50,381 bases of DNA. It comes from Bacteroidota bacterium. Lineage in GTDB: Bacteria; Bacteroidota; Bacteroidia; Chitinophagales; Chitinophagaceae. The position numbers and the translations under genes were made by a program. Below the pieces are notes generated by a model. That model saw only the letters and a list, made by a program, of their open reading frames with translations, was not told where the DNA came from and did no database searches. The stretch spans positions 1 through 50,381 of the forward strand of contig JAKQKY010000079.1 in the NCBI GenBank assembly GCA_029560415.1, read 5' to 3'. Positions within the stretch are counted from its first letter, which is position 1, and the number at the start of each line of letters is the position of its first letter. Shown one piece after another: positions 1 through 50,381 of this stretch.

Positions 1-3000
1 GGTTCCTTTATTACACACTTCACCTATCGCCAGGTCGTTTATCACTGTTGCATTGATCAACGTCGACGCACTGTCGGTGAGTAACCCGGTTTCCGGCACT
101 ACCCATGATGATCCATTGTAAAGTGAAATCCCGAACATAGCCGGATTGGCTCCCGCATCAAGATCCTGTGCCTTGTAGTGAGCCGTTGCAGAGTAGGTTG
201 TAAAAGCAATTCCATTATTGCTTATGTTCCAATGCCTGTTTACACTTTTAGCCACATTGATAAGTGAACTGCTTATAAAAGGATGATCTCCTGCAACCGA
301 GCTTGCAACTATGTTTCCCGCTACCAATACATGATCAAACTGAAATGACAATGGTGTATAATTGCTATTGTCTCCTGTTTCAAACATAATACTGGTTGGC
401 CCTGTGGCAATATACTTCTGAAGAAATCCATTGACCCAACCAGTAGATTGCGAAGCACCACTAACGGTAGCGCCTGGGGTAAGTACAAGCTTATTGCTAT
501 CGGTGATAATTTTTCCTGAGATAAAATTTGTATTTCCATTAACGGTAATCTCTGAAGTTAACCTGGCATTCCCACTGCTCTTATCAAGCGTAAGATTATA
601 AAATGGAGATAAAGAATATAATTCCTGTTCGCCTGTACCATTCAACCTGAAAGTTGAAGTACCAGCGTTCAGCGCTCCCTGGTTCAAAATATTACCAGCA
701 ATGGCATACATGAAATTACCGGCATGCATAATTGTCGTATTGGCAATCGTGAGGTTATTGGTTAGAGTCCAGTTTGATGATGGCGTTACTCCAGAAGCAT
801 GATTATTGCTGATCGTAATACTTCTGAATGAAACCGGGTTACCTGCGAGGGTCATCGCACCTGTACCGGCAAATAGAACCCTGCCGGTGCTGGTAAAATT
901 ATTTCCCATATTAATGTTCACGGCAGTTATGGGGTTAAAATTGATTGTACCACTACTTGTGATGGTTCCATTATTCACCAGGTCGCCCATGAGGTTATGG
1001 GTAGAGATTCCTCCGTTGAAGGAAGCACCGGCACCTATGGATAACCGGTATGCTACCGTCCAGCCAACGCTTGGGTTCACCCCTCCTGTATTGTTAATAT
1101 TCAGGTATCCAAATTGTGGGGCAGAAGTTGAATTCAATACCGGCGAAACTGACCCATTGAAATTTACCGTTAACGCATAAGTGCTAACAGCGTTGATGAG
1201 ACTAAGTGTTTGCAATACATTTCCACTGAAAGTAGTAGTACCGCTTGTGTTTAGCACCCCGTTATTGATGAGGTCACCATGTAAAGTTGTAAATATGCCA
1301 GTGCCTGAAGTTACAGAACCTGTGCTGGTAATATGCAGTAAACTATTGTAAACTATGTCTGATAAATGAGTGTAACTGCCGGTAATATCAACTTTATTGA
1401 AAGTTGTATTTCCTGAAATATTTTTCCCTGCACCACCTAGTATGATGGTACTGGAAGAAGGAACAAAAGAGCCAGCATTATTCCAATTGCCTAATAAGGT
1501 TAATGTTTCGTTACCAGCATCAAATTCCGCAGCCGCTTCTATGGTTAAATTTCCTTTTACAATGATGGGCGAGACAAGCGTTTTTAGTCCCCCGTTTCGA
1601 AATATAAGATTCCCGAATTCAAGACCGAAAATATATTGTGGATCAACACCATCAGCAATTACTGTACTCGATGTTGCCAATGTTCCTTCCGAAAAATTCA
1701 ATGGTGAGTTGTTAGCTCCAACGATGAATGTAGCCGAATCTGCTAAAGTGATCGTGCCACCTTGTACCGTTCTGTTACAATTAAACGTTTTAATATTAAA
1801 TGTTCCCGATAGTACAGTCAGGTTATCTTTAATTCCCACGTCACCGGTTAGGATGGCACTTGAACCAACAGGTTTGTTGATATTAAGATTGTTAAATGTA
1901 GTTGCTGAAATGTATTGGGTTCCGGTTCCATCAAAAAACATGTTTGCACCACTTGCATAAAAAGTACCGTTATTATCCCAATTACCTCCAACATGCATCA
2001 CATTAAGGTTCTCAAGTCTAGCTCCCGATTCAATTAGTACATTCCCGCTAATGGTTGCGGTAGATGTATTGTCTAGCTCTCCGGAAAGTATGGACAGGTT
2101 TCCTGAAATCGTTGTTGGTAAAATGATGAATGCCTCTGCGCCGGTTTTATTGATAACAAGGTGATGATATTGAACCGCACCCAGGTTCTGATTTTCTGAA
2201 CCTACATAAGCAACTGTTCCATTTCCTGCTGTAAATGCTCCGCTTATATAATCGAAATTGTTTGATAGTTTTAAAAGACCTGCTCCATTAAATACAATGC
2301 TGGCAGCACCAGATTGTGTAAGAACGCCATTTACATCCAATGTACCCGAACCAATTTGAATATTAATATCTCTTCCGTTTATACCATGACTAAGCATGAG
2401 GTCACCATTGACCGTCATGGTTTGATCATTGATGTTGATTGAATGAGTAAGATTACTTGACCAGGAACCATGTATATCACCAGACGTTAATGTTCCCCCT
2501 GAGGATAAGGAAAGAGTAACTGCCTGCGCCGATCCGAAATTGATATTTTTAACAATCACAGACGAACTGATCGTCGGTTGGTTAGTAAAGGCAACCGTAC
2601 CAAGATTTACAATATCGGTTGCAGCTGGTGGAGCTGAAGCAGAACCTGCTAATACGGTCCAGTTTGCTGCCGTACTCCAATTGCTACTGACACTACCATT
2701 CCATTGAACCACGTTTGATTGATCTGAACAGGTCCAACTATTCGTTATATCTGTTAAGCCACTTTGTTCTACATAATTGGCAGAAGAACTGTTTCCAGTT
2801 TTACCACTACTTGCCCAAACGGAACCATTAAATTTCCACAACGCCATCGTAGTTTCATCGTTACCATTTAGTTCATCTTCTTCATAATGCAAACGAAGGG
2901 TAGCATTATAAGTTCCGGCTGGAACAGCAATTGTATACTTCCTGTTGATAGATCCGCCAAATGGAAATCCATCGATCCTGTTTGGATCCACAGACACGGT

Positions 3001-6000
3001 AATACTTGTTACCGATGATACAGCGGAAAAAAGGATGGTATTATCCGGACTTTCAAATGCATAAGCAACACCTGTCGTAAATGAATGATTTCGTTTAATA
3101 TTACCCAGGATAATGCCGTTCCCTGTTCGTGTATTGGTAATCGTTAGTTTATTTGATCCCGTGAGAATTCTTCCCTGAACCATATTGACGGTGTAAGCCG
3201 TAATGTCGCTTTGCAATAGGATCGCAGTAGCGGCAGTGGAATTATTAACGGTCATGATATTAAAAGTAGTTGCTCCGGTAATATTGGCTGTTTGATCGCC
3301 CTGGAACTGAATGGTGCTCGATCCGGCTGAAAAGGTTCCATTATTGATCCAATTCTTAAAGATAGTATGTGTAAAAGATCCCGGAATAAATGTAGTGCCT
3401 ATACCAATGGTAATATTGGCATTAACCGTAAAGTTGCTGACAGCTGTTTTACTATTTCCCGAAGACAGCATTAAATTATTATAAGTAATGGCATTGATAT
3501 TTTGTGATCCGGTTCCGTTAAAATTAACTGTATTAGGAGAAGAGGAGGTAACATCTAATGTGCCGGCTGTGATCGTTAATGCATTGGCGATACCCAAAAA
3601 TGCATTGGACGATAATTGCAATGAAGTTCCATTGATGGTTGCATTATATAGATTGGCAATACCACTAAGCGATGAAGTGCCTGTAAAAGTTGTGGTACCT
3701 GACGAAGCCGTTAAACTCCCATTGACGTTTAATACTGCCGAAATGGTAATATCAGCAGTAGTTGTTATTGCTCCCGAGATAAATAACGTATTAAATGTTT
3801 TTGAACCCGAACCGCTAATGGTTTTAGAAGTTCCTGTCATCTGAATGGTTCCACTGGAAGCAAGCAGGGTTCCACTCACAAACATATTACCTGCAATACT
3901 GAATGATGTTGTGGTCGTGACGGAACCGCTGACGGAAAAATTATCCAGCGATATTCCCGACCCATTGATCGTTTTAGATGCACCGGTCATTAACAGGGTT
4001 CCGCCCGATGCCTGGCTGAATGAACCTGATGATATGGTGGATAGATTTCCAGATAAGGATATGTCGTTTGCTGAAAATGCAACCTGCGATGCTGCTACAG
4101 TAAGGTTATTAAAATTTTGCATTCCAATTCCACTTACCAGGGAACCGCTTCCTAAAAAAGTAATGGTGCCCGTATTTCCATTAAAGCTGCCATCGTTCAC
4201 CCAATTCCCATACATGTTATGAGAAAAGGCACCCGCATTAAATGTTGTGGAGGAGCCAATGAGCACATTTCCGTTTATTTCCAGGGATGCACCTGCATTA
4301 AAAGTAACAGAACTTCCTGCGCCCTGTATACTTTGCAAATTTCCCACAATGGTTAATGCAGATGTGGGAAAGGTTTTAACGGCGCTCCCCGTGCTACTGC
4401 TCAATTTCAAATTACCATAAACCTGGTTTGCCACAGTTTGATTTGTTCCAGAATACTCCACTGTACTGGCTACCACCAGGTTCACAGTTGAATAATTTAC
4501 AGGGAAACCATTCGTTCCTCCAATCTTTAGCTTGGCGTTATTTGCAACCGTTAGTATGCCACCAGCTGTTGTCCTGTTAGCAGTGTATGCACCCAGGTCC
4601 AATGTGCCGGCAGATACCGATAAATTAGATACGATTATTTCATTTTGAGATAATGAAACAATGGCGCTGCTATTTGAAATAGTAAGGTTGTTGAAATTGG
4701 TTGAAAAACTACCACCGATGACCTGGTTAGCGGTTCCGGAAAAAGTAACGGTCGATGTTCCGGCACTAAATGCAAGGGCAGCTGCATTATTCGTCCAGTT
4801 ACCACCAACAGTTATAGCAAAATTGTTTGCGTTTAAAGTTCCGGCATTAATAACGATGTTGTTTACAACCGAAATGGCCGTTGGCAAAACAATACCAGCC
4901 GAATTATTGAGGGTAAAATTATAAAATGAACTTACGCCCGAAAATGATTGCTGGCCTGTAGTTCCATTAAAATGAGTGGTACCATTGTTTGCCATCATTC
5001 CATTGTTTACGAGATTTCCGGCAATATTCAAAGTTCCTGCAATCGTTGTGGTTATGGTAGCTCCGTTATTTATGGTAAGATTTTTACAGGAAGCACTGCT
5101 GCCTATAGTTGGCATGCGAACAGCCCCTGATTCAATCACTACGTTGGTTGAAGAGCCTGGCAAAGTTCCATTACACCAATTTCCTGCATCATTCCAATCT
5201 GTACTAATGTTACCTGTCCATTGCCCGGCATTGGTACTCGATACCACTTTGGTATATCCTGTTGCACTACATCCATTAACGGTAGCCGTTAACATGTATA
5301 CACCGGCGTTAGCTGAAGAAAAAGTGAATGACGGATTTTGTAAAGCGGAACTAAAACTGTTAGGGCCTGTCCATGCATAAGCAGCATTTGCAACAGTTGT
5401 AGCATTCAGATTCAAAGTACTACCTGCACATACAGGGCCATTGTTTCCTGCTCCATCAGGGGAGCTGTACAATGTAGCAATCTCAGCGCCATCGAGTGCT
5501 GAATGAAATATTAACACATCATCGATATCGCCATTAAAATAAAAACTGCTTGGCTGGGATGTCCATCCATTAATATTATCATACCCGATTTTCCAATATC
5601 CATTGGTAACTTCAGCTGTCGTTGTATTGATATCTGATGCAACCAATGCGCCATCAATGTATAACATCATACCAGCAGTAGAAGATAATGCAGCCGTTGC
5701 CAGGTGCCAGGTATTATCATTATAGGATAAGGAAGAATTAATTGTTTTTACTGCTGAAGGATATACACCAAAATATATCTGACCCGCATTATTCATATAC
5801 AGCTGACGATCATACTGAGAACTCGTTCCTGTTTGACTGGTACCAAATCCGACCAGTTTACCTCCGGTTGTAGTACTCGTTTTAAACCAGGCAGATATGG
5901 TAAAATTTGTTGGATTGTTATACTGCTTAAACGTTGAAACATATTGAGTACTTCCATTGAAATTAAAGGCTTTACCAGTCATTCCAAAACGATCCATTGC

Positions 6001-7746
6001 GGCGGTTGGTGCATTTTGAAGGGTTCCGTTATTCGTCCCATTTACATCGTTGGCATTCCCTTCAAACTTATAATTGCCATAGATACCAGTTGTTGGAATC
6101 TGCGAAATCTGTGGAGAGGCTGTTACCAAAACGGTGATCACAGATGCTGTACTGGTGCAACTGCCAACTGTTTGTGTAACATAATAATTTGTTGAACCTG
6201 CGGTTATCGTAGAAGGGGTTGGCGCAACAGCACTTGTTTCTGTCGTAAAAATGATGTTATTAAAACACCTGTAAGATGCATTAGATAACCCGGTTAGCGA
6301 CACCACTCCTGTAATTTCAGTCATGGGAAATGACGGACTATCATAACATATATTTCCTGTTCCGGCAGAAACCCCAATACTATAATTACCCGCGGCTGTA
6401 ATGGTATAATTAAAAGGGTTACTGATCTTAATGGCAGTGGCTCCAGCTGACAAAGTTGTGGTTACCGATGAGCTTCCGATGACAGTACCAGCACTATTAT
6501 AAACTGAAACAACTAAACCGGTAACAGTTTGGTATGCGGGAATATAATAATCAATATTTGTAATGGTTACATTGGCCGCTGTTGTTGTGAAGTTTACCTT
6601 TTTGTTATTATAACTGGCATCAATATAAGTGCCGGTGGCCAGGGCAGCAGTGCCACCAACAGAAGATACAGCGCCACCCCAAAGCAGGTTTGAACCTGTT
6701 GCGGTTAGTGGGGATGCGATGGCATTCTGACAATAATTTACGGTAGCTGTTACGGTGGGTGCAGCAGGAACTGATGCACAAATAGTAGAAACATTCCCGT
6801 ATAATGCACTGCTCAAAGCACCTTCTGAAACGGCCACAACTTTCCAATAATAGAGGGTACTTGCCGATAAGCCGGTTTGCACCGAAGATGTACTGTTGGC
6901 AGATGATTTTGAAACATACGTATAATTAACACCATCCGTAGAACGATAAATGATAAACCCGGTTTCATTGGATGAATTATCCTGCCAGTTTAAAGTAACG
7001 CCATTGTAGAGTATACTTGTAGCAGAAAAATTTGTGGCAGCTGTTGGTGTGGGCGACAAAAACGAGTATACCTGGCCGGTAGCGGGCTTACCGTTCAGGG
7101 TGTTGGTTTCTGTTACCGAGCTGGCAGCAGGAGCAGTTCCTGTACCATTTAAGGATAAAAAATTACCCGAACCTGTTGAACTGGCCGAAATGCCGACAGA
7201 TGCACTTCCCGAAGAAACGGAGCCCGTTTCTCTTCTATACACAAATTCAATTTTACCGGTCGTTTCAAATATTTTAACCTGGAAAGAAATGGTATTTCCG
7301 CTGGCGGCTGAACTCCATTTTACATTTAAATATTGCAAATTAAATATCCTGCTACCCGCTGTTCCGGAAGTTAAATAGGTAGCATTTGACCCGGCCTGAA
7401 TATTCAAATTATCCCAAAGCGGGGCTATCACGGGCCTCGGAGATCCCCCAGTTGAAAGATTATTTGTACTGGTTGCATTGGTAATTGCAGCACCCAATGT
7501 TAACCAACCATTTGTACTGGCCGAAACCGTTGTATAACGGTTACCCATATACCAGAAATCGAAGCCAATTGGAATGTCGTTCCAATACCCTTCATCGGTT
7601 GTACCTGTGCCCGAGAGCGAATTAGCACCCGAAAGCGCAGTGAAAGTACCTGCACTTGATGTGAGACTGTAATTGGTGATCGTTTGTGCGTTTCCTATAC
7701 AAATAAATAGGAATAGCTGGAGGCATAGCAGTTTAGTCGTTTTCAT
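1..7746 (-). CDS. Giant secreted multidomain repeat protein (partial, 3' end beyond window)
   Basis: The minus frame is open from ATG at 7746 to the window edge, 2582 codons with no stop. It starts with a signal peptide (MKTTKLLCLQLFLFICIGNA, then QT). About residues 22-225 form a beta-rich N-terminal domain. A fibronectin type III domain (LNWQDNSSNETGFIIYRS) lies near 230-320. A LamG/concanavalin-like domain (GNYKFEGNANDVNG ... DGALVASD ... DIDDVLIFHSALDG) lies near 552-758, followed by an Ig/PKD-like stretch near 764-825. From about 835 onward come many degenerate repeats of the type GNL-INAGTLNANNFAITVGGNW-F-AGTSTVTFSGT-Q-I-FNNL. Two WNGxxSxxWxxxxNW segments occur near 837 and 1679. This architecture is typical of type IX secreted surface adhesins of Bacteroidota. 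The sorting domain expected at the C-terminus is outside the window, so secretion by T9SS is inference. Substrate is unknown. Confidence 0.9.
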   Translation of the reverse strand, partial: MKTTKLLCLQLFLFICIGNAQTITNYSLTSSAGTFTALSGANSLSGTGTTDEGYWNDIPIGFDFWYMGNRYTTVSASTNGWLTLGAAITNATSTNNLSTGGSPRPVIAPLWDNLNIQAGSNATYLTSGTAGSRIFNLQYLNVKWSSAASGNTISFQVKIFETTGKIEFVYRRETGSVSSGSASVGISASSTGSGNFLSLNGTGTAPAASSVTETNTLNGKPATGQVYSFLSPTPTAATNFSATSILYNGVTLNWQDNSSNETGFIIYRSTDGVNYTYVSKSSANSTSSVQTGLSASTLYYWKVVAVSEGALSSALYGNVSTICASVPAAPTVTATVNYCQNAIASPLTATGSNLLWGGAVSSVGGTAALATGTYIDASYNNKKVNFTTTAANVTITNIDYYIPAYQTVTGLVVSVYNSAGTVIGSSSVTTTLSAGATAIKISNPFNYTITAAGNYSIGVSAGTGNICYDSPSFPMTEITGVVSLTGLSNASYRCFNNIIFTTETSAVAPTPSTITAGSTNYYVTQTVGSCTSTASVITVLVTASPQISQIPTTGIYGNYKFEGNANDVNGTNNGTLQNAPTAAMDRFGMTGKAFNFNGSTQYVSTFKQYNNPTNFTISAWFKTSTTTGGKLVGFGTSQTGTSSQYDRQLYMNNAGQIYFGVYPSAVKTINSSLSYNDNTWHLATAALSSTAGMMLYIDGALVASDINTTTAEVTNGYWKIGYDNINGWTSQPSSFYFNGDIDDVLIFHSALDGAEIATLYSSPDGAGNNGPVCAGSTLNLNATTVANAAYAWTGPNSFSSALQNPSFTFSSANAGVYMLTATVNGCSATGYTKVVSSTNAGQWTGNISTDWNDAGNWCNGTLPGSSTNVVIESGAVRMPTIGSSASCKNLTINNGATITTTIAGTLNIAGNLVNNGMMANNGTTHFNGTTGQQSFSGVSSFYNFTLNNSAGIVLPTAISVVNNIVINAGTLNANNFAITVGGNWTNNAAALAFSAGTSTVTFSGTANQVIGGSFSTNFNNLTISNSSAIVSLSQNEIIVSNLSVSAGTLDLGAYTANRTTAGGILTVANNAKLKIGGTNGFPVNYSTVNLVVASTVEYSGTNQTVANQVYGNLKLSSSTGSAVKTFPTSALTIVGNLQSIQGAGSSVTFNAGASLEINGNVLIGSSTTFNAGAFSHNMYGNWVNDGSFNGNTGTITFLGSGSLVSGIGMQNFNNLTVAASQVAFSANDISLSGNLSTISSGSFSQASGGTLLMTGASKTINGSGISLDNFSVSGSVTTTTSFSIAGNMFVSGTLLASSGTIQMTGTSKTISGSGSKTFNTLFISGAITTTADITISAVLNVNGSLTASSGTTTFTGTSSLSGIANLYNATINGTSLQLSSNAFLGIANALTITAGTLDVTSSSPNTVNFNGTGSQNINAITYNNLMLSSGNSKTAVSNFTVNANITIGIGTTFIPGSFTHTIFKNWINNGTFSAGSSTIQFQGDQTANITGATTFNIMTVNNSTAATAILLQSDITAYTVNMVQGRILTGSNKLTITNTRTGNGIILGNIKRNHSFTTGVAYAFESPDNTILFSAVSSVTSITVSVDPNRIDGFPFGGSINRKYTIAVPAGTYNATLRLHYEEDELNGNDETTMALWKFNGSVWASSGKTGNSSSANYVEQSGLTDITNSWTCSDQSNVVQWNGSVSSNWSTAANWTVLAGSASAPPAATDIVNLGTVAFTNQPTISSSVIVKNINFGSAQAVTLSLSSGGTLTSGDIHGSWSSNLTHSININDQTMTVNGDLMLSHGINGRDINIQIGSGTLDVNGVLTQSGAASIVFNGAGLLKLSNNFDYISGAFTAGNGTVAYVGSENQNLGAVQYHHLVINKTGAEAFIILPTTISGNLSILSGELDNTSTATISGNVLIESGARLENLNVMHVGGNWDNNGTFYASGANMFFDGTGTQYISATTFNNLNINKPVGSSAILTGDVGIKDNLTVLSGTFNIKTFNCNRTVQGGTITLADSATFIVGANNSPLNFSEGTLATSSTVIADGVDPQYIFGLEFGNLIFRNGGLKTLVSPIIVKGNLTIEAAAEFDAGNETLTLLGNWNNAGSFVPSSSTIILGGAGKNISGNTTFNKVDITGSYTHLSDIVYNSLLHITSTGSVTSGTGIFTTLHGDLINNGVLNTSGTTTFSGNVLQTLSLINAVSTYALTVNFNGSVSPVLNSTSAPQFGYLNINNTGGVNPSVGWTVAYRLSIGAGASFNGGISTHNLMGDLVNNGTITSSGTINFNPITAVNINMGNNFTSTGRVLFAGTGAMTLAGNPVSFRSITISNNHASGVTPSSNWTLTNNLTIANTTIMHAGNFMYAIAGNILNQGALNAGTSTFRLNGTGEQELYSLSPFYNLTLDKSSGNARLTSEITVNGNTNFISGKIITDSNKLVLTPGATVSGASQSTGWVNGFLQKYIATGPTSIMFETGDNSNYTPLSFQFDHVLVAGNIVASSVAGDHPFISSSLINVAKSVNRHWNISNNGIAFTTYSATAHYKAQDLDAGANPAMFGISLYNGSSWVVPETGLLTDSASTLINATVINDLAIGEVCNKGT

Positions 7747-8121
7747 AGGATTTGGATAGTAGAGTTCAAAAACGCAATAAAGTTGTTTAATTGCGTTCTT
7801 TTTCTAATATGCCGTAAAGTTCAAAATATTTAAAATAGATAGGTTAATAATTCATGTATTATGTCGTAGTGGATTTTCGACAAATAGAAGTAAATATTCT
7901 ACTTTAGTTACACGCTGCCATTAGGTTTGGATAATATAATTATGAAGGGCAGCTATCGACATAATTGATTGATGTCAAGTATATTTAATACTGTTTGTGA
8001 ACAATTCAAAACCATTTCAATATAAATATCATAACCGAAAACAACGCAATGATTATTGCATTCACAATCTCTTTTGGTCAGTTCAAGGCCTTATCTGAAA
8101 AGAGTAAATTTATTTCCCCCA
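7747..8121. other. Gene-free stretch between the surface protein and the Fic gene
   Basis: AT-rich intergenic DNA with no credible coding frame. It holds the 7771-7797 hairpin and a small GCAAT-GATT-ATTGC hairpin at 8046-8059, which shares the AACGCAAT core with the first one. The promoter of the surface-protein gene should be here; no clear TTTG/TAnnTTTG pair stands out. No terminator was recognised for the Fic gene. Confidence 0.6.
7771..7797 (-). promoter_or_regulatory. Leader hairpin ahead of the giant surface protein
   Basis: Perfect 8-bp inverted repeat AACGCAAT / ATTGCGTT with an 11-nt loop, 25 nt upstream of the ATG at 7746. On the minus strand it is followed by a short T run (TTTTTG), so it resembles an intrinsic terminator or attenuator in the 5' leader. 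Function is inference. Confidence 0.4.
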
Positions 8122-8910
8122 TTATTGCTCCTGCTTTCTATTCAATCCAATCTTATTGATAGCCTCATATAATAGGTTGGAATTTATTAATATACGGTCA
8201 AGTTCCTGCTCAAAGAAATTAGCGGTATGTTCATTCCATTTTTGAGGAAATCTGTTCAACTCTCTAAAGCTGCTTGCTAAAGTGTTTATGTATATTTTCT
8301 TTTGATGAGCGTCGTTAATAAAAATAGGCGGATATAAATTATACATCAACATCCAGTTTTTTGCAATTCTTGTTATCCGTCCATTTCCATCTGCAAATGG
8401 ATGAATTCTTATTAATTCGTGATGGAAATAAATGGCTTTTGCTATTGGATTCTGGATGTGGTGCATTTGAAAAAACAAATTAGCAACTAACCCGGAAACT
8501 TCCTGGGGTTCGGGGCAAATGTGGTTCCCAATTTGAACAACCGTTTGCCTGTACCGGTTAGGATGTAGCGCATTAGTTTCGGGAGAGATTAACCGAAGAA
8601 GCTGAAATAGCTGTATTTCCTTTTCGAAATTGTTACCCAAATTTATTTCTTCAATTACAAATTCAAGTGACAGTTTTAGGTTAATCAAATACACCCTGGC
8701 TTCTTCCTCATTCTGAGCCTCCATCTGAGCATTTTTAATACTGAGCAGCTCTTTAAGATTGTGAATACCGGCAAGGTAAGTATCTAAAAGGTCATCGTCC
8801 AGGTGATGCCTGCTGTAAATGATCAGCCTGTAAATGGACTTAATTACTTTATCTATTTCATTGATTTTGCTTTGGTTTAATTGAATAATATTAATTGGCA
8901 ATAATTCCAT
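8122..8910 (-). CDS. Fic/DOC family protein
   Basis: 262 aa. The Fic core motif HPFADGNGRITR is at residues 170-181, with the presumed catalytic His170 and the phosphate-binding DGNGR. The flap/helix context (AIYFHHELIRI just before it) and the upstream NRYRQTVVQIG segment match the Fic fold. Fic enzymes usually transfer AMP from ATP to a protein hydroxyl. Class II Fic proteins carry an N-terminal inhibitory (S/T)xxxE(G/N) helix. Here the equivalent region near residues 60-65 reads NAQMEA, which is at best a degenerate version. No signal peptide or membrane segment, so cytoplasmic. No small antitoxin gene is visible in the 95 bp upstream. Target and regulation are unknown. Confidence 0.9.
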   Translation of the reverse strand: MELLPINIIQLNQSKINEIDKVIKSIYRLIIYSRHHLDDDLLDTYLAGIHNLKELLSIKNAQMEAQNEEEARVYLINLKLSLEFVIEEINLGNNFEKEIQLFQLLRLISPETNALHPNRYRQTVVQIGNHICPEPQEVSGLVANLFFQMHHIQNPIAKAIYFHHELIRIHPFADGNGRITRIAKNWMLMYNLYPPIFINDAHQKKIYINTLASSFRELNRFPQKWNEHTANFFEQELDRILINSNLLYEAINKIGLNRKQEQ

Positions 8911-9005
8911 TTTATGACTGTTTAACTACTTCATTTTAATACAGTTGCTCTGAAGGCGATGCGGTTGGAAAATAAATGTTCGCTATATGATATGATAAAT
9001 TGATA

Positions 9006-9707
9006 TTATTTTTCTTTTTTAATTTTATTCATTATCTCAAAATATAACCCGATTTGTAAAAAATCACGCCCTGTTTCATCATTAATTTTATAATCAAACT
9101 GGTGTAAATACCCCACTTGAAAACTTGTTTGTTTTGTTATTCTGTAACCAACAGAAACCAAGGCCCTGTTCCTTTCAAAATAAGGTTCCTGCCCTGTAAA
9201 AAATATTTCATTGCTCAAACTGATTTGAAAAGGTTTATAATCTGTTTTATTATTTCCGAAAGGAAACGTGGCTCCTAATCTATATCTAAACCTGTTTCTA
9301 AAACCATTGCTGGTAAAACGAAATTCTGCTCTATACCTGTGCTCAATGCTAACATTTCCAATTGGCTGTGTAAAACTGATTTGCGGCCACAAACGGAATT
9401 CATCATTGTTTTTCGGCTTTAAAAAATTTCCTCCCTCCCGGTATGTATCATAGTCACCGGCACCCAGGGTGATGGTTAAATTTTTATAGGCTTTGTAGGC
9501 TACGCCTCCTTTGTATTCATGATAATGAAAATCTTCATAGAATTTTAATGACCGCAATTGTGCTTCCCCAAAAACACTCCATTTTTCACTTATTTTGTAT
9601 TTCACATTTATAATATTCCAGCTTCCGAAATCTGCGTATTGGGAATAGCAGTAGTTACTGATAAATCCGAAAAGTAATGAGTATAAACCTTTCTTTGCTA
9701 TGTTCAT
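9006..9707 (-). CDS. DUF2490 family outer-membrane beta-barrel protein
   Basis: 233 aa with an N-terminal signal peptide ending near SNYCYSQ. The mature part alternates aromatic and polar residues typical of beta-strands (SWNIINVKYKISEKWSVFGEAQLRS, EHRYRAEFRF, NRFRYRLG, RALVSVGYRI) and matches the Bacteroidota DUF2490 pattern. Predicted outer-membrane barrel of unknown function. It lies 36 bp downstream of the Ca2+-ATPase gene on the same strand and may be the last gene of that run. Confidence 0.8.
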   Translation of the reverse strand: MNIAKKGLYSLLFGFISNYCYSQYADFGSWNIINVKYKISEKWSVFGEAQLRSLKFYEDFHYHEYKGGVAYKAYKNLTITLGAGDYDTYREGGNFLKPKNNDEFRLWPQISFTQPIGNVSIEHRYRAEFRFTSNGFRNRFRYRLGATFPFGNNKTDYKPFQISLSNEIFFTGQEPYFERNRALVSVGYRITKQTSFQVGYLHQFDYKINDETGRDFLQIGLYFEIMNKIKKEK

Positions 9708-9743
9708 TTTTTATAGGATTTTAGGGTTAAACTGTAAAAGCTA

Positions 9744-12329
9744 TTACCCTAACATTGATTTTCTCCGTGCAATCAGCTTCTCAATTTCCACAGCAATAAA
9801 TATTAGCGAAGCAGAAGCGCCAACAATTATAAACTCGCTGAATGTTAAAGCTTCTGTTTCGAAAATTGGTTGAAAGTATGGAACAAAGGTGATCACCGTC
9901 TGCAATGCAATGCTTACCATAATTCCAATAATCAAAACCTTGTTTGAAAACAAGCCTACCTGGAAAAAGGAATCCTTTCCCGACCGTATAGCTAAAACGT
10001 GTGCAAATTGAGCTAAGCAAAGAAAATTAAAAACCATGGTTTGCCAGTGAAGACCATTTCGTATTGACCATGCCTGAAGGCATAAAGCAATTCCTGCCAT
10101 CAACGTACCTACCCAGATCATGTGAAGTCCACGGCCCTCTGCAAAAACACTTTGTTGCGGTGGGCGGGGGGGACGGTTCATCACATCTTTCTCCGCTTTT
10201 TCAAACGATAAAGAAATGGCCGGTACACCATCAGATACAAGATTGATCCATAGGATGTGAATCGGCAACAATGCCACCGGCAAACCTATCAGTGGTCCCA
10301 ACAACAAAGTGAGTATTTCACTTGAATTGGTGGTCATCAAAAATTTAATAAACTTCAAAATATTATCATAGATTCTTCTTCCTTCTTTCACCGCTCTTAT
10401 TATGGTTGAAAAATTATCATCAAGAAGAATCATATGTGCCGCTTCTTTCGAAACATCGGTACCAGTAATGCCCATAGCTATCCCGATGTTTGCCTTTTTT
10501 AGTGAAGGGGCATCGTTCACTCCATCACCGGTCATAGAAACAAAATGTCCTTTTTTCTGAAGCATTTTTACAATCTGCAATTTTTGCTCCGGCGACACCC
10601 GGGCATACACTTTTATTTTCTCCACTTTCAATTCAAAGTCATCATCATTCAAAGCAGCAAGCTCCCGGCCGGTTACAACCACATCGTCAGCGCTGCTTAT
10701 AATCCCAATCCTTTCGGCAATTGTTTTAGCCGTAAGCGGATGGTCGCCAGTTATCATAACCGGGATAATGCCTGCTGACTTGCATTGCCTCACTGCATCA
10801 AAAACTTCTTCCCGTGGAGGGTCAATAATGCCGGCTAACCCCAAAAAATGCAAGCCAGTTTCATGCTCTTCGCTACTTGGCTTGGCAGGAACTGCATCCC
10901 AGTAACGATACGCAAACCCAAGCACACGGCTGCCGTTGGCCGCCATTTTATCTATCTGCAGAGAGATCTCAGTTTTATCAATATTGTAGCAACGTTCAAG
11001 AATAACATCGGGTGCACCCTTGGTAAAAGCTATAACCCGATCATTATATTTATGAAAGGTGGTCATCAGCTTTCGGTTTGAGTCAAAAGCTATTTCTGTT
11101 ATTCGTGGCAATACTTTAGCGGAGATATTATGTTCCCTCGCTACTTCCATCAGGGCTGTTTCAGTACTATCGCCTTTAAGGTTATTATTTTCATCTTCTA
11201 CTGCATCGTTGTTCATCGCAAAAGCATGAAGCAATAAATCAGCTTCATGGTCATCATGCAGGTGTTCAATTAAATTTTTACGGGAATACAAACTATTGCC
11301 TGCAAACACTTCTTCCACATACATTTTGTTTTTGGTAAGTGTACCCGTTTTATCTGTGCAGATATAGGTTACCGAACCCAGTGTTTCAACTGCTGGTAAC
11401 TTTCTGATTAGTGTATTATGACGAATCAATCTTTTAGCTGCAAGTGCTAAAGAAATAGTAATTACCGCAGGTAAAGCTTCCGGAATGGCAGCTACTGCTA
11501 ATGAGATGCTGGTGAGCACCATTTTCAATGGATCTTCTCCTCGAAGCCAACCGGCAATAAAAAATACGATGCAGATAAAGGCAACGATGATAGAAAGTTT
11601 TTTTCCAAACGAAGCCAGGCGTTGTTGTAATGGTGTAAGTGTTTCTTTTTCCTGTAACAGTTTGGCAATTCTTCCTAACTCTGTTTGCATACCGGTGGCA
11701 ACCACTATTCCTTTTCCACGGCCATAAGTAACGTAAGTGCCCTTAAATGCAATATTTTTTTTATCGCCGGGAGAAAGTTTTTCCGTTTCCAGTACTTCAC
11801 TTATTTTTTCAACCGCCTCCGATTCACCGGTTAGGGCCGCTTCTTCAACCTTCAGATTAACGGATTCAGAAATTCTTATGTCTGCGGGTATTGAATCTCC
11901 GGCTTCTAACAATACAATGTCTCCAGGCACTAACGATGAAGCCGATAACCAGGTAAGCTTGCCATCTCTTAACGTTTTTGCCTGCATAGCCGCCATTTGT
12001 TTTAAGGCCTGCATGGCTTTCTCAGCCCGGTATTCCTGTATAAATCCTACAACGGCATTTAAAACAACGATGATTAAAATGACTATTGTGTCTTTGAGAT
12101 CACCCACTATGCCGGAGATGATTGCTGCTGCAAGCAGTACCAAAATCATCACGTCTTTAAACTGTGCTAATAAAATAGATGCAGCACTTTTTTTTCTACC
12201 TTCTTGCAGTTCGTTCGGACCAACCAGTGTTAATTTTTCTTCAGCATTTTTAGAGGTAAGGCCAAGAGGTGAGGATTCTGTTGCATCATAAACTTCATCG
12301 GTTGTAAGATTATGCCAATTCATGTTCAT
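9744..12329 (-). CDS. Cation-transporting P-type ATPase, Ca2+ (P2A) type
   Basis: 861 aa, full length for the family. ALTGES (actuator loop) is at 165-170, PEALP in M4 at 283-287, and the phosphorylation motif DKTGT has Asp326. TGDHPLTAKT and TGDGVNDAP form the P domain. Counterparts of the SERCA Ca2+ ligands are visible: Glu in PEALP, Asn and Glu in TTNSSEILTLL (M5), and Asn and Asp in ILWINLVSDGVPA (M6). This supports Ca2+ export across the inner membrane rather than Na+/K+ or heavy-metal transport. A cation C-terminal domain follows M6. Start at the first of two close Met codons (MNMNW); the second is equally possible. It lies 23 bp downstream of the zf-TFIIB gene, probably co-transcribed. 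Confidence 0.93.
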   Translation of the reverse strand: MNMNWHNLTTDEVYDATESSPLGLTSKNAEEKLTLVGPNELQEGRKKSAASILLAQFKDVMILVLLAAAIISGIVGDLKDTIVILIIVVLNAVVGFIQEYRAEKAMQALKQMAAMQAKTLRDGKLTWLSASSLVPGDIVLLEAGDSIPADIRISESVNLKVEEAALTGESEAVEKISEVLETEKLSPGDKKNIAFKGTYVTYGRGKGIVVATGMQTELGRIAKLLQEKETLTPLQQRLASFGKKLSIIVAFICIVFFIAGWLRGEDPLKMVLTSISLAVAAIPEALPAVITISLALAAKRLIRHNTLIRKLPAVETLGSVTYICTDKTGTLTKNKMYVEEVFAGNSLYSRKNLIEHLHDDHEADLLLHAFAMNNDAVEDENNNLKGDSTETALMEVAREHNISAKVLPRITEIAFDSNRKLMTTFHKYNDRVIAFTKGAPDVILERCYNIDKTEISLQIDKMAANGSRVLGFAYRYWDAVPAKPSSEEHETGLHFLGLAGIIDPPREEVFDAVRQCKSAGIIPVMITGDHPLTAKTIAERIGIISSADDVVVTGRELAALNDDDFELKVEKIKVYARVSPEQKLQIVKMLQKKGHFVSMTGDGVNDAPSLKKANIGIAMGITGTDVSKEAAHMILLDDNFSTIIRAVKEGRRIYDNILKFIKFLMTTNSSEILTLLLGPLIGLPVALLPIHILWINLVSDGVPAISLSFEKAEKDVMNRPPRPPQQSVFAEGRGLHMIWVGTLMAGIALCLQAWSIRNGLHWQTMVFNFLCLAQFAHVLAIRSGKDSFFQVGLFSNKVLIIGIMVSIALQTVITFVPYFQPIFETEALTFSEFIIVGASASLIFIAVEIEKLIARRKSMLG

Positions 12330-12352
12330 CTTTTTTATAAAGTTTTTGGAGA

Positions 12353-12640
12353 TTACCCAAAATCAAATAAGTCGCCTAAAAAACCGCCCTTCCTTTTTCG
12401 CTGATTATTTCTGTTTTGGTTAAAAAAAGTTTCGTTATCATCGTCATCATCATGCCGTTGTTTTCTTTTTCCATCGTTTTGTTTCAACTGCTGGTTAGTT
12501 TCAGCAATGGTTGATTTTTCTATTATTTTATCAAGTTCTCCTTTATCTAACCAAACCCCACGGCATTTAGGGCAGTAGTCAATTTCTACTCCTTGTCTTT
12601 CTGTCATTACCAGCAACTCTTCACAATTTGGACATTGCAT
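12353..12640 (-). CDS. Zinc finger TFIIB-type (zf-TFIIB) protein
   Basis: 95 aa. N-terminal zinc ribbon with CPNC at residues 3-6 and CPKC at 23-26, then GVWLDKGELDKI, the signature of the small bacterial zf-TFIIB family. The C-terminal half is hydrophilic and acidic/basic (DDDDDNE, KRKGG) and ends in GDLFDFG. Function is unknown; family members often accompany transporters and stress genes. It sits between a small hypothetical gene (25 bp) and the Ca2+-ATPase gene (23 bp), all on the same strand. Confidence 0.85.
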   Translation of the reverse strand: MQCPNCEELLVMTERQGVEIDYCPKCRGVWLDKGELDKIIEKSTIAETNQQLKQNDGKRKQRHDDDDDNETFFNQNRNNQRKRKGGFLGDLFDFG

Positions 12641-12665
12641 AATTTTAATTTTAATGGTTATGTAA

Positions 12666-12971
12666 TTATTGAAATATATTTCCTGTTGCCCATTGCAGTG
12701 AAATTTTGGTTTTAAAGAATTTAGCCTTTAGCTCTTGTAATTTTTGCAGGTTTGTTAATATTATGGTTTTCCTTACGTTGATAAGAAATAATGTACTTTC
12801 TTCTGCCTTGAAACGGATTTCTTCACAGCACTGTAATGCATAATAATTTGTATAAGCCTTTTCCTGTAATGCTATTTGTGTTTTTAGGGTATGGAACATC
12901 CGCCTTAGCTTTTTCGAAAATATATCAGCCTGTTTTGCAACCGGATAATACGGGGATGAGACCTGTTTCAT
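12666..12971 (-). CDS. Small hypothetical protein
   Basis: 101 aa, not recognised. Basic, largely alpha-helical composition (KTQIALQEKAYTNYYALQCCEEIRFKAEESTLFLINVRKTIILTNLQKLQELKAKFF) that could form a helical hairpin; no signal peptide. Met25 (MFHTLKTQ) is an alternative start. Kept because it fits the gene run with a 25-bp gap to the zf-TFIIB gene. The 157 bp between it and the carbonic anhydrase gene carry no other convincing frame. Confidence 0.5.
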   Translation of the reverse strand: MKQVSSPYYPVAKQADIFSKKLRRMFHTLKTQIALQEKAYTNYYALQCCEEIRFKAEESTLFLINVRKTIILTNLQKLQELKAKFFKTKISLQWATGNIFQ

Positions 12972-13128
12972 TACCTGATTCTATCCCGGTACACATGTTT
13001 TTCAACCATGCAGGAGCAGTGTTTTGTAGTTGCCAGCCAGGACAATCCTTTGTTATACGGAATTTTTTGCGCAAACAATGAAAGAGAAATACCGTGAAAA
13101 AAGTGGTCACTATTTTTTTGTATTTTTT

Positions 13129-13779
13129 TTAATTAAGCATGTTAAGAATTTGAGTATCCTCATAAAAATTTACTTCACCAGATGCAATATCATGTGTGCC
13201 ACCAACAATTCCAATAGTGCCTGCCTGTATCATTTCCTTTAATATTGGGCTACGTTCCATTATGGCATGTACCGTTCTTTTTACATTAATACTTGCAACT
13301 TTCTCCACAAACTCTGCATTACCTGAGTTGCGATTTTCAGTTACTGTTTTCTCATCATAAACTGCAGGTTGTATTTTGCTTAACAGTGCTGTAAGGTTGC
13401 CCATTTCCACATGGTCGCAGGCACCTTTCACAGCACCGCACTTTGTATGACCCAGCACTACTATAATTTTTGAGCCTGCTACTTTACAGGCAAACTCCAT
13501 ACTGCCTAAAATATCCTCGTTGATGATATTGCCCGCAATTCGCACACTGAAAACATCACCCAGGCCCTGGTCAAAAATCAACTCAGCGGATGTTCGGGAA
13601 TCAATGCAGCTTAATATAACAGCAAAGGGATGTTGCCCATCTGATGTTTCATTGGCCTGTTGCAGCAGGTTCCGGTTTGCTTTAAGGTTATTCATAAACC
13701 TTTTATTACCTTCTTTTAAAATGTCCAGTGCCATTGAAGGTGTTATGGCAGCCTGCATTTCTTTAGTCAATGTTTTCAT
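13129..13779 (-). CDS. Beta-class carbonic anhydrase
   Basis: 216 aa. The zinc ligands and catalytic dyad are visible: Cys58, Asp60 and Arg62 in SCIDSR, and His111 and Cys114 in GHTKCGAVKGA. It interconverts CO2 and bicarbonate in the cytoplasm. It lies 23 bp downstream of the SulP transporter gene on the same strand, so the two are very probably one transcript and supply or dispose of bicarbonate together. No classical terminator was seen after the gene, in keeping with read-through into the downstream run. Confidence 0.95.
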   Translation of the reverse strand: MKTLTKEMQAAITPSMALDILKEGNKRFMNNLKANRNLLQQANETSDGQHPFAVILSCIDSRTSAELIFDQGLGDVFSVRIAGNIINEDILGSMEFACKVAGSKIIVVLGHTKCGAVKGACDHVEMGNLTALLSKIQPAVYDEKTVTENRNSGNAEFVEKVASINVKRTVHAIMERSPILKEMIQAGTIGIVGGTHDIASGEVNFYEDTQILNMLN

Positions 13780-13802
13780 TTTTTTTGTTTTTTTTTAATT
13801 GA

Positions 13803-15359
13803 TTATAAATAAGCCGGTTCAATAAATTTTATCTTCTCAACGGTAATGTTCTTTGATTTAGCATTAATCTCGTAATCTTTTATTAGTTCAAGAACATCAT
13901 GAGCAACTGATTTTGATTTGGAAAAATCAATAACCACTTTTGAATTGGCAGGAATTTCATCTAACGCTCGTATCACATTGGCTTTGTTGAAGAACGATAC
14001 TTCTTCCGCTAAAACAAGCTGATGGACTTCCTGCCCTTCCACTGTAGTTATGGTATCTTTCATGTGATGTGAATTGCGGTAACTGTGCTGCAACGTGTAG
14101 AAAATACCGAAGAGTACACCGATGGTAATTCCTTTTAATAAATCGGTTGCTAATATGCCAATAACTGTAGCCATAAATGGTATAAACTGCTCCCAGCCCA
14201 ATTTATACATCTGCTTAAAAAGAGCAGGTTTCGCTAATTTATAACCTACTATTATCAGTATGGCAGCTAAACTGGCCAGCGGAATCATATTCAGCAATCC
14301 AGCAATTGTAATTGCACTTATCAACAGGAAAACACCATGCAGTATGGCTGACATTTTTGTTTTACCGCCGAATGTGATATTGGCCGTACTGCGAACAATA
14401 ACCTGTGTTATGGGCAAGCCGCCAATTAACCCGGAAATTACATTTCCCAATCCCTGTGCTTTCAATTCCCTGTTAGTCGGTGTTACCCTTTTATATGGAT
14501 CAAGCTTGTCCGTTGCCTCTACGCACAAAAGTGTTTCCAGGCTTGCCACGATGGCTAACACAACTGCCACCTCCCAAACTTTAAAATTTGAAATTGCCGA
14601 GAAGTCGGGAAAGGTAAAAAAGGTAAAAAATTCTGTTAAGCTATTGGCAACCGGAAGCCTTACTACCTGGTCTGCAGCTAAACTGAAATTCAGCGTTCCC
14701 GACTGGTACATGTAATTCATTACAATACCCAAAACAACAACCACAATCGGCCCTTGTATGATCTGAAATATTTTATGCTTTTTTATTAATACTTTATCCC
14801 AAAATATCAATATGGCTAAAGCAATGGTTGAAATCAAAACAGCACCTGTTGTAATGGAATTTAAGGCATTGGAGATTGAAGATAATGTTGTGCCACCATC
14901 GGCCTGAATGTAGGACATATCTCCTTCGGAATCTTTATCATAACCCACCGCATGTGGGATTTGCTTTAAAATAATGAGTAACCCGATGCCCGTAAGCATT
15001 CCTTTAATTACTGACGAAGGGAAAAAATAGGCAATAAAGCCTGCCTTGGCAAAACCCATAATTAGCTGGAGAATTCCCGCCAGTACAACGGCTAATAAAA
15101 AAGCAGGCCAGGAACCAATAGCTGCAATAGATGTTAACACTATCACGGCTAACCCAGCTGCAGGGCCGCTAACTCCCAGTGGCGAGCCGCTGGCAATGCC
15201 CACTATAATACCACCGATGATGCCGGCAATAATACCCGCAAACAAGGGCGCACCGGATGCAAGGGCAATACCGAGGCATAAAGGAACTGCAACAAAAAAA
15301 ACGACAATACTCGCCGGCAGGTCGCTTTTTAGTTCATTAAACATGTTTTTTACTTCCAT
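13803..15359 (-). CDS. SulP family inorganic anion transporter (putative bicarbonate transporter)
   Basis: 518 aa. N-terminal FNELKSDLPASIVVFFVAVPLCLGIALASGAP is the SulP/SLC26 start, followed by about 12-14 hydrophobic segments, and GLPITQVIVRSTANI is typical of the core. A C-terminal STAS-like domain begins near residue 440 (VLAEEVSFFNKANVIRALDEIP, then VVIDFS). SulP proteins carry sulfate, bicarbonate or other anions. The next gene is a carbonic anhydrase, which favours bicarbonate, as in BicA-like pairs; this is inference. Met6 (MFNELK) is an alternative start. A perfect palindrome lies about 50 bp upstream, in the region shared with a divergent TetR gene. Confidence 0.92.
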   Translation of the reverse strand: MEVKNMFNELKSDLPASIVVFFVAVPLCLGIALASGAPLFAGIIAGIIGGIIVGIASGSPLGVSGPAAGLAVIVLTSIAAIGSWPAFLLAVVLAGILQLIMGFAKAGFIAYFFPSSVIKGMLTGIGLLIILKQIPHAVGYDKDSEGDMSYIQADGGTTLSSISNALNSITTGAVLISTIALAILIFWDKVLIKKHKIFQIIQGPIVVVVLGIVMNYMYQSGTLNFSLAADQVVRLPVANSLTEFFTFFTFPDFSAISNFKVWEVAVVLAIVASLETLLCVEATDKLDPYKRVTPTNRELKAQGLGNVISGLIGGLPITQVIVRSTANITFGGKTKMSAILHGVFLLISAITIAGLLNMIPLASLAAILIIVGYKLAKPALFKQMYKLGWEQFIPFMATVIGILATDLLKGITIGVLFGIFYTLQHSYRNSHHMKDTITTVEGQEVHQLVLAEEVSFFNKANVIRALDEIPANSKVVIDFSKSKSVAHDVLELIKDYEINAKSKNITVEKIKFIEPAYL

Positions 15360-15405
15360 TATTTTAAATTTTGGCTTAACAAGGGTAAGATAGTACGTTT
15401 ATTTT

Positions 15406-15428
15406 AAATGATAGTAATACTATCATTT
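15406..15428. promoter_or_regulatory. Perfect inverted repeat, probable TetR-family operator
   Basis: Arms AAATGATAGT (15406-15415) and ACTATCATTT (15419-15428) with spacer AAT: 10 of 10 matched positions. It lies between the divergent sulP and tetR starts. In the minus direction it would cover the -33 area of a candidate promoter whose -7-like TATCTTAC is about 20 bp further on. That is where a repressor of the sulP-carbonic anhydrase transcript would bind. A weaker repeat TGACAA/TTGTCA follows at 15454-15472. Binding by the neighbouring TetR protein is inference. Confidence 0.65.
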
Positions 15429-15531
15429 CAGATTGTAAAACTTTACATAATTTTGACAATTGGAATTTGTCACCTGACTATTTTAGCGTGTCAGATGATA
15501 TTTAAATGCTGAATAAATTAAACCCGAAAAC

Positions 15532-16209
15532 ATGGAGCTACAGTTACAGATAAAAATGAATAATAAATTATTTCTCAGAAACCCCGAACAATCTGAACTG
15601 GGAAAGAAAATCATACTGCACAGCATACAGTTGATAAATAAAAATGGATTTGAGTCGTTCACCTTTAAAAAACTGGCTGAAGATATTGGTACAACTGAGG
15701 CAGGAATTTACAGGTATTTTGAAAATAAGCACCGCTTGCTGATATATATAGCAGCCTGGTATTGGAGTTGGCTCGAATACAGGGTTACAGTTAACACCAA
15801 TAATATTAAAGACCCGGTCGTTAAGCTCAAAAGAGTAATTAAATTATTGGCTACGGTAGTTGAAGATGATGTTAGAACAAGTTATGTCAATGAAAACATA
15901 CTTCACCAGATAATCATTGCAGAGGGTACTAAAGCCTATTTAACCAAACATGTATCTGAAGACAACAAAGACCAGTTATTTAAACCTTATAAGGACCTTT
16001 GTGCAAAAATTGGAATTATTATACTGGAGTGTAATCCAAAATATAAGTATCCGAAATCTTTATCAAGTACCATTATTGAGATGGCACATTTCCAAAATTT
16101 TTTTATGAACAATCTTCCCTCGCTGACCGATTTTGGCAAAACCAAAAATGAGTCAGCGATTGTTTCTTTCCTGGAGGATTTGGTGTTTAGCGCTCTTAAG
16201 AAGCGCTAG
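15532..16209 (+). CDS. TetR/AcrR family transcriptional regulator
   Basis: 225 aa. N-terminal helix-turn-helix within residues about 28-72: ILHSIQLINKNGFESFTFKKLAEDIGTTEAGIYRYFENKHRLLIYI, a clear TetR_N signature. The C-terminal ligand domain is divergent and gives no hint of the ligand. Met9 (MNNKLF) is a credible alternative start. It is divergent from the sulP-carbonic anhydrase genes, with a perfect palindrome between them, so it most likely regulates them and itself. Whether it senses CO2/bicarbonate, a lipid or something else cannot be read from the sequence. Confidence 0.92.
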   Translation: MELQLQIKMNNKLFLRNPEQSELGKKIILHSIQLINKNGFESFTFKKLAEDIGTTEAGIYRYFENKHRLLIYIAAWYWSWLEYRVTVNTNNIKDPVVKLKRVIKLLATVVEDDVRTSYVNENILHQIIIAEGTKAYLTKHVSEDNKDQLFKPYKDLCAKIGIIILECNPKYKYPKSLSSTIIEMAHFQNFFMNNLPSLTDFGKTKNESAIVSFLEDLVFSALKKR

Positions 16210-16372
16210 TTAGGCAGGAAGGGCTTTGCAATTTCAATAAATAGAGAATCTGGGTTTTTTGTTACAGCATAAATCTCGGAATTGGCTTTTAAAAAGAATT
16301 CTTAATTCTATTACAGGGATATGGTCCCGCTTCAAACGGGACGACCTCCACGGTTCAAGTTGTACATCAAAC

Positions 16373-16400
16373 AAAAAAGTCTCTCATTGCTGAAAGGCTT
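16373..16400 (-). terminator. Intrinsic terminator, array copy 1
   Basis: On the minus strand: stem AAGCCTTTCA / TGAGAGACTT with a GCAA loop, then TTTTTTG. One base differs from the other copies (G for A in the plus-strand AAGTCTCTCA arm). Confidence 0.7.
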
Positions 16401-16462
16401 TTTGCTGGGATTTTTGTCGGAATGGTCCCGCTTCTTGCGGGACGACCTCCATACATTGAAAC

Positions 16463-16490
16463 AAAAAAGCCTCTCATTACTGAAAGGCTT
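16463..16490 (-). terminator. Intrinsic terminator, array copy 2
   Basis: Minus-strand stem AAGCCTTTCA / TGAGAGGCTT with a GTAA loop and T tract, exactly 90 bp from copies 1 and 3. Confidence 0.75.
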
Positions 16491-16552
16491 TGTGTTGGGA
16501 TTTTTGTCGGGATGGTCCCGCTTCTTGCGGGACGACCTCCATACATTCAAAC

Positions 16553-16580
16553 AAAAAAGCCTCTCATTGCTGAAAGGCTT
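16553..16580 (-). terminator. Intrinsic terminator, array copy 3
   Basis: Minus-strand stem AAGCCTTTCA / TGAGAGGCTT with a GCAA tetraloop and T tract. First terminator reached by transcripts leaving the GIY-YIG gene. Confidence 0.75.
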
Positions 16581-16650
16581 TGTGTTGGGAATTTGTCGGG
16601 ATGGTCCCGCTTCTTGCGGGACGACCTCCACGGTTTAAAGCGGGACGCTA

Positions 16651-16902
16651 TCAACCGAGCAAAATATTATTGTCAATCAGAAATCGTTTGATCCCTCTTT
16701 TTTTAATTTTTATTTCAAGTGCCATCGCTTCAGATTTATTCTTGCATTCTATCGTGTGAACCAATTTCCAAGGAACGCCAGACTTTGTACTTAAACTCTG
16801 CCCGCTATTATGGCGATACATTCTGTCAACAACATCATTCGTTATCCCAACATAATATTTCTGGCGACTTTCACTCAATAAAAAATAAACATAGCACCTC
16901 AT
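16651..16902 (-). CDS. GIY-YIG nuclease family protein
   Basis: 83 aa from ATG at 16902 (MRCYVYFLLSE). A longer frame starting at 16929 runs through the terminator hairpin and is unlikely. YVY (residues 4-6) and YVG (17-19) are the GIY and YIG elements; Arg27 follows in VVDRMYRHNSG, and the metal-binding Glu is probably Glu63 in SEAMALEIKIKK. The size matches the single-domain UPF0213/UvrC-N-like family, whose physiological role is unclear. It lies just downstream of tRNA-Pro on the same strand, and tRNA-derived repeat units stand on both sides. Its stop codon (TGA, 16651-16653) lies inside sequence resembling a tRNA D-arm. A mobile or tRNA-targeting nuclease is a hypothesis, not shown. Confidence 0.87.
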   Translation of the reverse strand: MRCYVYFLLSESRQKYYVGITNDVVDRMYRHNSGQSLSTKSGVPWKLVHTIECKNKSEAMALEIKIKKRGIKRFLIDNNILLG

Positions 16903-16911
16903 ACTTATACT

Positions 16912-16992
16912 AACAAAAAAGCCTCTCATTGCTGAAAGGCTTCTTGCTGGGATTTTTGTCGGATGGTCCCGCTTGAAGCGGGACGACCTCCT
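16912..16992 (-). repeat. Isolated copy of the tRNA-Pro-derived/terminator unit
   Basis: Same B and A parts as the array at 16316-16656: GTCGGATGG, hairpin TCCCGCTTGAAGCGGGA, CGACCTCC, then the terminator. It separates tRNA-Pro from the GIY-YIG gene, so the nuclease gene is bracketed by direct copies of the unit. Confidence 0.85.
16914..16942 (-). terminator. Intrinsic terminator after tRNA-Pro (copy 4)
   Basis: Minus-strand stem AAGCCTTTCA / TGAGAGGCTT with a GCAA tetraloop, then TTTTTTG. It ends the tRNA transcript about 60 nt past tRNA-Pro and immediately precedes the start of the GIY-YIG gene. Confidence 0.8.
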
Positions 16993-17000
16993 GACTATTG

Positions 17001-17075
17001 TCGGGATGGCAAGATTCGAACTTGCGACCTCCTGGTCCCAAACCAGGCGCGATAACCGGGCTACGCTACATCCCG
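17001..17075 (-). tRNA. tRNA-Pro (anticodon UGG)
   Basis: 75 nt. Acceptor arms CGGGATG / CATCCCG pair over seven positions with discriminator A. Anticodon stem CCTGG/CCAGG has loop TTTGGGA, giving UGG. The T-arm is GCAAG-TTCGAAT-CTTGC. CCA is not encoded. It is the donor-like sequence for the repeat units downstream and for the pseudo-tRNA upstream. Confidence 0.97.
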
Positions 17076-17108
17076 AACTTTTAAAAAACTTAAACTGTTT
17101 GGTTATTC

Positions 17109-17183
17109 ACTATTTGCAAGATTTGAACTTGCAAACTTCCCGCCCTAAAGCGGGACGCGATAACCGGGCTACGCTACATCCCG
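17109..17183 (-). pseudogene. Degenerate tRNA-Pro copy (pseudo-tRNA)
   Basis: The 5' half (CGGGATG through the D-arm) and its leader are identical to tRNA-Pro; the plus-strand block at 17156-17193 matches 17049-17086. The anticodon arm is replaced by a GC hairpin (TCCCG ... CGGGA) with an abnormal loop. The T-arm keeps GCAAG-TTCAAAT-CTTGC, but the 3' acceptor strand (AAATAGT) cannot pair with CGGGATG. A functional tRNA is not expected. Confidence 0.8.
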
Positions 17184-17216
17184 AACTTTTAAACAGTTAG
17201 TAAGATCTGATTTGTT

Positions 17217-17306
<90 letters not shown>

Positions 17307-17462
17307 TTTTGTAACCTGCACCTTGTTTAAGGGGCAGCAAAAATACGGCTCTATAAGATACCACCCAAATCAAAATCGAAATAAATAAGAAATAAGGAAT
17401 AAAAAATCACAATTCAGCAAAATCAAATGCATTTTCTGTTATAAAGTACATCGCTTGCCTGC

Positions 17463-17487
17463 AAAAAAATCCAGGTCGATGACCTGG
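17463..17487 (-). terminator. Intrinsic terminator of dnaA
   Basis: On the minus strand, CCAGGTC-ATC-GACCTGG followed by ATTTTTTTG, 28 nt past the dnaA stop codon. It also insulates the tRNA block from dnaA transcription. Confidence 0.85.
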
Positions 17488-17514
17488 AATAATTATTTAT
17501 ATGCGAATGATCAT

Positions 17515-18948
17515 TTACATGGCAGCCAGCTGAACTTTTTGCTGAAGCTCCAATACACTTTCTTTAAACAGGTTGTCGGTATCCATCAGATCTTTTACCG
17601 TTTGGCAACTATGGATCACCGTGGTATGATCCCTTCCTCCGAAATGCTCGCCAATGGTCTTTAATGAGTTCTTGGTAAATGCTTTCGACAGGAACATGGT
17701 GATCTGCCTTGCTTGTACGATCTCTCTCTTCCTGGTCTTCTGTAACAACTTATCATAAGGCACATCAAAATATTCGCATACCATTTTCTGGATGGCATCG
17801 ATGGTGATCTCCTTGCTGGAAGATTTTACAAAATTTCGTAATACTTTTTTGGCCAATTCAAGGTCTATTTCCCTCTTGTTTAGCGAAGATTGTGCCAACA
17901 AAGATATCAGGGCGCCTTCAAGCTCCCGTACGTTGCTATTGATATTATAAGCGATGTATTTAACAACTTCACGCGGCATTTCAAGGCCATCGTGTTTCAT
18001 CTTATTTTCCAATATCTCTATCTTGGTATCGTAATCGGGCAATTGCAGATCGGCACTTAGCCCCCAACGGAAACGACTCAACAGTCTTTCCTGTACTCCT
18101 TCCAGGTCTTTTGGCGACTTATCGCTTGTAAGGATCAGTTGCTTGCCACTCTGGTGAAGATGATTGAAAATAGAGAAGAATGCATCCTGCGATTTTTCTG
18201 CCCTGTTAAAAAACTGAACATCATCAATGATCAATACATCGATGAGCTGGTAGAAATGAATGAAATCATTGATCGCATTGTTGCGGCCATGATCTATGAA
18301 TTGATTGATGAACTTTTCTGAACTAACATATAATACAACCTTATTGTTGTACAATCTTTTTACCTCATTGCCGATGGCTTGTGCCAAATGCGTTTTACCC
18401 AAACCAACCCCACCATAAATAACCAGCGGATTGAACGAAGTAGTTCCCGGTTTTTCTGCAACCGTTTTACCAGCCCTGCGGGCAACGCGGTTACAATCTC
18501 CTTCAATGAATGAGTCAAATGTATAAGCACTGTTAAGCTGCGGATCGATCTGCATCTTTTTCAAACCCGGAATCACAAATGGGTTCTTAACAGGATTATT
18601 TATGACAAGTGGAAAATCCATTTCATTATTTGAATATGATTTGTAACCGTTTCCAGGGATATCCATGGTGAGTGGCTTATTCTTGCTGTTGCCACTATCT
18701 ACCATGATCCTGTACTCCAACCTCGCTTCTTTTCCCAATTCCCTTTTCAGGGTCTTGGCCAGTAAAGAAACATAATGCTCTTCAAGATACTCATAAAAAA
18801 ACTGACTTGGTACCTGGATGGTGAGAATTTTTTCTTTTAACGCAACAGGTTTGATAGGTTCGAACCAGGTTTTGAAATGCTGCCACTCAACTATATCTTT
18901 TATAATCTCTAAACAATTAGCCCATACTTTTTCAAAAGTCTTCTCCAT
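17515..18948 (-). CDS. dnaA: Chromosomal replication initiator protein DnaA
   Basis: 477 aa, usual length. Domain I begins with MEKTFEKVWANCLEIIKDIVEWQHFKTWFEPI, followed by a linker to about residue 140 and the AAA+ domain from SAYTFDSFIEGDCNRVA. Walker A GGVGLGKT is at 179-186, Walker B LIIDD at 239-243, and the arginine-finger region is LLSRFRWGL. Domain IV carries the DnaA-box-binding signature GGRDHTTVIHSC. The ATP-bound form binds oriC and opens the duplex. The start ATG at 18948 agrees with the conserved N-terminus. Monocistronic, with its own terminator; the 416 bp upstream is AT-rich and divergent. Confidence 0.98.
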   Translation of the reverse strand: MEKTFEKVWANCLEIIKDIVEWQHFKTWFEPIKPVALKEKILTIQVPSQFFYEYLEEHYVSLLAKTLKRELGKEARLEYRIMVDSGNSKNKPLTMDIPGNGYKSYSNNEMDFPLVINNPVKNPFVIPGLKKMQIDPQLNSAYTFDSFIEGDCNRVARRAGKTVAEKPGTTSFNPLVIYGGVGLGKTHLAQAIGNEVKRLYNNKVVLYVSSEKFINQFIDHGRNNAINDFIHFYQLIDVLIIDDVQFFNRAEKSQDAFFSIFNHLHQSGKQLILTSDKSPKDLEGVQERLLSRFRWGLSADLQLPDYDTKIEILENKMKHDGLEMPREVVKYIAYNINSNVRELEGALISLLAQSSLNKREIDLELAKKVLRNFVKSSSKEITIDAIQKMVCEYFDVPYDKLLQKTRKREIVQARQITMFLSKAFTKNSLKTIGEHFGGRDHTTVIHSCQTVKDLMDTDNLFKESVLELQQKVQLAAM

Positions 18949-19364
18949 TATTCCTAAAGCAATTTATATATGTTGAGTTATTGGTGTTGTATAAGGTATT
19001 TCCCTTCAAAAAACCTAATTTATTTTTTATAAAAATATTTTTTGGCAGGACAGCGAATATCAAAATAATTTGTTGAAAAAAAAACTTTTTATTCACTTGT
19101 TTTTTTCCATATCACCACAGTATGGCTTTTAAAAAAAAATATCCAAACACAGGCCAAAGCCATACCCCGTATACAAGTGAAATAACAAAATCTTCTCAAA
19201 AAAAACCAATATATATTTTTTCAAAAAACGGTACTTGTACACATATTCTTTATCCATCATGGAAAAGCATTGTTTGTCGCAAAAAACCATTATGCAGGGA
19301 ATGGAACTTTTAGCAACCTTTTTTCATTAAATAGCCTTACTTTTATCGTCCTAAAAAAATTTGT
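18949..19364. other. AT-rich divergent intergenic region upstream of dnaA (possible origin signals)
   Basis: No convincing gene. The stretch has long A/T runs (around 19020-19100) and a few sequences one mismatch from a DnaA box: TTATTCACT near 19090 and TTGTACACA near 19234. TTATCCATC near 19251 has two mismatches. This is suggestive of, but does not prove, an origin or dnaA autoregulatory sites. A -7-like TACTTTTA (about 19338-19345) lies 20 bp before the DUF3127 start codon. Confidence 0.35.
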
Positions 19365-19751
19365 ATGAGTTACGAACTTACCGGGAAGCTGGTTGCCAAG
19401 TATGACACGGTTCAACGCACCGAAACTTTTAAAACAAGGGAATTCGTGGTGGAGAAATCAGAAGACATCAATGGCCGCTCCGTTGTTAATTATGTAAAGT
19501 TCCAGTGTGTACAGGACCGTACGGCCATTGTAGACAGGGTGAATACCGGTGACGAGATCAAAGTGTACTTCAATATCAAGGGCAGCAAGTGGGAAAAAGA
19601 CGGCAAAACGAACTATATCACCAATCTCGATGCCTGGCGTTTGGAACAAATGCTGCAAACAGGTGCCAAGGCTCCGGACAATGATTACCTGGAACCATTG
19701 GATACTTTTTCATCTACCGCTCCTGATGCAGTTGATGATCTGCCGTTTTAA
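19365..19751 (+). CDS. DUF3127 domain protein (OB-fold, SSB-like)
   Basis: 128 aa. Begins MSYELTGKLVAKYDTVQRTETFKTREFVVE, characteristic of the Bacteroidota DUF3127 family. The N-terminal 95 residues look like an OB-fold of the kind found in single-strand DNA-binding proteins (YVKFQCVQDRTAIVDRVNTGDEIKVYFNIKGSKW). The tail is acidic and ends PDAVDDLPF, similar to the SSB tip (DDLPF), which in SSB recruits partner proteins. Function unproven. Divergent from dnaA. Confidence 0.85.
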   Translation: MSYELTGKLVAKYDTVQRTETFKTREFVVEKSEDINGRSVVNYVKFQCVQDRTAIVDRVNTGDEIKVYFNIKGSKWEKDGKTNYITNLDAWRLEQMLQTGAKAPDNDYLEPLDTFSSTAPDAVDDLPF

Positions 19752-19804
19752 GAAAACAGCACTTATATAAAGAATGGATTGTTTTTAGGATAACTCCCTA
19801 ACAC

Positions 19805-21394
19805 ATGAAACAAAAAATAGTCGTACGTTTAACGCCCTCTGAGGCCGCTGATCCTGCTATTACCAGGAAAAAAATAGCCCGGACTGTTGGTAAAAAAGAA
19901 GAAGACATCAGCGGGTATAACCTGCTCAAAAGATCCATCGATGCCAGGGGCCAACAAGTGATGGTCAACCTCAGCCTTGAGTGTTTTATCCAGGAGCCTT
20001 TTCAAAAATCAATTCCCGCCAACTTCTCATTTAAAGACGTTCGAAACGCAAAGCACAAGGTCATTATCATTGGAGCCGGTCCGGCAGGCCTCTTTGCAGC
20101 TTTACATTTACTGGAAGCAGGCATTCAACCCATCATATTAGAAAGAGGAAAAGACATTCGTACCCGTCGCCGCGACCTTGCCCTGCTTAACCGGGAAGGC
20201 ATTGTAAATCCCGAAAGCAATTATTGCTTTGGAGAAGGTGGCGCCGGTACATACAGCGATGGTAAATTATATACCAGAAGCAATAAAAGAGGCGACATAA
20301 ACCGAATCCTGCAACTCTTCATTCATTTTGGAGCTCCCGATAGTATTGGCTATGATGCCCATCCACACATCGGTACGAATAAATTACCGGGCATCATTAC
20401 TGCCATGCGGGAACAGATCATTGATTGCGGTGGACAGATCCACTTCGAAAAAAAAGTAACCGATCTGCAAATAGTCAATGATAAGATCCAATCTGCGATC
20501 ACCGCCGACCAGGAACGGTTTGTAGCCGATGCTTATATCCTGGCAACCGGCCATTCGGCCAGGGATATTTTTGAACTCCTGCATCAAAAAAATATTTTAA
20601 TCGAACCCAAAGCTTTTGCATTGGGCGTTAGGGTTGAACATCCTCAATCGTTGATCGATACCATTCAATACCATTGTACAACCCGCGATAGCATGTTGCC
20701 ACCTGCATCGTATAGTTTAGTAAACCAGGTGCAGGATAAAGGCGTGTTCTCTTTTTGCATGTGCCCTGGGGGTATTATTGCGCCTGCATCAACATCTCCC
20801 GGTGAATTAGTGGTGAATGGATGGAGCCCATCGAAAAGAAATAATCCCTTTGCCAATAGCGGCATGGTGGTGACCGTATCAGCAGAAGATGCGCACCGGG
20901 AAACTAAATCACTCAACATCGATCCGGGTCACCCGTTGCTGTTTATGTACTTTCAACAAATGATCGAACAAAAGGCTTTCGATGCAGGCGGAGGAAAAAT
21001 GGTTGCCCCCGCTCTACGTATGGTAGATTTTTCGAACAGGAAGATATCAAATTCATTGGCAACCAATTCATATTTACCTGGACTGCAACCGGCCGATCTC
21101 CAGCAAGTATTACCTGCATTTATATATGATGCACTGGCAACAGGCTTTAAAGGATTTGGAAAAAAAATGAAAGGATATTTTACCAATGAAGCCAATGTGG
21201 TGGCCACCGAAAGCCGAACCTCAAGCCCGGTAAGGATTCCCCGCTTACCAGGTACAGGTGAACATCCGCAATGCCGGAACCTGTATCCCTGCGGCGAAGG
21301 AGCCGGTTATGCCGGTGGCATTGTAAGCGCAGCCATGGATGGTGAAAACATTGCTGCCTGGATCGAAGAAAAATTATTACGCTCATCCCGGTAA
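19805..21394 (+). CDS. FAD-dependent dehydrogenase (COG2509 type)
   Basis: 529 aa. An N-terminal domain of about 80 residues precedes the Rossmann motif GAGPAGL at 90-96, with ILERG closing the FAD adenine site. CFGEGGAGTYSDGKLYTR and the C-terminal NLYPCGEGAGYAGGIVSAAMDGENIAAWI (FAD-binding) are typical of this family of uncharacterised flavoproteins. The substrate is unknown. It follows the DUF3127 gene by 53 bp on the same strand. Confidence 0.9.
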   Translation: MKQKIVVRLTPSEAADPAITRKKIARTVGKKEEDISGYNLLKRSIDARGQQVMVNLSLECFIQEPFQKSIPANFSFKDVRNAKHKVIIIGAGPAGLFAALHLLEAGIQPIILERGKDIRTRRRDLALLNREGIVNPESNYCFGEGGAGTYSDGKLYTRSNKRGDINRILQLFIHFGAPDSIGYDAHPHIGTNKLPGIITAMREQIIDCGGQIHFEKKVTDLQIVNDKIQSAITADQERFVADAYILATGHSARDIFELLHQKNILIEPKAFALGVRVEHPQSLIDTIQYHCTTRDSMLPPASYSLVNQVQDKGVFSFCMCPGGIIAPASTSPGELVVNGWSPSKRNNPFANSGMVVTVSAEDAHRETKSLNIDPGHPLLFMYFQQMIEQKAFDAGGGKMVAPALRMVDFSNRKISNSLATNSYLPGLQPADLQQVLPAFIYDALATGFKGFGKKMKGYFTNEANVVATESRTSSPVRIPRLPGTGEHPQCRNLYPCGEGAGYAGGIVSAAMDGENIAAWIEEKLLRSSR

Positions 21395-21466
21395 CATTCC
21401 GTTAATACGAATGCAACGTTCGTTTCTGAATTAGCCCTTATATTTACGTTCACAATACACAGCCAT

Positions 21467-22396
21467 ATGAATGTTCTTGAACTGGAGCACATTAAAAAAT
21501 ATTTCGCCACGCAAAAAGCAGTGGACGACATCAGCATGACCATCGCCGAAGGACAGATCTTTGGTTTACTAGGCCCGAACGGCGCCGGTAAAACAACCCT
21601 GCTTCGCATGATCACCGGTATCTTTTATCCCGATAGTGGTAACATCACCCTGAACGGTAAAAAATTCGATGCGATGAATGATGCCATCAACATTGGCTAC
21701 ATGCCCGAAGAAAGAGGGCTGTATAAAAAAATGAAGATCGGCGAACAGGCATTATACCTGGCCCGCCTCAAAGGCATGAGCAAGGCCGACGCCATGACAG
21801 AGATCAAACGCTGGTTTGTAAAATTTGAAATGGAAAGCTGGTGGAATAAGAAAGTAGAGGACCTGAGTAAAGGAATGAGCCAGAAACTTCAATTCGTAAC
21901 CACGGTATTGCACCGGCCAAAACTCATCATACTCGATGAACCTTTTAGTGGATTAGACCCGGTGAATGCAAACCTCATCAAAGATGAAATTTTCAACCTG
22001 GCCAGGAATGGCACTACCATTATATTCAGTACGCATCGCATGGAGCAGGTTGAAGAGATCTGCAATCACATTGTGCTGGTAAATAAAGGCAAAAAGATTT
22101 TGGATGGAACAGTGCAACAGGTAAAACAGGATTTTAAAGAAAACATTTACAGCCTTGGGGCACCCGTTTTACCAGAACACCTGATGACGCATATTTTTGA
22201 AGTGGTGAAACATGAGCCTGGAAAATTGCTGTTAAAACTGGGAGATGGCACCACTCCCAACGATGTATTGAGGTATTTCATCAACCAGGAAGTTCCCATC
22301 ATTTCATTCAATGAAGTGCTGCCTTCGCTGAACGACATTTTCATCAGGCTGGTAGAAGGAACCGCTGCTGCCAGGCAGTTTCAAACCATTAATTAA
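21467..22396 (+). CDS. ABC transporter ATP-binding protein (NatA-like)
   Basis: 309 aa. Walker A GPNGAGKTT at 36-44, signature LSKGMSQKLQ, Walker B LIILDEP, D-loop SGLDP and switch histidine in FSTHRMEQVEE. The C-terminal extension of about 90 residues is usual for NatA/YhaQ-type exporter ATPases. It pairs with the permease gene 16 bp downstream. A TATATTTA element at 21439-21446 is a possible -7 box. Confidence 0.93.
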   Translation: MNVLELEHIKKYFATQKAVDDISMTIAEGQIFGLLGPNGAGKTTLLRMITGIFYPDSGNITLNGKKFDAMNDAINIGYMPEERGLYKKMKIGEQALYLARLKGMSKADAMTEIKRWFVKFEMESWWNKKVEDLSKGMSQKLQFVTTVLHRPKLIILDEPFSGLDPVNANLIKDEIFNLARNGTTIIFSTHRMEQVEEICNHIVLVNKGKKILDGTVQQVKQDFKENIYSLGAPVLPEHLMTHIFEVVKHEPGKLLLKLGDGTTPNDVLRYFINQEVPIISFNEVLPSLNDIFIRLVEGTAAARQFQTIN

Positions 22397-22412
22397 TTCT
22401 AAAGAAATCATC

Positions 22413-23705
22413 ATGAATAAAGTTGGATTGATCATAAGCCGTGAATATTTCACCAGGGTAAAAAAGAAATCATTTCTCATCACCACCATCCTGGTTCCGT
22501 TGGTGATCATTGGTTTTTATGCTGCCATCATTGCCATTTCTTTAAAAGACAGTGATGAAAAACAAACCATTGCCGTGGTGGATGAGGCGAATCTTTTTAA
22601 TGGACAGATAGCAGAAGCAGGAAAAGCATTTACGTTCAAATTCATTCCAAATGAAACCGAAAAAACATTCGTTACTAAATACAAGGAACAAGGCTACCAG
22701 TCTTTCCTGTACATCCCGCCATTTGATCTGAATAAACCAGATAAATTTATTTTACACAGCCAATCATCGGCCAGTTTGCCAACCACGTCGGCCATTGAAA
22801 AATACATCAACAAAGCCATCCGCGACAAACGATTGGTTGCACAGGGTTTCGATCCAAAAAAATATGAAAGCATTGTAGCAGACGTAGACCTTGATAACAC
22901 CATCGATACCAAGGATGGCGCCAAGAAAAGTGTAGCCGGTGTGGCATATGCAGTATCATTCGCCTGTGGTATACTTATTTATATGATGATGATCATTTAC
23001 GGTACCCAGGTGATGAGAGGCGTAACCGAAGAAAAAACAAATCGCATTGCTGAAGTGATCGTAAGCTCGGTAAAACCTTTTCAATTGATGATGGGAAAGA
23101 TCATTGGCATTGGTGCCGTTGGACTCACCCAGTTCGCTATCTGGATCATCCTCATATTTGCGATGCAGCTTGCTCTGCCCCTTATATTCCCCGACCTGCT
23201 CAACCAGGTAAACAACACATCAGGCAATGCCGAAACGGCTTCTATGGCTGCTACCGCGATGCAAGGTTTCTCGTCGTTGCCGTTGTTTAAAATAGCAGCT
23301 TCATTCATTTTTTATTTCCTGGGAGGTTACCTCACCTATGCGTCACTGTTTGCCGCCGTGGGTAGTGTGGTAAGTGAAGACCAGCAGGAAGCACAGCAAC
23401 TGATTTTCCCGATCCTCATGCCGATCATACTTGGATTTGTGATCATGACGAAAGCCGTGAACGAACCCAACAGCAGCCTGGCGGTATTCGGCAGTTTATT
23501 CCCGCTCACTTCTCCCATTGTAATGATGGGTCGCATTACCTACGACATACCTTTCTGGCAAATGGCATTATCCATGTTGTTGCTGGTAGGATGTTTCTTA
23601 TTATTTACCTGGATCACGGGCAAGATTTACCGCACCGGAATTCTTATGTATGGTAAAAAGCCAAGCTGGAAAGAAATGATCAAATGGGGTTTCAGGAAAT
23701 CTTAA
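22413..23705 (+). CDS. ABC-2 type transporter permease (NatB-like)
   Basis: 430 aa. One N-terminal membrane segment (about residues 21-43), a large extracytoplasmic domain of about 130 residues, then roughly five to six membrane segments from residue 175 on (GVAYAVSFACGILIYMMMIIYG, LTQFAIWIILIFAMQLALPLIF, then others). GTQVMRGVTEEKTNRIAEVIVSSVKPFQLMMGKI is the typical cytoplasmic loop of NatB/ABC-2 permeases. Export substrate (Na+, a drug or a lipid) cannot be inferred. Ends 9 bp from the convergent Wzz-like gene. Confidence 0.92.
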   Translation: MNKVGLIISREYFTRVKKKSFLITTILVPLVIIGFYAAIIAISLKDSDEKQTIAVVDEANLFNGQIAEAGKAFTFKFIPNETEKTFVTKYKEQGYQSFLYIPPFDLNKPDKFILHSQSSASLPTTSAIEKYINKAIRDKRLVAQGFDPKKYESIVADVDLDNTIDTKDGAKKSVAGVAYAVSFACGILIYMMMIIYGTQVMRGVTEEKTNRIAEVIVSSVKPFQLMMGKIIGIGAVGLTQFAIWIILIFAMQLALPLIFPDLLNQVNNTSGNAETASMAATAMQGFSSLPLFKIAASFIFYFLGGYLTYASLFAAVGSVVSEDQQEAQQLIFPILMPIILGFVIMTKAVNEPNSSLAVFGSLFPLTSPIVMMGRITYDIPFWQMALSMLLLVGCFLLFTWITGKIYRTGILMYGKKPSWKEMIKWGFRKS

Positions 23706-23714
23706 GTTGATTTA

Positions 23715-24740
23715 TTATGCTGCCTGAGTTCCTTCCGGACCACCAAAGATGGCTTTTTTGGCTTCGGCCTTGGCATACCGGTAAAGGTTACCCGAAATCA
23801 CCAGGCAGGCTGCAACGATGATTCCCAGGATAAAACCAATGACAGCATATAAAAGCGCTGAAGGTTTTTTGATATCATAAGGAGGATCTGGTTTATCCAG
23901 GATCGCAATGATGGGGGTTACTTTTTGCAGTCTCCACAATGCTTCTTCGCGGTTATTGGCCGATGCATCGCGTTGACGCATAACCCTATCTTTTTCATTC
24001 ACCAGGTTTTCTTTCGGTATCTGGTACTCGATCTTTTCGGGAGATACAAACAAAGTGGTATTGGCCATGCGTACAGCCTTCTTATCATAAACATTCAACA
24101 CCGTTTCAAGTGAATCTATTTTACGCAAAGTGAAATCATAATCCAGCTTCGCTTTCTTCATCTTTAGTTCCTTATAAAATTCAGATATTTTTTCGATGAA
24201 CTGGTAACTCACCGGTGCAACCAGTTTCATATCTGTTGAACTAAAATTGATCTCCAGGATACCATTCTTATTGATGCGTGCGCTAAACCCTGCTTTCAAC
24301 AAATTGCCGCCGGTAGCAGCAAGCGAAGTGCTGTCTGCAGGCATTTGAATGGCAGGCTCAAACAAGGAACGGGTATTATTGAAATTTTCGATGAGCAGTG
24401 CAGCTACGGTTTTGTTTCCAAAATCGGGTAATCGTTGCAAAGCCACAGCTTCTCTTGTGTTACGACTTTGTGCTAATTCAACAATATTGATCGAGGCTTC
24501 CTGGCTGAAACTTTTTGGTGTTTCGGAAATGCCAAGAATGGCGCTCAACTGGCTGGTGGCGCCACTATTATCATTTGACGCCGTTAAAGGGAAAACGGTT
24601 GCCCGGGACGTATATATTGGAGCAACCCTACGGGAATAAAAGAAAAATCCTACGGCAAGGATAATTCCAGATAACAATATCAGCCATTTAAAACGGGATA
24701 TCTTGTAAAATATATTCCTGATGAGTTCGTGATAGGTCAC
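23715..24740 (-). CDS. Wzz-like polysaccharide chain-length/co-polymerase protein
   Basis: 341 aa. Membrane segment near 19-37 (LILLSGIILAVGFFFYS), a periplasmic domain with predicted coiled-coil (FYKELKMKKAKLDYDFTLRKIDSLETVLNVYDKKA) and a second membrane segment near 293-317 (SALLYAVIGFILGIIVAACLVIS), with the proline-rich PDPPYDIKKPS just before it. This is the Wzz topology without a tyrosine-kinase domain. It lies 10 bp downstream of the SLBB exporter gene, so the two likely form the envelope part of one polysaccharide export machine. Confidence 0.88.
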   Translation of the reverse strand: MTYHELIRNIFYKISRFKWLILLSGIILAVGFFFYSRRVAPIYTSRATVFPLTASNDNSGATSQLSAILGISETPKSFSQEASINIVELAQSRNTREAVALQRLPDFGNKTVAALLIENFNNTRSLFEPAIQMPADSTSLAATGGNLLKAGFSARINKNGILEINFSSTDMKLVAPVSYQFIEKISEFYKELKMKKAKLDYDFTLRKIDSLETVLNVYDKKAVRMANTTLFVSPEKIEYQIPKENLVNEKDRVMRQRDASANNREEALWRLQKVTPIIAILDKPDPPYDIKKPSALLYAVIGFILGIIVAACLVISGNLYRYAKAEAKKAIFGGPEGTQAA

Positions 24741-24750
24741 AAGAACGTTT

Positions 24751-27132
24751 TTAGTTAATGTATTTAAATATGATCGCCGTTAGGATCACCGGTACAGCGG
24801 CCACCAATGTAGATTTTGCCAGGTCTGATACTTCCTGTCCTTCTGGTCGTGCAGGAACCGTTATGGTAGATCCTTCTTCCACTTTTGGATAAAAATGGAA
24901 AAACAGGAAATTCTTGGTTCGCTTACTTTTCCCATTGGCATATGTTACAAAGATCCTCTTTCGCCACGGCTTCACGCCATACCCACCAGCCTTGTCGATA
25001 TAATAAGACAGGTTGGTATGTTCCTTGTCAAAATTGATCTTTAATGGCGACTGAACTTTTCCCTGTACACTTACAAAAGGATTGATCTCGGGAACAAATA
25101 CCACATCATTTTCCTGTAAAATAATGTCATGCTTCGAGTTCCGGTATTTCATAGCCTTATACAGATCTATACTTACCGGCTCATCAATGGCTTTGGCCTT
25201 GGCAAGGGCGGCACTGTCGATAATGGGTTTACCATTAGAATCAATAGCAGGCTTATCAACAATTTTCTCCCTGAAAAATTCAGATTTATTCCTGTACAAA
25301 ACAGCTCCACCAAGGTTGGCATTGTCTTTTAATCCGCCGGCCCTGTCGAGGTAAGATGATAAACGTTCATATTTGTCTAATCTTGCATAACGCCCGGGAT
25401 ATTTTACAAGTCCCTTCAGTTCTATATTCTGTTGTAATTCAAAACTTGGATTTTTACGAACAAATACCTGGTCGAAAGGCTTCAGCAAAACATGTGCAGA
25501 AGCAGAATCTAGTTGAAGATCGGGAAGAATAGAGTAAGATTTTACAATGGTTCGGGTTGGTTTCAATCCTTTCTTTGCAGAATCCACATCTACAATACTG
25601 GAAATTTCCAATCGTCCAAATTCAGCACTTTGTTTAATACCGCCGGATAGGTATAACAGATCCTGCAGGTTCATACCTCCATACTTGCGCACTTTACCTT
25701 CGCGGCGAACTTCTCCATAAATTTCAACAAACTGCGATTCACCAAATTCACTTTGAGCAAACAACTGAACAATATCATTTGGCATCAGCAATACGTTGCT
25801 GGTACTGTTTATTTCATTTTCATTGATTCCCGACAAATTCAGTTCCAGCCTGTCTGACTGAAGATTGGTTGAATCACCGGCGCCCCTGAAAATATACGCC
25901 CTTGGCAGGTATGTATTGCGGGTTACACCACCGGCCCTGTTGATCACATCGAACAAACGATCCCCGGTTTTTAATTCATATACATCCGGGTATGTTACTT
26001 CTCCCCTTAATTCTATTTTATTGGAAATGCCTGGTTTGATGAGATCTACTTTCAGGATATCACCATCCTGCAACAGGAAATCCTGTCCATCAATTTTGAG
26101 GATCGCATTCACGTTCACATCCCGCTGAACCTGCTTTTCATTGTCGGTACGAATTACTTTCAATGATGATGCAAATGCATCAGCGTTCAATCCACCCGTA
26201 TATTTTAAAAGTGCCTTAACACCCTCATCCTTTTTCAATTGATAATACATTGGGCGTTTGAACTGTCCTGTTGCCAATACCTTTTTTTCAACAAAGCCAA
26301 TGATCACAAAATCATTATTCTGCAGGTACATATGCTTTCCAAAATCACCGGTATTGAGATATTTATATACATCGATCTCATCGATCACCTTGCCGCTCCT
26401 TTTGATCTGGATACTGCGTAGGTTACCGAAATCGCTTACCCCGCCTGCTTTTGCGATAACATTGAATGCATTGGAAAATGCCGACACCGTAACCGGACCA
26501 GGATTTTTCACTTCACCTACCACATTTACATTGATGCTGCGGGGCTGACCCAGTGAGATGGAGATATTGGTACCGGCGGGTACTACACTCCTGAAACGGG
26601 AATATACAATGGAGCGCATATTGTCGAACGTTAGTCCCTGTACATTGATCTTTCCCAGTCCTTGCGGGAAAATGGCGCCATCTCTTGCCACGATATAACT
26701 TTCCTGGAATTCGGCTGCGCCCCAGAGCGAAACCATGATATGATCTCCTACCCCGATCGGGTAATCAAGTGGCGGTGTAGATAACTCGGTAAGATCGGTA
26801 ACGGCTGAGCCCTGGAAAACATTGGCTCCATAGGTTTTTTCCGGGCTGTAAGCATTGAGCTTTACATTGTCTTTAATAATACTGTCCTTTTCGAGCTTGT
26901 TGTTTTTCGAAAATTCCGCATTCTTATCCTTGCCGGTATTTTCTTTATTCTTATCGTTGAGCAGTGAATTAAGTTGCGATGGCGACATGCTCTTGGGATC
27001 GATCTGGTTGGGAAGGATCTCGGCGGGTATCTGTTGTATTACCGGAGGTTGACAATATGCTGCGGCTGAATGAAAGAATAGTACAATTAATGCCAGCATT
27101 TTTAGTACAAGCCTGCTTGGTAATCGTTGCAT
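24751..27132 (-). CDS. SLBB-domain polysaccharide export protein (Wza-like)
   Basis: 793 aa. Signal peptide ending near AAAYCQ. The Cys is not in a good lipobox, so signal peptidase I is more likely. A low-complexity charged linker (residues 45-95) precedes the polysaccharide export domain (YPIGVGDHIMVSLWG, 124-138). Six SLBB-type beta-grasp repeats follow, each marked by a G-[EQLK]-V/F-x-x-P-like start: GEVKNPG, GQFKRPM, GEVTYPD, GEVRREG, GLVKYPG and GKVQSP. A hydrophobic C-terminus (TLVAAVPVILTAIIFKYI) could be a membrane anchor. It is longer than E. coli Wza but normal for Bacteroidota. Forms the outer-membrane exit for capsule or exopolysaccharide. Confidence 0.92.
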   Translation of the reverse strand: MQRLPSRLVLKMLALIVLFFHSAAAYCQPPVIQQIPAEILPNQIDPKSMSPSQLNSLLNDKNKENTGKDKNAEFSKNNKLEKDSIIKDNVKLNAYSPEKTYGANVFQGSAVTDLTELSTPPLDYPIGVGDHIMVSLWGAAEFQESYIVARDGAIFPQGLGKINVQGLTFDNMRSIVYSRFRSVVPAGTNISISLGQPRSINVNVVGEVKNPGPVTVSAFSNAFNVIAKAGGVSDFGNLRSIQIKRSGKVIDEIDVYKYLNTGDFGKHMYLQNNDFVIIGFVEKKVLATGQFKRPMYYQLKKDEGVKALLKYTGGLNADAFASSLKVIRTDNEKQVQRDVNVNAILKIDGQDFLLQDGDILKVDLIKPGISNKIELRGEVTYPDVYELKTGDRLFDVINRAGGVTRNTYLPRAYIFRGAGDSTNLQSDRLELNLSGINENEINSTSNVLLMPNDIVQLFAQSEFGESQFVEIYGEVRREGKVRKYGGMNLQDLLYLSGGIKQSAEFGRLEISSIVDVDSAKKGLKPTRTIVKSYSILPDLQLDSASAHVLLKPFDQVFVRKNPSFELQQNIELKGLVKYPGRYARLDKYERLSSYLDRAGGLKDNANLGGAVLYRNKSEFFREKIVDKPAIDSNGKPIIDSAALAKAKAIDEPVSIDLYKAMKYRNSKHDIILQENDVVFVPEINPFVSVQGKVQSPLKINFDKEHTNLSYYIDKAGGYGVKPWRKRIFVTYANGKSKRTKNFLFFHFYPKVEEGSTITVPARPEGQEVSDLAKSTLVAAVPVILTAIIFKYIN

Positions 27133-27184
27133 TTTTCTGAAGGGGTTAATTTAGTAAATGTTAGATCGAAGCAAATATAATATA

Positions 27185-28126
27185 TTATTCAAGAGGTTGT
27201 TGTAACAGGGCTTCATACTCTTCCCTGATTTCCCGCACGATGTCGGCAGCAGGCATGATCTTTTTGATGAGTGCACTAACCTGGCCTATCTCGAGTTCTC
27301 CTTCTTCCAGGTCGCCTTCGAACATGCCCTTCTTGGCCCGGCCCCTTCCCAGCAGGGTTTGCAGCGCTTCGGGTGAAGCGCAGTCTTTTTCGGCCTGCTG
27401 CACCTGTTGGTAAAATGCATTGCGGATCAGCCTAACCGGTGTAAGTTGTTTCAGGGTTAGAATGGTATCTCCTTCCGAAGTATTAATAACCGCATTCTTG
27501 AAATGTATATGGCTTGATGCTTCATCACTGGCTACAAACCGGCTTCCTACCTGCACTCCCGACGCACCAAGAACCATCGCAGCCAGCATCTGCCGGCCAG
27601 TGGCAATGCCTCCCGCCGCAATCACCGGGATACTAACGGTATTGCATACTGCCGGGATCAGCACAAAAGTGGTGGTTTCATCCCGCCCGTTATGACCCCC
27701 GGCTTCAAAGCCTTCTGCCACCACTGCATCGCAGCCGGCTTCCTGCGCTTTGAGAGCAAATTTGCTGCTGCTCACCACATGTACCACCGTAATGCCATGC
27801 GCTTTTAACAGCGATGTATAGGTTTTAGGATTTCCCGCTGAAGTGAAAACGATCGGAACTTTTTCCTCGATGATCGTTTTTATATGGGCTTCAATATCAG
27901 GATACAGCATGGGCAGGTTAACGCCAAAAGGTTTACTGGTAGCCGCTTTGCATTTTTGAATATGCTCCTTCAGCACATGAGGATACATACTCCCGCTGCC
28001 AATGATCCCCAGTCCACCGGCATTACTTACGGCACTGGCTAAACGCCAACCGCTGGCCCAGATCATACCAGCCTGGATCAATGGAAACTCAATATTAAAT
28101 AAACGGGTAATGGAATGACGGGGCAT
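27185..28126 (-). CDS. Nitronate monooxygenase-family flavoprotein
   Basis: 313 aa. Begins with RLFNIEFPLIQAGMIWASGWRLASAVSNAGGLGIIGSG, the (beta/alpha)8 FMN-binding start of the 2-nitropropane dioxygenase family. VVAEGFEAGGHNGRDET and PVIAAGGIATGRQMLAAMVLGASGVQVGSRF form the FMN phosphate site. Family members oxidise nitronates or act as enoyl reductases (FabK-like). Which applies here is not decided by sequence. Soluble; 52 bp downstream of the SLBB gene start, not obviously related to it. Confidence 0.88.
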   Translation of the reverse strand: MPRHSITRLFNIEFPLIQAGMIWASGWRLASAVSNAGGLGIIGSGSMYPHVLKEHIQKCKAATSKPFGVNLPMLYPDIEAHIKTIIEEKVPIVFTSAGNPKTYTSLLKAHGITVVHVVSSSKFALKAQEAGCDAVVAEGFEAGGHNGRDETTTFVLIPAVCNTVSIPVIAAGGIATGRQMLAAMVLGASGVQVGSRFVASDEASSHIHFKNAVINTSEGDTILTLKQLTPVRLIRNAFYQQVQQAEKDCASPEALQTLLGRGRAKKGMFEGDLEEGELEIGQVSALIKKIMPAADIVREIREEYEALLQQPLE

Positions 28127-28194
28127 AATTGAAAATTGTAAAGATGCGGGGCAACGAATGAAGCCCGACTGGTAACCAAGATAAATAAAAAATC

Positions 28195-29196
28195 TTATTT
28201 GCTGCTGCCACCAAGGTCGATGGCGGTGTTGTCGCCGATATTGAGATTCCTGCTTACGCCCTTTACTTCGGCATCACTGCCAATGAGTGAATTGTTCAAC
28301 ACGATTTCTACCAGGTTAGAATATGCGCCAATGATAGAGTCTTTGATGATGGCGTGCGACACAGTGGTATTTTCACCGATGGCCACATTTGGACCGATCA
28401 CAGAATTTTTTATGCTGCATCCTGCGCCGATGCTTACTGGTGGTATGATGATAGAATTTTTATAATCGTTCGTTTCAGAAACATTGCCGCCGAACTTTTT
28501 TAATAAGATGGCATTGGATTCGAGGAGACTTTCTTTTTTACCACAATCAAACCAATTGGTAACCTTAAATGATTGAAAACGTGCACCCCGTTGAATCATG
28601 CATTCAAGCGCATCGGTAAGATTAAATTCTTCGTAACTCGTTTTACTATCGATGATCTTATTGAGGCAGGTAAACAGGAAATCGGTTTCCTTGATCTTGT
28701 ATACGCCAACGAGGGCCATATTGCTTTTTGGAATAGCAGGTTTTTCAACCACCCTGCTGATAAATCCATCTTCTTCAATTTCTGCAACGCCGAAATTTCG
28801 TGGGTCATCAACTTTTTTCACACCCAGCATCGAATGAGGAGAATCAATGATCTCCTTTACATCGTATTCTGCAATGGTATCTCCTAATACAATGATCACT
28901 TCATCATTTCCTACCAATTCTTTTGTGAGATCGATCGCATGACCAGTACCATGCCGTTCACTTTGGGTTACAAAATGACAGTTCAGTTCCGGATATTGCT
29001 CTGTAACATAATCCCTGATCTTTTCGCCCAGGTAACCAATGATAAAGATGAAATCCTGTACGCCTGCATCGCGGAGCTGATCGATGATGATGCTGAGAAT
29101 GGTTTTTCCCGCTAATGGAATTAACGCTTTAGGTTGTGTATATGTATGCGGGCGAAGTTTTGTTCCTGCACCGGCTACTGGTATAATGGCCTTCAT
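28195..29196 (-). CDS. Sugar-phosphate nucleotidyltransferase with left-handed beta-helix
   Basis: 333 aa. N-terminal nucleotidyltransferase signature GAGTKLRPHTYTQPKALIP (residues 9-27), then IIVLGDTIAEYD for the metal/nucleotide site. From about 250 the chain has hexapeptide repeats (IPPVSIGAGCSIKNSVIGPNVAIGENTTVSHAIIKDSIIG). The layout matches RmlA/GlmU-like enzymes that make NDP-sugars from sugar-1-phosphate; the exact sugar is not clear. The proximity to Wzz/Wza-like genes fits supply of precursors for surface polysaccharide (inference). Confidence 0.88.
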   Translation of the reverse strand: MKAIIPVAGAGTKLRPHTYTQPKALIPLAGKTILSIIIDQLRDAGVQDFIFIIGYLGEKIRDYVTEQYPELNCHFVTQSERHGTGHAIDLTKELVGNDEVIIVLGDTIAEYDVKEIIDSPHSMLGVKKVDDPRNFGVAEIEEDGFISRVVEKPAIPKSNMALVGVYKIKETDFLFTCLNKIIDSKTSYEEFNLTDALECMIQRGARFQSFKVTNWFDCGKKESLLESNAILLKKFGGNVSETNDYKNSIIIPPVSIGAGCSIKNSVIGPNVAIGENTTVSHAIIKDSIIGAYSNLVEIVLNNSLIGSDAEVKGVSRNLNIGDNTAIDLGGSSK

Positions 29197-29356
29197 TGAT
29201 AAACCCTTCCGCTCTAAACGGACTATTTAGTTTAAAATAGTATCTATTTCGGGAAGTGAAAATAATGATTTTTGTGTAAAACAAACACATTACTATTATC
29301 CGGCAGGTATTCTGTAAAATGAATGGCCATGTTTAACATTATAATTTTATGCAGCT

Positions 29357-29364
29357 TATCTTTG
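29357..29364 (+). promoter_or_regulatory. Candidate -7 promoter element for glyA
   Basis: TATCTTTG matches the Bacteroidota TAnnTTTG consensus exactly. Transcription would begin about 6 nt later, leaving only some 5-12 nt before the ATG codons at 29376 and 29382. The -33 element is weak. Confidence 0.45.
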
Positions 29365-29375
29365 CCACCTAAATA

Positions 29376-30689
29376 ATGCATATGCAAAAGGATACCGTCA
29401 TTTTTGATCTTATTCAGAAAGAACTGGACAGGCAACGCAATGGTATAGAACTCATTGCCAGCGAAAATTTTACCAGCCTCCAGGTGATGCAGGCCATGGG
29501 CACATCGCTTACCAATAAATATGCGGAAGGATACCCTGGCAGAAGGTATTATGGCGGATGCGAAATCGTTGACCAGATAGAACAGCTTGCCATCGACCGT
29601 GTTAAAGAAATTTTTGGTTGCGAATATGCAAACGTGCAACCACATAGCGGCGCCCAGGCAAATGCCGCTTTAATGATGGCGGTATTGCAGGCGGGCGATA
29701 AAATACTGGGACTCGACCTTAGCATGGGAGGTCACCTTACACACGGCTCACCCGTTAATTTCTCCGGTAAATTATACAAACCATCTTTTTATACAGTTAA
29801 AAAGGATACGGGCCTTATTGATTATGAAATGCTGGAAGAAAAAGCCCGTACCGAAAAACCAAAACTCATCATTTGTGGCGCATCAGCCTATAGCAGGGAT
29901 ATTGATTACCCGAGGATCAGGAAAGTTGCCGATGAAATTGGTGCATTTGTATTATGTGATATGGCGCATCCCGCCGGGCTTATTGCAAAGGGATTGCTGA
30001 GTTCACCATTTGAGCATTGTCATTTCGTAACCAGCACTACCCATAAAACTTTGCGTGGACCCCGCGGAGGTATCATCTTAATGAAAAAGGATTTTGAAAA
30101 TCCGTTTGGTCTCAAAGATCCCAAAGGGAATATCCGCATGATGAGTCACCTGCTAGATATGGCCGTATTCCCCGGTACACAGGGCGGCCCGCTTGAACAC
30201 GTGATAGCAGCCAAAGCCGTAGCTTTCGGCGAAATCCTGACTGAAGAATATACCGTGTACATTAAGCAGGTTCAGCGCAATGCACAGGCCATGGCCAAAG
30301 CATTCATGGAAAAAAAATACGAGATCATCAGTGGCGGAACAGATAACCACCTGATGCTGATCGACCTTCGCAATAAGAACATTACCGGTAAGAAAGCACA
30401 GGAAACGCTGGACAGGGCACACATCACCCTGAATAAAAATGCAGTGCCTTATGATGATAAAAGTCCGTTCGTTACCAGCGGCATACGGGTAGGCGTACCT
30501 GCAGTAACAACCCGGGGCATGAAAGAAGCTGATATGCAGGTGATCGTAGATCTTATTGACCGGGTGATCACCAATATTGATGACGAAACCGTGATCGCGG
30601 AAGTGAAAGAATCGGTAAAAACATTTATGAAACAGTTTCCTTTGTACCCCGAATTGAATCAAACCAATCCAATGCCCGAACTGGCTTAA
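29376..30689 (+). CDS. glyA: Serine hydroxymethyltransferase
   Basis: 437 aa. Converts serine and tetrahydrofolate to glycine and 5,10-methylene-THF, using PLP. The PLP-binding lysine is Lys224 in [27 protein letters not shown] (23-34), [14 protein letters not shown] (48-61) and [11 protein letters not shown] (194-204) are classical SHMT motifs. Two starts, MHM, lie 6 bp apart; the second (29382) is equally plausible. Followed after 11 bp by a DUF4293 gene, so probably a two-gene operon. Confidence 0.97.
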
Positions 30690-30700
30690 AAAATAATATC

Positions 30701-31138
30701 ATGCTACAAAGAATTCAATCCATCTGGTTATTGCTCGCCTCTGTTTGCTCCTTTGCCGGGCTTAAGTTTTTTTTCTATTCCGGCAAGGTGAATGAAGTAA
30801 GTTCAAATGCAGTAAATGGTGCTTCTACTTACGTAACACTGAATGGATTTCAGAATATTTATATCACTGTTCTTACGATTGCCATTGGTATATTGGCACT
30901 CATCATCATATTCCTGTATAAGAACCGGAATTTCCAGATGCGGCTATGTGCCATTGGTATAGGGCTTGAAGCCATCCTGATTTATTTATATTACCAGGAA
31001 GTATCAACCCTATTTATCCAGGGAAGCTATTCTATAACCGCTTTGTTACAGGCAGCGATCATATTGTTTTTTATTTTAGCAATAAGGGGAATTGCCAGGG
31101 ACAATAAACTTATCCGCGACAGCAACAGGCTTCGTTAA
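30701..31138 (+). CDS. DUF4293 family membrane protein
   Basis: 145 aa. Starts MLQRIQSIWLLLASVCSFAGLKFFFYSG, the DUF4293 signature. Four hydrophobic segments at about 8-26, 52-70, 81-97 and 110-128. Unknown function, restricted to Bacteroidota as far as known. Its stop codon is 4 bp from the convergent uvrA stop. Confidence 0.85.
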   Translation: MLQRIQSIWLLLASVCSFAGLKFFFYSGKVNEVSSNAVNGASTYVTLNGFQNIYITVLTIAIGILALIIIFLYKNRNFQMRLCAIGIGLEAILIYLYYQEVSTLFIQGSYSITALLQAAIILFFILAIRGIARDNKLIRDSNRLR

Positions 31139-31142
31139 TGCA

Positions 31143-33977
31143 TTACATAAACCGGCCTGTATAGCTGGTCTTGTTTTTTTTCAGATCAGCGGGCTTGCCG
31201 GCAAAGACCAGGTTTCCACCTGCATCGCCTGCTTCGGGGCCCAGGTCTATGATCCAGTCACAACTTTTTAATACATCGGTATTGTGTTCGATCACGATAA
31301 TGGAATGACCTTGTTCGATCAATGCATTGAATGAAGCCAATAGTTTTTTAATATCGTGGAAATGAAGACCTGTAGTGGGTTCATCAAAGATGAAGAGAAT
31401 ATGACCCTGTGCCTTACCCTTTCCTAAAAATGAAGCCAGTTTTACCCTTTGTGCTTCTCCACCGCTTAACGTGTTGGATGACTGCCCAAGTTTAACGTAA
31501 CCCAGGCCAACATCACTCAACGGCTGAATTTTTTTGGCTACTTCTTTTCCGTCTTTTTCATCTTTATTAAAGAATTCGATCGCTTCATCCACACTCATCT
31601 CCAGCAGTTCATAAATATTCTTATCCTGGAATTTTATATCCAGCACTTCTTCCTTGAATCTTTTGCCACCACACACATCGCATTGCAGGTGTACATCAGC
31701 AAGAAATTGCATTTCCACGATCTGTTCGCCTTCTCCCTTGCAGGCATCGCATCGCCCGCCATCTACGTTGAAAGAGAAATGCTTGGGCATAAATCCACGC
31801 ATCTTGCTAAGCGGTTGTTTGGCATAGAGGTCCCTGATCTCATCATAGGCTTTGATGTAAGTTACCGGGTTACTCCTGCTCGATTTACCGATTGGATTCT
31901 GGTCAACCAGTTCTACCTGCTTGATGGAATCCACATCACCTGACAAACCATGGTATAAACCTGGTTTATCTACAAACTCACCTTTTAGTTTTTGAAGTGC
32001 CGGGTATAAAATTTGTTTTACCAGCGTTGTTTTGCCGCTTCCGCTAACACCACTAACGGCACAGAGTACCTGCAGTGGAAACTGTACGGAGATGTTTTTG
32101 AGATTATTCTGAACAGCGCCTTCCACCGTAATATACCGAACCCATTTGCGCACATGTTTTGGCGGATCGATGGACAATACCCCTGAAAGATATTTCCCGG
32201 TGAGGCTATTTTTATCGGCAATGATTTCGTCATGGTTTCCGACAGCAACAACCTCACCCCCGAGATGGCTTGCCAATGGCCCCATGTCAATGATATGATC
32301 GGCTTCCCGCATCATCATTTCATCGTGTTCTACTACCACTACCGTATTCCCAAGATCCCTCAATTCTTTTAATACAACTATAAGCCGCTCGGTATCCCTG
32401 CTGTGCAGTCCAATAGACGGCTCATCTAATATGTACAATGAATTGGTGAGGTTGCTTCCCAGGCTTCGGGTAAGCTGAATGCGTTGGCTTTCGCCGCCAC
32501 TAAGCGAATTGGCCAGGCGGTTGAGGGTAAGATAACCGAGACCTACATCAATAAGGGTTTTTATACGCAGGTGAATTTCAATGAGAATTCGTTTGGCCAC
32601 CTGTTCACGATATTCGCCGAGTTTGAGTTTATTGAACCATTGCTGCAGGTCTTTAACCGGCATTTCACAAAGTTCGCCGATATGTTTGCCGCCTACTTTC
32701 ACATAGAGCGCCTCTTTGCGCAAACGATAACCTTTGCAATCTGTACATAAGGTACGGCCGCGGTACCGGCTCAGCAAAACCCTGTATTGTACTTTATATA
32801 AATTCTGTTCTACTTCTTTGAAAAAATCATCGATGCCATTGGCGTATTCATTTCCTTTCCATAACTGATCAAGCTGTGTTGAACTAAGATCCATGATTGG
32901 CTTGTGCACCGGGAAATCGAATTTTTTAGCCGCTTTGATGAAGGCTTCCTTCCACATACCCAGCTTCTCTCCTTTCCATGGCGCTACCGCACCTTCGTAT
33001 AGGCTTAACCGTTTGTCGGGTATCACCAGGTCGGGATCGATGCCCAGTATTTGTGAAAACCCTTCGCAGGTGGGGCAGGCACCGAAGGGATTGTTGAATG
33101 AAAAAAGATTAGGAACAGGTTCTTCGAACTGGATGCCATCGAGTTCGAATTTATTGCTGAAGGAAAGTGTTTCTTTACCATTAATCTCCAGTTGCATCAT
33201 GCCTTCTCCTTCATAGAAAGCAGTACCGGCAGAATCGGAAAGCCTGTGTATATCATCTTCATCAAATTCTTTTTTCAGCAACCGGTCTATCAGGATAAAC
33301 GTTTCCGGTTCTTTACCTTTCGGTCCTTTCATAAAAGCATCCACATCTTTTAATTCGAGCAGGTCTTCGATCCTGAGTATTTCTCCATCCTGGTATAAAC
33401 GGGCGAAACCTTTTTGCAGCAGGATATTTAATTCTTCTTTAATATCACGGTTGCGATGTTTCTTCAGCGGAACCAGGATCATTATCTTATCGCCGTTCTT
33501 TAAGCGGTCCATGGCATTGATCACATCTGCTACATCATCTTTCTTTACTTCCCTGCCACTTACCGGCGAAATGGTTACGCCTGCCCTTGCAAATAATAAA
33601 CGCAGGTAATCATAGATCTCTGTCATGCTACCAACGGTACTCCGTGGTGTACGGGTGATCACTTTCTGTTCGATGGCAATAGCGGGGCATAGTCCTTTGA
33701 TGAAATCCACATCTGGTTTATTCATACGCTGCATGAACTGCCTTGCGTAAGCGCTCAGGCTTTCTGCATAACGGCGTTGGCCTTCCGCAAATAAAGTATC
33801 AATCGTAAGTGATGATTTTCCTGAGCCAGATACACCCGTAACCACCACCAGCTTATTGCGTGGTATCGTTACCGTTATGTTTTTCAGGTTATGTACTCTT
33901 GCTCCTTTTATGAATATATCGTTTCCAACAGGAAGGATGGTCTCCTGCTTTTTTTTCTTAACCGTTTTTGCTTGCAT
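31143..33977 (-). CDS. uvrA: Excinuclease ABC subunit A (UvrA)
   Basis: 944 aa, full length. DNA damage recognition ATPase of nucleotide excision repair. Walker A sites GVSGSGKSS at 48-56 and GVSGSGKTT in the second half; signatures [14 protein letters not shown] and [14 protein letters not shown]; Walker [13 protein letters not shown] and [11 protein letters not shown]. The second zinc module is complete (CDACKGEG ... CDVCGGKRF). In the first, CPTC at 301-304 is present, but the partner CxxC expected just before LFSFNNP is replaced by ELDG. No clear operon partner. Confidence 0.97.
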
Positions 33978-34117
33978 AATAGGCTGTAAAATTACCTGAA
34001 TATGAGGTTATTACTATCAATTGTGAAATTCTTGATAAAAATACTACGTAGATGTACGAATGAATTCGAGAACAAGTACTTTAGTTTTGAATTTTCGCAA
34101 AAAAAGTTTCAAAATCA

Positions 34118-34148
34118 TTTGGCGGTTTATTTTTTATCTATACTTTCA
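34118..34148 (+). promoter_or_regulatory. Candidate promoter of the sigma-70 family gene
   Basis: TTTG at 34118-34121 and TACTTTCA at 34141-34148 with 19 bp between, close to the Bacteroidota TTTG-N19-TAnnTTTG pattern (the last bases deviate). The leader would be about 115 nt. No other signal is seen in the 295-bp uvrA/sigma divergent region. Confidence 0.35.
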
Positions 34149-34272
34149 CAGTCCAATATCCAGTAAAAGTGAAAAGCCGCAGATGCCTATCTAAATGACT
34201 TCTACGCTATTTTTCTCCTCTTATTGGACCCTGTAACAAATTAGTCCTAAACCATTTAAACTGTAGAAGTTT

Positions 34273-34854
34273 ATGAAATGCCTCAAAAACCTAACTGACC
34301 AACAACTCGTACGTTCATACATGGACGGCGACTCAAATGCCCTTGCAACTTTAGTAGTACGTTACAAGGACAAAATTTACACATCCATCTATTTACTGGT
34401 TAAAGACAAATACCTGGCCGAAGATATCTTCCAGGATGTATTTATCCGTATCATAGATACCCTGAAAGGCGGACGTTACACCGACGAAGGGAAATTCCTG
34501 CCATGGGCAATGCGCATTGCACATAACTTATGTGTAGATCATTTCCGCAAAGTAAAACGCAGTCCAAGTATTAAAACCAGCGACGATCGTGATATTTTTG
34601 AAGTATTGAATTTTTCTGAAGCCGGTGCCGACCAGCGTATGATGGCCGATCAAAGCCACGACAGGGTAAGAAAAATGATCGATATGCTGCCTGAAGACCA
34701 GCGTGAAGTGATCATCCTGCGTCATTATGCCGACCTGAGCTTTAAAGAAATCTCTGCTTTAACCAAATGCAGCATCAATACAGCACTGGGCCGTATGCGC
34801 TATGGTTTGATCAACCTGCGTAAAATGATGACAGAAAAACAAATTGCTTTATAA
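34273..34854 (+). CDS. RNA polymerase sigma-70 family (ECF-like) factor
   Basis: 193 aa. Region 2 (about 10-90): LVRSYMDGDSNALATLVVRYKDKIYTSIYLLVKDKYLAEDIFQDVFIRI, with FLPWAMRIAHNLCVDHFRK. Region 4 (about 137-187): MLPEDQREVIILRHYADLSFKEISALTKCSINTALGRMRYGLINLRK, the helix-turn-helix that reads the -35/-33 element. No anti-sigma gene is adjacent, so it may be one of the stand-alone, highly expressed sigma factors of this phylum. Confidence 0.93.
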   Translation: MKCLKNLTDQQLVRSYMDGDSNALATLVVRYKDKIYTSIYLLVKDKYLAEDIFQDVFIRIIDTLKGGRYTDEGKFLPWAMRIAHNLCVDHFRKVKRSPSIKTSDDRDIFEVLNFSEAGADQRMMADQSHDRVRKMIDMLPEDQREVIILRHYADLSFKEISALTKCSINTALGRMRYGLINLRKMMTEKQIAL

Positions 34855-34884
34855 GATTCACTAACCCCCAAGTATATATGAAAG

Positions 34885-34917
34885 ATCCTTCCGGTAACAT
34901 GGAAGGATTTTTTATTA
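34885..34917 (+). terminator. Intrinsic terminator of the sigma factor gene
   Basis: ATCCTTCC - 8-nt loop - GGAAGGAT followed by TTTTTATT, 30 nt past the stop codon. Confidence 0.85.
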
Positions 34918-35097
34918 TGTGACAGGGATCATCAGGTGTAGGAATCGTTTTAACTTATAAACACCCAAAATATTTGTGTCCCGTTGATAATAGTAGAATG
35001 TATTGTGCTAATTAAAGTGTTTCAAAATTTAAAACTGTTAAGATCAGGGAACTGAATTTGAGTTTACAGTAGTGCAAAAGCTCAATCAGGGCTCCAT

Positions 35098-35138
35098 CCC
35101 GAAAAAAGGATGTAATTTTTTTCGGGGCTCTTTTTTTG
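35098..35138 (+). terminator. Strong intrinsic terminator with no obvious gene upstream
   Basis: Perfect 10-bp stem CCCGAAAAAA / TTTTTTCGGG with loop GGATGTAAT, followed by GGCTCTTTTTTTG. The nearest plus-strand gene already has its own terminator 180 bp earlier. Confidence 0.65.
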
Positions 35139-35146
35139 CGAAACGT

Positions 35147-35170
35147 CCCGATGAGCGAAGCGATTTCGGG
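35147..35170. repeat. REP-like palindrome 1
   Basis: CCCGA ... TCGGG arms around GAGCGAAGC. Shares the core GAGCGAAGCG with the next element; probably a dispersed repeat. Confidence 0.6.
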
Positions 35171-35173
35171 AGT

Positions 35174-35227
35174 ACTTTTTTGCTTGCCCCGACGAGCGAA
35201 GCGGAACTCGGGGGAGAAGCAAAAAGT
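35174..35227. repeat. REP-like palindrome 2 (nested)
   Basis: Outer arms ACTTTTTTGCTT and AAGCAAAAAGT (one T unpaired) enclose inner arms CCCCGA / TCGGGG around CGAGCGAAGCGGAAC. The two-tier symmetry and shared core suggest a REP-type family. Confidence 0.65.
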
Positions 35228-35386
35228 AAATGTAAAAACGCAAAAAGAGTTTTAAAGAATTATAGCTGTAAATAGCACAACAGAAAATAGTTTAATCTAC
35301 CAGTAAAATTGCTTCGTTCCTCGCAATTACGCATATTTAGCTGAGAAAGTAGAAAAATGACTATTTCAAAAGCACAACATGTTTGA

Positions 35387-37345
35387 CTAAGGCTTCTTTT
35401 TAAATGCATTCAACCCACATTGCAGCCATTGCAGGTATTCTTCGGCAGTGGGCGTATATCCTACGGGGTGAGTGAGTAATTTTTCTTCAGTATCCAGGAG
35501 TGCGTATAAAGGCTGTGCATTGGATGCAAAATTCTCCGTTTCAAAAGTGGCCCATTTATCTCCTACCGTAACGATCTCTTTCTCCACGCCGTCTTTTGTT
35601 TTATAAGTGAACTGCTGTGACGCAGGCAACTTCTTTTTATCATCTACATATAAGGAAACAACGATGAAGTTATCCTTCATCAGTTTATACACATCAGGCT
35701 GGCTCCATACTTTTTCTTCCATCCTTCGGCAGTTTACACATGCATAGCCGGTAAAATCGAGCAGGATCGGTTTATTTTCAGCTTTCGACATCCGGAGACC
35801 TTCTTCGTAATCATGCGTACAGTTCAATCCCAACACACATTGCGAACCATCAGAATAAATACTGTAATATAACGGTGGCGGAAAGCCGCTGATCATTTTC
35901 AGGTTGGCCCATTTTGTATTTGTTAAACCGGGAACGAGGTATAGGGTAAACAAGCCGGAGATGATGGCCAGAAATAACCGGGCTTTACCGGGCTTATTGC
36001 CCGGATCATCGTGTTTGAACCGGATAAAACCAAACAGGTATGCAGTAAGGCCCACGCCAATGACTACCCACAAACCGATGAATATTTCTCTTTTTAATAA
36101 TCCCCAGTGTTTCACCAGGTCGGCATTGGATAAAAATTTTAAGGCCAGTCCGAGTTCCAAAAATCCCAGCACCACTTTTACCGTATTCAACCAGCCGCCC
36201 GATTTGGGCAGTGAATTCAACCAATTGGGAAATAATGCAAACAGGGCGAAGGGCAAGGCCAGTGCCAACCCAAAACCACCCATGCCTGCGGTAAGTTGCA
36301 TGGCGCCCCCATCATTTGTGAGCGAACCTGCCAGTAAGGAACCCAATATAGGACCCGTGCAGGAAAAAGATACCAACGCCAATGTAAGCGCCATAAAGAA
36401 AATGCCGGCAATATTACCAGCTCCTGCTTTGCTATCAGCCTTGCTCGATAAACCCGCGGGCAGGGTTATTTCATAATAACCAAAAAAGGAGAAGGCAAAG
36501 AAGATGAAGATGGCGAAGAAAAATACGTTGAGGTAAACGTTGGTGGAAATATTATTCAGGATCTCGGGGTTGAGTTTATCCAGGAAATGAAATGGAAGGC
36601 TTAGCAGGATGTAAATAAAAAAGATGAAGAAGCCATATAACATGGCATTGGAAATACCTGCTTTGCGGCTACCCGCTTTCTTTGTGAAAAACGATACGGT
36701 CAGCGGGATCATCGGGAAAACGCAAGGCGTAAGCAATGCCACCAAACCACCAAGGAAACCCAATATAAACAAACTCATCAATCCTTTCGATTTTGTAGGC
36801 CCTGCACTCGTAGAGGACGTACCGCAATCGGCGATCGTATTGTTAATGTCGATGGTTGGTATGAGTATCCTGTTTACCGGGATGGCCGCAGTTGAATCGA
36901 ATACAATATTAATTTTCTGCTCCTCAGGAATAAAATTGGTTTCCTTTCCAACATAATAACTTAGGGTGCCCTTCACGGCATGGATCAACTTTTCGTCTAT
37001 CCTTACCAGTTGTATAAGCTGAACCTGGCCCGTGGCAACATCTATTTTCTTTTCAAATACCGGGTCCTGTATCTGCAGGCGGATGGCATTCACTTCCAGG
37101 GAATCGAAGTTGACCGTAGAATCATTATAGGCCAACGTGATGCCCGTTACATCTTCGTTTGTGAAGGCGTATACATGCCAGGATTCTTTGATCGTTCCGT
37201 TGAGGGTAATTAAAAATGTGTTTGGGCCGGTCTTCTTCGCGGTTGCTTTCCAGGTAACTGTTGTTGTGCTGTCTTGAGCATGTGACCAATCAGCAAAACC
37301 AATCATCATCCCAAGAAACAGAAAAACAACTTTGAATAGTCTCAT
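35387..37345 (-). CDS. DsbD-like thiol:disulfide interchange protein
   Basis: 652 aa from ATG at 37345 (MRLFKVVFLFLG). The frame extends to a TTG at 37372, but that codon lies in a terminator loop. Signal peptide to about SHA-Q. An alpha-like beta-sandwich domain covers residues 28-150, and a CcdA-like membrane domain from about 190 has Cys208 (LTPCVFPM) and Cys329 (SFSCTGPILG). A C-terminal thioredoxin-like domain has CVNC (FTGYACVNCRRMEEKVW). The protein moves electrons from cytoplasm to periplasm. In the alpha-like domain the two redox cysteines are absent: Gly133 and Phe138 stand where the neighbouring gene product has Cys131 and Cys136. Confidence 0.93.
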   Translation of the reverse strand: MRLFKVVFLFLGMMIGFADWSHAQDSTTTVTWKATAKKTGPNTFLITLNGTIKESWHVYAFTNEDVTGITLAYNDSTVNFDSLEVNAIRLQIQDPVFEKKIDVATGQVQLIQLVRIDEKLIHAVKGTLSYYVGKETNFIPEEQKINIVFDSTAAIPVNRILIPTIDINNTIADCGTSSTSAGPTKSKGLMSLFILGFLGGLVALLTPCVFPMIPLTVSFFTKKAGSRKAGISNAMLYGFFIFFIYILLSLPFHFLDKLNPEILNNISTNVYLNVFFFAIFIFFAFSFFGYYEITLPAGLSSKADSKAGAGNIAGIFFMALTLALVSFSCTGPILGSLLAGSLTNDGGAMQLTAGMGGFGLALALPFALFALFPNWLNSLPKSGGWLNTVKVVLGFLELGLALKFLSNADLVKHWGLLKREIFIGLWVVIGVGLTAYLFGFIRFKHDDPGNKPGKARLFLAIISGLFTLYLVPGLTNTKWANLKMISGFPPPLYYSIYSDGSQCVLGLNCTHDYEEGLRMSKAENKPILLDFTGYACVNCRRMEEKVWSQPDVYKLMKDNFIVVSLYVDDKKKLPASQQFTYKTKDGVEKEIVTVGDKWATFETENFASNAQPLYALLDTEEKLLTHPVGYTPTAEEYLQWLQCGLNAFKKKP

Positions 37346-37356
37346 ATCATTCTTAT

Positions 37357-37381
37357 AAAAAATCCCGATCAATGCCGGGAT
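37357..37381 (-). terminator. Intrinsic terminator/attenuator between the two DsbD-type genes
   Basis: Minus-strand ATCCCG-GCATTGAT-CGGGAT followed by TTTTTAT, just past the stop of the small alpha-domain gene and 12 nt before the DsbD-like ATG. It would limit read-through so that the small gene is made in excess. Confidence 0.75.
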
Positions 37382-37393
37382 GTGAGCTAATTT

Positions 37394-37849
37394 TTATTTG
37401 CCATCTACTTTTATGGAAAAAGGAATTTCCTTAGGAGGAAGACATTTGTGATCATCGCAGACCATATATGACACTGTTCCTTTAACAACGGTGGTTGCGG
37501 CAGATTTCAGGGTTATTTTTTGTACAAAATCAACTTTGTTGCTGTAATACTTCAGGGTAGATTTGAAATTGGGATCGTATGTTTTCTCAAGTTTACCATT
37601 CTCGGCAACTTTGCCATCAAGTTTTACCAATGGATTTTTCGAGAAACTAAATGAAGTTGGTTCGGGACCTTCGCCGGCATCCTGTGCATAAATATGCCAT
37701 TTGTTATCGAGGTTTGCCGTCATGTGCAATTCGTAGGTTTTATTGCCGGTTTTTTTAGCTGTATACATCCACTTCACCGGGTTTTCGATCTGCGCAAATG
37801 CAGCGTTGATCAGTAAAAAGAAACCGAATGATAAAATACCTTTTTTCAT
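37394..37849 (-). CDS. Free-standing DsbD-alpha-like periplasmic domain protein
   Basis: 151 aa. Signal peptide MKKGILSFGFFLLINAAFAQ, then a single DsbD N-terminal-type domain with VSYMVCDDHKCLPP: Cys131 and Cys136 sit where the catalytic pair of nDsbD is found. Homologous to the N-terminal domain of the next gene (both have TAKKTG and KWHIYA/SWHVYA). It probably accepts electrons from the CcdA-like core and passes them to periplasmic thiol proteins. Upstream of the DsbD-like gene, separated by a terminator. Confidence 0.87.
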   Translation of the reverse strand: MKKGILSFGFFLLINAAFAQIENPVKWMYTAKKTGNKTYELHMTANLDNKWHIYAQDAGEGPEPTSFSFSKNPLVKLDGKVAENGKLEKTYDPNFKSTLKYYSNKVDFVQKITLKSAATTVVKGTVSYMVCDDHKCLPPKEIPFSIKVDGK

Positions 37850-37926
37850 ATGCTGGTTAAATCTATTTCTTGCTTAATTCGCTAACAAAAATATACAACT
37901 TGAAAGCGAAACCCTGTTAAAGACTG

Positions 37927-38613
37927 TTAATTGTTTTTAACCAGTCCAATCCCAAACAATGTATTGAAAACAGCCCTTCCATCGTTGTTGTTTAAAGCAT
38001 CAGTACAGGCCCTTTCGGGGTGTGGCATCATACCAAATACATTTCTATCAACGTTGCAGATTCCCGCAATATTGTTGATGGCGCCATTTGGATTGCTTTC
38101 CTGGGTGATATTGCCATCTCCACTGCAATACCGGTAGATAACCTGGTTGTTTTTTTGTAAAGAATTCATCACATCATCTGCTGCATAATAACGGCCTTCG
38201 CCATGTGCCACGGGTATTTTTAATGCCGCTGGTTTAGCAGCATCAGTATCCTGGATAAACACATTTTTACATACGAATTGCTGTTGTGCATTGCGCAACA
38301 AAACTCCCGGTAACAGACCGCTTTCACACAACACCTGGAAGCCGTTACAAACGCCAAATACTTTTCCGCCGCGGCCCGCAAATTCTACTACACTTTGCAT
38401 CATCGGGCTGAACCTTGCAATGGCACCGCAACGCAGGTAATCACCATAACTAAATCCGCCTGGTAACACAATACAATCATCGGTGGTAAACATGCTTATA
38501 TCCCTGTCTTTATGCCAAAGCATCAACACTTCCTGCTGCAGATCATTCTGCAAGGCATCCTGCATATCCCTGTCGCAATTAGATCCCGGGAAAACCACTA
38601 CACCAAATTTCAT
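37927..38613 (-). CDS. purQ: Phosphoribosylformylglycinamidine synthase, glutaminase subunit
   Basis: 228 aa. Class I glutamine amidotransferase that supplies ammonia to PurL in purine synthesis. Nucleophile Cys89 in FGVCNGFQ; His198 and Glu200 in MMPHPERACT. Begins KFGVVVFPGSNCDRDM, typical of the small stand-alone PurQ, which needs PurL and PurS; neither is in the window. No riboswitch was recognised in the 63 bp upstream. Confidence 0.96.
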   Translation of the reverse strand: MKFGVVVFPGSNCDRDMQDALQNDLQQEVLMLWHKDRDISMFTTDDCIVLPGGFSYGDYLRCGAIARFSPMMQSVVEFAGRGGKVFGVCNGFQVLCESGLLPGVLLRNAQQQFVCKNVFIQDTDAAKPAALKIPVAHGEGRYYAADDVMNSLQKNNQVIYRYCSGDGNITQESNPNGAINNIAGICNVDRNVFGMMPHPERACTDALNNNDGRAVFNTLFGIGLVKNN

Positions 38614-38676
38614 ATTGTTATTTTTTTAGATTGATGGCCTCGATTCTGGCGCAAAATTACAACAGCCGGATGTAAA

Positions 38677-39708
38677 TCAACGGATAAAATATCCCATTAC
38701 AACGGATAATAATACCATACCCCAATGAATACCCTGTGGGAACCATTTTCTTTCGGGAAATAAAAAGGCGGCGGCCAGCAGGGCAGCAACGGGCACAGCA
38801 GTGAGAATCCAATAAGAAAAGCTATGGGAAGCATTTAAGAATGGCACCAATAGCGCCACGAGTAAGTATAGGTAGATGAGGCTCCAGCTCTTCCGCGATT
38901 GTACCAACAACCTGCGCATATTATTCTGCACAAAAATACTCCCCACGATCATGGCCAACAGGATAAAAATAATGGCCGTATACGCCCAGGTTGATTCATG
39001 AAAAGATGGAACGGTGATGGCTACCCCCGGAAACTTGTATCCTTGCCAACGATCAGTTAAAAACACCCAGGCGCCCAGGAAATAATACGGACAAAGAATG
39101 CCGAGAAAAGCAATGATCCATTCAGGCAATTTAAATGGCCTGGTGATGATAAGGCCCACAATAATAAGTAAGGCAAATGCGATCGAAGGAAAATAAAAGA
39201 AAGTGGCCAGTCCGGTCATCATCCCAATATTAAACAAAGATGTTTTTGCCTGTTGATTGTTGTACAGGTTACAAAGCCTCGACAATATCCAGATCAAAAA
39301 TGTATTGATGATGAGCGGCGCAGACAATACCTGCCAATCGGGAAATACCGACGTGATGAGGAGGTAACTCATTCCCACCAGGTAGGTTGGCTTGGGCAAC
39401 ATACGCTGTGCATTGGCCAGCTTATTAAATGAAATAGCCTGTATGTACAGTAATGCAAATGCGATGATGGAATATATGATGGGGAATGATATATTCCATC
39501 CCGAAAACCACTGCAGCATGGCCTTGTATAAAAAGCCATCGAGCTTTTGTGGAATGGGCACTTTGGGATGCAGGAACATGGGCAGCTTCAATACAAATCC
39601 ATACACGAACAGCAGAAAATTATTGTAAGGATTGTTGGCTTTGAATGTGCCTATCACAAATGAGCTTTTAAATGACAGAAAGGAATGTTGCGCTGCAAAA
39701 ATGGGCAT
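38677..39708 (-). CDS. DUF6427 family membrane protein
   Basis: 343 aa with about nine to ten hydrophobic segments (for example FPIIYSIIAFALLYIQAISF, FLIWILSRLCNLYN, IAFALLIIVGLIITRPF, LVALLVPFLNA). N-terminal FKANNPYNNFLLFVYGFVLKLP and RPFKLPEWIIAFLGILCPYY resemble the Bacteroidota DUF6427 family. Function is unknown; it might be a polytopic envelope protein. It lies 63 bp upstream of purQ on the same strand. Confidence 0.75.
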   Translation of the reverse strand: MPIFAAQHSFLSFKSSFVIGTFKANNPYNNFLLFVYGFVLKLPMFLHPKVPIPQKLDGFLYKAMLQWFSGWNISFPIIYSIIAFALLYIQAISFNKLANAQRMLPKPTYLVGMSYLLITSVFPDWQVLSAPLIINTFLIWILSRLCNLYNNQQAKTSLFNIGMMTGLATFFYFPSIAFALLIIVGLIITRPFKLPEWIIAFLGILCPYYFLGAWVFLTDRWQGYKFPGVAITVPSFHESTWAYTAIIFILLAMIVGSIFVQNNMRRLLVQSRKSWSLIYLYLLVALLVPFLNASHSFSYWILTAVPVAALLAAAFLFPERKWFPQGIHWGMVLLSVVMGYFIR

Positions 39709-39757
39709 TTATCATTACTCAAAAAAATTGTACTTCATTTAACCAGCACAAATGTGG

Positions 39758-41275
39758 TTAATCTGCGAAATCTACTTTAGCAAATGCCACATAACCAAGG
39801 TAGATATATGGTATGATCATCTGCCTTGCCCCAACCTGCTTGGCCAGCTTTGGCATAAACCCATAACCGGTTTCATTGCTTTTTAAAGTAGCATAGCGTT
39901 TCACTTTACCATCGGGGAACACGCTGTGATCACTTATGATCTGGCGATACCGGTCTTTATCGATAAAGAAAAAATGGATCTCACCACCGGCATTCATATT
40001 GGAGAATGACATGAAGTTGTCATCATCCACATCGTATTGTTTTTTATGGATGACGCTGTTCCATTCGAGTTTAAGGTCACTGTCGAGACTCAACACCACG
40101 ATATCATTGTAATAATAACGCACCGTTTGGTCGTTGTTCAAACTACTGTAAGGCCTGTATCCGTAATAGTAAGGATTGGTCATATAATAATCATATGACG
40201 CACCAGGAATATAACTGTTGTAATAACGCCTGTTCCAGATATTATTTATCTGCGTTTCCATGTAAAAATCTTCAGCCACCAGCACAAAGCCGCCGTTCTT
40301 TTTCACAACGGTATTGCGTATATCCAGGTTATCAAAAATGAACCGGTATTGTTCCGAACTGTTCATCCTGTATCGCAAAGAATCTGAAAAAACATTAAAA
40401 ACTGCTTTCACCGGCTTTTCTCCCGACATATCGATCAATGAAGTAAACAATCCTTCGATATTACCCTGGCGCTTATTGTGGTAAAAAGAATTAACGAGAT
40501 AATGCTTATTGAGGTTATCAATTTTAATCGCGATATCATCGATGTATTTGTCATTCAGCGAAATGCTGTAATTCCTGAATGTATCAATACCTGGCTTGTG
40601 TAAAATGATATTCAACTGGCTGCTGTTATCGCGGAAATTCCGACGGGTTTCCTTGGCAAAAATAAAATTGCCATCATTGCCAACATACAACTCACTGTAT
40701 TCTTCTTTTCGATCGTCGTATTTCATCATTTGGCGGGTACTGTCGAGCATTTGAAGATTTACATCGAATAACTTGGTAACAAGAGTCATGTTTTCGTTTC
40801 TAACCTGCCGCTTGTACACCAGGATCTTCTGCTTGTCTTCACTAAATACCGTTGAATATATTTTGTTGTCGTTGAAAAACCCGATTTTGGTGGTGTCAAG
40901 CAGGATAGGCTCCATGATCGTTTTAGCCTGCGCATCTACTTTTGCCGCTTTACAATACACGATGTTATTCTTCTCATATTGATATATGATGAACACTGAG
41001 TTAGGATAAGCGATGAAATCCAGATTGATGGTCCTTTCCGGGATAAAATCCAGGTTGGTGGTTTTACTGATCTTCATCTCATTGCTGTACGATGTAATGT
41101 AATGCTTGCGGTTGATGCCTTTATACACTAAAAAACTGGTATCAAATTTTCCCAGGATCTCAAAAAACATGTTCCGGCTATCGCGTTTGCTGTATTCTGA
41201 AAAAGTAATTTTCTGGCTATACCCTTGCAGCTGACTTACACATATTGAAAAAACGAAAAATACAATCCTTTTCAT
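39758..41275 (-). CDS. Secreted hypothetical protein
   Basis: 505 aa, not recognised. Signal peptide MKRIVFFVFSICVSQLQGYSQ. The mature chain is rich in alternating hydrophobic/charged beta-strands with recurring K/D-x-L-x-x-D patterns, and a Tyr-rich segment (PGASYDYYMTNPYYYGYRPYS) lies around residue 365. A beta-propeller-like fold is possible, but no repeat unit is clear. Same strand as the DUF6427 and purQ genes, 49 bp upstream of the former. Confidence 0.8.
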   Translation of the reverse strand: MKRIVFFVFSICVSQLQGYSQKITFSEYSKRDSRNMFFEILGKFDTSFLVYKGINRKHYITSYSNEMKISKTTNLDFIPERTINLDFIAYPNSVFIIYQYEKNNIVYCKAAKVDAQAKTIMEPILLDTTKIGFFNDNKIYSTVFSEDKQKILVYKRQVRNENMTLVTKLFDVNLQMLDSTRQMMKYDDRKEEYSELYVGNDGNFIFAKETRRNFRDNSSQLNIILHKPGIDTFRNYSISLNDKYIDDIAIKIDNLNKHYLVNSFYHNKRQGNIEGLFTSLIDMSGEKPVKAVFNVFSDSLRYRMNSSEQYRFIFDNLDIRNTVVKKNGGFVLVAEDFYMETQINNIWNRRYYNSYIPGASYDYYMTNPYYYGYRPYSSLNNDQTVRYYYNDIVVLSLDSDLKLEWNSVIHKKQYDVDDDNFMSFSNMNAGGEIHFFFIDKDRYRQIISDHSVFPDGKVKRYATLKSNETGYGFMPKLAKQVGARQMIIPYIYLGYVAFAKVDFAD

Positions 41276-41390
41276 ACAGGTCCATTTATATTAAAAATAC
41301 GATTAAAAATCCAACGAAGTTTCTCTCTTAAACCACATTTTCAGTTACAACAATTTGAAGCCATGCTTGTTAAAAGCTTAAATTTATAGG

Positions 41391-42314
41391 ATGCAAACTG
41401 TTCTGATCACGGGGGGAAGTGGTTTCGTTGGCCAAAATCTTACCAGGTTCCTGGTCGAAAGCGGTTACCGGGTTGTCATTCTTAGCAGGTCGCTGGAAGG
41501 GAAAAAAAATACCGACCAGGTAAGCTACGCACTTTGGGATCTTAAAAAACATTCTATCGATCCTGCGGCGATCAGCGCTGCAGATTACATCATTCACCTG
41601 GCAGGCGCCGGAGTGGTTGATAAAAAATGGACCGATGCCTATAAACAGGAAATTCTCGAAAGCCGCACGGGCAGCAGTAAACTGATCATTGAAGCCCTGC
41701 AAAACCAACCTCATCGCGTAAAGGCAATTGTCAGCGCATCGGCAATCGGCTGGTACGGACCAGATAAAACACCTGTTATTCCTTTTACAGAAACGGATCC
41801 GGCTTCGGATGATTTCCTGGGGCAAACATGCCGACTATGGGAACAAAGTATTGGAGCTGCAGAACGACTGGGCATCAGGGTTTGTACATTGAGAACCGGA
41901 ATTGTGCTGGGAAATGGCGGTGGTGCTTTAGCCGAATTCATCAAGCCGGTGAAATTTGGCATTGCGGGTATCCTTGGCAGTGGTAAACAGGCAGTTAGCT
42001 GGATTCACATCAACGACCTGTGCAGGATGTACCATTTTGCTATCGAAAACCAACCGTTGAGAGGCAGTTACAACGCCGTAGCTCCATTGCCGGTTTCCAA
42101 TAAAGAACTTACCCTAACGTTGGCGCATACCCTACGTGGTAAATTTTTCATACCCATTCATGTTCCTGCCTTTGCATTGAAACTGATCATGGGTCAACGA
42201 AGCATAGAAGTGCTGAAAAGTACAACGGTAAGCGCTGCAAAAATAAAGGAAGCAGGTTTTCAATTTTCATTTCCCGGTATTGAAGGAGCCATACATAACC
42301 TGTTGAAAAAGTAA
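41391..42314 (+). CDS. TIGR01777 family NAD-dependent epimerase/oxidoreductase
   Basis: 307 aa. Extended SDR with Rossmann motif TGGSGFVGQNL (residues 7-17), IIHLAGAGVVDKKWTDAYKQEILESR and SASAIGWYG (YfcH/TIGR01777 hallmarks). C-terminal DUF1731 region (GQRSIEVLKSTTVSAAKIKEAGFQFSFP). Substrate unknown. Its TAA abuts the TTA (stop) of the convergent permease gene with no intervening base. Confidence 0.93.
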   Translation: MQTVLITGGSGFVGQNLTRFLVESGYRVVILSRSLEGKKNTDQVSYALWDLKKHSIDPAAISAADYIIHLAGAGVVDKKWTDAYKQEILESRTGSSKLIIEALQNQPHRVKAIVSASAIGWYGPDKTPVIPFTETDPASDDFLGQTCRLWEQSIGAAERLGIRVCTLRTGIVLGNGGGALAEFIKPVKFGIAGILGSGKQAVSWIHINDLCRMYHFAIENQPLRGSYNAVAPLPVSNKELTLTLAHTLRGKFFIPIHVPAFALKLIMGQRSIEVLKSTTVSAAKIKEAGFQFSFPGIEGAIHNLLKK

Positions 42315-43139
42315 TTACAGGTCGGTTGTAATGATGCGCCTGCGGCTTAGCCAGTAGAATAATATAATATAAATGATGGTAAGACTTACCACGATCCATG
42401 TATAATCTGTAGGTAAACTACTTTTAGCGATTGATTTTATTGCATTATCCGGAAAGGTCAGCAATCCATCGGAAGCATTCATAGGCAGGTAATCGCCCAT
42501 GCTGCCAAGATCTGCCACTCCATCGCTTCGAAGTTTGATACTCCACACATCGAGTAATTGCGAAATGATATTTTCGGCGCCCAGGTAAATAAAATAAAGC
42601 CCGATGGCAAATCCTGTTCGGCGTATCCACACAGAAACGAGTACGGCGAGCAGGTTATATGATAGTGCCTTCAAAAAGAAATAACCCACATGTGATATTC
42701 CCGTTAATGCAAAACTTGAATCGGAAAACAATGCGAATAACAGGGCGGTAAGAAAAACCAGGATGGTACTTATCACTGCAATGATCAGGGCCATCGCCAG
42801 TTTCACCTGTATGAATTCTTCACGGCTCCATCCATCGATGATGTTCTGGCGGTTTGTTTTGAATGTAAATTCATTTGTCACCAGGATGATGATGAGCAGG
42901 GCTGGCAGTATCAGCAAAAAGCCGGTCGCATAACTGGTGGTTTGCCAGGTATGGTCAAAATCGTACAAGCTGAATTTTGAAACCAGTCCGCCCGTGTTCA
43001 TGTTGCCAATGATATTTTTATTTACACTGTACACAATGTAGTTAGTGGTAACAACGCCCAACACTACAAAAATGCTGATCACAATGAATGCACGGTAGTT
43101 CTTGATTTTAAGCCATTCGATCTTTAATAAATTCAACAT
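42315..43139 (-). CDS. ABC transporter permease (ABC-2 type)
   Basis: 274 aa with six hydrophobic segments (AFIVISIFVVLGVVTTNYIVY, FLLILPALLIIILVTNEF, VKLAMALIIAVISTILVFLTALLFALF, FLKALSYNLLAVLVSVWI, GFAIGLYFIYLGAENI, WIVVSLTIIYIILFYWL). NEFTFKTNRQNIIDGWSREEFIQVKL is the usual cytoplasmic loop of this class. It pairs with the ATPase gene 32 bp upstream; likely an export pump of BcrAB type (inference). Confidence 0.9.
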   Translation of the reverse strand: MLNLLKIEWLKIKNYRAFIVISIFVVLGVVTTNYIVYSVNKNIIGNMNTGGLVSKFSLYDFDHTWQTTSYATGFLLILPALLIIILVTNEFTFKTNRQNIIDGWSREEFIQVKLAMALIIAVISTILVFLTALLFALFSDSSFALTGISHVGYFFLKALSYNLLAVLVSVWIRRTGFAIGLYFIYLGAENIISQLLDVWSIKLRSDGVADLGSMGDYLPMNASDGLLTFPDNAIKSIAKSSLPTDYTWIVVSLTIIYIILFYWLSRRRIITTDL

Positions 43140-43171
43140 TGCCGGGATATTTATAAATGAGTTTAATTCGA

Positions 43172-44059
43172 TTAATTGGTAAGTTCAAAGAATTTGCTTT
43201 CAAGACTTTTCTTCCTGAGCTGAAGCTGCGACAATACAACGCCTTTGCTAAAGCAGAATTGGTTAACAGCTGCCAGGTCGGCGGCTCCAGATGGGAAGAA
43301 GGCCTGTACAAATTTGTCTGACAGGTCTACCCTGGTTTGCCCGGGCATCTGTTGCATCACCTGTTTAAGTTGTTGAAGATCGGCAGCGTTTAGTTCAACC
43401 ACATCTTCATTCACCAGGATCTCATCTACGTTTCCATCGGTGATGAGGGTGCCTTGTTTCAGGATGGCCACATGGGTACAAACTTTTTCCACTTCATCGA
43501 GCAGGTGACTGGCCATGATGATGGTTTTACCACTCTGCGATAATTTTTTGATGAGTTCCCTGATCTCGGCGATACCAACCGGGTCGAGCCCATTGGTAGG
43601 TTCATCAAAAACAAGCACTTCAGGATTGCCCAGCAATGCAGCACCTATGGCTAACCGTTGCTTCATCCCCAGGCTATAGGTACTGAACTTGGATGTTTTG
43701 CGATGAGCCAGGTTTACGATCTGCAATACACGATCTATATCTTCCGCTCCCCTGCCCTTTATGGCCGCGGCGATTTTTAAATTTTCAACAGCAGATAGGT
43801 AATGATAAAAATTCGGTGTTTCCAGCAACGTTCCGATCTGTTTGCGGTGATGCGCTGTGGGTGCTTCATCAAAAAGCGTGTAGCCGCCACCGCTGGCTTT
43901 CAGCACATCCATCACAATGCCAAGCAGCGTCGTCTTTCCACTGCCATTGGGGCCCAGTATACCATACACCGTACCGGCCGGAACCGAAAAACTCACATTT
44001 TTCAGTGCCTTGATGGGGCCGTAATTTTTTGAAAGGTTGTCAACCGATAATATCGCCAT
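43172..44059 (-). CDS. ABC transporter ATP-binding protein (BcrA-like)
   Basis: 295 aa. Walker A GPNGSGKTT (36-44), signature STYSLGMKQRL, Walker B VLVFDEPTNGLDP, switch histidine in MASHLLDEVEK. The C-terminal 70 residues carry the extension of BcrA/CcmA-type ATPases. First gene of a two-gene minus-strand operon with the permease. Confidence 0.93.
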   Translation of the reverse strand: MAILSVDNLSKNYGPIKALKNVSFSVPAGTVYGILGPNGSGKTTLLGIVMDVLKASGGGYTLFDEAPTAHHRKQIGTLLETPNFYHYLSAVENLKIAAAIKGRGAEDIDRVLQIVNLAHRKTSKFSTYSLGMKQRLAIGAALLGNPEVLVFDEPTNGLDPVGIAEIRELIKKLSQSGKTIIMASHLLDEVEKVCTHVAILKQGTLITDGNVDEILVNEDVVELNAADLQQLKQVMQQMPGQTRVDLSDKFVQAFFPSGAADLAAVNQFCFSKGVVLSQLQLRKKSLESKFFELTN

Positions 44060-44133
44060 AAGAAGTCATTTCAATTTTCAGGGTCAAGATAATTGTTTTT
44101 ATTTATGCAATATATAAATAATGGTACAGGCGG

Positions 44134-44790
44134 TTATTCGGGTTGGTGAGCATGATGCCATACCGAACTGAAATCGCCCAAAACAGCAAAGCCTTTCTTA
44201 TTGAAGTTTAGCTCGTGCAAACGCAGGTTTACAATGTCGTTGAGCAACACTTTACGGCTAAAAGGATTCATGGTTCCCCCGGGTTGCAGTGGTTCTGCCT
44301 GGGGATCGTATTGAAACGGGGGATCTACAATCGTACCTCTTGGGTACATGATGCCCGGTGTGCCCATGCCCCTGATATCGAGTATTTCGGGATGTTCAAG
44401 ACCAATCGTATGGCCAAATTCATGGGCCGCCGTGGTTGAATTATTTAGAAGATTATCGAGTTTGAAATAACCCGTATTGCAATTGATCCCATCTACAAAA
44501 GAAATATTGCCATGGGCAAATTCCTCGATCCTGAAATAATTATTCCGGGGATTTGTATTCTCAAAAACGTCGGTTTCCCGGAGATTTTTAGCATGCGTAC
44601 CGCTAACCCTGAATTGTATATTAAACCACTGGTCGTTGATGTTGATCGCAGCCATTGGTTCATTCCAATGTTTTTCAATGTCGGCAGCAACCACTTTACT
44701 AAGCAGGTCGTTGACAACATTTCCATAAAAAAATATATCGGCATGGATGACCAGGAGGCTTTTCCCTTTATCCAGTTCAGCCTCGCCCAT
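44134..44790 (-). CDS. Metzincin-like zinc metalloprotease
   Basis: 218 aa. Zinc motif HEFGHTIGLEH with His123, Glu124, His127 and His133, and a Met-turn at Met148 (GTPGIMYPRG), as in matrixins (M10). No signal peptide is visible (MGEAELDKGKSLLVIHADIFFYGN), which is unusual for the family. The ATG overlaps the stop codon of the upstream peptidase by one base (TAATG), so it is translationally coupled to it. Substrate unknown. It ends 74 bp from the ABC ATPase start on the same strand. Confidence 0.87.
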   Translation of the reverse strand: MGEAELDKGKSLLVIHADIFFYGNVVNDLLSKVVAADIEKHWNEPMAAININDQWFNIQFRVSGTHAKNLRETDVFENTNPRNNYFRIEEFAHGNISFVDGINCNTGYFKLDNLLNNSTTAAHEFGHTIGLEHPEILDIRGMGTPGIMYPRGTIVDPPFQYDPQAEPLQPGGTMNPFSRKVLLNDIVNLRLHELNFNKKGFAVLGDFSSVWHHAHQPE

Positions 44791-46940
44791 TATGGTAAGT
44801 TTTGCATGAAGTAATCCGTCACTTTCTGGTAAAGATGTGCCCTGTCTTTTCCCAACACATTGTGTTCGTGCCCGGGATAGATCATATAATCTACCTGTAC
44901 GCCTTTGTCGATGGCAGCCCGTACAAACAATACAGAATGCTGTTGCAATACAACCGGATCCTGCAGGCCGTGTATCAGCAGTAATTTGCCTTTGAGTTTG
45001 CCAACCTGTTTAACAAGGTTCGTTGATTCAAAACCATCGGGGTTTTCCTGGGGTGTATCCATATATCTCTCTGTGTACATGATCTCGTAATACTTCCAAT
45101 CCATCACCGGCCCGCCGGCAACAGCTGTTTTAAAGATACCCGGATGATTGAGCATGAAATCGGTTGTCATAAATCCACCATAACTCCAGCCAAATAATCC
45201 CATCTTTTCAGCATCTACAAATGACTGTGTTTTCAGGTATTTTACAGCGCTCATCATATCTTCCATCTGTGCTTCACCGGCTTTGCGAAAAATGGATTGC
45301 TCAAAAGCACGGCCCCTGTTACCGCTGCCCCTGGTATCTATAGTGAATACTACATATCCTCTTTCGGCCATGTATTGAAACCAATAATCTCCTGCGCCGC
45401 CATTCCAGCCATTCAGGATGAGTTGTGCATGCGGGCCACCATACCAATACACGATCACAGGATATTTTTTACTGCTATCGAATTGTACCGGTTTGAACAG
45501 GCGGCAATATAGATCGGTGCCTTCGTTGTTTTTGATCTTAAAAATACTCAACTGGCCCAGGTTATAATCTGCCAGCGGGTTTGCCGATTGAAGCAGGGTT
45601 TTTGTTTTACCCGACTTTGTTTCTATGATGCGAATTGTTTTTGGATTTTGTGGACTGCTGAAATTATCGATCACATAATTTCCATCTGCACTCACCGATG
45701 TGTTGTGCACCTGGTAACCTTCGGTGATGCGTTTGGTGTTGCCACTGCGCAGGTTCAACCTATAAAGATTCTTCGTGATCGGTGATTCTTCCGTAGACAC
45801 ATAAAAAAGATATTCGCCCTTTTCATCAAATCCTTTTACTTCCAACACTTCCCATGAGCCACTGGTGAGTTGCTTTAATAAGGTTCCATCAGATTTGTAC
45901 AGGTACAAATGATTCCATCCATCTCTTTTGCTTTGCCAGATGAATTGACCTGGATTATTTTTTACAAACAAAACGGGCACCAATGGTTCTACATATTTAT
46001 TATCGGTTTCTTCAAAAAGTGTTTTGATGAAATTGCCACTGGCTGCATCGTATTGATTGAGCCACATATGATCCTGTCCACGGTTAACCACAGCGATGTA
46101 GATATACCTGTCATCAGGGCTCCAGGCGATATTGGTTAAATATTGTTCAGCCGGGCCATGTACTTTTAACCAGGTGGTATTGCCATTGACCGCATTATAC
46201 ACGCCAACGGTTACATGATGACTTTTATCGCCAGCCATCGGGTAGCGGATGTTCTCTGATTTGGCCGGGCGTTTTGTCCAGTCGATGATCGGGTAACCCG
46301 GCACCATGCTTTGATCCATCCTGTAAAAGGCCAGGCTCTTGCCATTGTTGCTCCAGAAAGTACCTTTGGTAATGCCAAATTCGCTTTGATGTACCGTTGA
46401 TGCATACACGATATCGATGCTGCCATCTTCGGTAACTTTTTTTGAATCCCCATTCTTGCTTACAAATAAATTAAAGCTATCGAGATAAGCCACAAACCCA
46501 TCTGCACTTTCTTCTACATTGCCTTTGCCTGAAATGGATTTGCTCACCAGGGTTTTAACATCATTGCCTGTAGCGCTAATGGCCAGTTTTTGTCCCTTGA
46601 TGCTTACCACCCATTTGTCGTTGAACAATTGCATGGGCGGAAGCGTGGCCAGTGTATCCAGTGATGCTCCCCTTAGTTTATTATTGAGATCGGCCAGGGT
46701 TAGAAATACATTTTCGCCACTGCTTTTAAAATCGCCCTTCATCCATGTATCGATGCCATTTATTTTTTTCAGGTATACATACTCATTGGTGCCTTTAATG
46801 AACTGCAGTTGGCGAAGGTTTTCGGGAGCCAGTGTAGTCCTGGCATTGATCATGGCGTCTTCTATGGTCAATGTTTTTTGCTGGGCGTTTGTTACACTAA
46901 GAACACATGATGCGAGAAAGAGAAAAACAATTTTTTGCAT
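44790..46940 (-). CDS. S9 family peptidase, DPP-IV type
   Basis: 716 aa from ATG at 46940 (MQKIVFLFLASCVLSVTNAQQ), chosen because it begins with a signal peptide; an in-frame ATG 33 bp upstream is possible but spoils it. The N-terminal half is a beta-propeller (DPPIV_N). The C-terminal alpha/beta hydrolase has the nucleophile in FGWSYGGFMT and the catalytic histidine in YPGHEHNVLG. Family members cut X-Pro or X-Ala from peptide N-termini in the periplasm. Coupled to the metzincin gene. Confidence 0.94.
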   Translation of the reverse strand: MQKIVFLFLASCVLSVTNAQQKTLTIEDAMINARTTLAPENLRQLQFIKGTNEYVYLKKINGIDTWMKGDFKSSGENVFLTLADLNNKLRGASLDTLATLPPMQLFNDKWVVSIKGQKLAISATGNDVKTLVSKSISGKGNVEESADGFVAYLDSFNLFVSKNGDSKKVTEDGSIDIVYASTVHQSEFGITKGTFWSNNGKSLAFYRMDQSMVPGYPIIDWTKRPAKSENIRYPMAGDKSHHVTVGVYNAVNGNTTWLKVHGPAEQYLTNIAWSPDDRYIYIAVVNRGQDHMWLNQYDAASGNFIKTLFEETDNKYVEPLVPVLFVKNNPGQFIWQSKRDGWNHLYLYKSDGTLLKQLTSGSWEVLEVKGFDEKGEYLFYVSTEESPITKNLYRLNLRSGNTKRITEGYQVHNTSVSADGNYVIDNFSSPQNPKTIRIIETKSGKTKTLLQSANPLADYNLGQLSIFKIKNNEGTDLYCRLFKPVQFDSSKKYPVIVYWYGGPHAQLILNGWNGGAGDYWFQYMAERGYVVFTIDTRGSGNRGRAFEQSIFRKAGEAQMEDMMSAVKYLKTQSFVDAEKMGLFGWSYGGFMTTDFMLNHPGIFKTAVAGGPVMDWKYYEIMYTERYMDTPQENPDGFESTNLVKQVGKLKGKLLLIHGLQDPVVLQQHSVLFVRAAIDKGVQVDYMIYPGHEHNVLGKDRAHLYQKVTDYFMQNLP

Positions 46941-47031
46941 GTCGTTTTTTTTGAGGACGCTAAAAATAGGCATTAAATCAGATATATGTTTTTTTGATGC
47001 AGAAAATCATACAGGCGGCGCTTGGCATGCT

Positions 47032-48069
47032 TCATCGGGCTTCAACCAGTTGCGTAAAATCACTTTGAACGGTTAAAGTATGGGTCATTCCACATTTCAA
47101 AGCCACATTATATTTCTGGTGGCCGGTGGGAAAATCGAAACAGACGGGGTAGTTGAATTCCTTAACTTTTTCCAATACGATCTGCTCCAGTGTTTTGCCG
47201 AATTCTTCTCCGGGGTCGTCTTTTTTAATTTTAAACCCACCGATGATAAGGCCTTTCAATTCATCCAGCTTGCCGGTTCTCTTTAAATGCCAGAACATCC
47301 TGTCAAGGCTATAAAGGTATTCACCGGTATCTTCTACAAAAAGGATCTTATGCCGGGTCTGCAGGTCGCTGTTGGTACCGGCCAGGCTTTCGAGCGTTTT
47401 TAAATTGCCACCTACCAATGCCCCCGTGGCCATTCCTAAACGGTTGGCGGGGTTTGCAGGTACTTTATATTGCATCAATTCTCCCGTGATACATTGCCTG
47501 ATCGATTCAATGCTTTCTTTCTGCACTGCTTCAGCCAGGTTCCAATCGGAAGGGAAACTATTGCACATTTTAGAATGGATACTGGCCACTTTACCATGCC
47601 GGTTGATGTGACTATGCATCACCGTTATATCGCTGAACCCGATGATCCATTTAGGATGCTTTAAGAATTTTTTAAAATCCAGTTTGTCGATGATCCGCAC
47701 CAGTCCATATCCTCCACGTGCACAAAGAATGGCTTTGATATTTTCATCATCGAGCATTTGCTGAAGATCGCTGAGCCGCTCTTCATCAGTACCTCCAAGG
47801 GTAAAATCTCTTTTGCCAACTGTGATTCCTGGTATTACCACGAAGCCCCATTCCTGCAGTTTGAGTACGGCAGGCTGTATGTCTTCCAGGCTGATAAAAC
47901 CCGCCGGACAGGTAATGCCAATGCTATCCCCTTTATATAAATAAGCCGGCACAACCAGCGTAGATTCCTCACCTGGCAATGGGCCTGGTTCTGAGCCACG
48001 TAGATTGACCATGGAGTGTATGGAAAGTCCGGCAGGAAGTATAGAACGTAAAAAATGTTTACGGTGCAT
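47032..48069 (-). CDS. S66 family LD-carboxypeptidase
   Basis: 345 aa. AILCARGGYGLVRIID (114-127) and WIIGFSDITV with the nucleophile Ser146 are the S66 signature. The C-terminal part with GALVGGNLKTL and FVEDTGEYLYSLDRM holds the Glu and His partners. Cleaves the L-Lys/DAP-D-Ala bond in murein tetrapeptides. The N-terminus (MHRKHFLRSILPAG) carries basic residues before a weak hydrophobic stretch; export is uncertain. It lies 91 bp upstream of the DPP-IV gene on the same strand. Confidence 0.92.
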   Translation of the reverse strand: MHRKHFLRSILPAGLSIHSMVNLRGSEPGPLPGEESTLVVPAYLYKGDSIGITCPAGFISLEDIQPAVLKLQEWGFVVIPGITVGKRDFTLGGTDEERLSDLQQMLDDENIKAILCARGGYGLVRIIDKLDFKKFLKHPKWIIGFSDITVMHSHINRHGKVASIHSKMCNSFPSDWNLAEAVQKESIESIRQCITGELMQYKVPANPANRLGMATGALVGGNLKTLESLAGTNSDLQTRHKILFVEDTGEYLYSLDRMFWHLKRTGKLDELKGLIIGGFKIKKDDPGEEFGKTLEQIVLEKVKEFNYPVCFDFPTGHQKYNVALKCGMTHTLTVQSDFTQLVEAR

Positions 48070-48249
48070 GTCCTAAAGATATAAAAGAGAAATGGCTTGA
48101 GACAGCCGCAACTCATAAAGTTTCCATGAAATTGACCAAAATTGAATCATGGAAAGTTAATGTTTAATTGTCTTCAACTTTAACCATATCTTAAAGAATT
48201 TGGTATACATTAGAGTACCATTATTAACGATTCATACCACCCACTCATT

Positions 48250-50381
48250 ATGAACAATTCCGATTATTTAGCCGATCTCCACCGCGTTGGATTAAAAGAC
48301 ATAGACCAGGTAGGAGGCAAGAATGCTTCTCTTGGTGAAATGCTGCAGAATCTTACCCAGCTTGGCATACAAATTCCCGGGGGATTCGTGATTACGGTTG
48401 CGGCTTACCGTGAGTTCATCCGGTATAACAACCTTGACGAAGAAATTCACCGCATCATCAACAACATTAAACTCGATGATATCGAATCACTGCGCCGGGG
48501 CGGGTTACAGGCCAGGCAACTATTGAAGAACGCCAAGTTTCCCAAAGAGCTCAGTGAAGCCATCATTGAAAAATATTATGAACTAAGTAAAGGATACGAC
48601 CAGGACATGACGGATGTGGCTGTACGATCTTCCGCAACTGCAGAAGATCTGCCCGATGCATCCTTTGCAGGCCAGCAGGAAACCTATCTTAACGTACGTG
48701 GACCGGCCCCATTAATGAATGCCGTAAGAAACTGTTTTGCTTCCATTTTTACCGACAGGGCCATCAGTTACCGGCAGAGTTTTGGGTATGATCATTTTAG
48801 CATCGGCCTTTCGGTTTGTGTACAAAAAATGGTGAGAAGCGATCTTGGCGCTTCTGGTGTTGCCTTTTCGCTCGACACAGAAAGCGGTTTTAAAGATGTG
48901 GTTGTCATCAATGCATCATTCGGCCTTGGTGAAATGATCGTACAAGGTGCTGTATCACCCGATGAATATATCGTTTTCAAACCAACTTTGCAAAAAGGTT
49001 TCAGCAGTATCATAGAAAAGAAACTGGGTAACAAAGACAAAATGATGGTGTATGGCGATAATCCCGATGAAAGGGTTCAGATCATCCAGGTAGAAAAGCC
49101 ACTTCAGCAGCGATATTGCCTGAAAGATGAAAGAATATTACAACTCGCCAGGTGGGTAACAAAAATTGAAGAATATTATTCCAATCTAAAAGGGCATTGG
49201 TGCCCAATGGATGTGGAATGGGCGATAGACGGGTTGTCAAAAGAATTATTTATCGTTCAGGCAAGACCTGAAACCATTCATTCGCAAAAAGATTTCTCCC
49301 GCATTACGGAATATGTGATGGATGAAAATACGCCCCGGAATATTCTTACAAAAGGCATTGCAGTTGGTGATAAGATTGGTACCGGGAAAGTATCTATCCT
49401 GTTTTCACTCGATAAACGCGTTACCGAAGGCCATGAGTTTAAGGCCGGGGATGTACTCGTTACCGATATGACCGACCCCGACTGGGAACCGATCATGAAA
49501 AAAGCATCGGCCATCATAACGAATAAGGGTGGACGAACCTGTCATGCGGCCATTGTTGCCCGCGAGCTGGGAGTGCCCGCCATCGTGGGTTGTGGCAATG
49601 CTACGGAAATACTGAACGACGAACAATTGGTAACCGCTTCCTGTGCCGAAGGGGACGAAGGCATCATTTATGAAGGCGCCATCCCATTTCAAAAAACAGA
49701 AACCAACCTCGCCGATCTGCCAACAGTAAAAACGCCTATCATGCTCAATGTAGCTTCTCCAAACCTGGCGTTTAGGTTTTCACACCTTCCCAATGCAGGT
49801 GTAGGCTTGGCCCGGGAAGAATTCATCATCAATAATTATATCCAGATTCACCCGATGGCATTGCTAAAGCACCATGAACTGAATGATGCCGAATTGAGCA
49901 GTACCATTAAAAAAATGATCCGGGGATTTGACAGTGAAGAAGATTTCTTTATTCAAAAACTAAGCTATGGCATTGCCAAAATTGCGGCATCTTTTTATCC
50001 AAACAAAGTGATCGTCCGGTTCAGTGATTTCAAAAGCAATGAATATTTTAATTTACTGGGAGGAAAATATTTTGAACCGCATGAAGAAAATCCAATGATC
50101 GGTTGGCGCGGAGCAAGCCGGTACTATTCCGACAAGTATAAGGAAGCTTTTGGCCTGGAATGTAAGGCCATCCGCCGTGTAAGGGAAGACATGGGTTTGA
50201 AAAACGTTGTAGTGATGATTCCATTTTGCAGAACGGTGGAAGAATTATTAAAAGTACATGAGGTAATGAAAGATTACGGACTAGAGCGGGGCCGTGATGG
50301 ACTCGAACTTTTCCTGATGGCAGAATTGCCTTCAAATATCCTGATGGCCGAAGAATTTGCCCAACACATAGATGGTTTTTC
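48250..50381 (+). CDS. ppsA: Phosphoenolpyruvate synthase (partial, 3' end beyond window)
   Basis: 711 codons in window; family length is about 790-820, so the C-terminus is missing. N-terminal ATP-binding domain starts with LKDIDQVGGKNASLGEM (15-31) and has VAVRSSATAEDLPDASFAGQQ. The phospho-histidine is His432 in NKGGRTCHAAIVARELGVP. The TIM-barrel domain follows (GVGLAREEFIIN, then KVIVRFSDFKSNEY). Converts pyruvate and ATP to PEP, AMP and phosphate in gluconeogenesis. Own promoter likely in the 180 bp upstream, not identified. Confidence 0.95.
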   Translation, partial: MNNSDYLADLHRVGLKDIDQVGGKNASLGEMLQNLTQLGIQIPGGFVITVAAYREFIRYNNLDEEIHRIINNIKLDDIESLRRGGLQARQLLKNAKFPKELSEAIIEKYYELSKGYDQDMTDVAVRSSATAEDLPDASFAGQQETYLNVRGPAPLMNAVRNCFASIFTDRAISYRQSFGYDHFSIGLSVCVQKMVRSDLGASGVAFSLDTESGFKDVVVINASFGLGEMIVQGAVSPDEYIVFKPTLQKGFSSIIEKKLGNKDKMMVYGDNPDERVQIIQVEKPLQQRYCLKDERILQLARWVTKIEEYYSNLKGHWCPMDVEWAIDGLSKELFIVQARPETIHSQKDFSRITEYVMDENTPRNILTKGIAVGDKIGTGKVSILFSLDKRVTEGHEFKAGDVLVTDMTDPDWEPIMKKASAIITNKGGRTCHAAIVARELGVPAIVGCGNATEILNDEQLVTASCAEGDEGIIYEGAIPFQKTETNLADLPTVKTPIMLNVASPNLAFRFSHLPNAGVGLAREEFIINNYIQIHPMALLKHHELNDAELSSTIKKMIRGFDSEEDFFIQKLSYGIAKIAASFYPNKVIVRFSDFKSNEYFNLLGGKYFEPHEENPMIGWRGASRYYSDKYKEAFGLECKAIRRVREDMGLKNVVVMIPFCRTVEELLKVHEVMKDYGLERGRDGLELFLMAELPSNILMAEEFAQHIDGF

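Follow-up and report, generated by a model that had tools for sequence, protein, structure and literature searches.

The closest described system to the locus analysed here is SegB, a free-standing GIY-YIG homing endonuclease of T-even phages that is co-localised with tRNA genes (PMC13096335). According to the sections of that source used here, SegB has been implicated both in breaking tRNA-containing sequence and in amplifying tRNA segments in tandem, by recombination of the tRNA 5′ region with the 3′ region of the SegB gene, and the same sections make no mention of tRNA-type-specific clades or of hairpins in pseudo-tRNAs (PMC13096335). Judged against these sections, a GIY-YIG protein, co-localisation with tRNA genes and tandem amplification are common to SegB and to the loci described here, a likeness of lifestyle; SegB is phage-borne, whereas the loci here are chromosomal, span several phyla and encode a single-domain protein of 83 residues. 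Among the open-licence literature matches listed, no paper reports GIY-YIG genes with pseudo-tRNAs in bacterial chromosomes, SegB being the nearest (PMC13096335), and in PMC1564403 the word 'tRNA' occurs three times, never on gene linkage. Like free-standing GIY-YIG homing endonucleases, the loci here show a conserved motif, presence/absence polymorphism and a lineage-specific target (the Lys clade apart, see below); a separate DNA-binding domain was not found in Pfam. Some integrative elements use the 3′ end of a tRNA gene as attachment site and keep the tRNA intact. Here, too, the 3′ part of the tRNA is duplicated, the tRNA is intact and the element lies 3′ of it, but each unit of about 0.3–0.4 kb carries a GIY-YIG gene and is too small for an integrase gene; the neighbours scanned in the integrase check were TetR and DnaA only. 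Mobile endonuclease ORFs may also come with an extra version of the 3′ end of the gene that hosts them, as at the mitochondrial atp6 gene of Allomyces, where, as here, the element brings its own copy of the 3′ part of its target, although that target is a protein gene in a mitochondrion and ours a tRNA gene in a bacterium. RAYTs are HUH-type transposases, whereas the gene in the unit here is of GIY-YIG type and the hairpins lie inside pseudo-tRNA arms. What REP sequences with RAYT (TnpA-REP) have in common with our loci, going by the portions of the two sources used, is the pairing of short dispersed GC palindromes with one nuclease gene (PMC8266576, PMC3116915).

The window, a stretch of 50,381 nucleotides, is one whole contig (C37) of a draft genome (G000). 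Behind dnaA (17515–18948) its minus strand carries, in order, tRNA-Ser(gct) as context (17217–17306; ARAGORN), a pseudo-tRNA-Pro (17116–17193), the intact tRNA-Pro(tgg) (17000–17075; ARAGORN and Rfam), a first tRNA-derived unit (unit 1, about 16911–16991) and a GIY-YIG nuclease gene (16651–16902; ORF and Pfam). The pseudo-tRNA-Pro, an 83% repeat of the tRNA-Pro 5′ half with an Rfam tRNA score of 31.1 bits at 17176–17116, keeps that 5′ half and lacks the 3′ acceptor strand; its anticodon arm is swapped for the hairpin TCCCGCTTTAGGGCGGGA (17138–17155, 80 nt upstream of tRNA-Pro), which is also present in the pseudo-tRNA-Pro of a relative (G002). The 3′ side of the gene, on the same strand, holds a broken pseudo-tRNA piece of D-arm-like sequence with a broken anticodon-hairpin remnant (16634–16659; repeat family D5, compare L015), three tandem units (unit 2, about 16548–16629; unit 3, 16459–16540; unit 4, 16369–16450) and a partial unit consisting of the hairpin and its near flanks only (16321–16349). 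ARAGORN, Pfam and the repeat search agree with the earlier note, which had described a GIY-YIG gene after tRNA-Pro amid tRNA-derived units, and the stop codon (16651–16653) indeed lies inside the D-arm-like sequence of the broken pseudo-tRNA.

The units, delimited by repeat search, with folding in addition for units 1 and 3, correspond to the tRNA-Pro 3′ half, comprising the 3′ anticodon strand, variable loop and acceptor end, with the T arm swapped for a GTCCCGC..GCGGGAC hairpin, and a terminator-like hairpin and T run come after. Three exact tandem copies had been reported and were found, but the period given for them, '90, 90, 89', was not: the spacings are 90 and 89, then 363 to unit 1. 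Folding of two units gave z −6.2 each, with 0 of 200 shuffles as good, and the fold of the pseudo-tRNA at 17116–17193 was ordinary by the same kind of test (z −1.0, 31 shuffles as good). The derivation of the unit from the tRNA 3′ part holds, while its end, earlier called an intrinsic terminator, is here termed terminator-like. A simple scan of 16200–17400 returned two sites, in unit 2 (16581–16556) and unit 3 (16491–16466), against a shuffled mean of 1.4 (sd 1.3), which is no excess. No promoter-like site was found in a scan of the same stretch, and an Rfam scan of the window at gathering scores returned three tRNA matches only and no group I intron. Dispersal of the unit through its own genome was considered and rejected, the genome search having found no further copy other than a 31-bp terminator-like match.

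PF01541 (E 1.2e-15, 58 bits against a cut-off of 22.6) is the sole Pfam domain in the 83-aa window protein, and no separate DNA-binding domain was found by that search. Residues Y17, G19, R27, T39, E63 and K67 are invariant across 29 aligned sequences, and we take them to include the GIY-YIG catalytic residues. The closest solved structures by sequence profile are 1zg2 (E 5e-17) and 1ywl (9e-15), followed by SLX1 7cq2 (4e-9), so that UPF0213 single-domain GIY-YIG proteins and the structure-specific endonuclease SLX1 are the top structure matches; we know of no tRNA-linked element described for either. NCBIfam gave no match at 0.001, PHROG endonuclease matches were weak (2.3e-5 at best), and membership of a known defence family was rejected, the PADLOC matches being marginal only (0.0013 at best). 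Carriage by phages or plasmids was likewise rejected: in viral contigs no relative was confirmed for either the window protein or the Met alignment (A2), and the matches of a Met-clade protein, to one Azospirillum plasmid and 10 Rhizobium phage records, reached only 36–38%. Among ten chosen Met-clade genes, nine usable pairs had a median dN/dS of 0.15, most other pairs being saturated, while a stop codon interrupts 7 of the 93 GIY-YIG matches from the census described below; active and decaying copies thus exist side by side.

The window layout is part of a wide pattern that recurs in several bacterial phyla. A census of 59 genomes (the window's own and 58 relatives), searched with the window protein, gave 93 matches in 36 genomes, of which 89 loci were analysed with a five-fold array counted as one entry. 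A tRNA or tmRNA lies within 600 bp of 66 of these 89 loci, as far as 526 bp away in one of them (L124), and the nearest is on the same strand in all 66. Chance adjacency would be expected at one or two per cent, estimated from about 45 tRNAs per 3 Mb. The nearest tRNA or tmRNA is upstream in 49 of the 66, within 100 bp in 45 and mostly at 35–60 bp; in the remaining 17 its start falls between −22 and +68 bp relative to the stop codon. As for the 23 loci with no tRNA or tmRNA in this range, five form a clade of their own, unlike window-type loci in having no tRNA nearby, 15 have <300 bp of contig on one side, and three are others. Of these three, L023 sits between two hairpin pseudo-tRNAs, L038 bears a tRNA-Asp 3′ fragment, and at L114 the end of a tmRNA is about 0.6 kb upstream. 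The window's genome has a second GIY-YIG gene (C317), 36% identical, which stands after tRNA-Glu; behind it come a copy of the tRNA-Glu 3′ part, whose T loop bears a CTGCCTGC..GCAGGCAG hairpin (seen by eye and not scored by the junction-mapping script), and a second terminator. At a further site in this genome (L085, 1472–1700, G000:C236), tRNA-like sequence with an anticodon-arm hairpin lies beside what appears by eye to be the C-terminal end of a decayed GIY-YIG gene. Elsewhere (L035, 1036–1784, G035:C168) a GIY-YIG gene is preceded by tmRNA, and 20 bp of the tmRNA 3′ end are repeated beyond the gene.

tRNA type and protein clade go together. In a tree of 85 proteins, 60 of them labelled, 26 changes of tRNA label are required where shuffled labels require 42.6; once outside samples are added (151 rows, of which 117 have a label), the figures are 37 and 81.5, and in either case 0 of 200 shuffles were as low; the alignments are short (84–86 columns) and many forks unresolved, and label shuffles ask only about clustering, to which close kin contribute. 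For the Met clade, where tRNA-Met was the expectation set beforehand, 80 loci from named genomes were kept of 280 confirmed, spanning Bacteroidetes, Balneola, Rhodothermia, Ignavibacteria, Cloacimonadota, KSB1 and Marinimicrobia and including three near-identical Niabella loci besides the seeds. A tRNA lies within 400 bp, always on the same strand, in 62 of the 80, and it is tRNA-Met in 58, tRNA-Asn in three and tRNA-Asp in one; with the five seed loci (all Met) removed, tRNA-Met stands at 53 of the 57 loci with a tRNA, of 75. The three at tRNA-Asn (L221, L229, L252) are all from Cloacimonadota, a possible change of target. The Asp and Asn samples each drew on 395 genomes of the phylum. All six Asp-clade loci (five genomes) are at tRNA-Asp, two of them >400 bp away, and tRNA-Asn is nearest at seven of nine Asn-clade loci (seven genomes), the others having Gly and Phe. 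The expectation failed for the Lys clade, for which 30 loci were fetched of 46 matches listed, at 38–60% identity: a same-strand tRNA lies within 1.5 kb in 27 of the 30, and the nearest is tRNA-Lys in none (Asp 6, Ala 5, Val 4, Gly 4, Asn 4, Pro 2, Ser 1, Arg 1), one locus having tRNA-Lys as second neighbour. The association with tRNA genes thus persists at this level of identity, but the target does not stay the same. Clades that follow tRNA type are what is expected if the nuclease acts at tRNA-gene sequence, and the earlier suggestion to that effect gains in plausibility from comparison of the sequences.

The junctions of the foreign hairpins were mapped at the 64 loci with a tRNA, tmRNA loci being left out. 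Both junctions inside a copy of the adjacent tRNA were placed in 36 of the 64, and in 21 of the 64 no foreign hairpin was found. The anticodon arm is replaced (about 26–30 to 43–46) at Ala, Arg, Leu, Lys, Pro and Val loci; the hairpin occupies 36–38 to 47–51 in Met and Asp loci and 25 to 36 in Asn loci. T-arm hairpins occur at Phe and Leu loci, at one each of Arg, Met and Asp, and in the window's Pro units (51 to 67), and D-loop hairpins at some Arg, Leu and Met loci. By script test, the 43 hairpins listed include 26 of TCC..GGA type and six of CTGCC or CTGTC type, no fewer than three of those listed being terminators. Of the 80 loci in the Met set, 56 have TCCGC..GCGGA and 24 lack it; in 50 it directly follows [AT]TA, which in the tRNA is the end of the anticodon loop. 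Variant stems in this set, TCCGGC..GCCGGA (L229, L233, L239, L252) and TCCGTC..GACGGA (L237), indicate that pairing is kept while the letters change. Tandem 57-bp units of a tRNA 5′ part plus hairpin lie directly upstream of a tRNA called Met(cat) by ARAGORN at L066 (1480–1742, G014:C40). In the Asn clade, the ORFs of L040, L131 and L045 share the C-terminal residues LAQLVRVPHVRD, read from the tRNA-like sequence of the next pseudo-tRNA.

We consider a minimal chromosomal selfish element of homing type, in which a GIY-YIG nuclease is specialised on one tRNA gene, to be the best explanation, with a probability of about 0.57. Its starting point is that a single-domain GIY-YIG gene stands next to an intact tRNA, in many cases with a hairpin-bearing pseudo-copy of this tRNA on its far side, and is flanked by duplicates of the tRNA 3′ part, some including the terminator and some not. 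The nuclease would cut a tRNA allele that lacks the element, and repair or a single crossover would then use the tRNA piece of the element as a homology arm, so that the tRNA is rebuilt and the displaced half turns into a pseudo-tRNA. Repeated cutting, together with recombination between copies, could give tandem arrays, and the GIY-YIG gene would at last decay and be lost. Most likely the hairpin either ruins the spare copy as a site of cutting or recombination or is a structure that the nuclease recognises. Since cloverleaf or cruciform structures can arise at a tRNA gene, recognition of a branch is plausible, and branch plus tRNA sequence would make a plausible nuclease target. Such a lifestyle may resemble that of phage SegB. 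Simple homing immunity is left unexplained, since the intact tRNA beside the element keeps its sequence. We infer cleavage, homing and the role of the hairpin from sequence, and comparative evidence supports, rather than proves, mobility and targeting.

A more tentative and clearly less probable proposal is that these loci constitute a new class of autonomous mobile element of ~0.35 kb, composed of a GIY-YIG gene and a pseudo-tRNA, one arm of which bears a GC hairpin. Its nuclease, related by sequence to cutters of branched DNA, would read the cloverleaf or cruciform of the tRNA gene and the hairpin-marked copy, and the element would integrate by recombination into one tRNA type, amplify in tandem, radiate to new tRNA types and seed REP-like hairpins genome-wide.

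REP-like palindromes are dispersed in many of the searched genomes (G009, G010, G003, G000 and the Niabella genome G452 among them), and it is conceivable, though doubtful, that the system is REP/RAYT-like, with the GIY-YIG protein mobilising short GC hairpins, the pseudo-tRNAs serving as their breeding ground and the tRNA link being secondary. TCCCGA..TCGGGA occurs 614 times in the 59 genomes against 37 for the reversed-pattern control, TCCGCC..GGCGGA 169 times against 20, and the latter 66 times against 0 in G452 alone. Genomes richer in GIY-YIG also tend to have a higher hairpin total (Spearman 0.51, p 3e-5; kinship ignored and pseudo-tRNA copies included), and TCCGCC hairpins are commoner in Met-clade genomes (p 0.003 with the core set alone and 0.014 once divergent members are counted, again ignoring kinship). 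Most of the counted hairpins are unplaced, however, and many of the copies displayed lie away from tRNAs with no tRNA-like flank. Two genomes with no GIY-YIG match are nevertheless rich in TCCCGA hairpins (G037 with 36, G016 with 15), while the exact TCCGCC pattern is absent in four of 11 searched Met-clade genomes (G453, G454, G458, G462), some of which bear a variant hairpin in a pseudo-tRNA. Mobilisation of hairpins would also leave unexplained why the clades follow tRNA type.

The gain and loss of the element bear on whether the gene is instead a resident of the host, that is, a vertically kept, tRNA-linked nuclease serving, for example, tRNA-gene repair or maintenance, while recombination yields pseudo-tRNAs as a by-product. 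For the tRNA-Pro site behind dnaA, 30 loci were fetched, 20 of which had the tRNA and at least 300 bp beyond it (three had too little sequence and seven no match). The earlier note had proposed comparing empty with occupied tRNA-Pro sites, and this comparison gave two of 20 genomes occupied by GIY-YIG (G000, G002), four with hairpin units or a unit end and no GIY-YIG (G009, G031, G008, G015), and 14 with neither. GIY-YIG is present at this site in G002, whose DnaA is 95% identical, and absent from G009 (98%) and from G004 (99%), where the tRNA pair is inverted relative to dnaA. No clean empty/occupied pair giving exact insertion ends was found at the Pro site, and the terminators behind tRNA-Pro vary between relatives in the loci inspected. 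The relatives thus do not show one site inherited vertically by all and never empty, the pattern that the earlier note had set against its own reading. Its proposal of a tRNA-associated, self-amplifying element agrees with the empty and occupied states and with recurrent arrays; the window's genome has no other copy of the unit. Same-genus pairs mostly have the same clade at an apparently orthologous site, their upstream flanks being similar and their downstream flanks often different, while between-family pairs mostly have no common flank, except Asp and Asn. Orthologous sites in most same-genus pairs point to allelic gain and loss and not to hopping between tRNA loci. Vertical descent with loss would also put the same clade at an orthologous locus, which tells against homing, and the within-genus dynamics are produced by homing and by vertical descent with frequent loss alike. 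The orthologous positions, together with the purifying selection in measurable pairs, are what a resident host gene would lead one to expect, but we think it unlikely in view of the empty Pro sites, including that of the 99% relative, the broken copies, the different tRNA in each clade and the tandem arrays.

Five GIY-YIG copies stand behind tRNA-Asp with a period of 365 in G026, five with a period of 315 in G351, and paired copies in G302, G245, G205 and Niastella caeni. The three near-identical Niabella loci were rejected as proof of transposition, their identity covering about 3 kb, like large duplications. Three tandem tRNA-Leu-like hairpin units with a period of about 107 lie at a contig end beside tRNA-Gly in the window's genome (L147, 1–330, G000:C364). 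Duplication of tRNA 3′ ends in tandem through slippage or unequal crossing-over, a passive process in which the GIY-YIG gene hitch-hikes, would suit the gene-less arrays in G009, G031 and C364 of the window's genome, and tRNA repeats with other genes would escape a sampling that started from GIY-YIG, but it is very improbable given that distant genomes agree in orientation, spacing and clade-wise hairpin position and that GIY-YIG recurs.

Returning to the homing-type element specialised on one tRNA gene, we regard these loci as a novel form of the lifestyle seen in free-standing homing endonucleases; that they make up a new class of very small element is a real possibility. The arrangement that relatives have kept possibly points to a new style of selfish genetic element. 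If this is true, tRNA-type-specific nuclease elements colonise the chromosomal tRNA genes of Bacteroidota and neighbouring phyla, and they would be a very small candidate for autonomous mobility and a suggested source of pseudo-tRNAs and some palindromic repeats. They would also offer natural nuclease/target pairs for studying how GIY-YIG specificity evolves. The origin of the tRNA-derived repeats in these genomes becomes directly testable.
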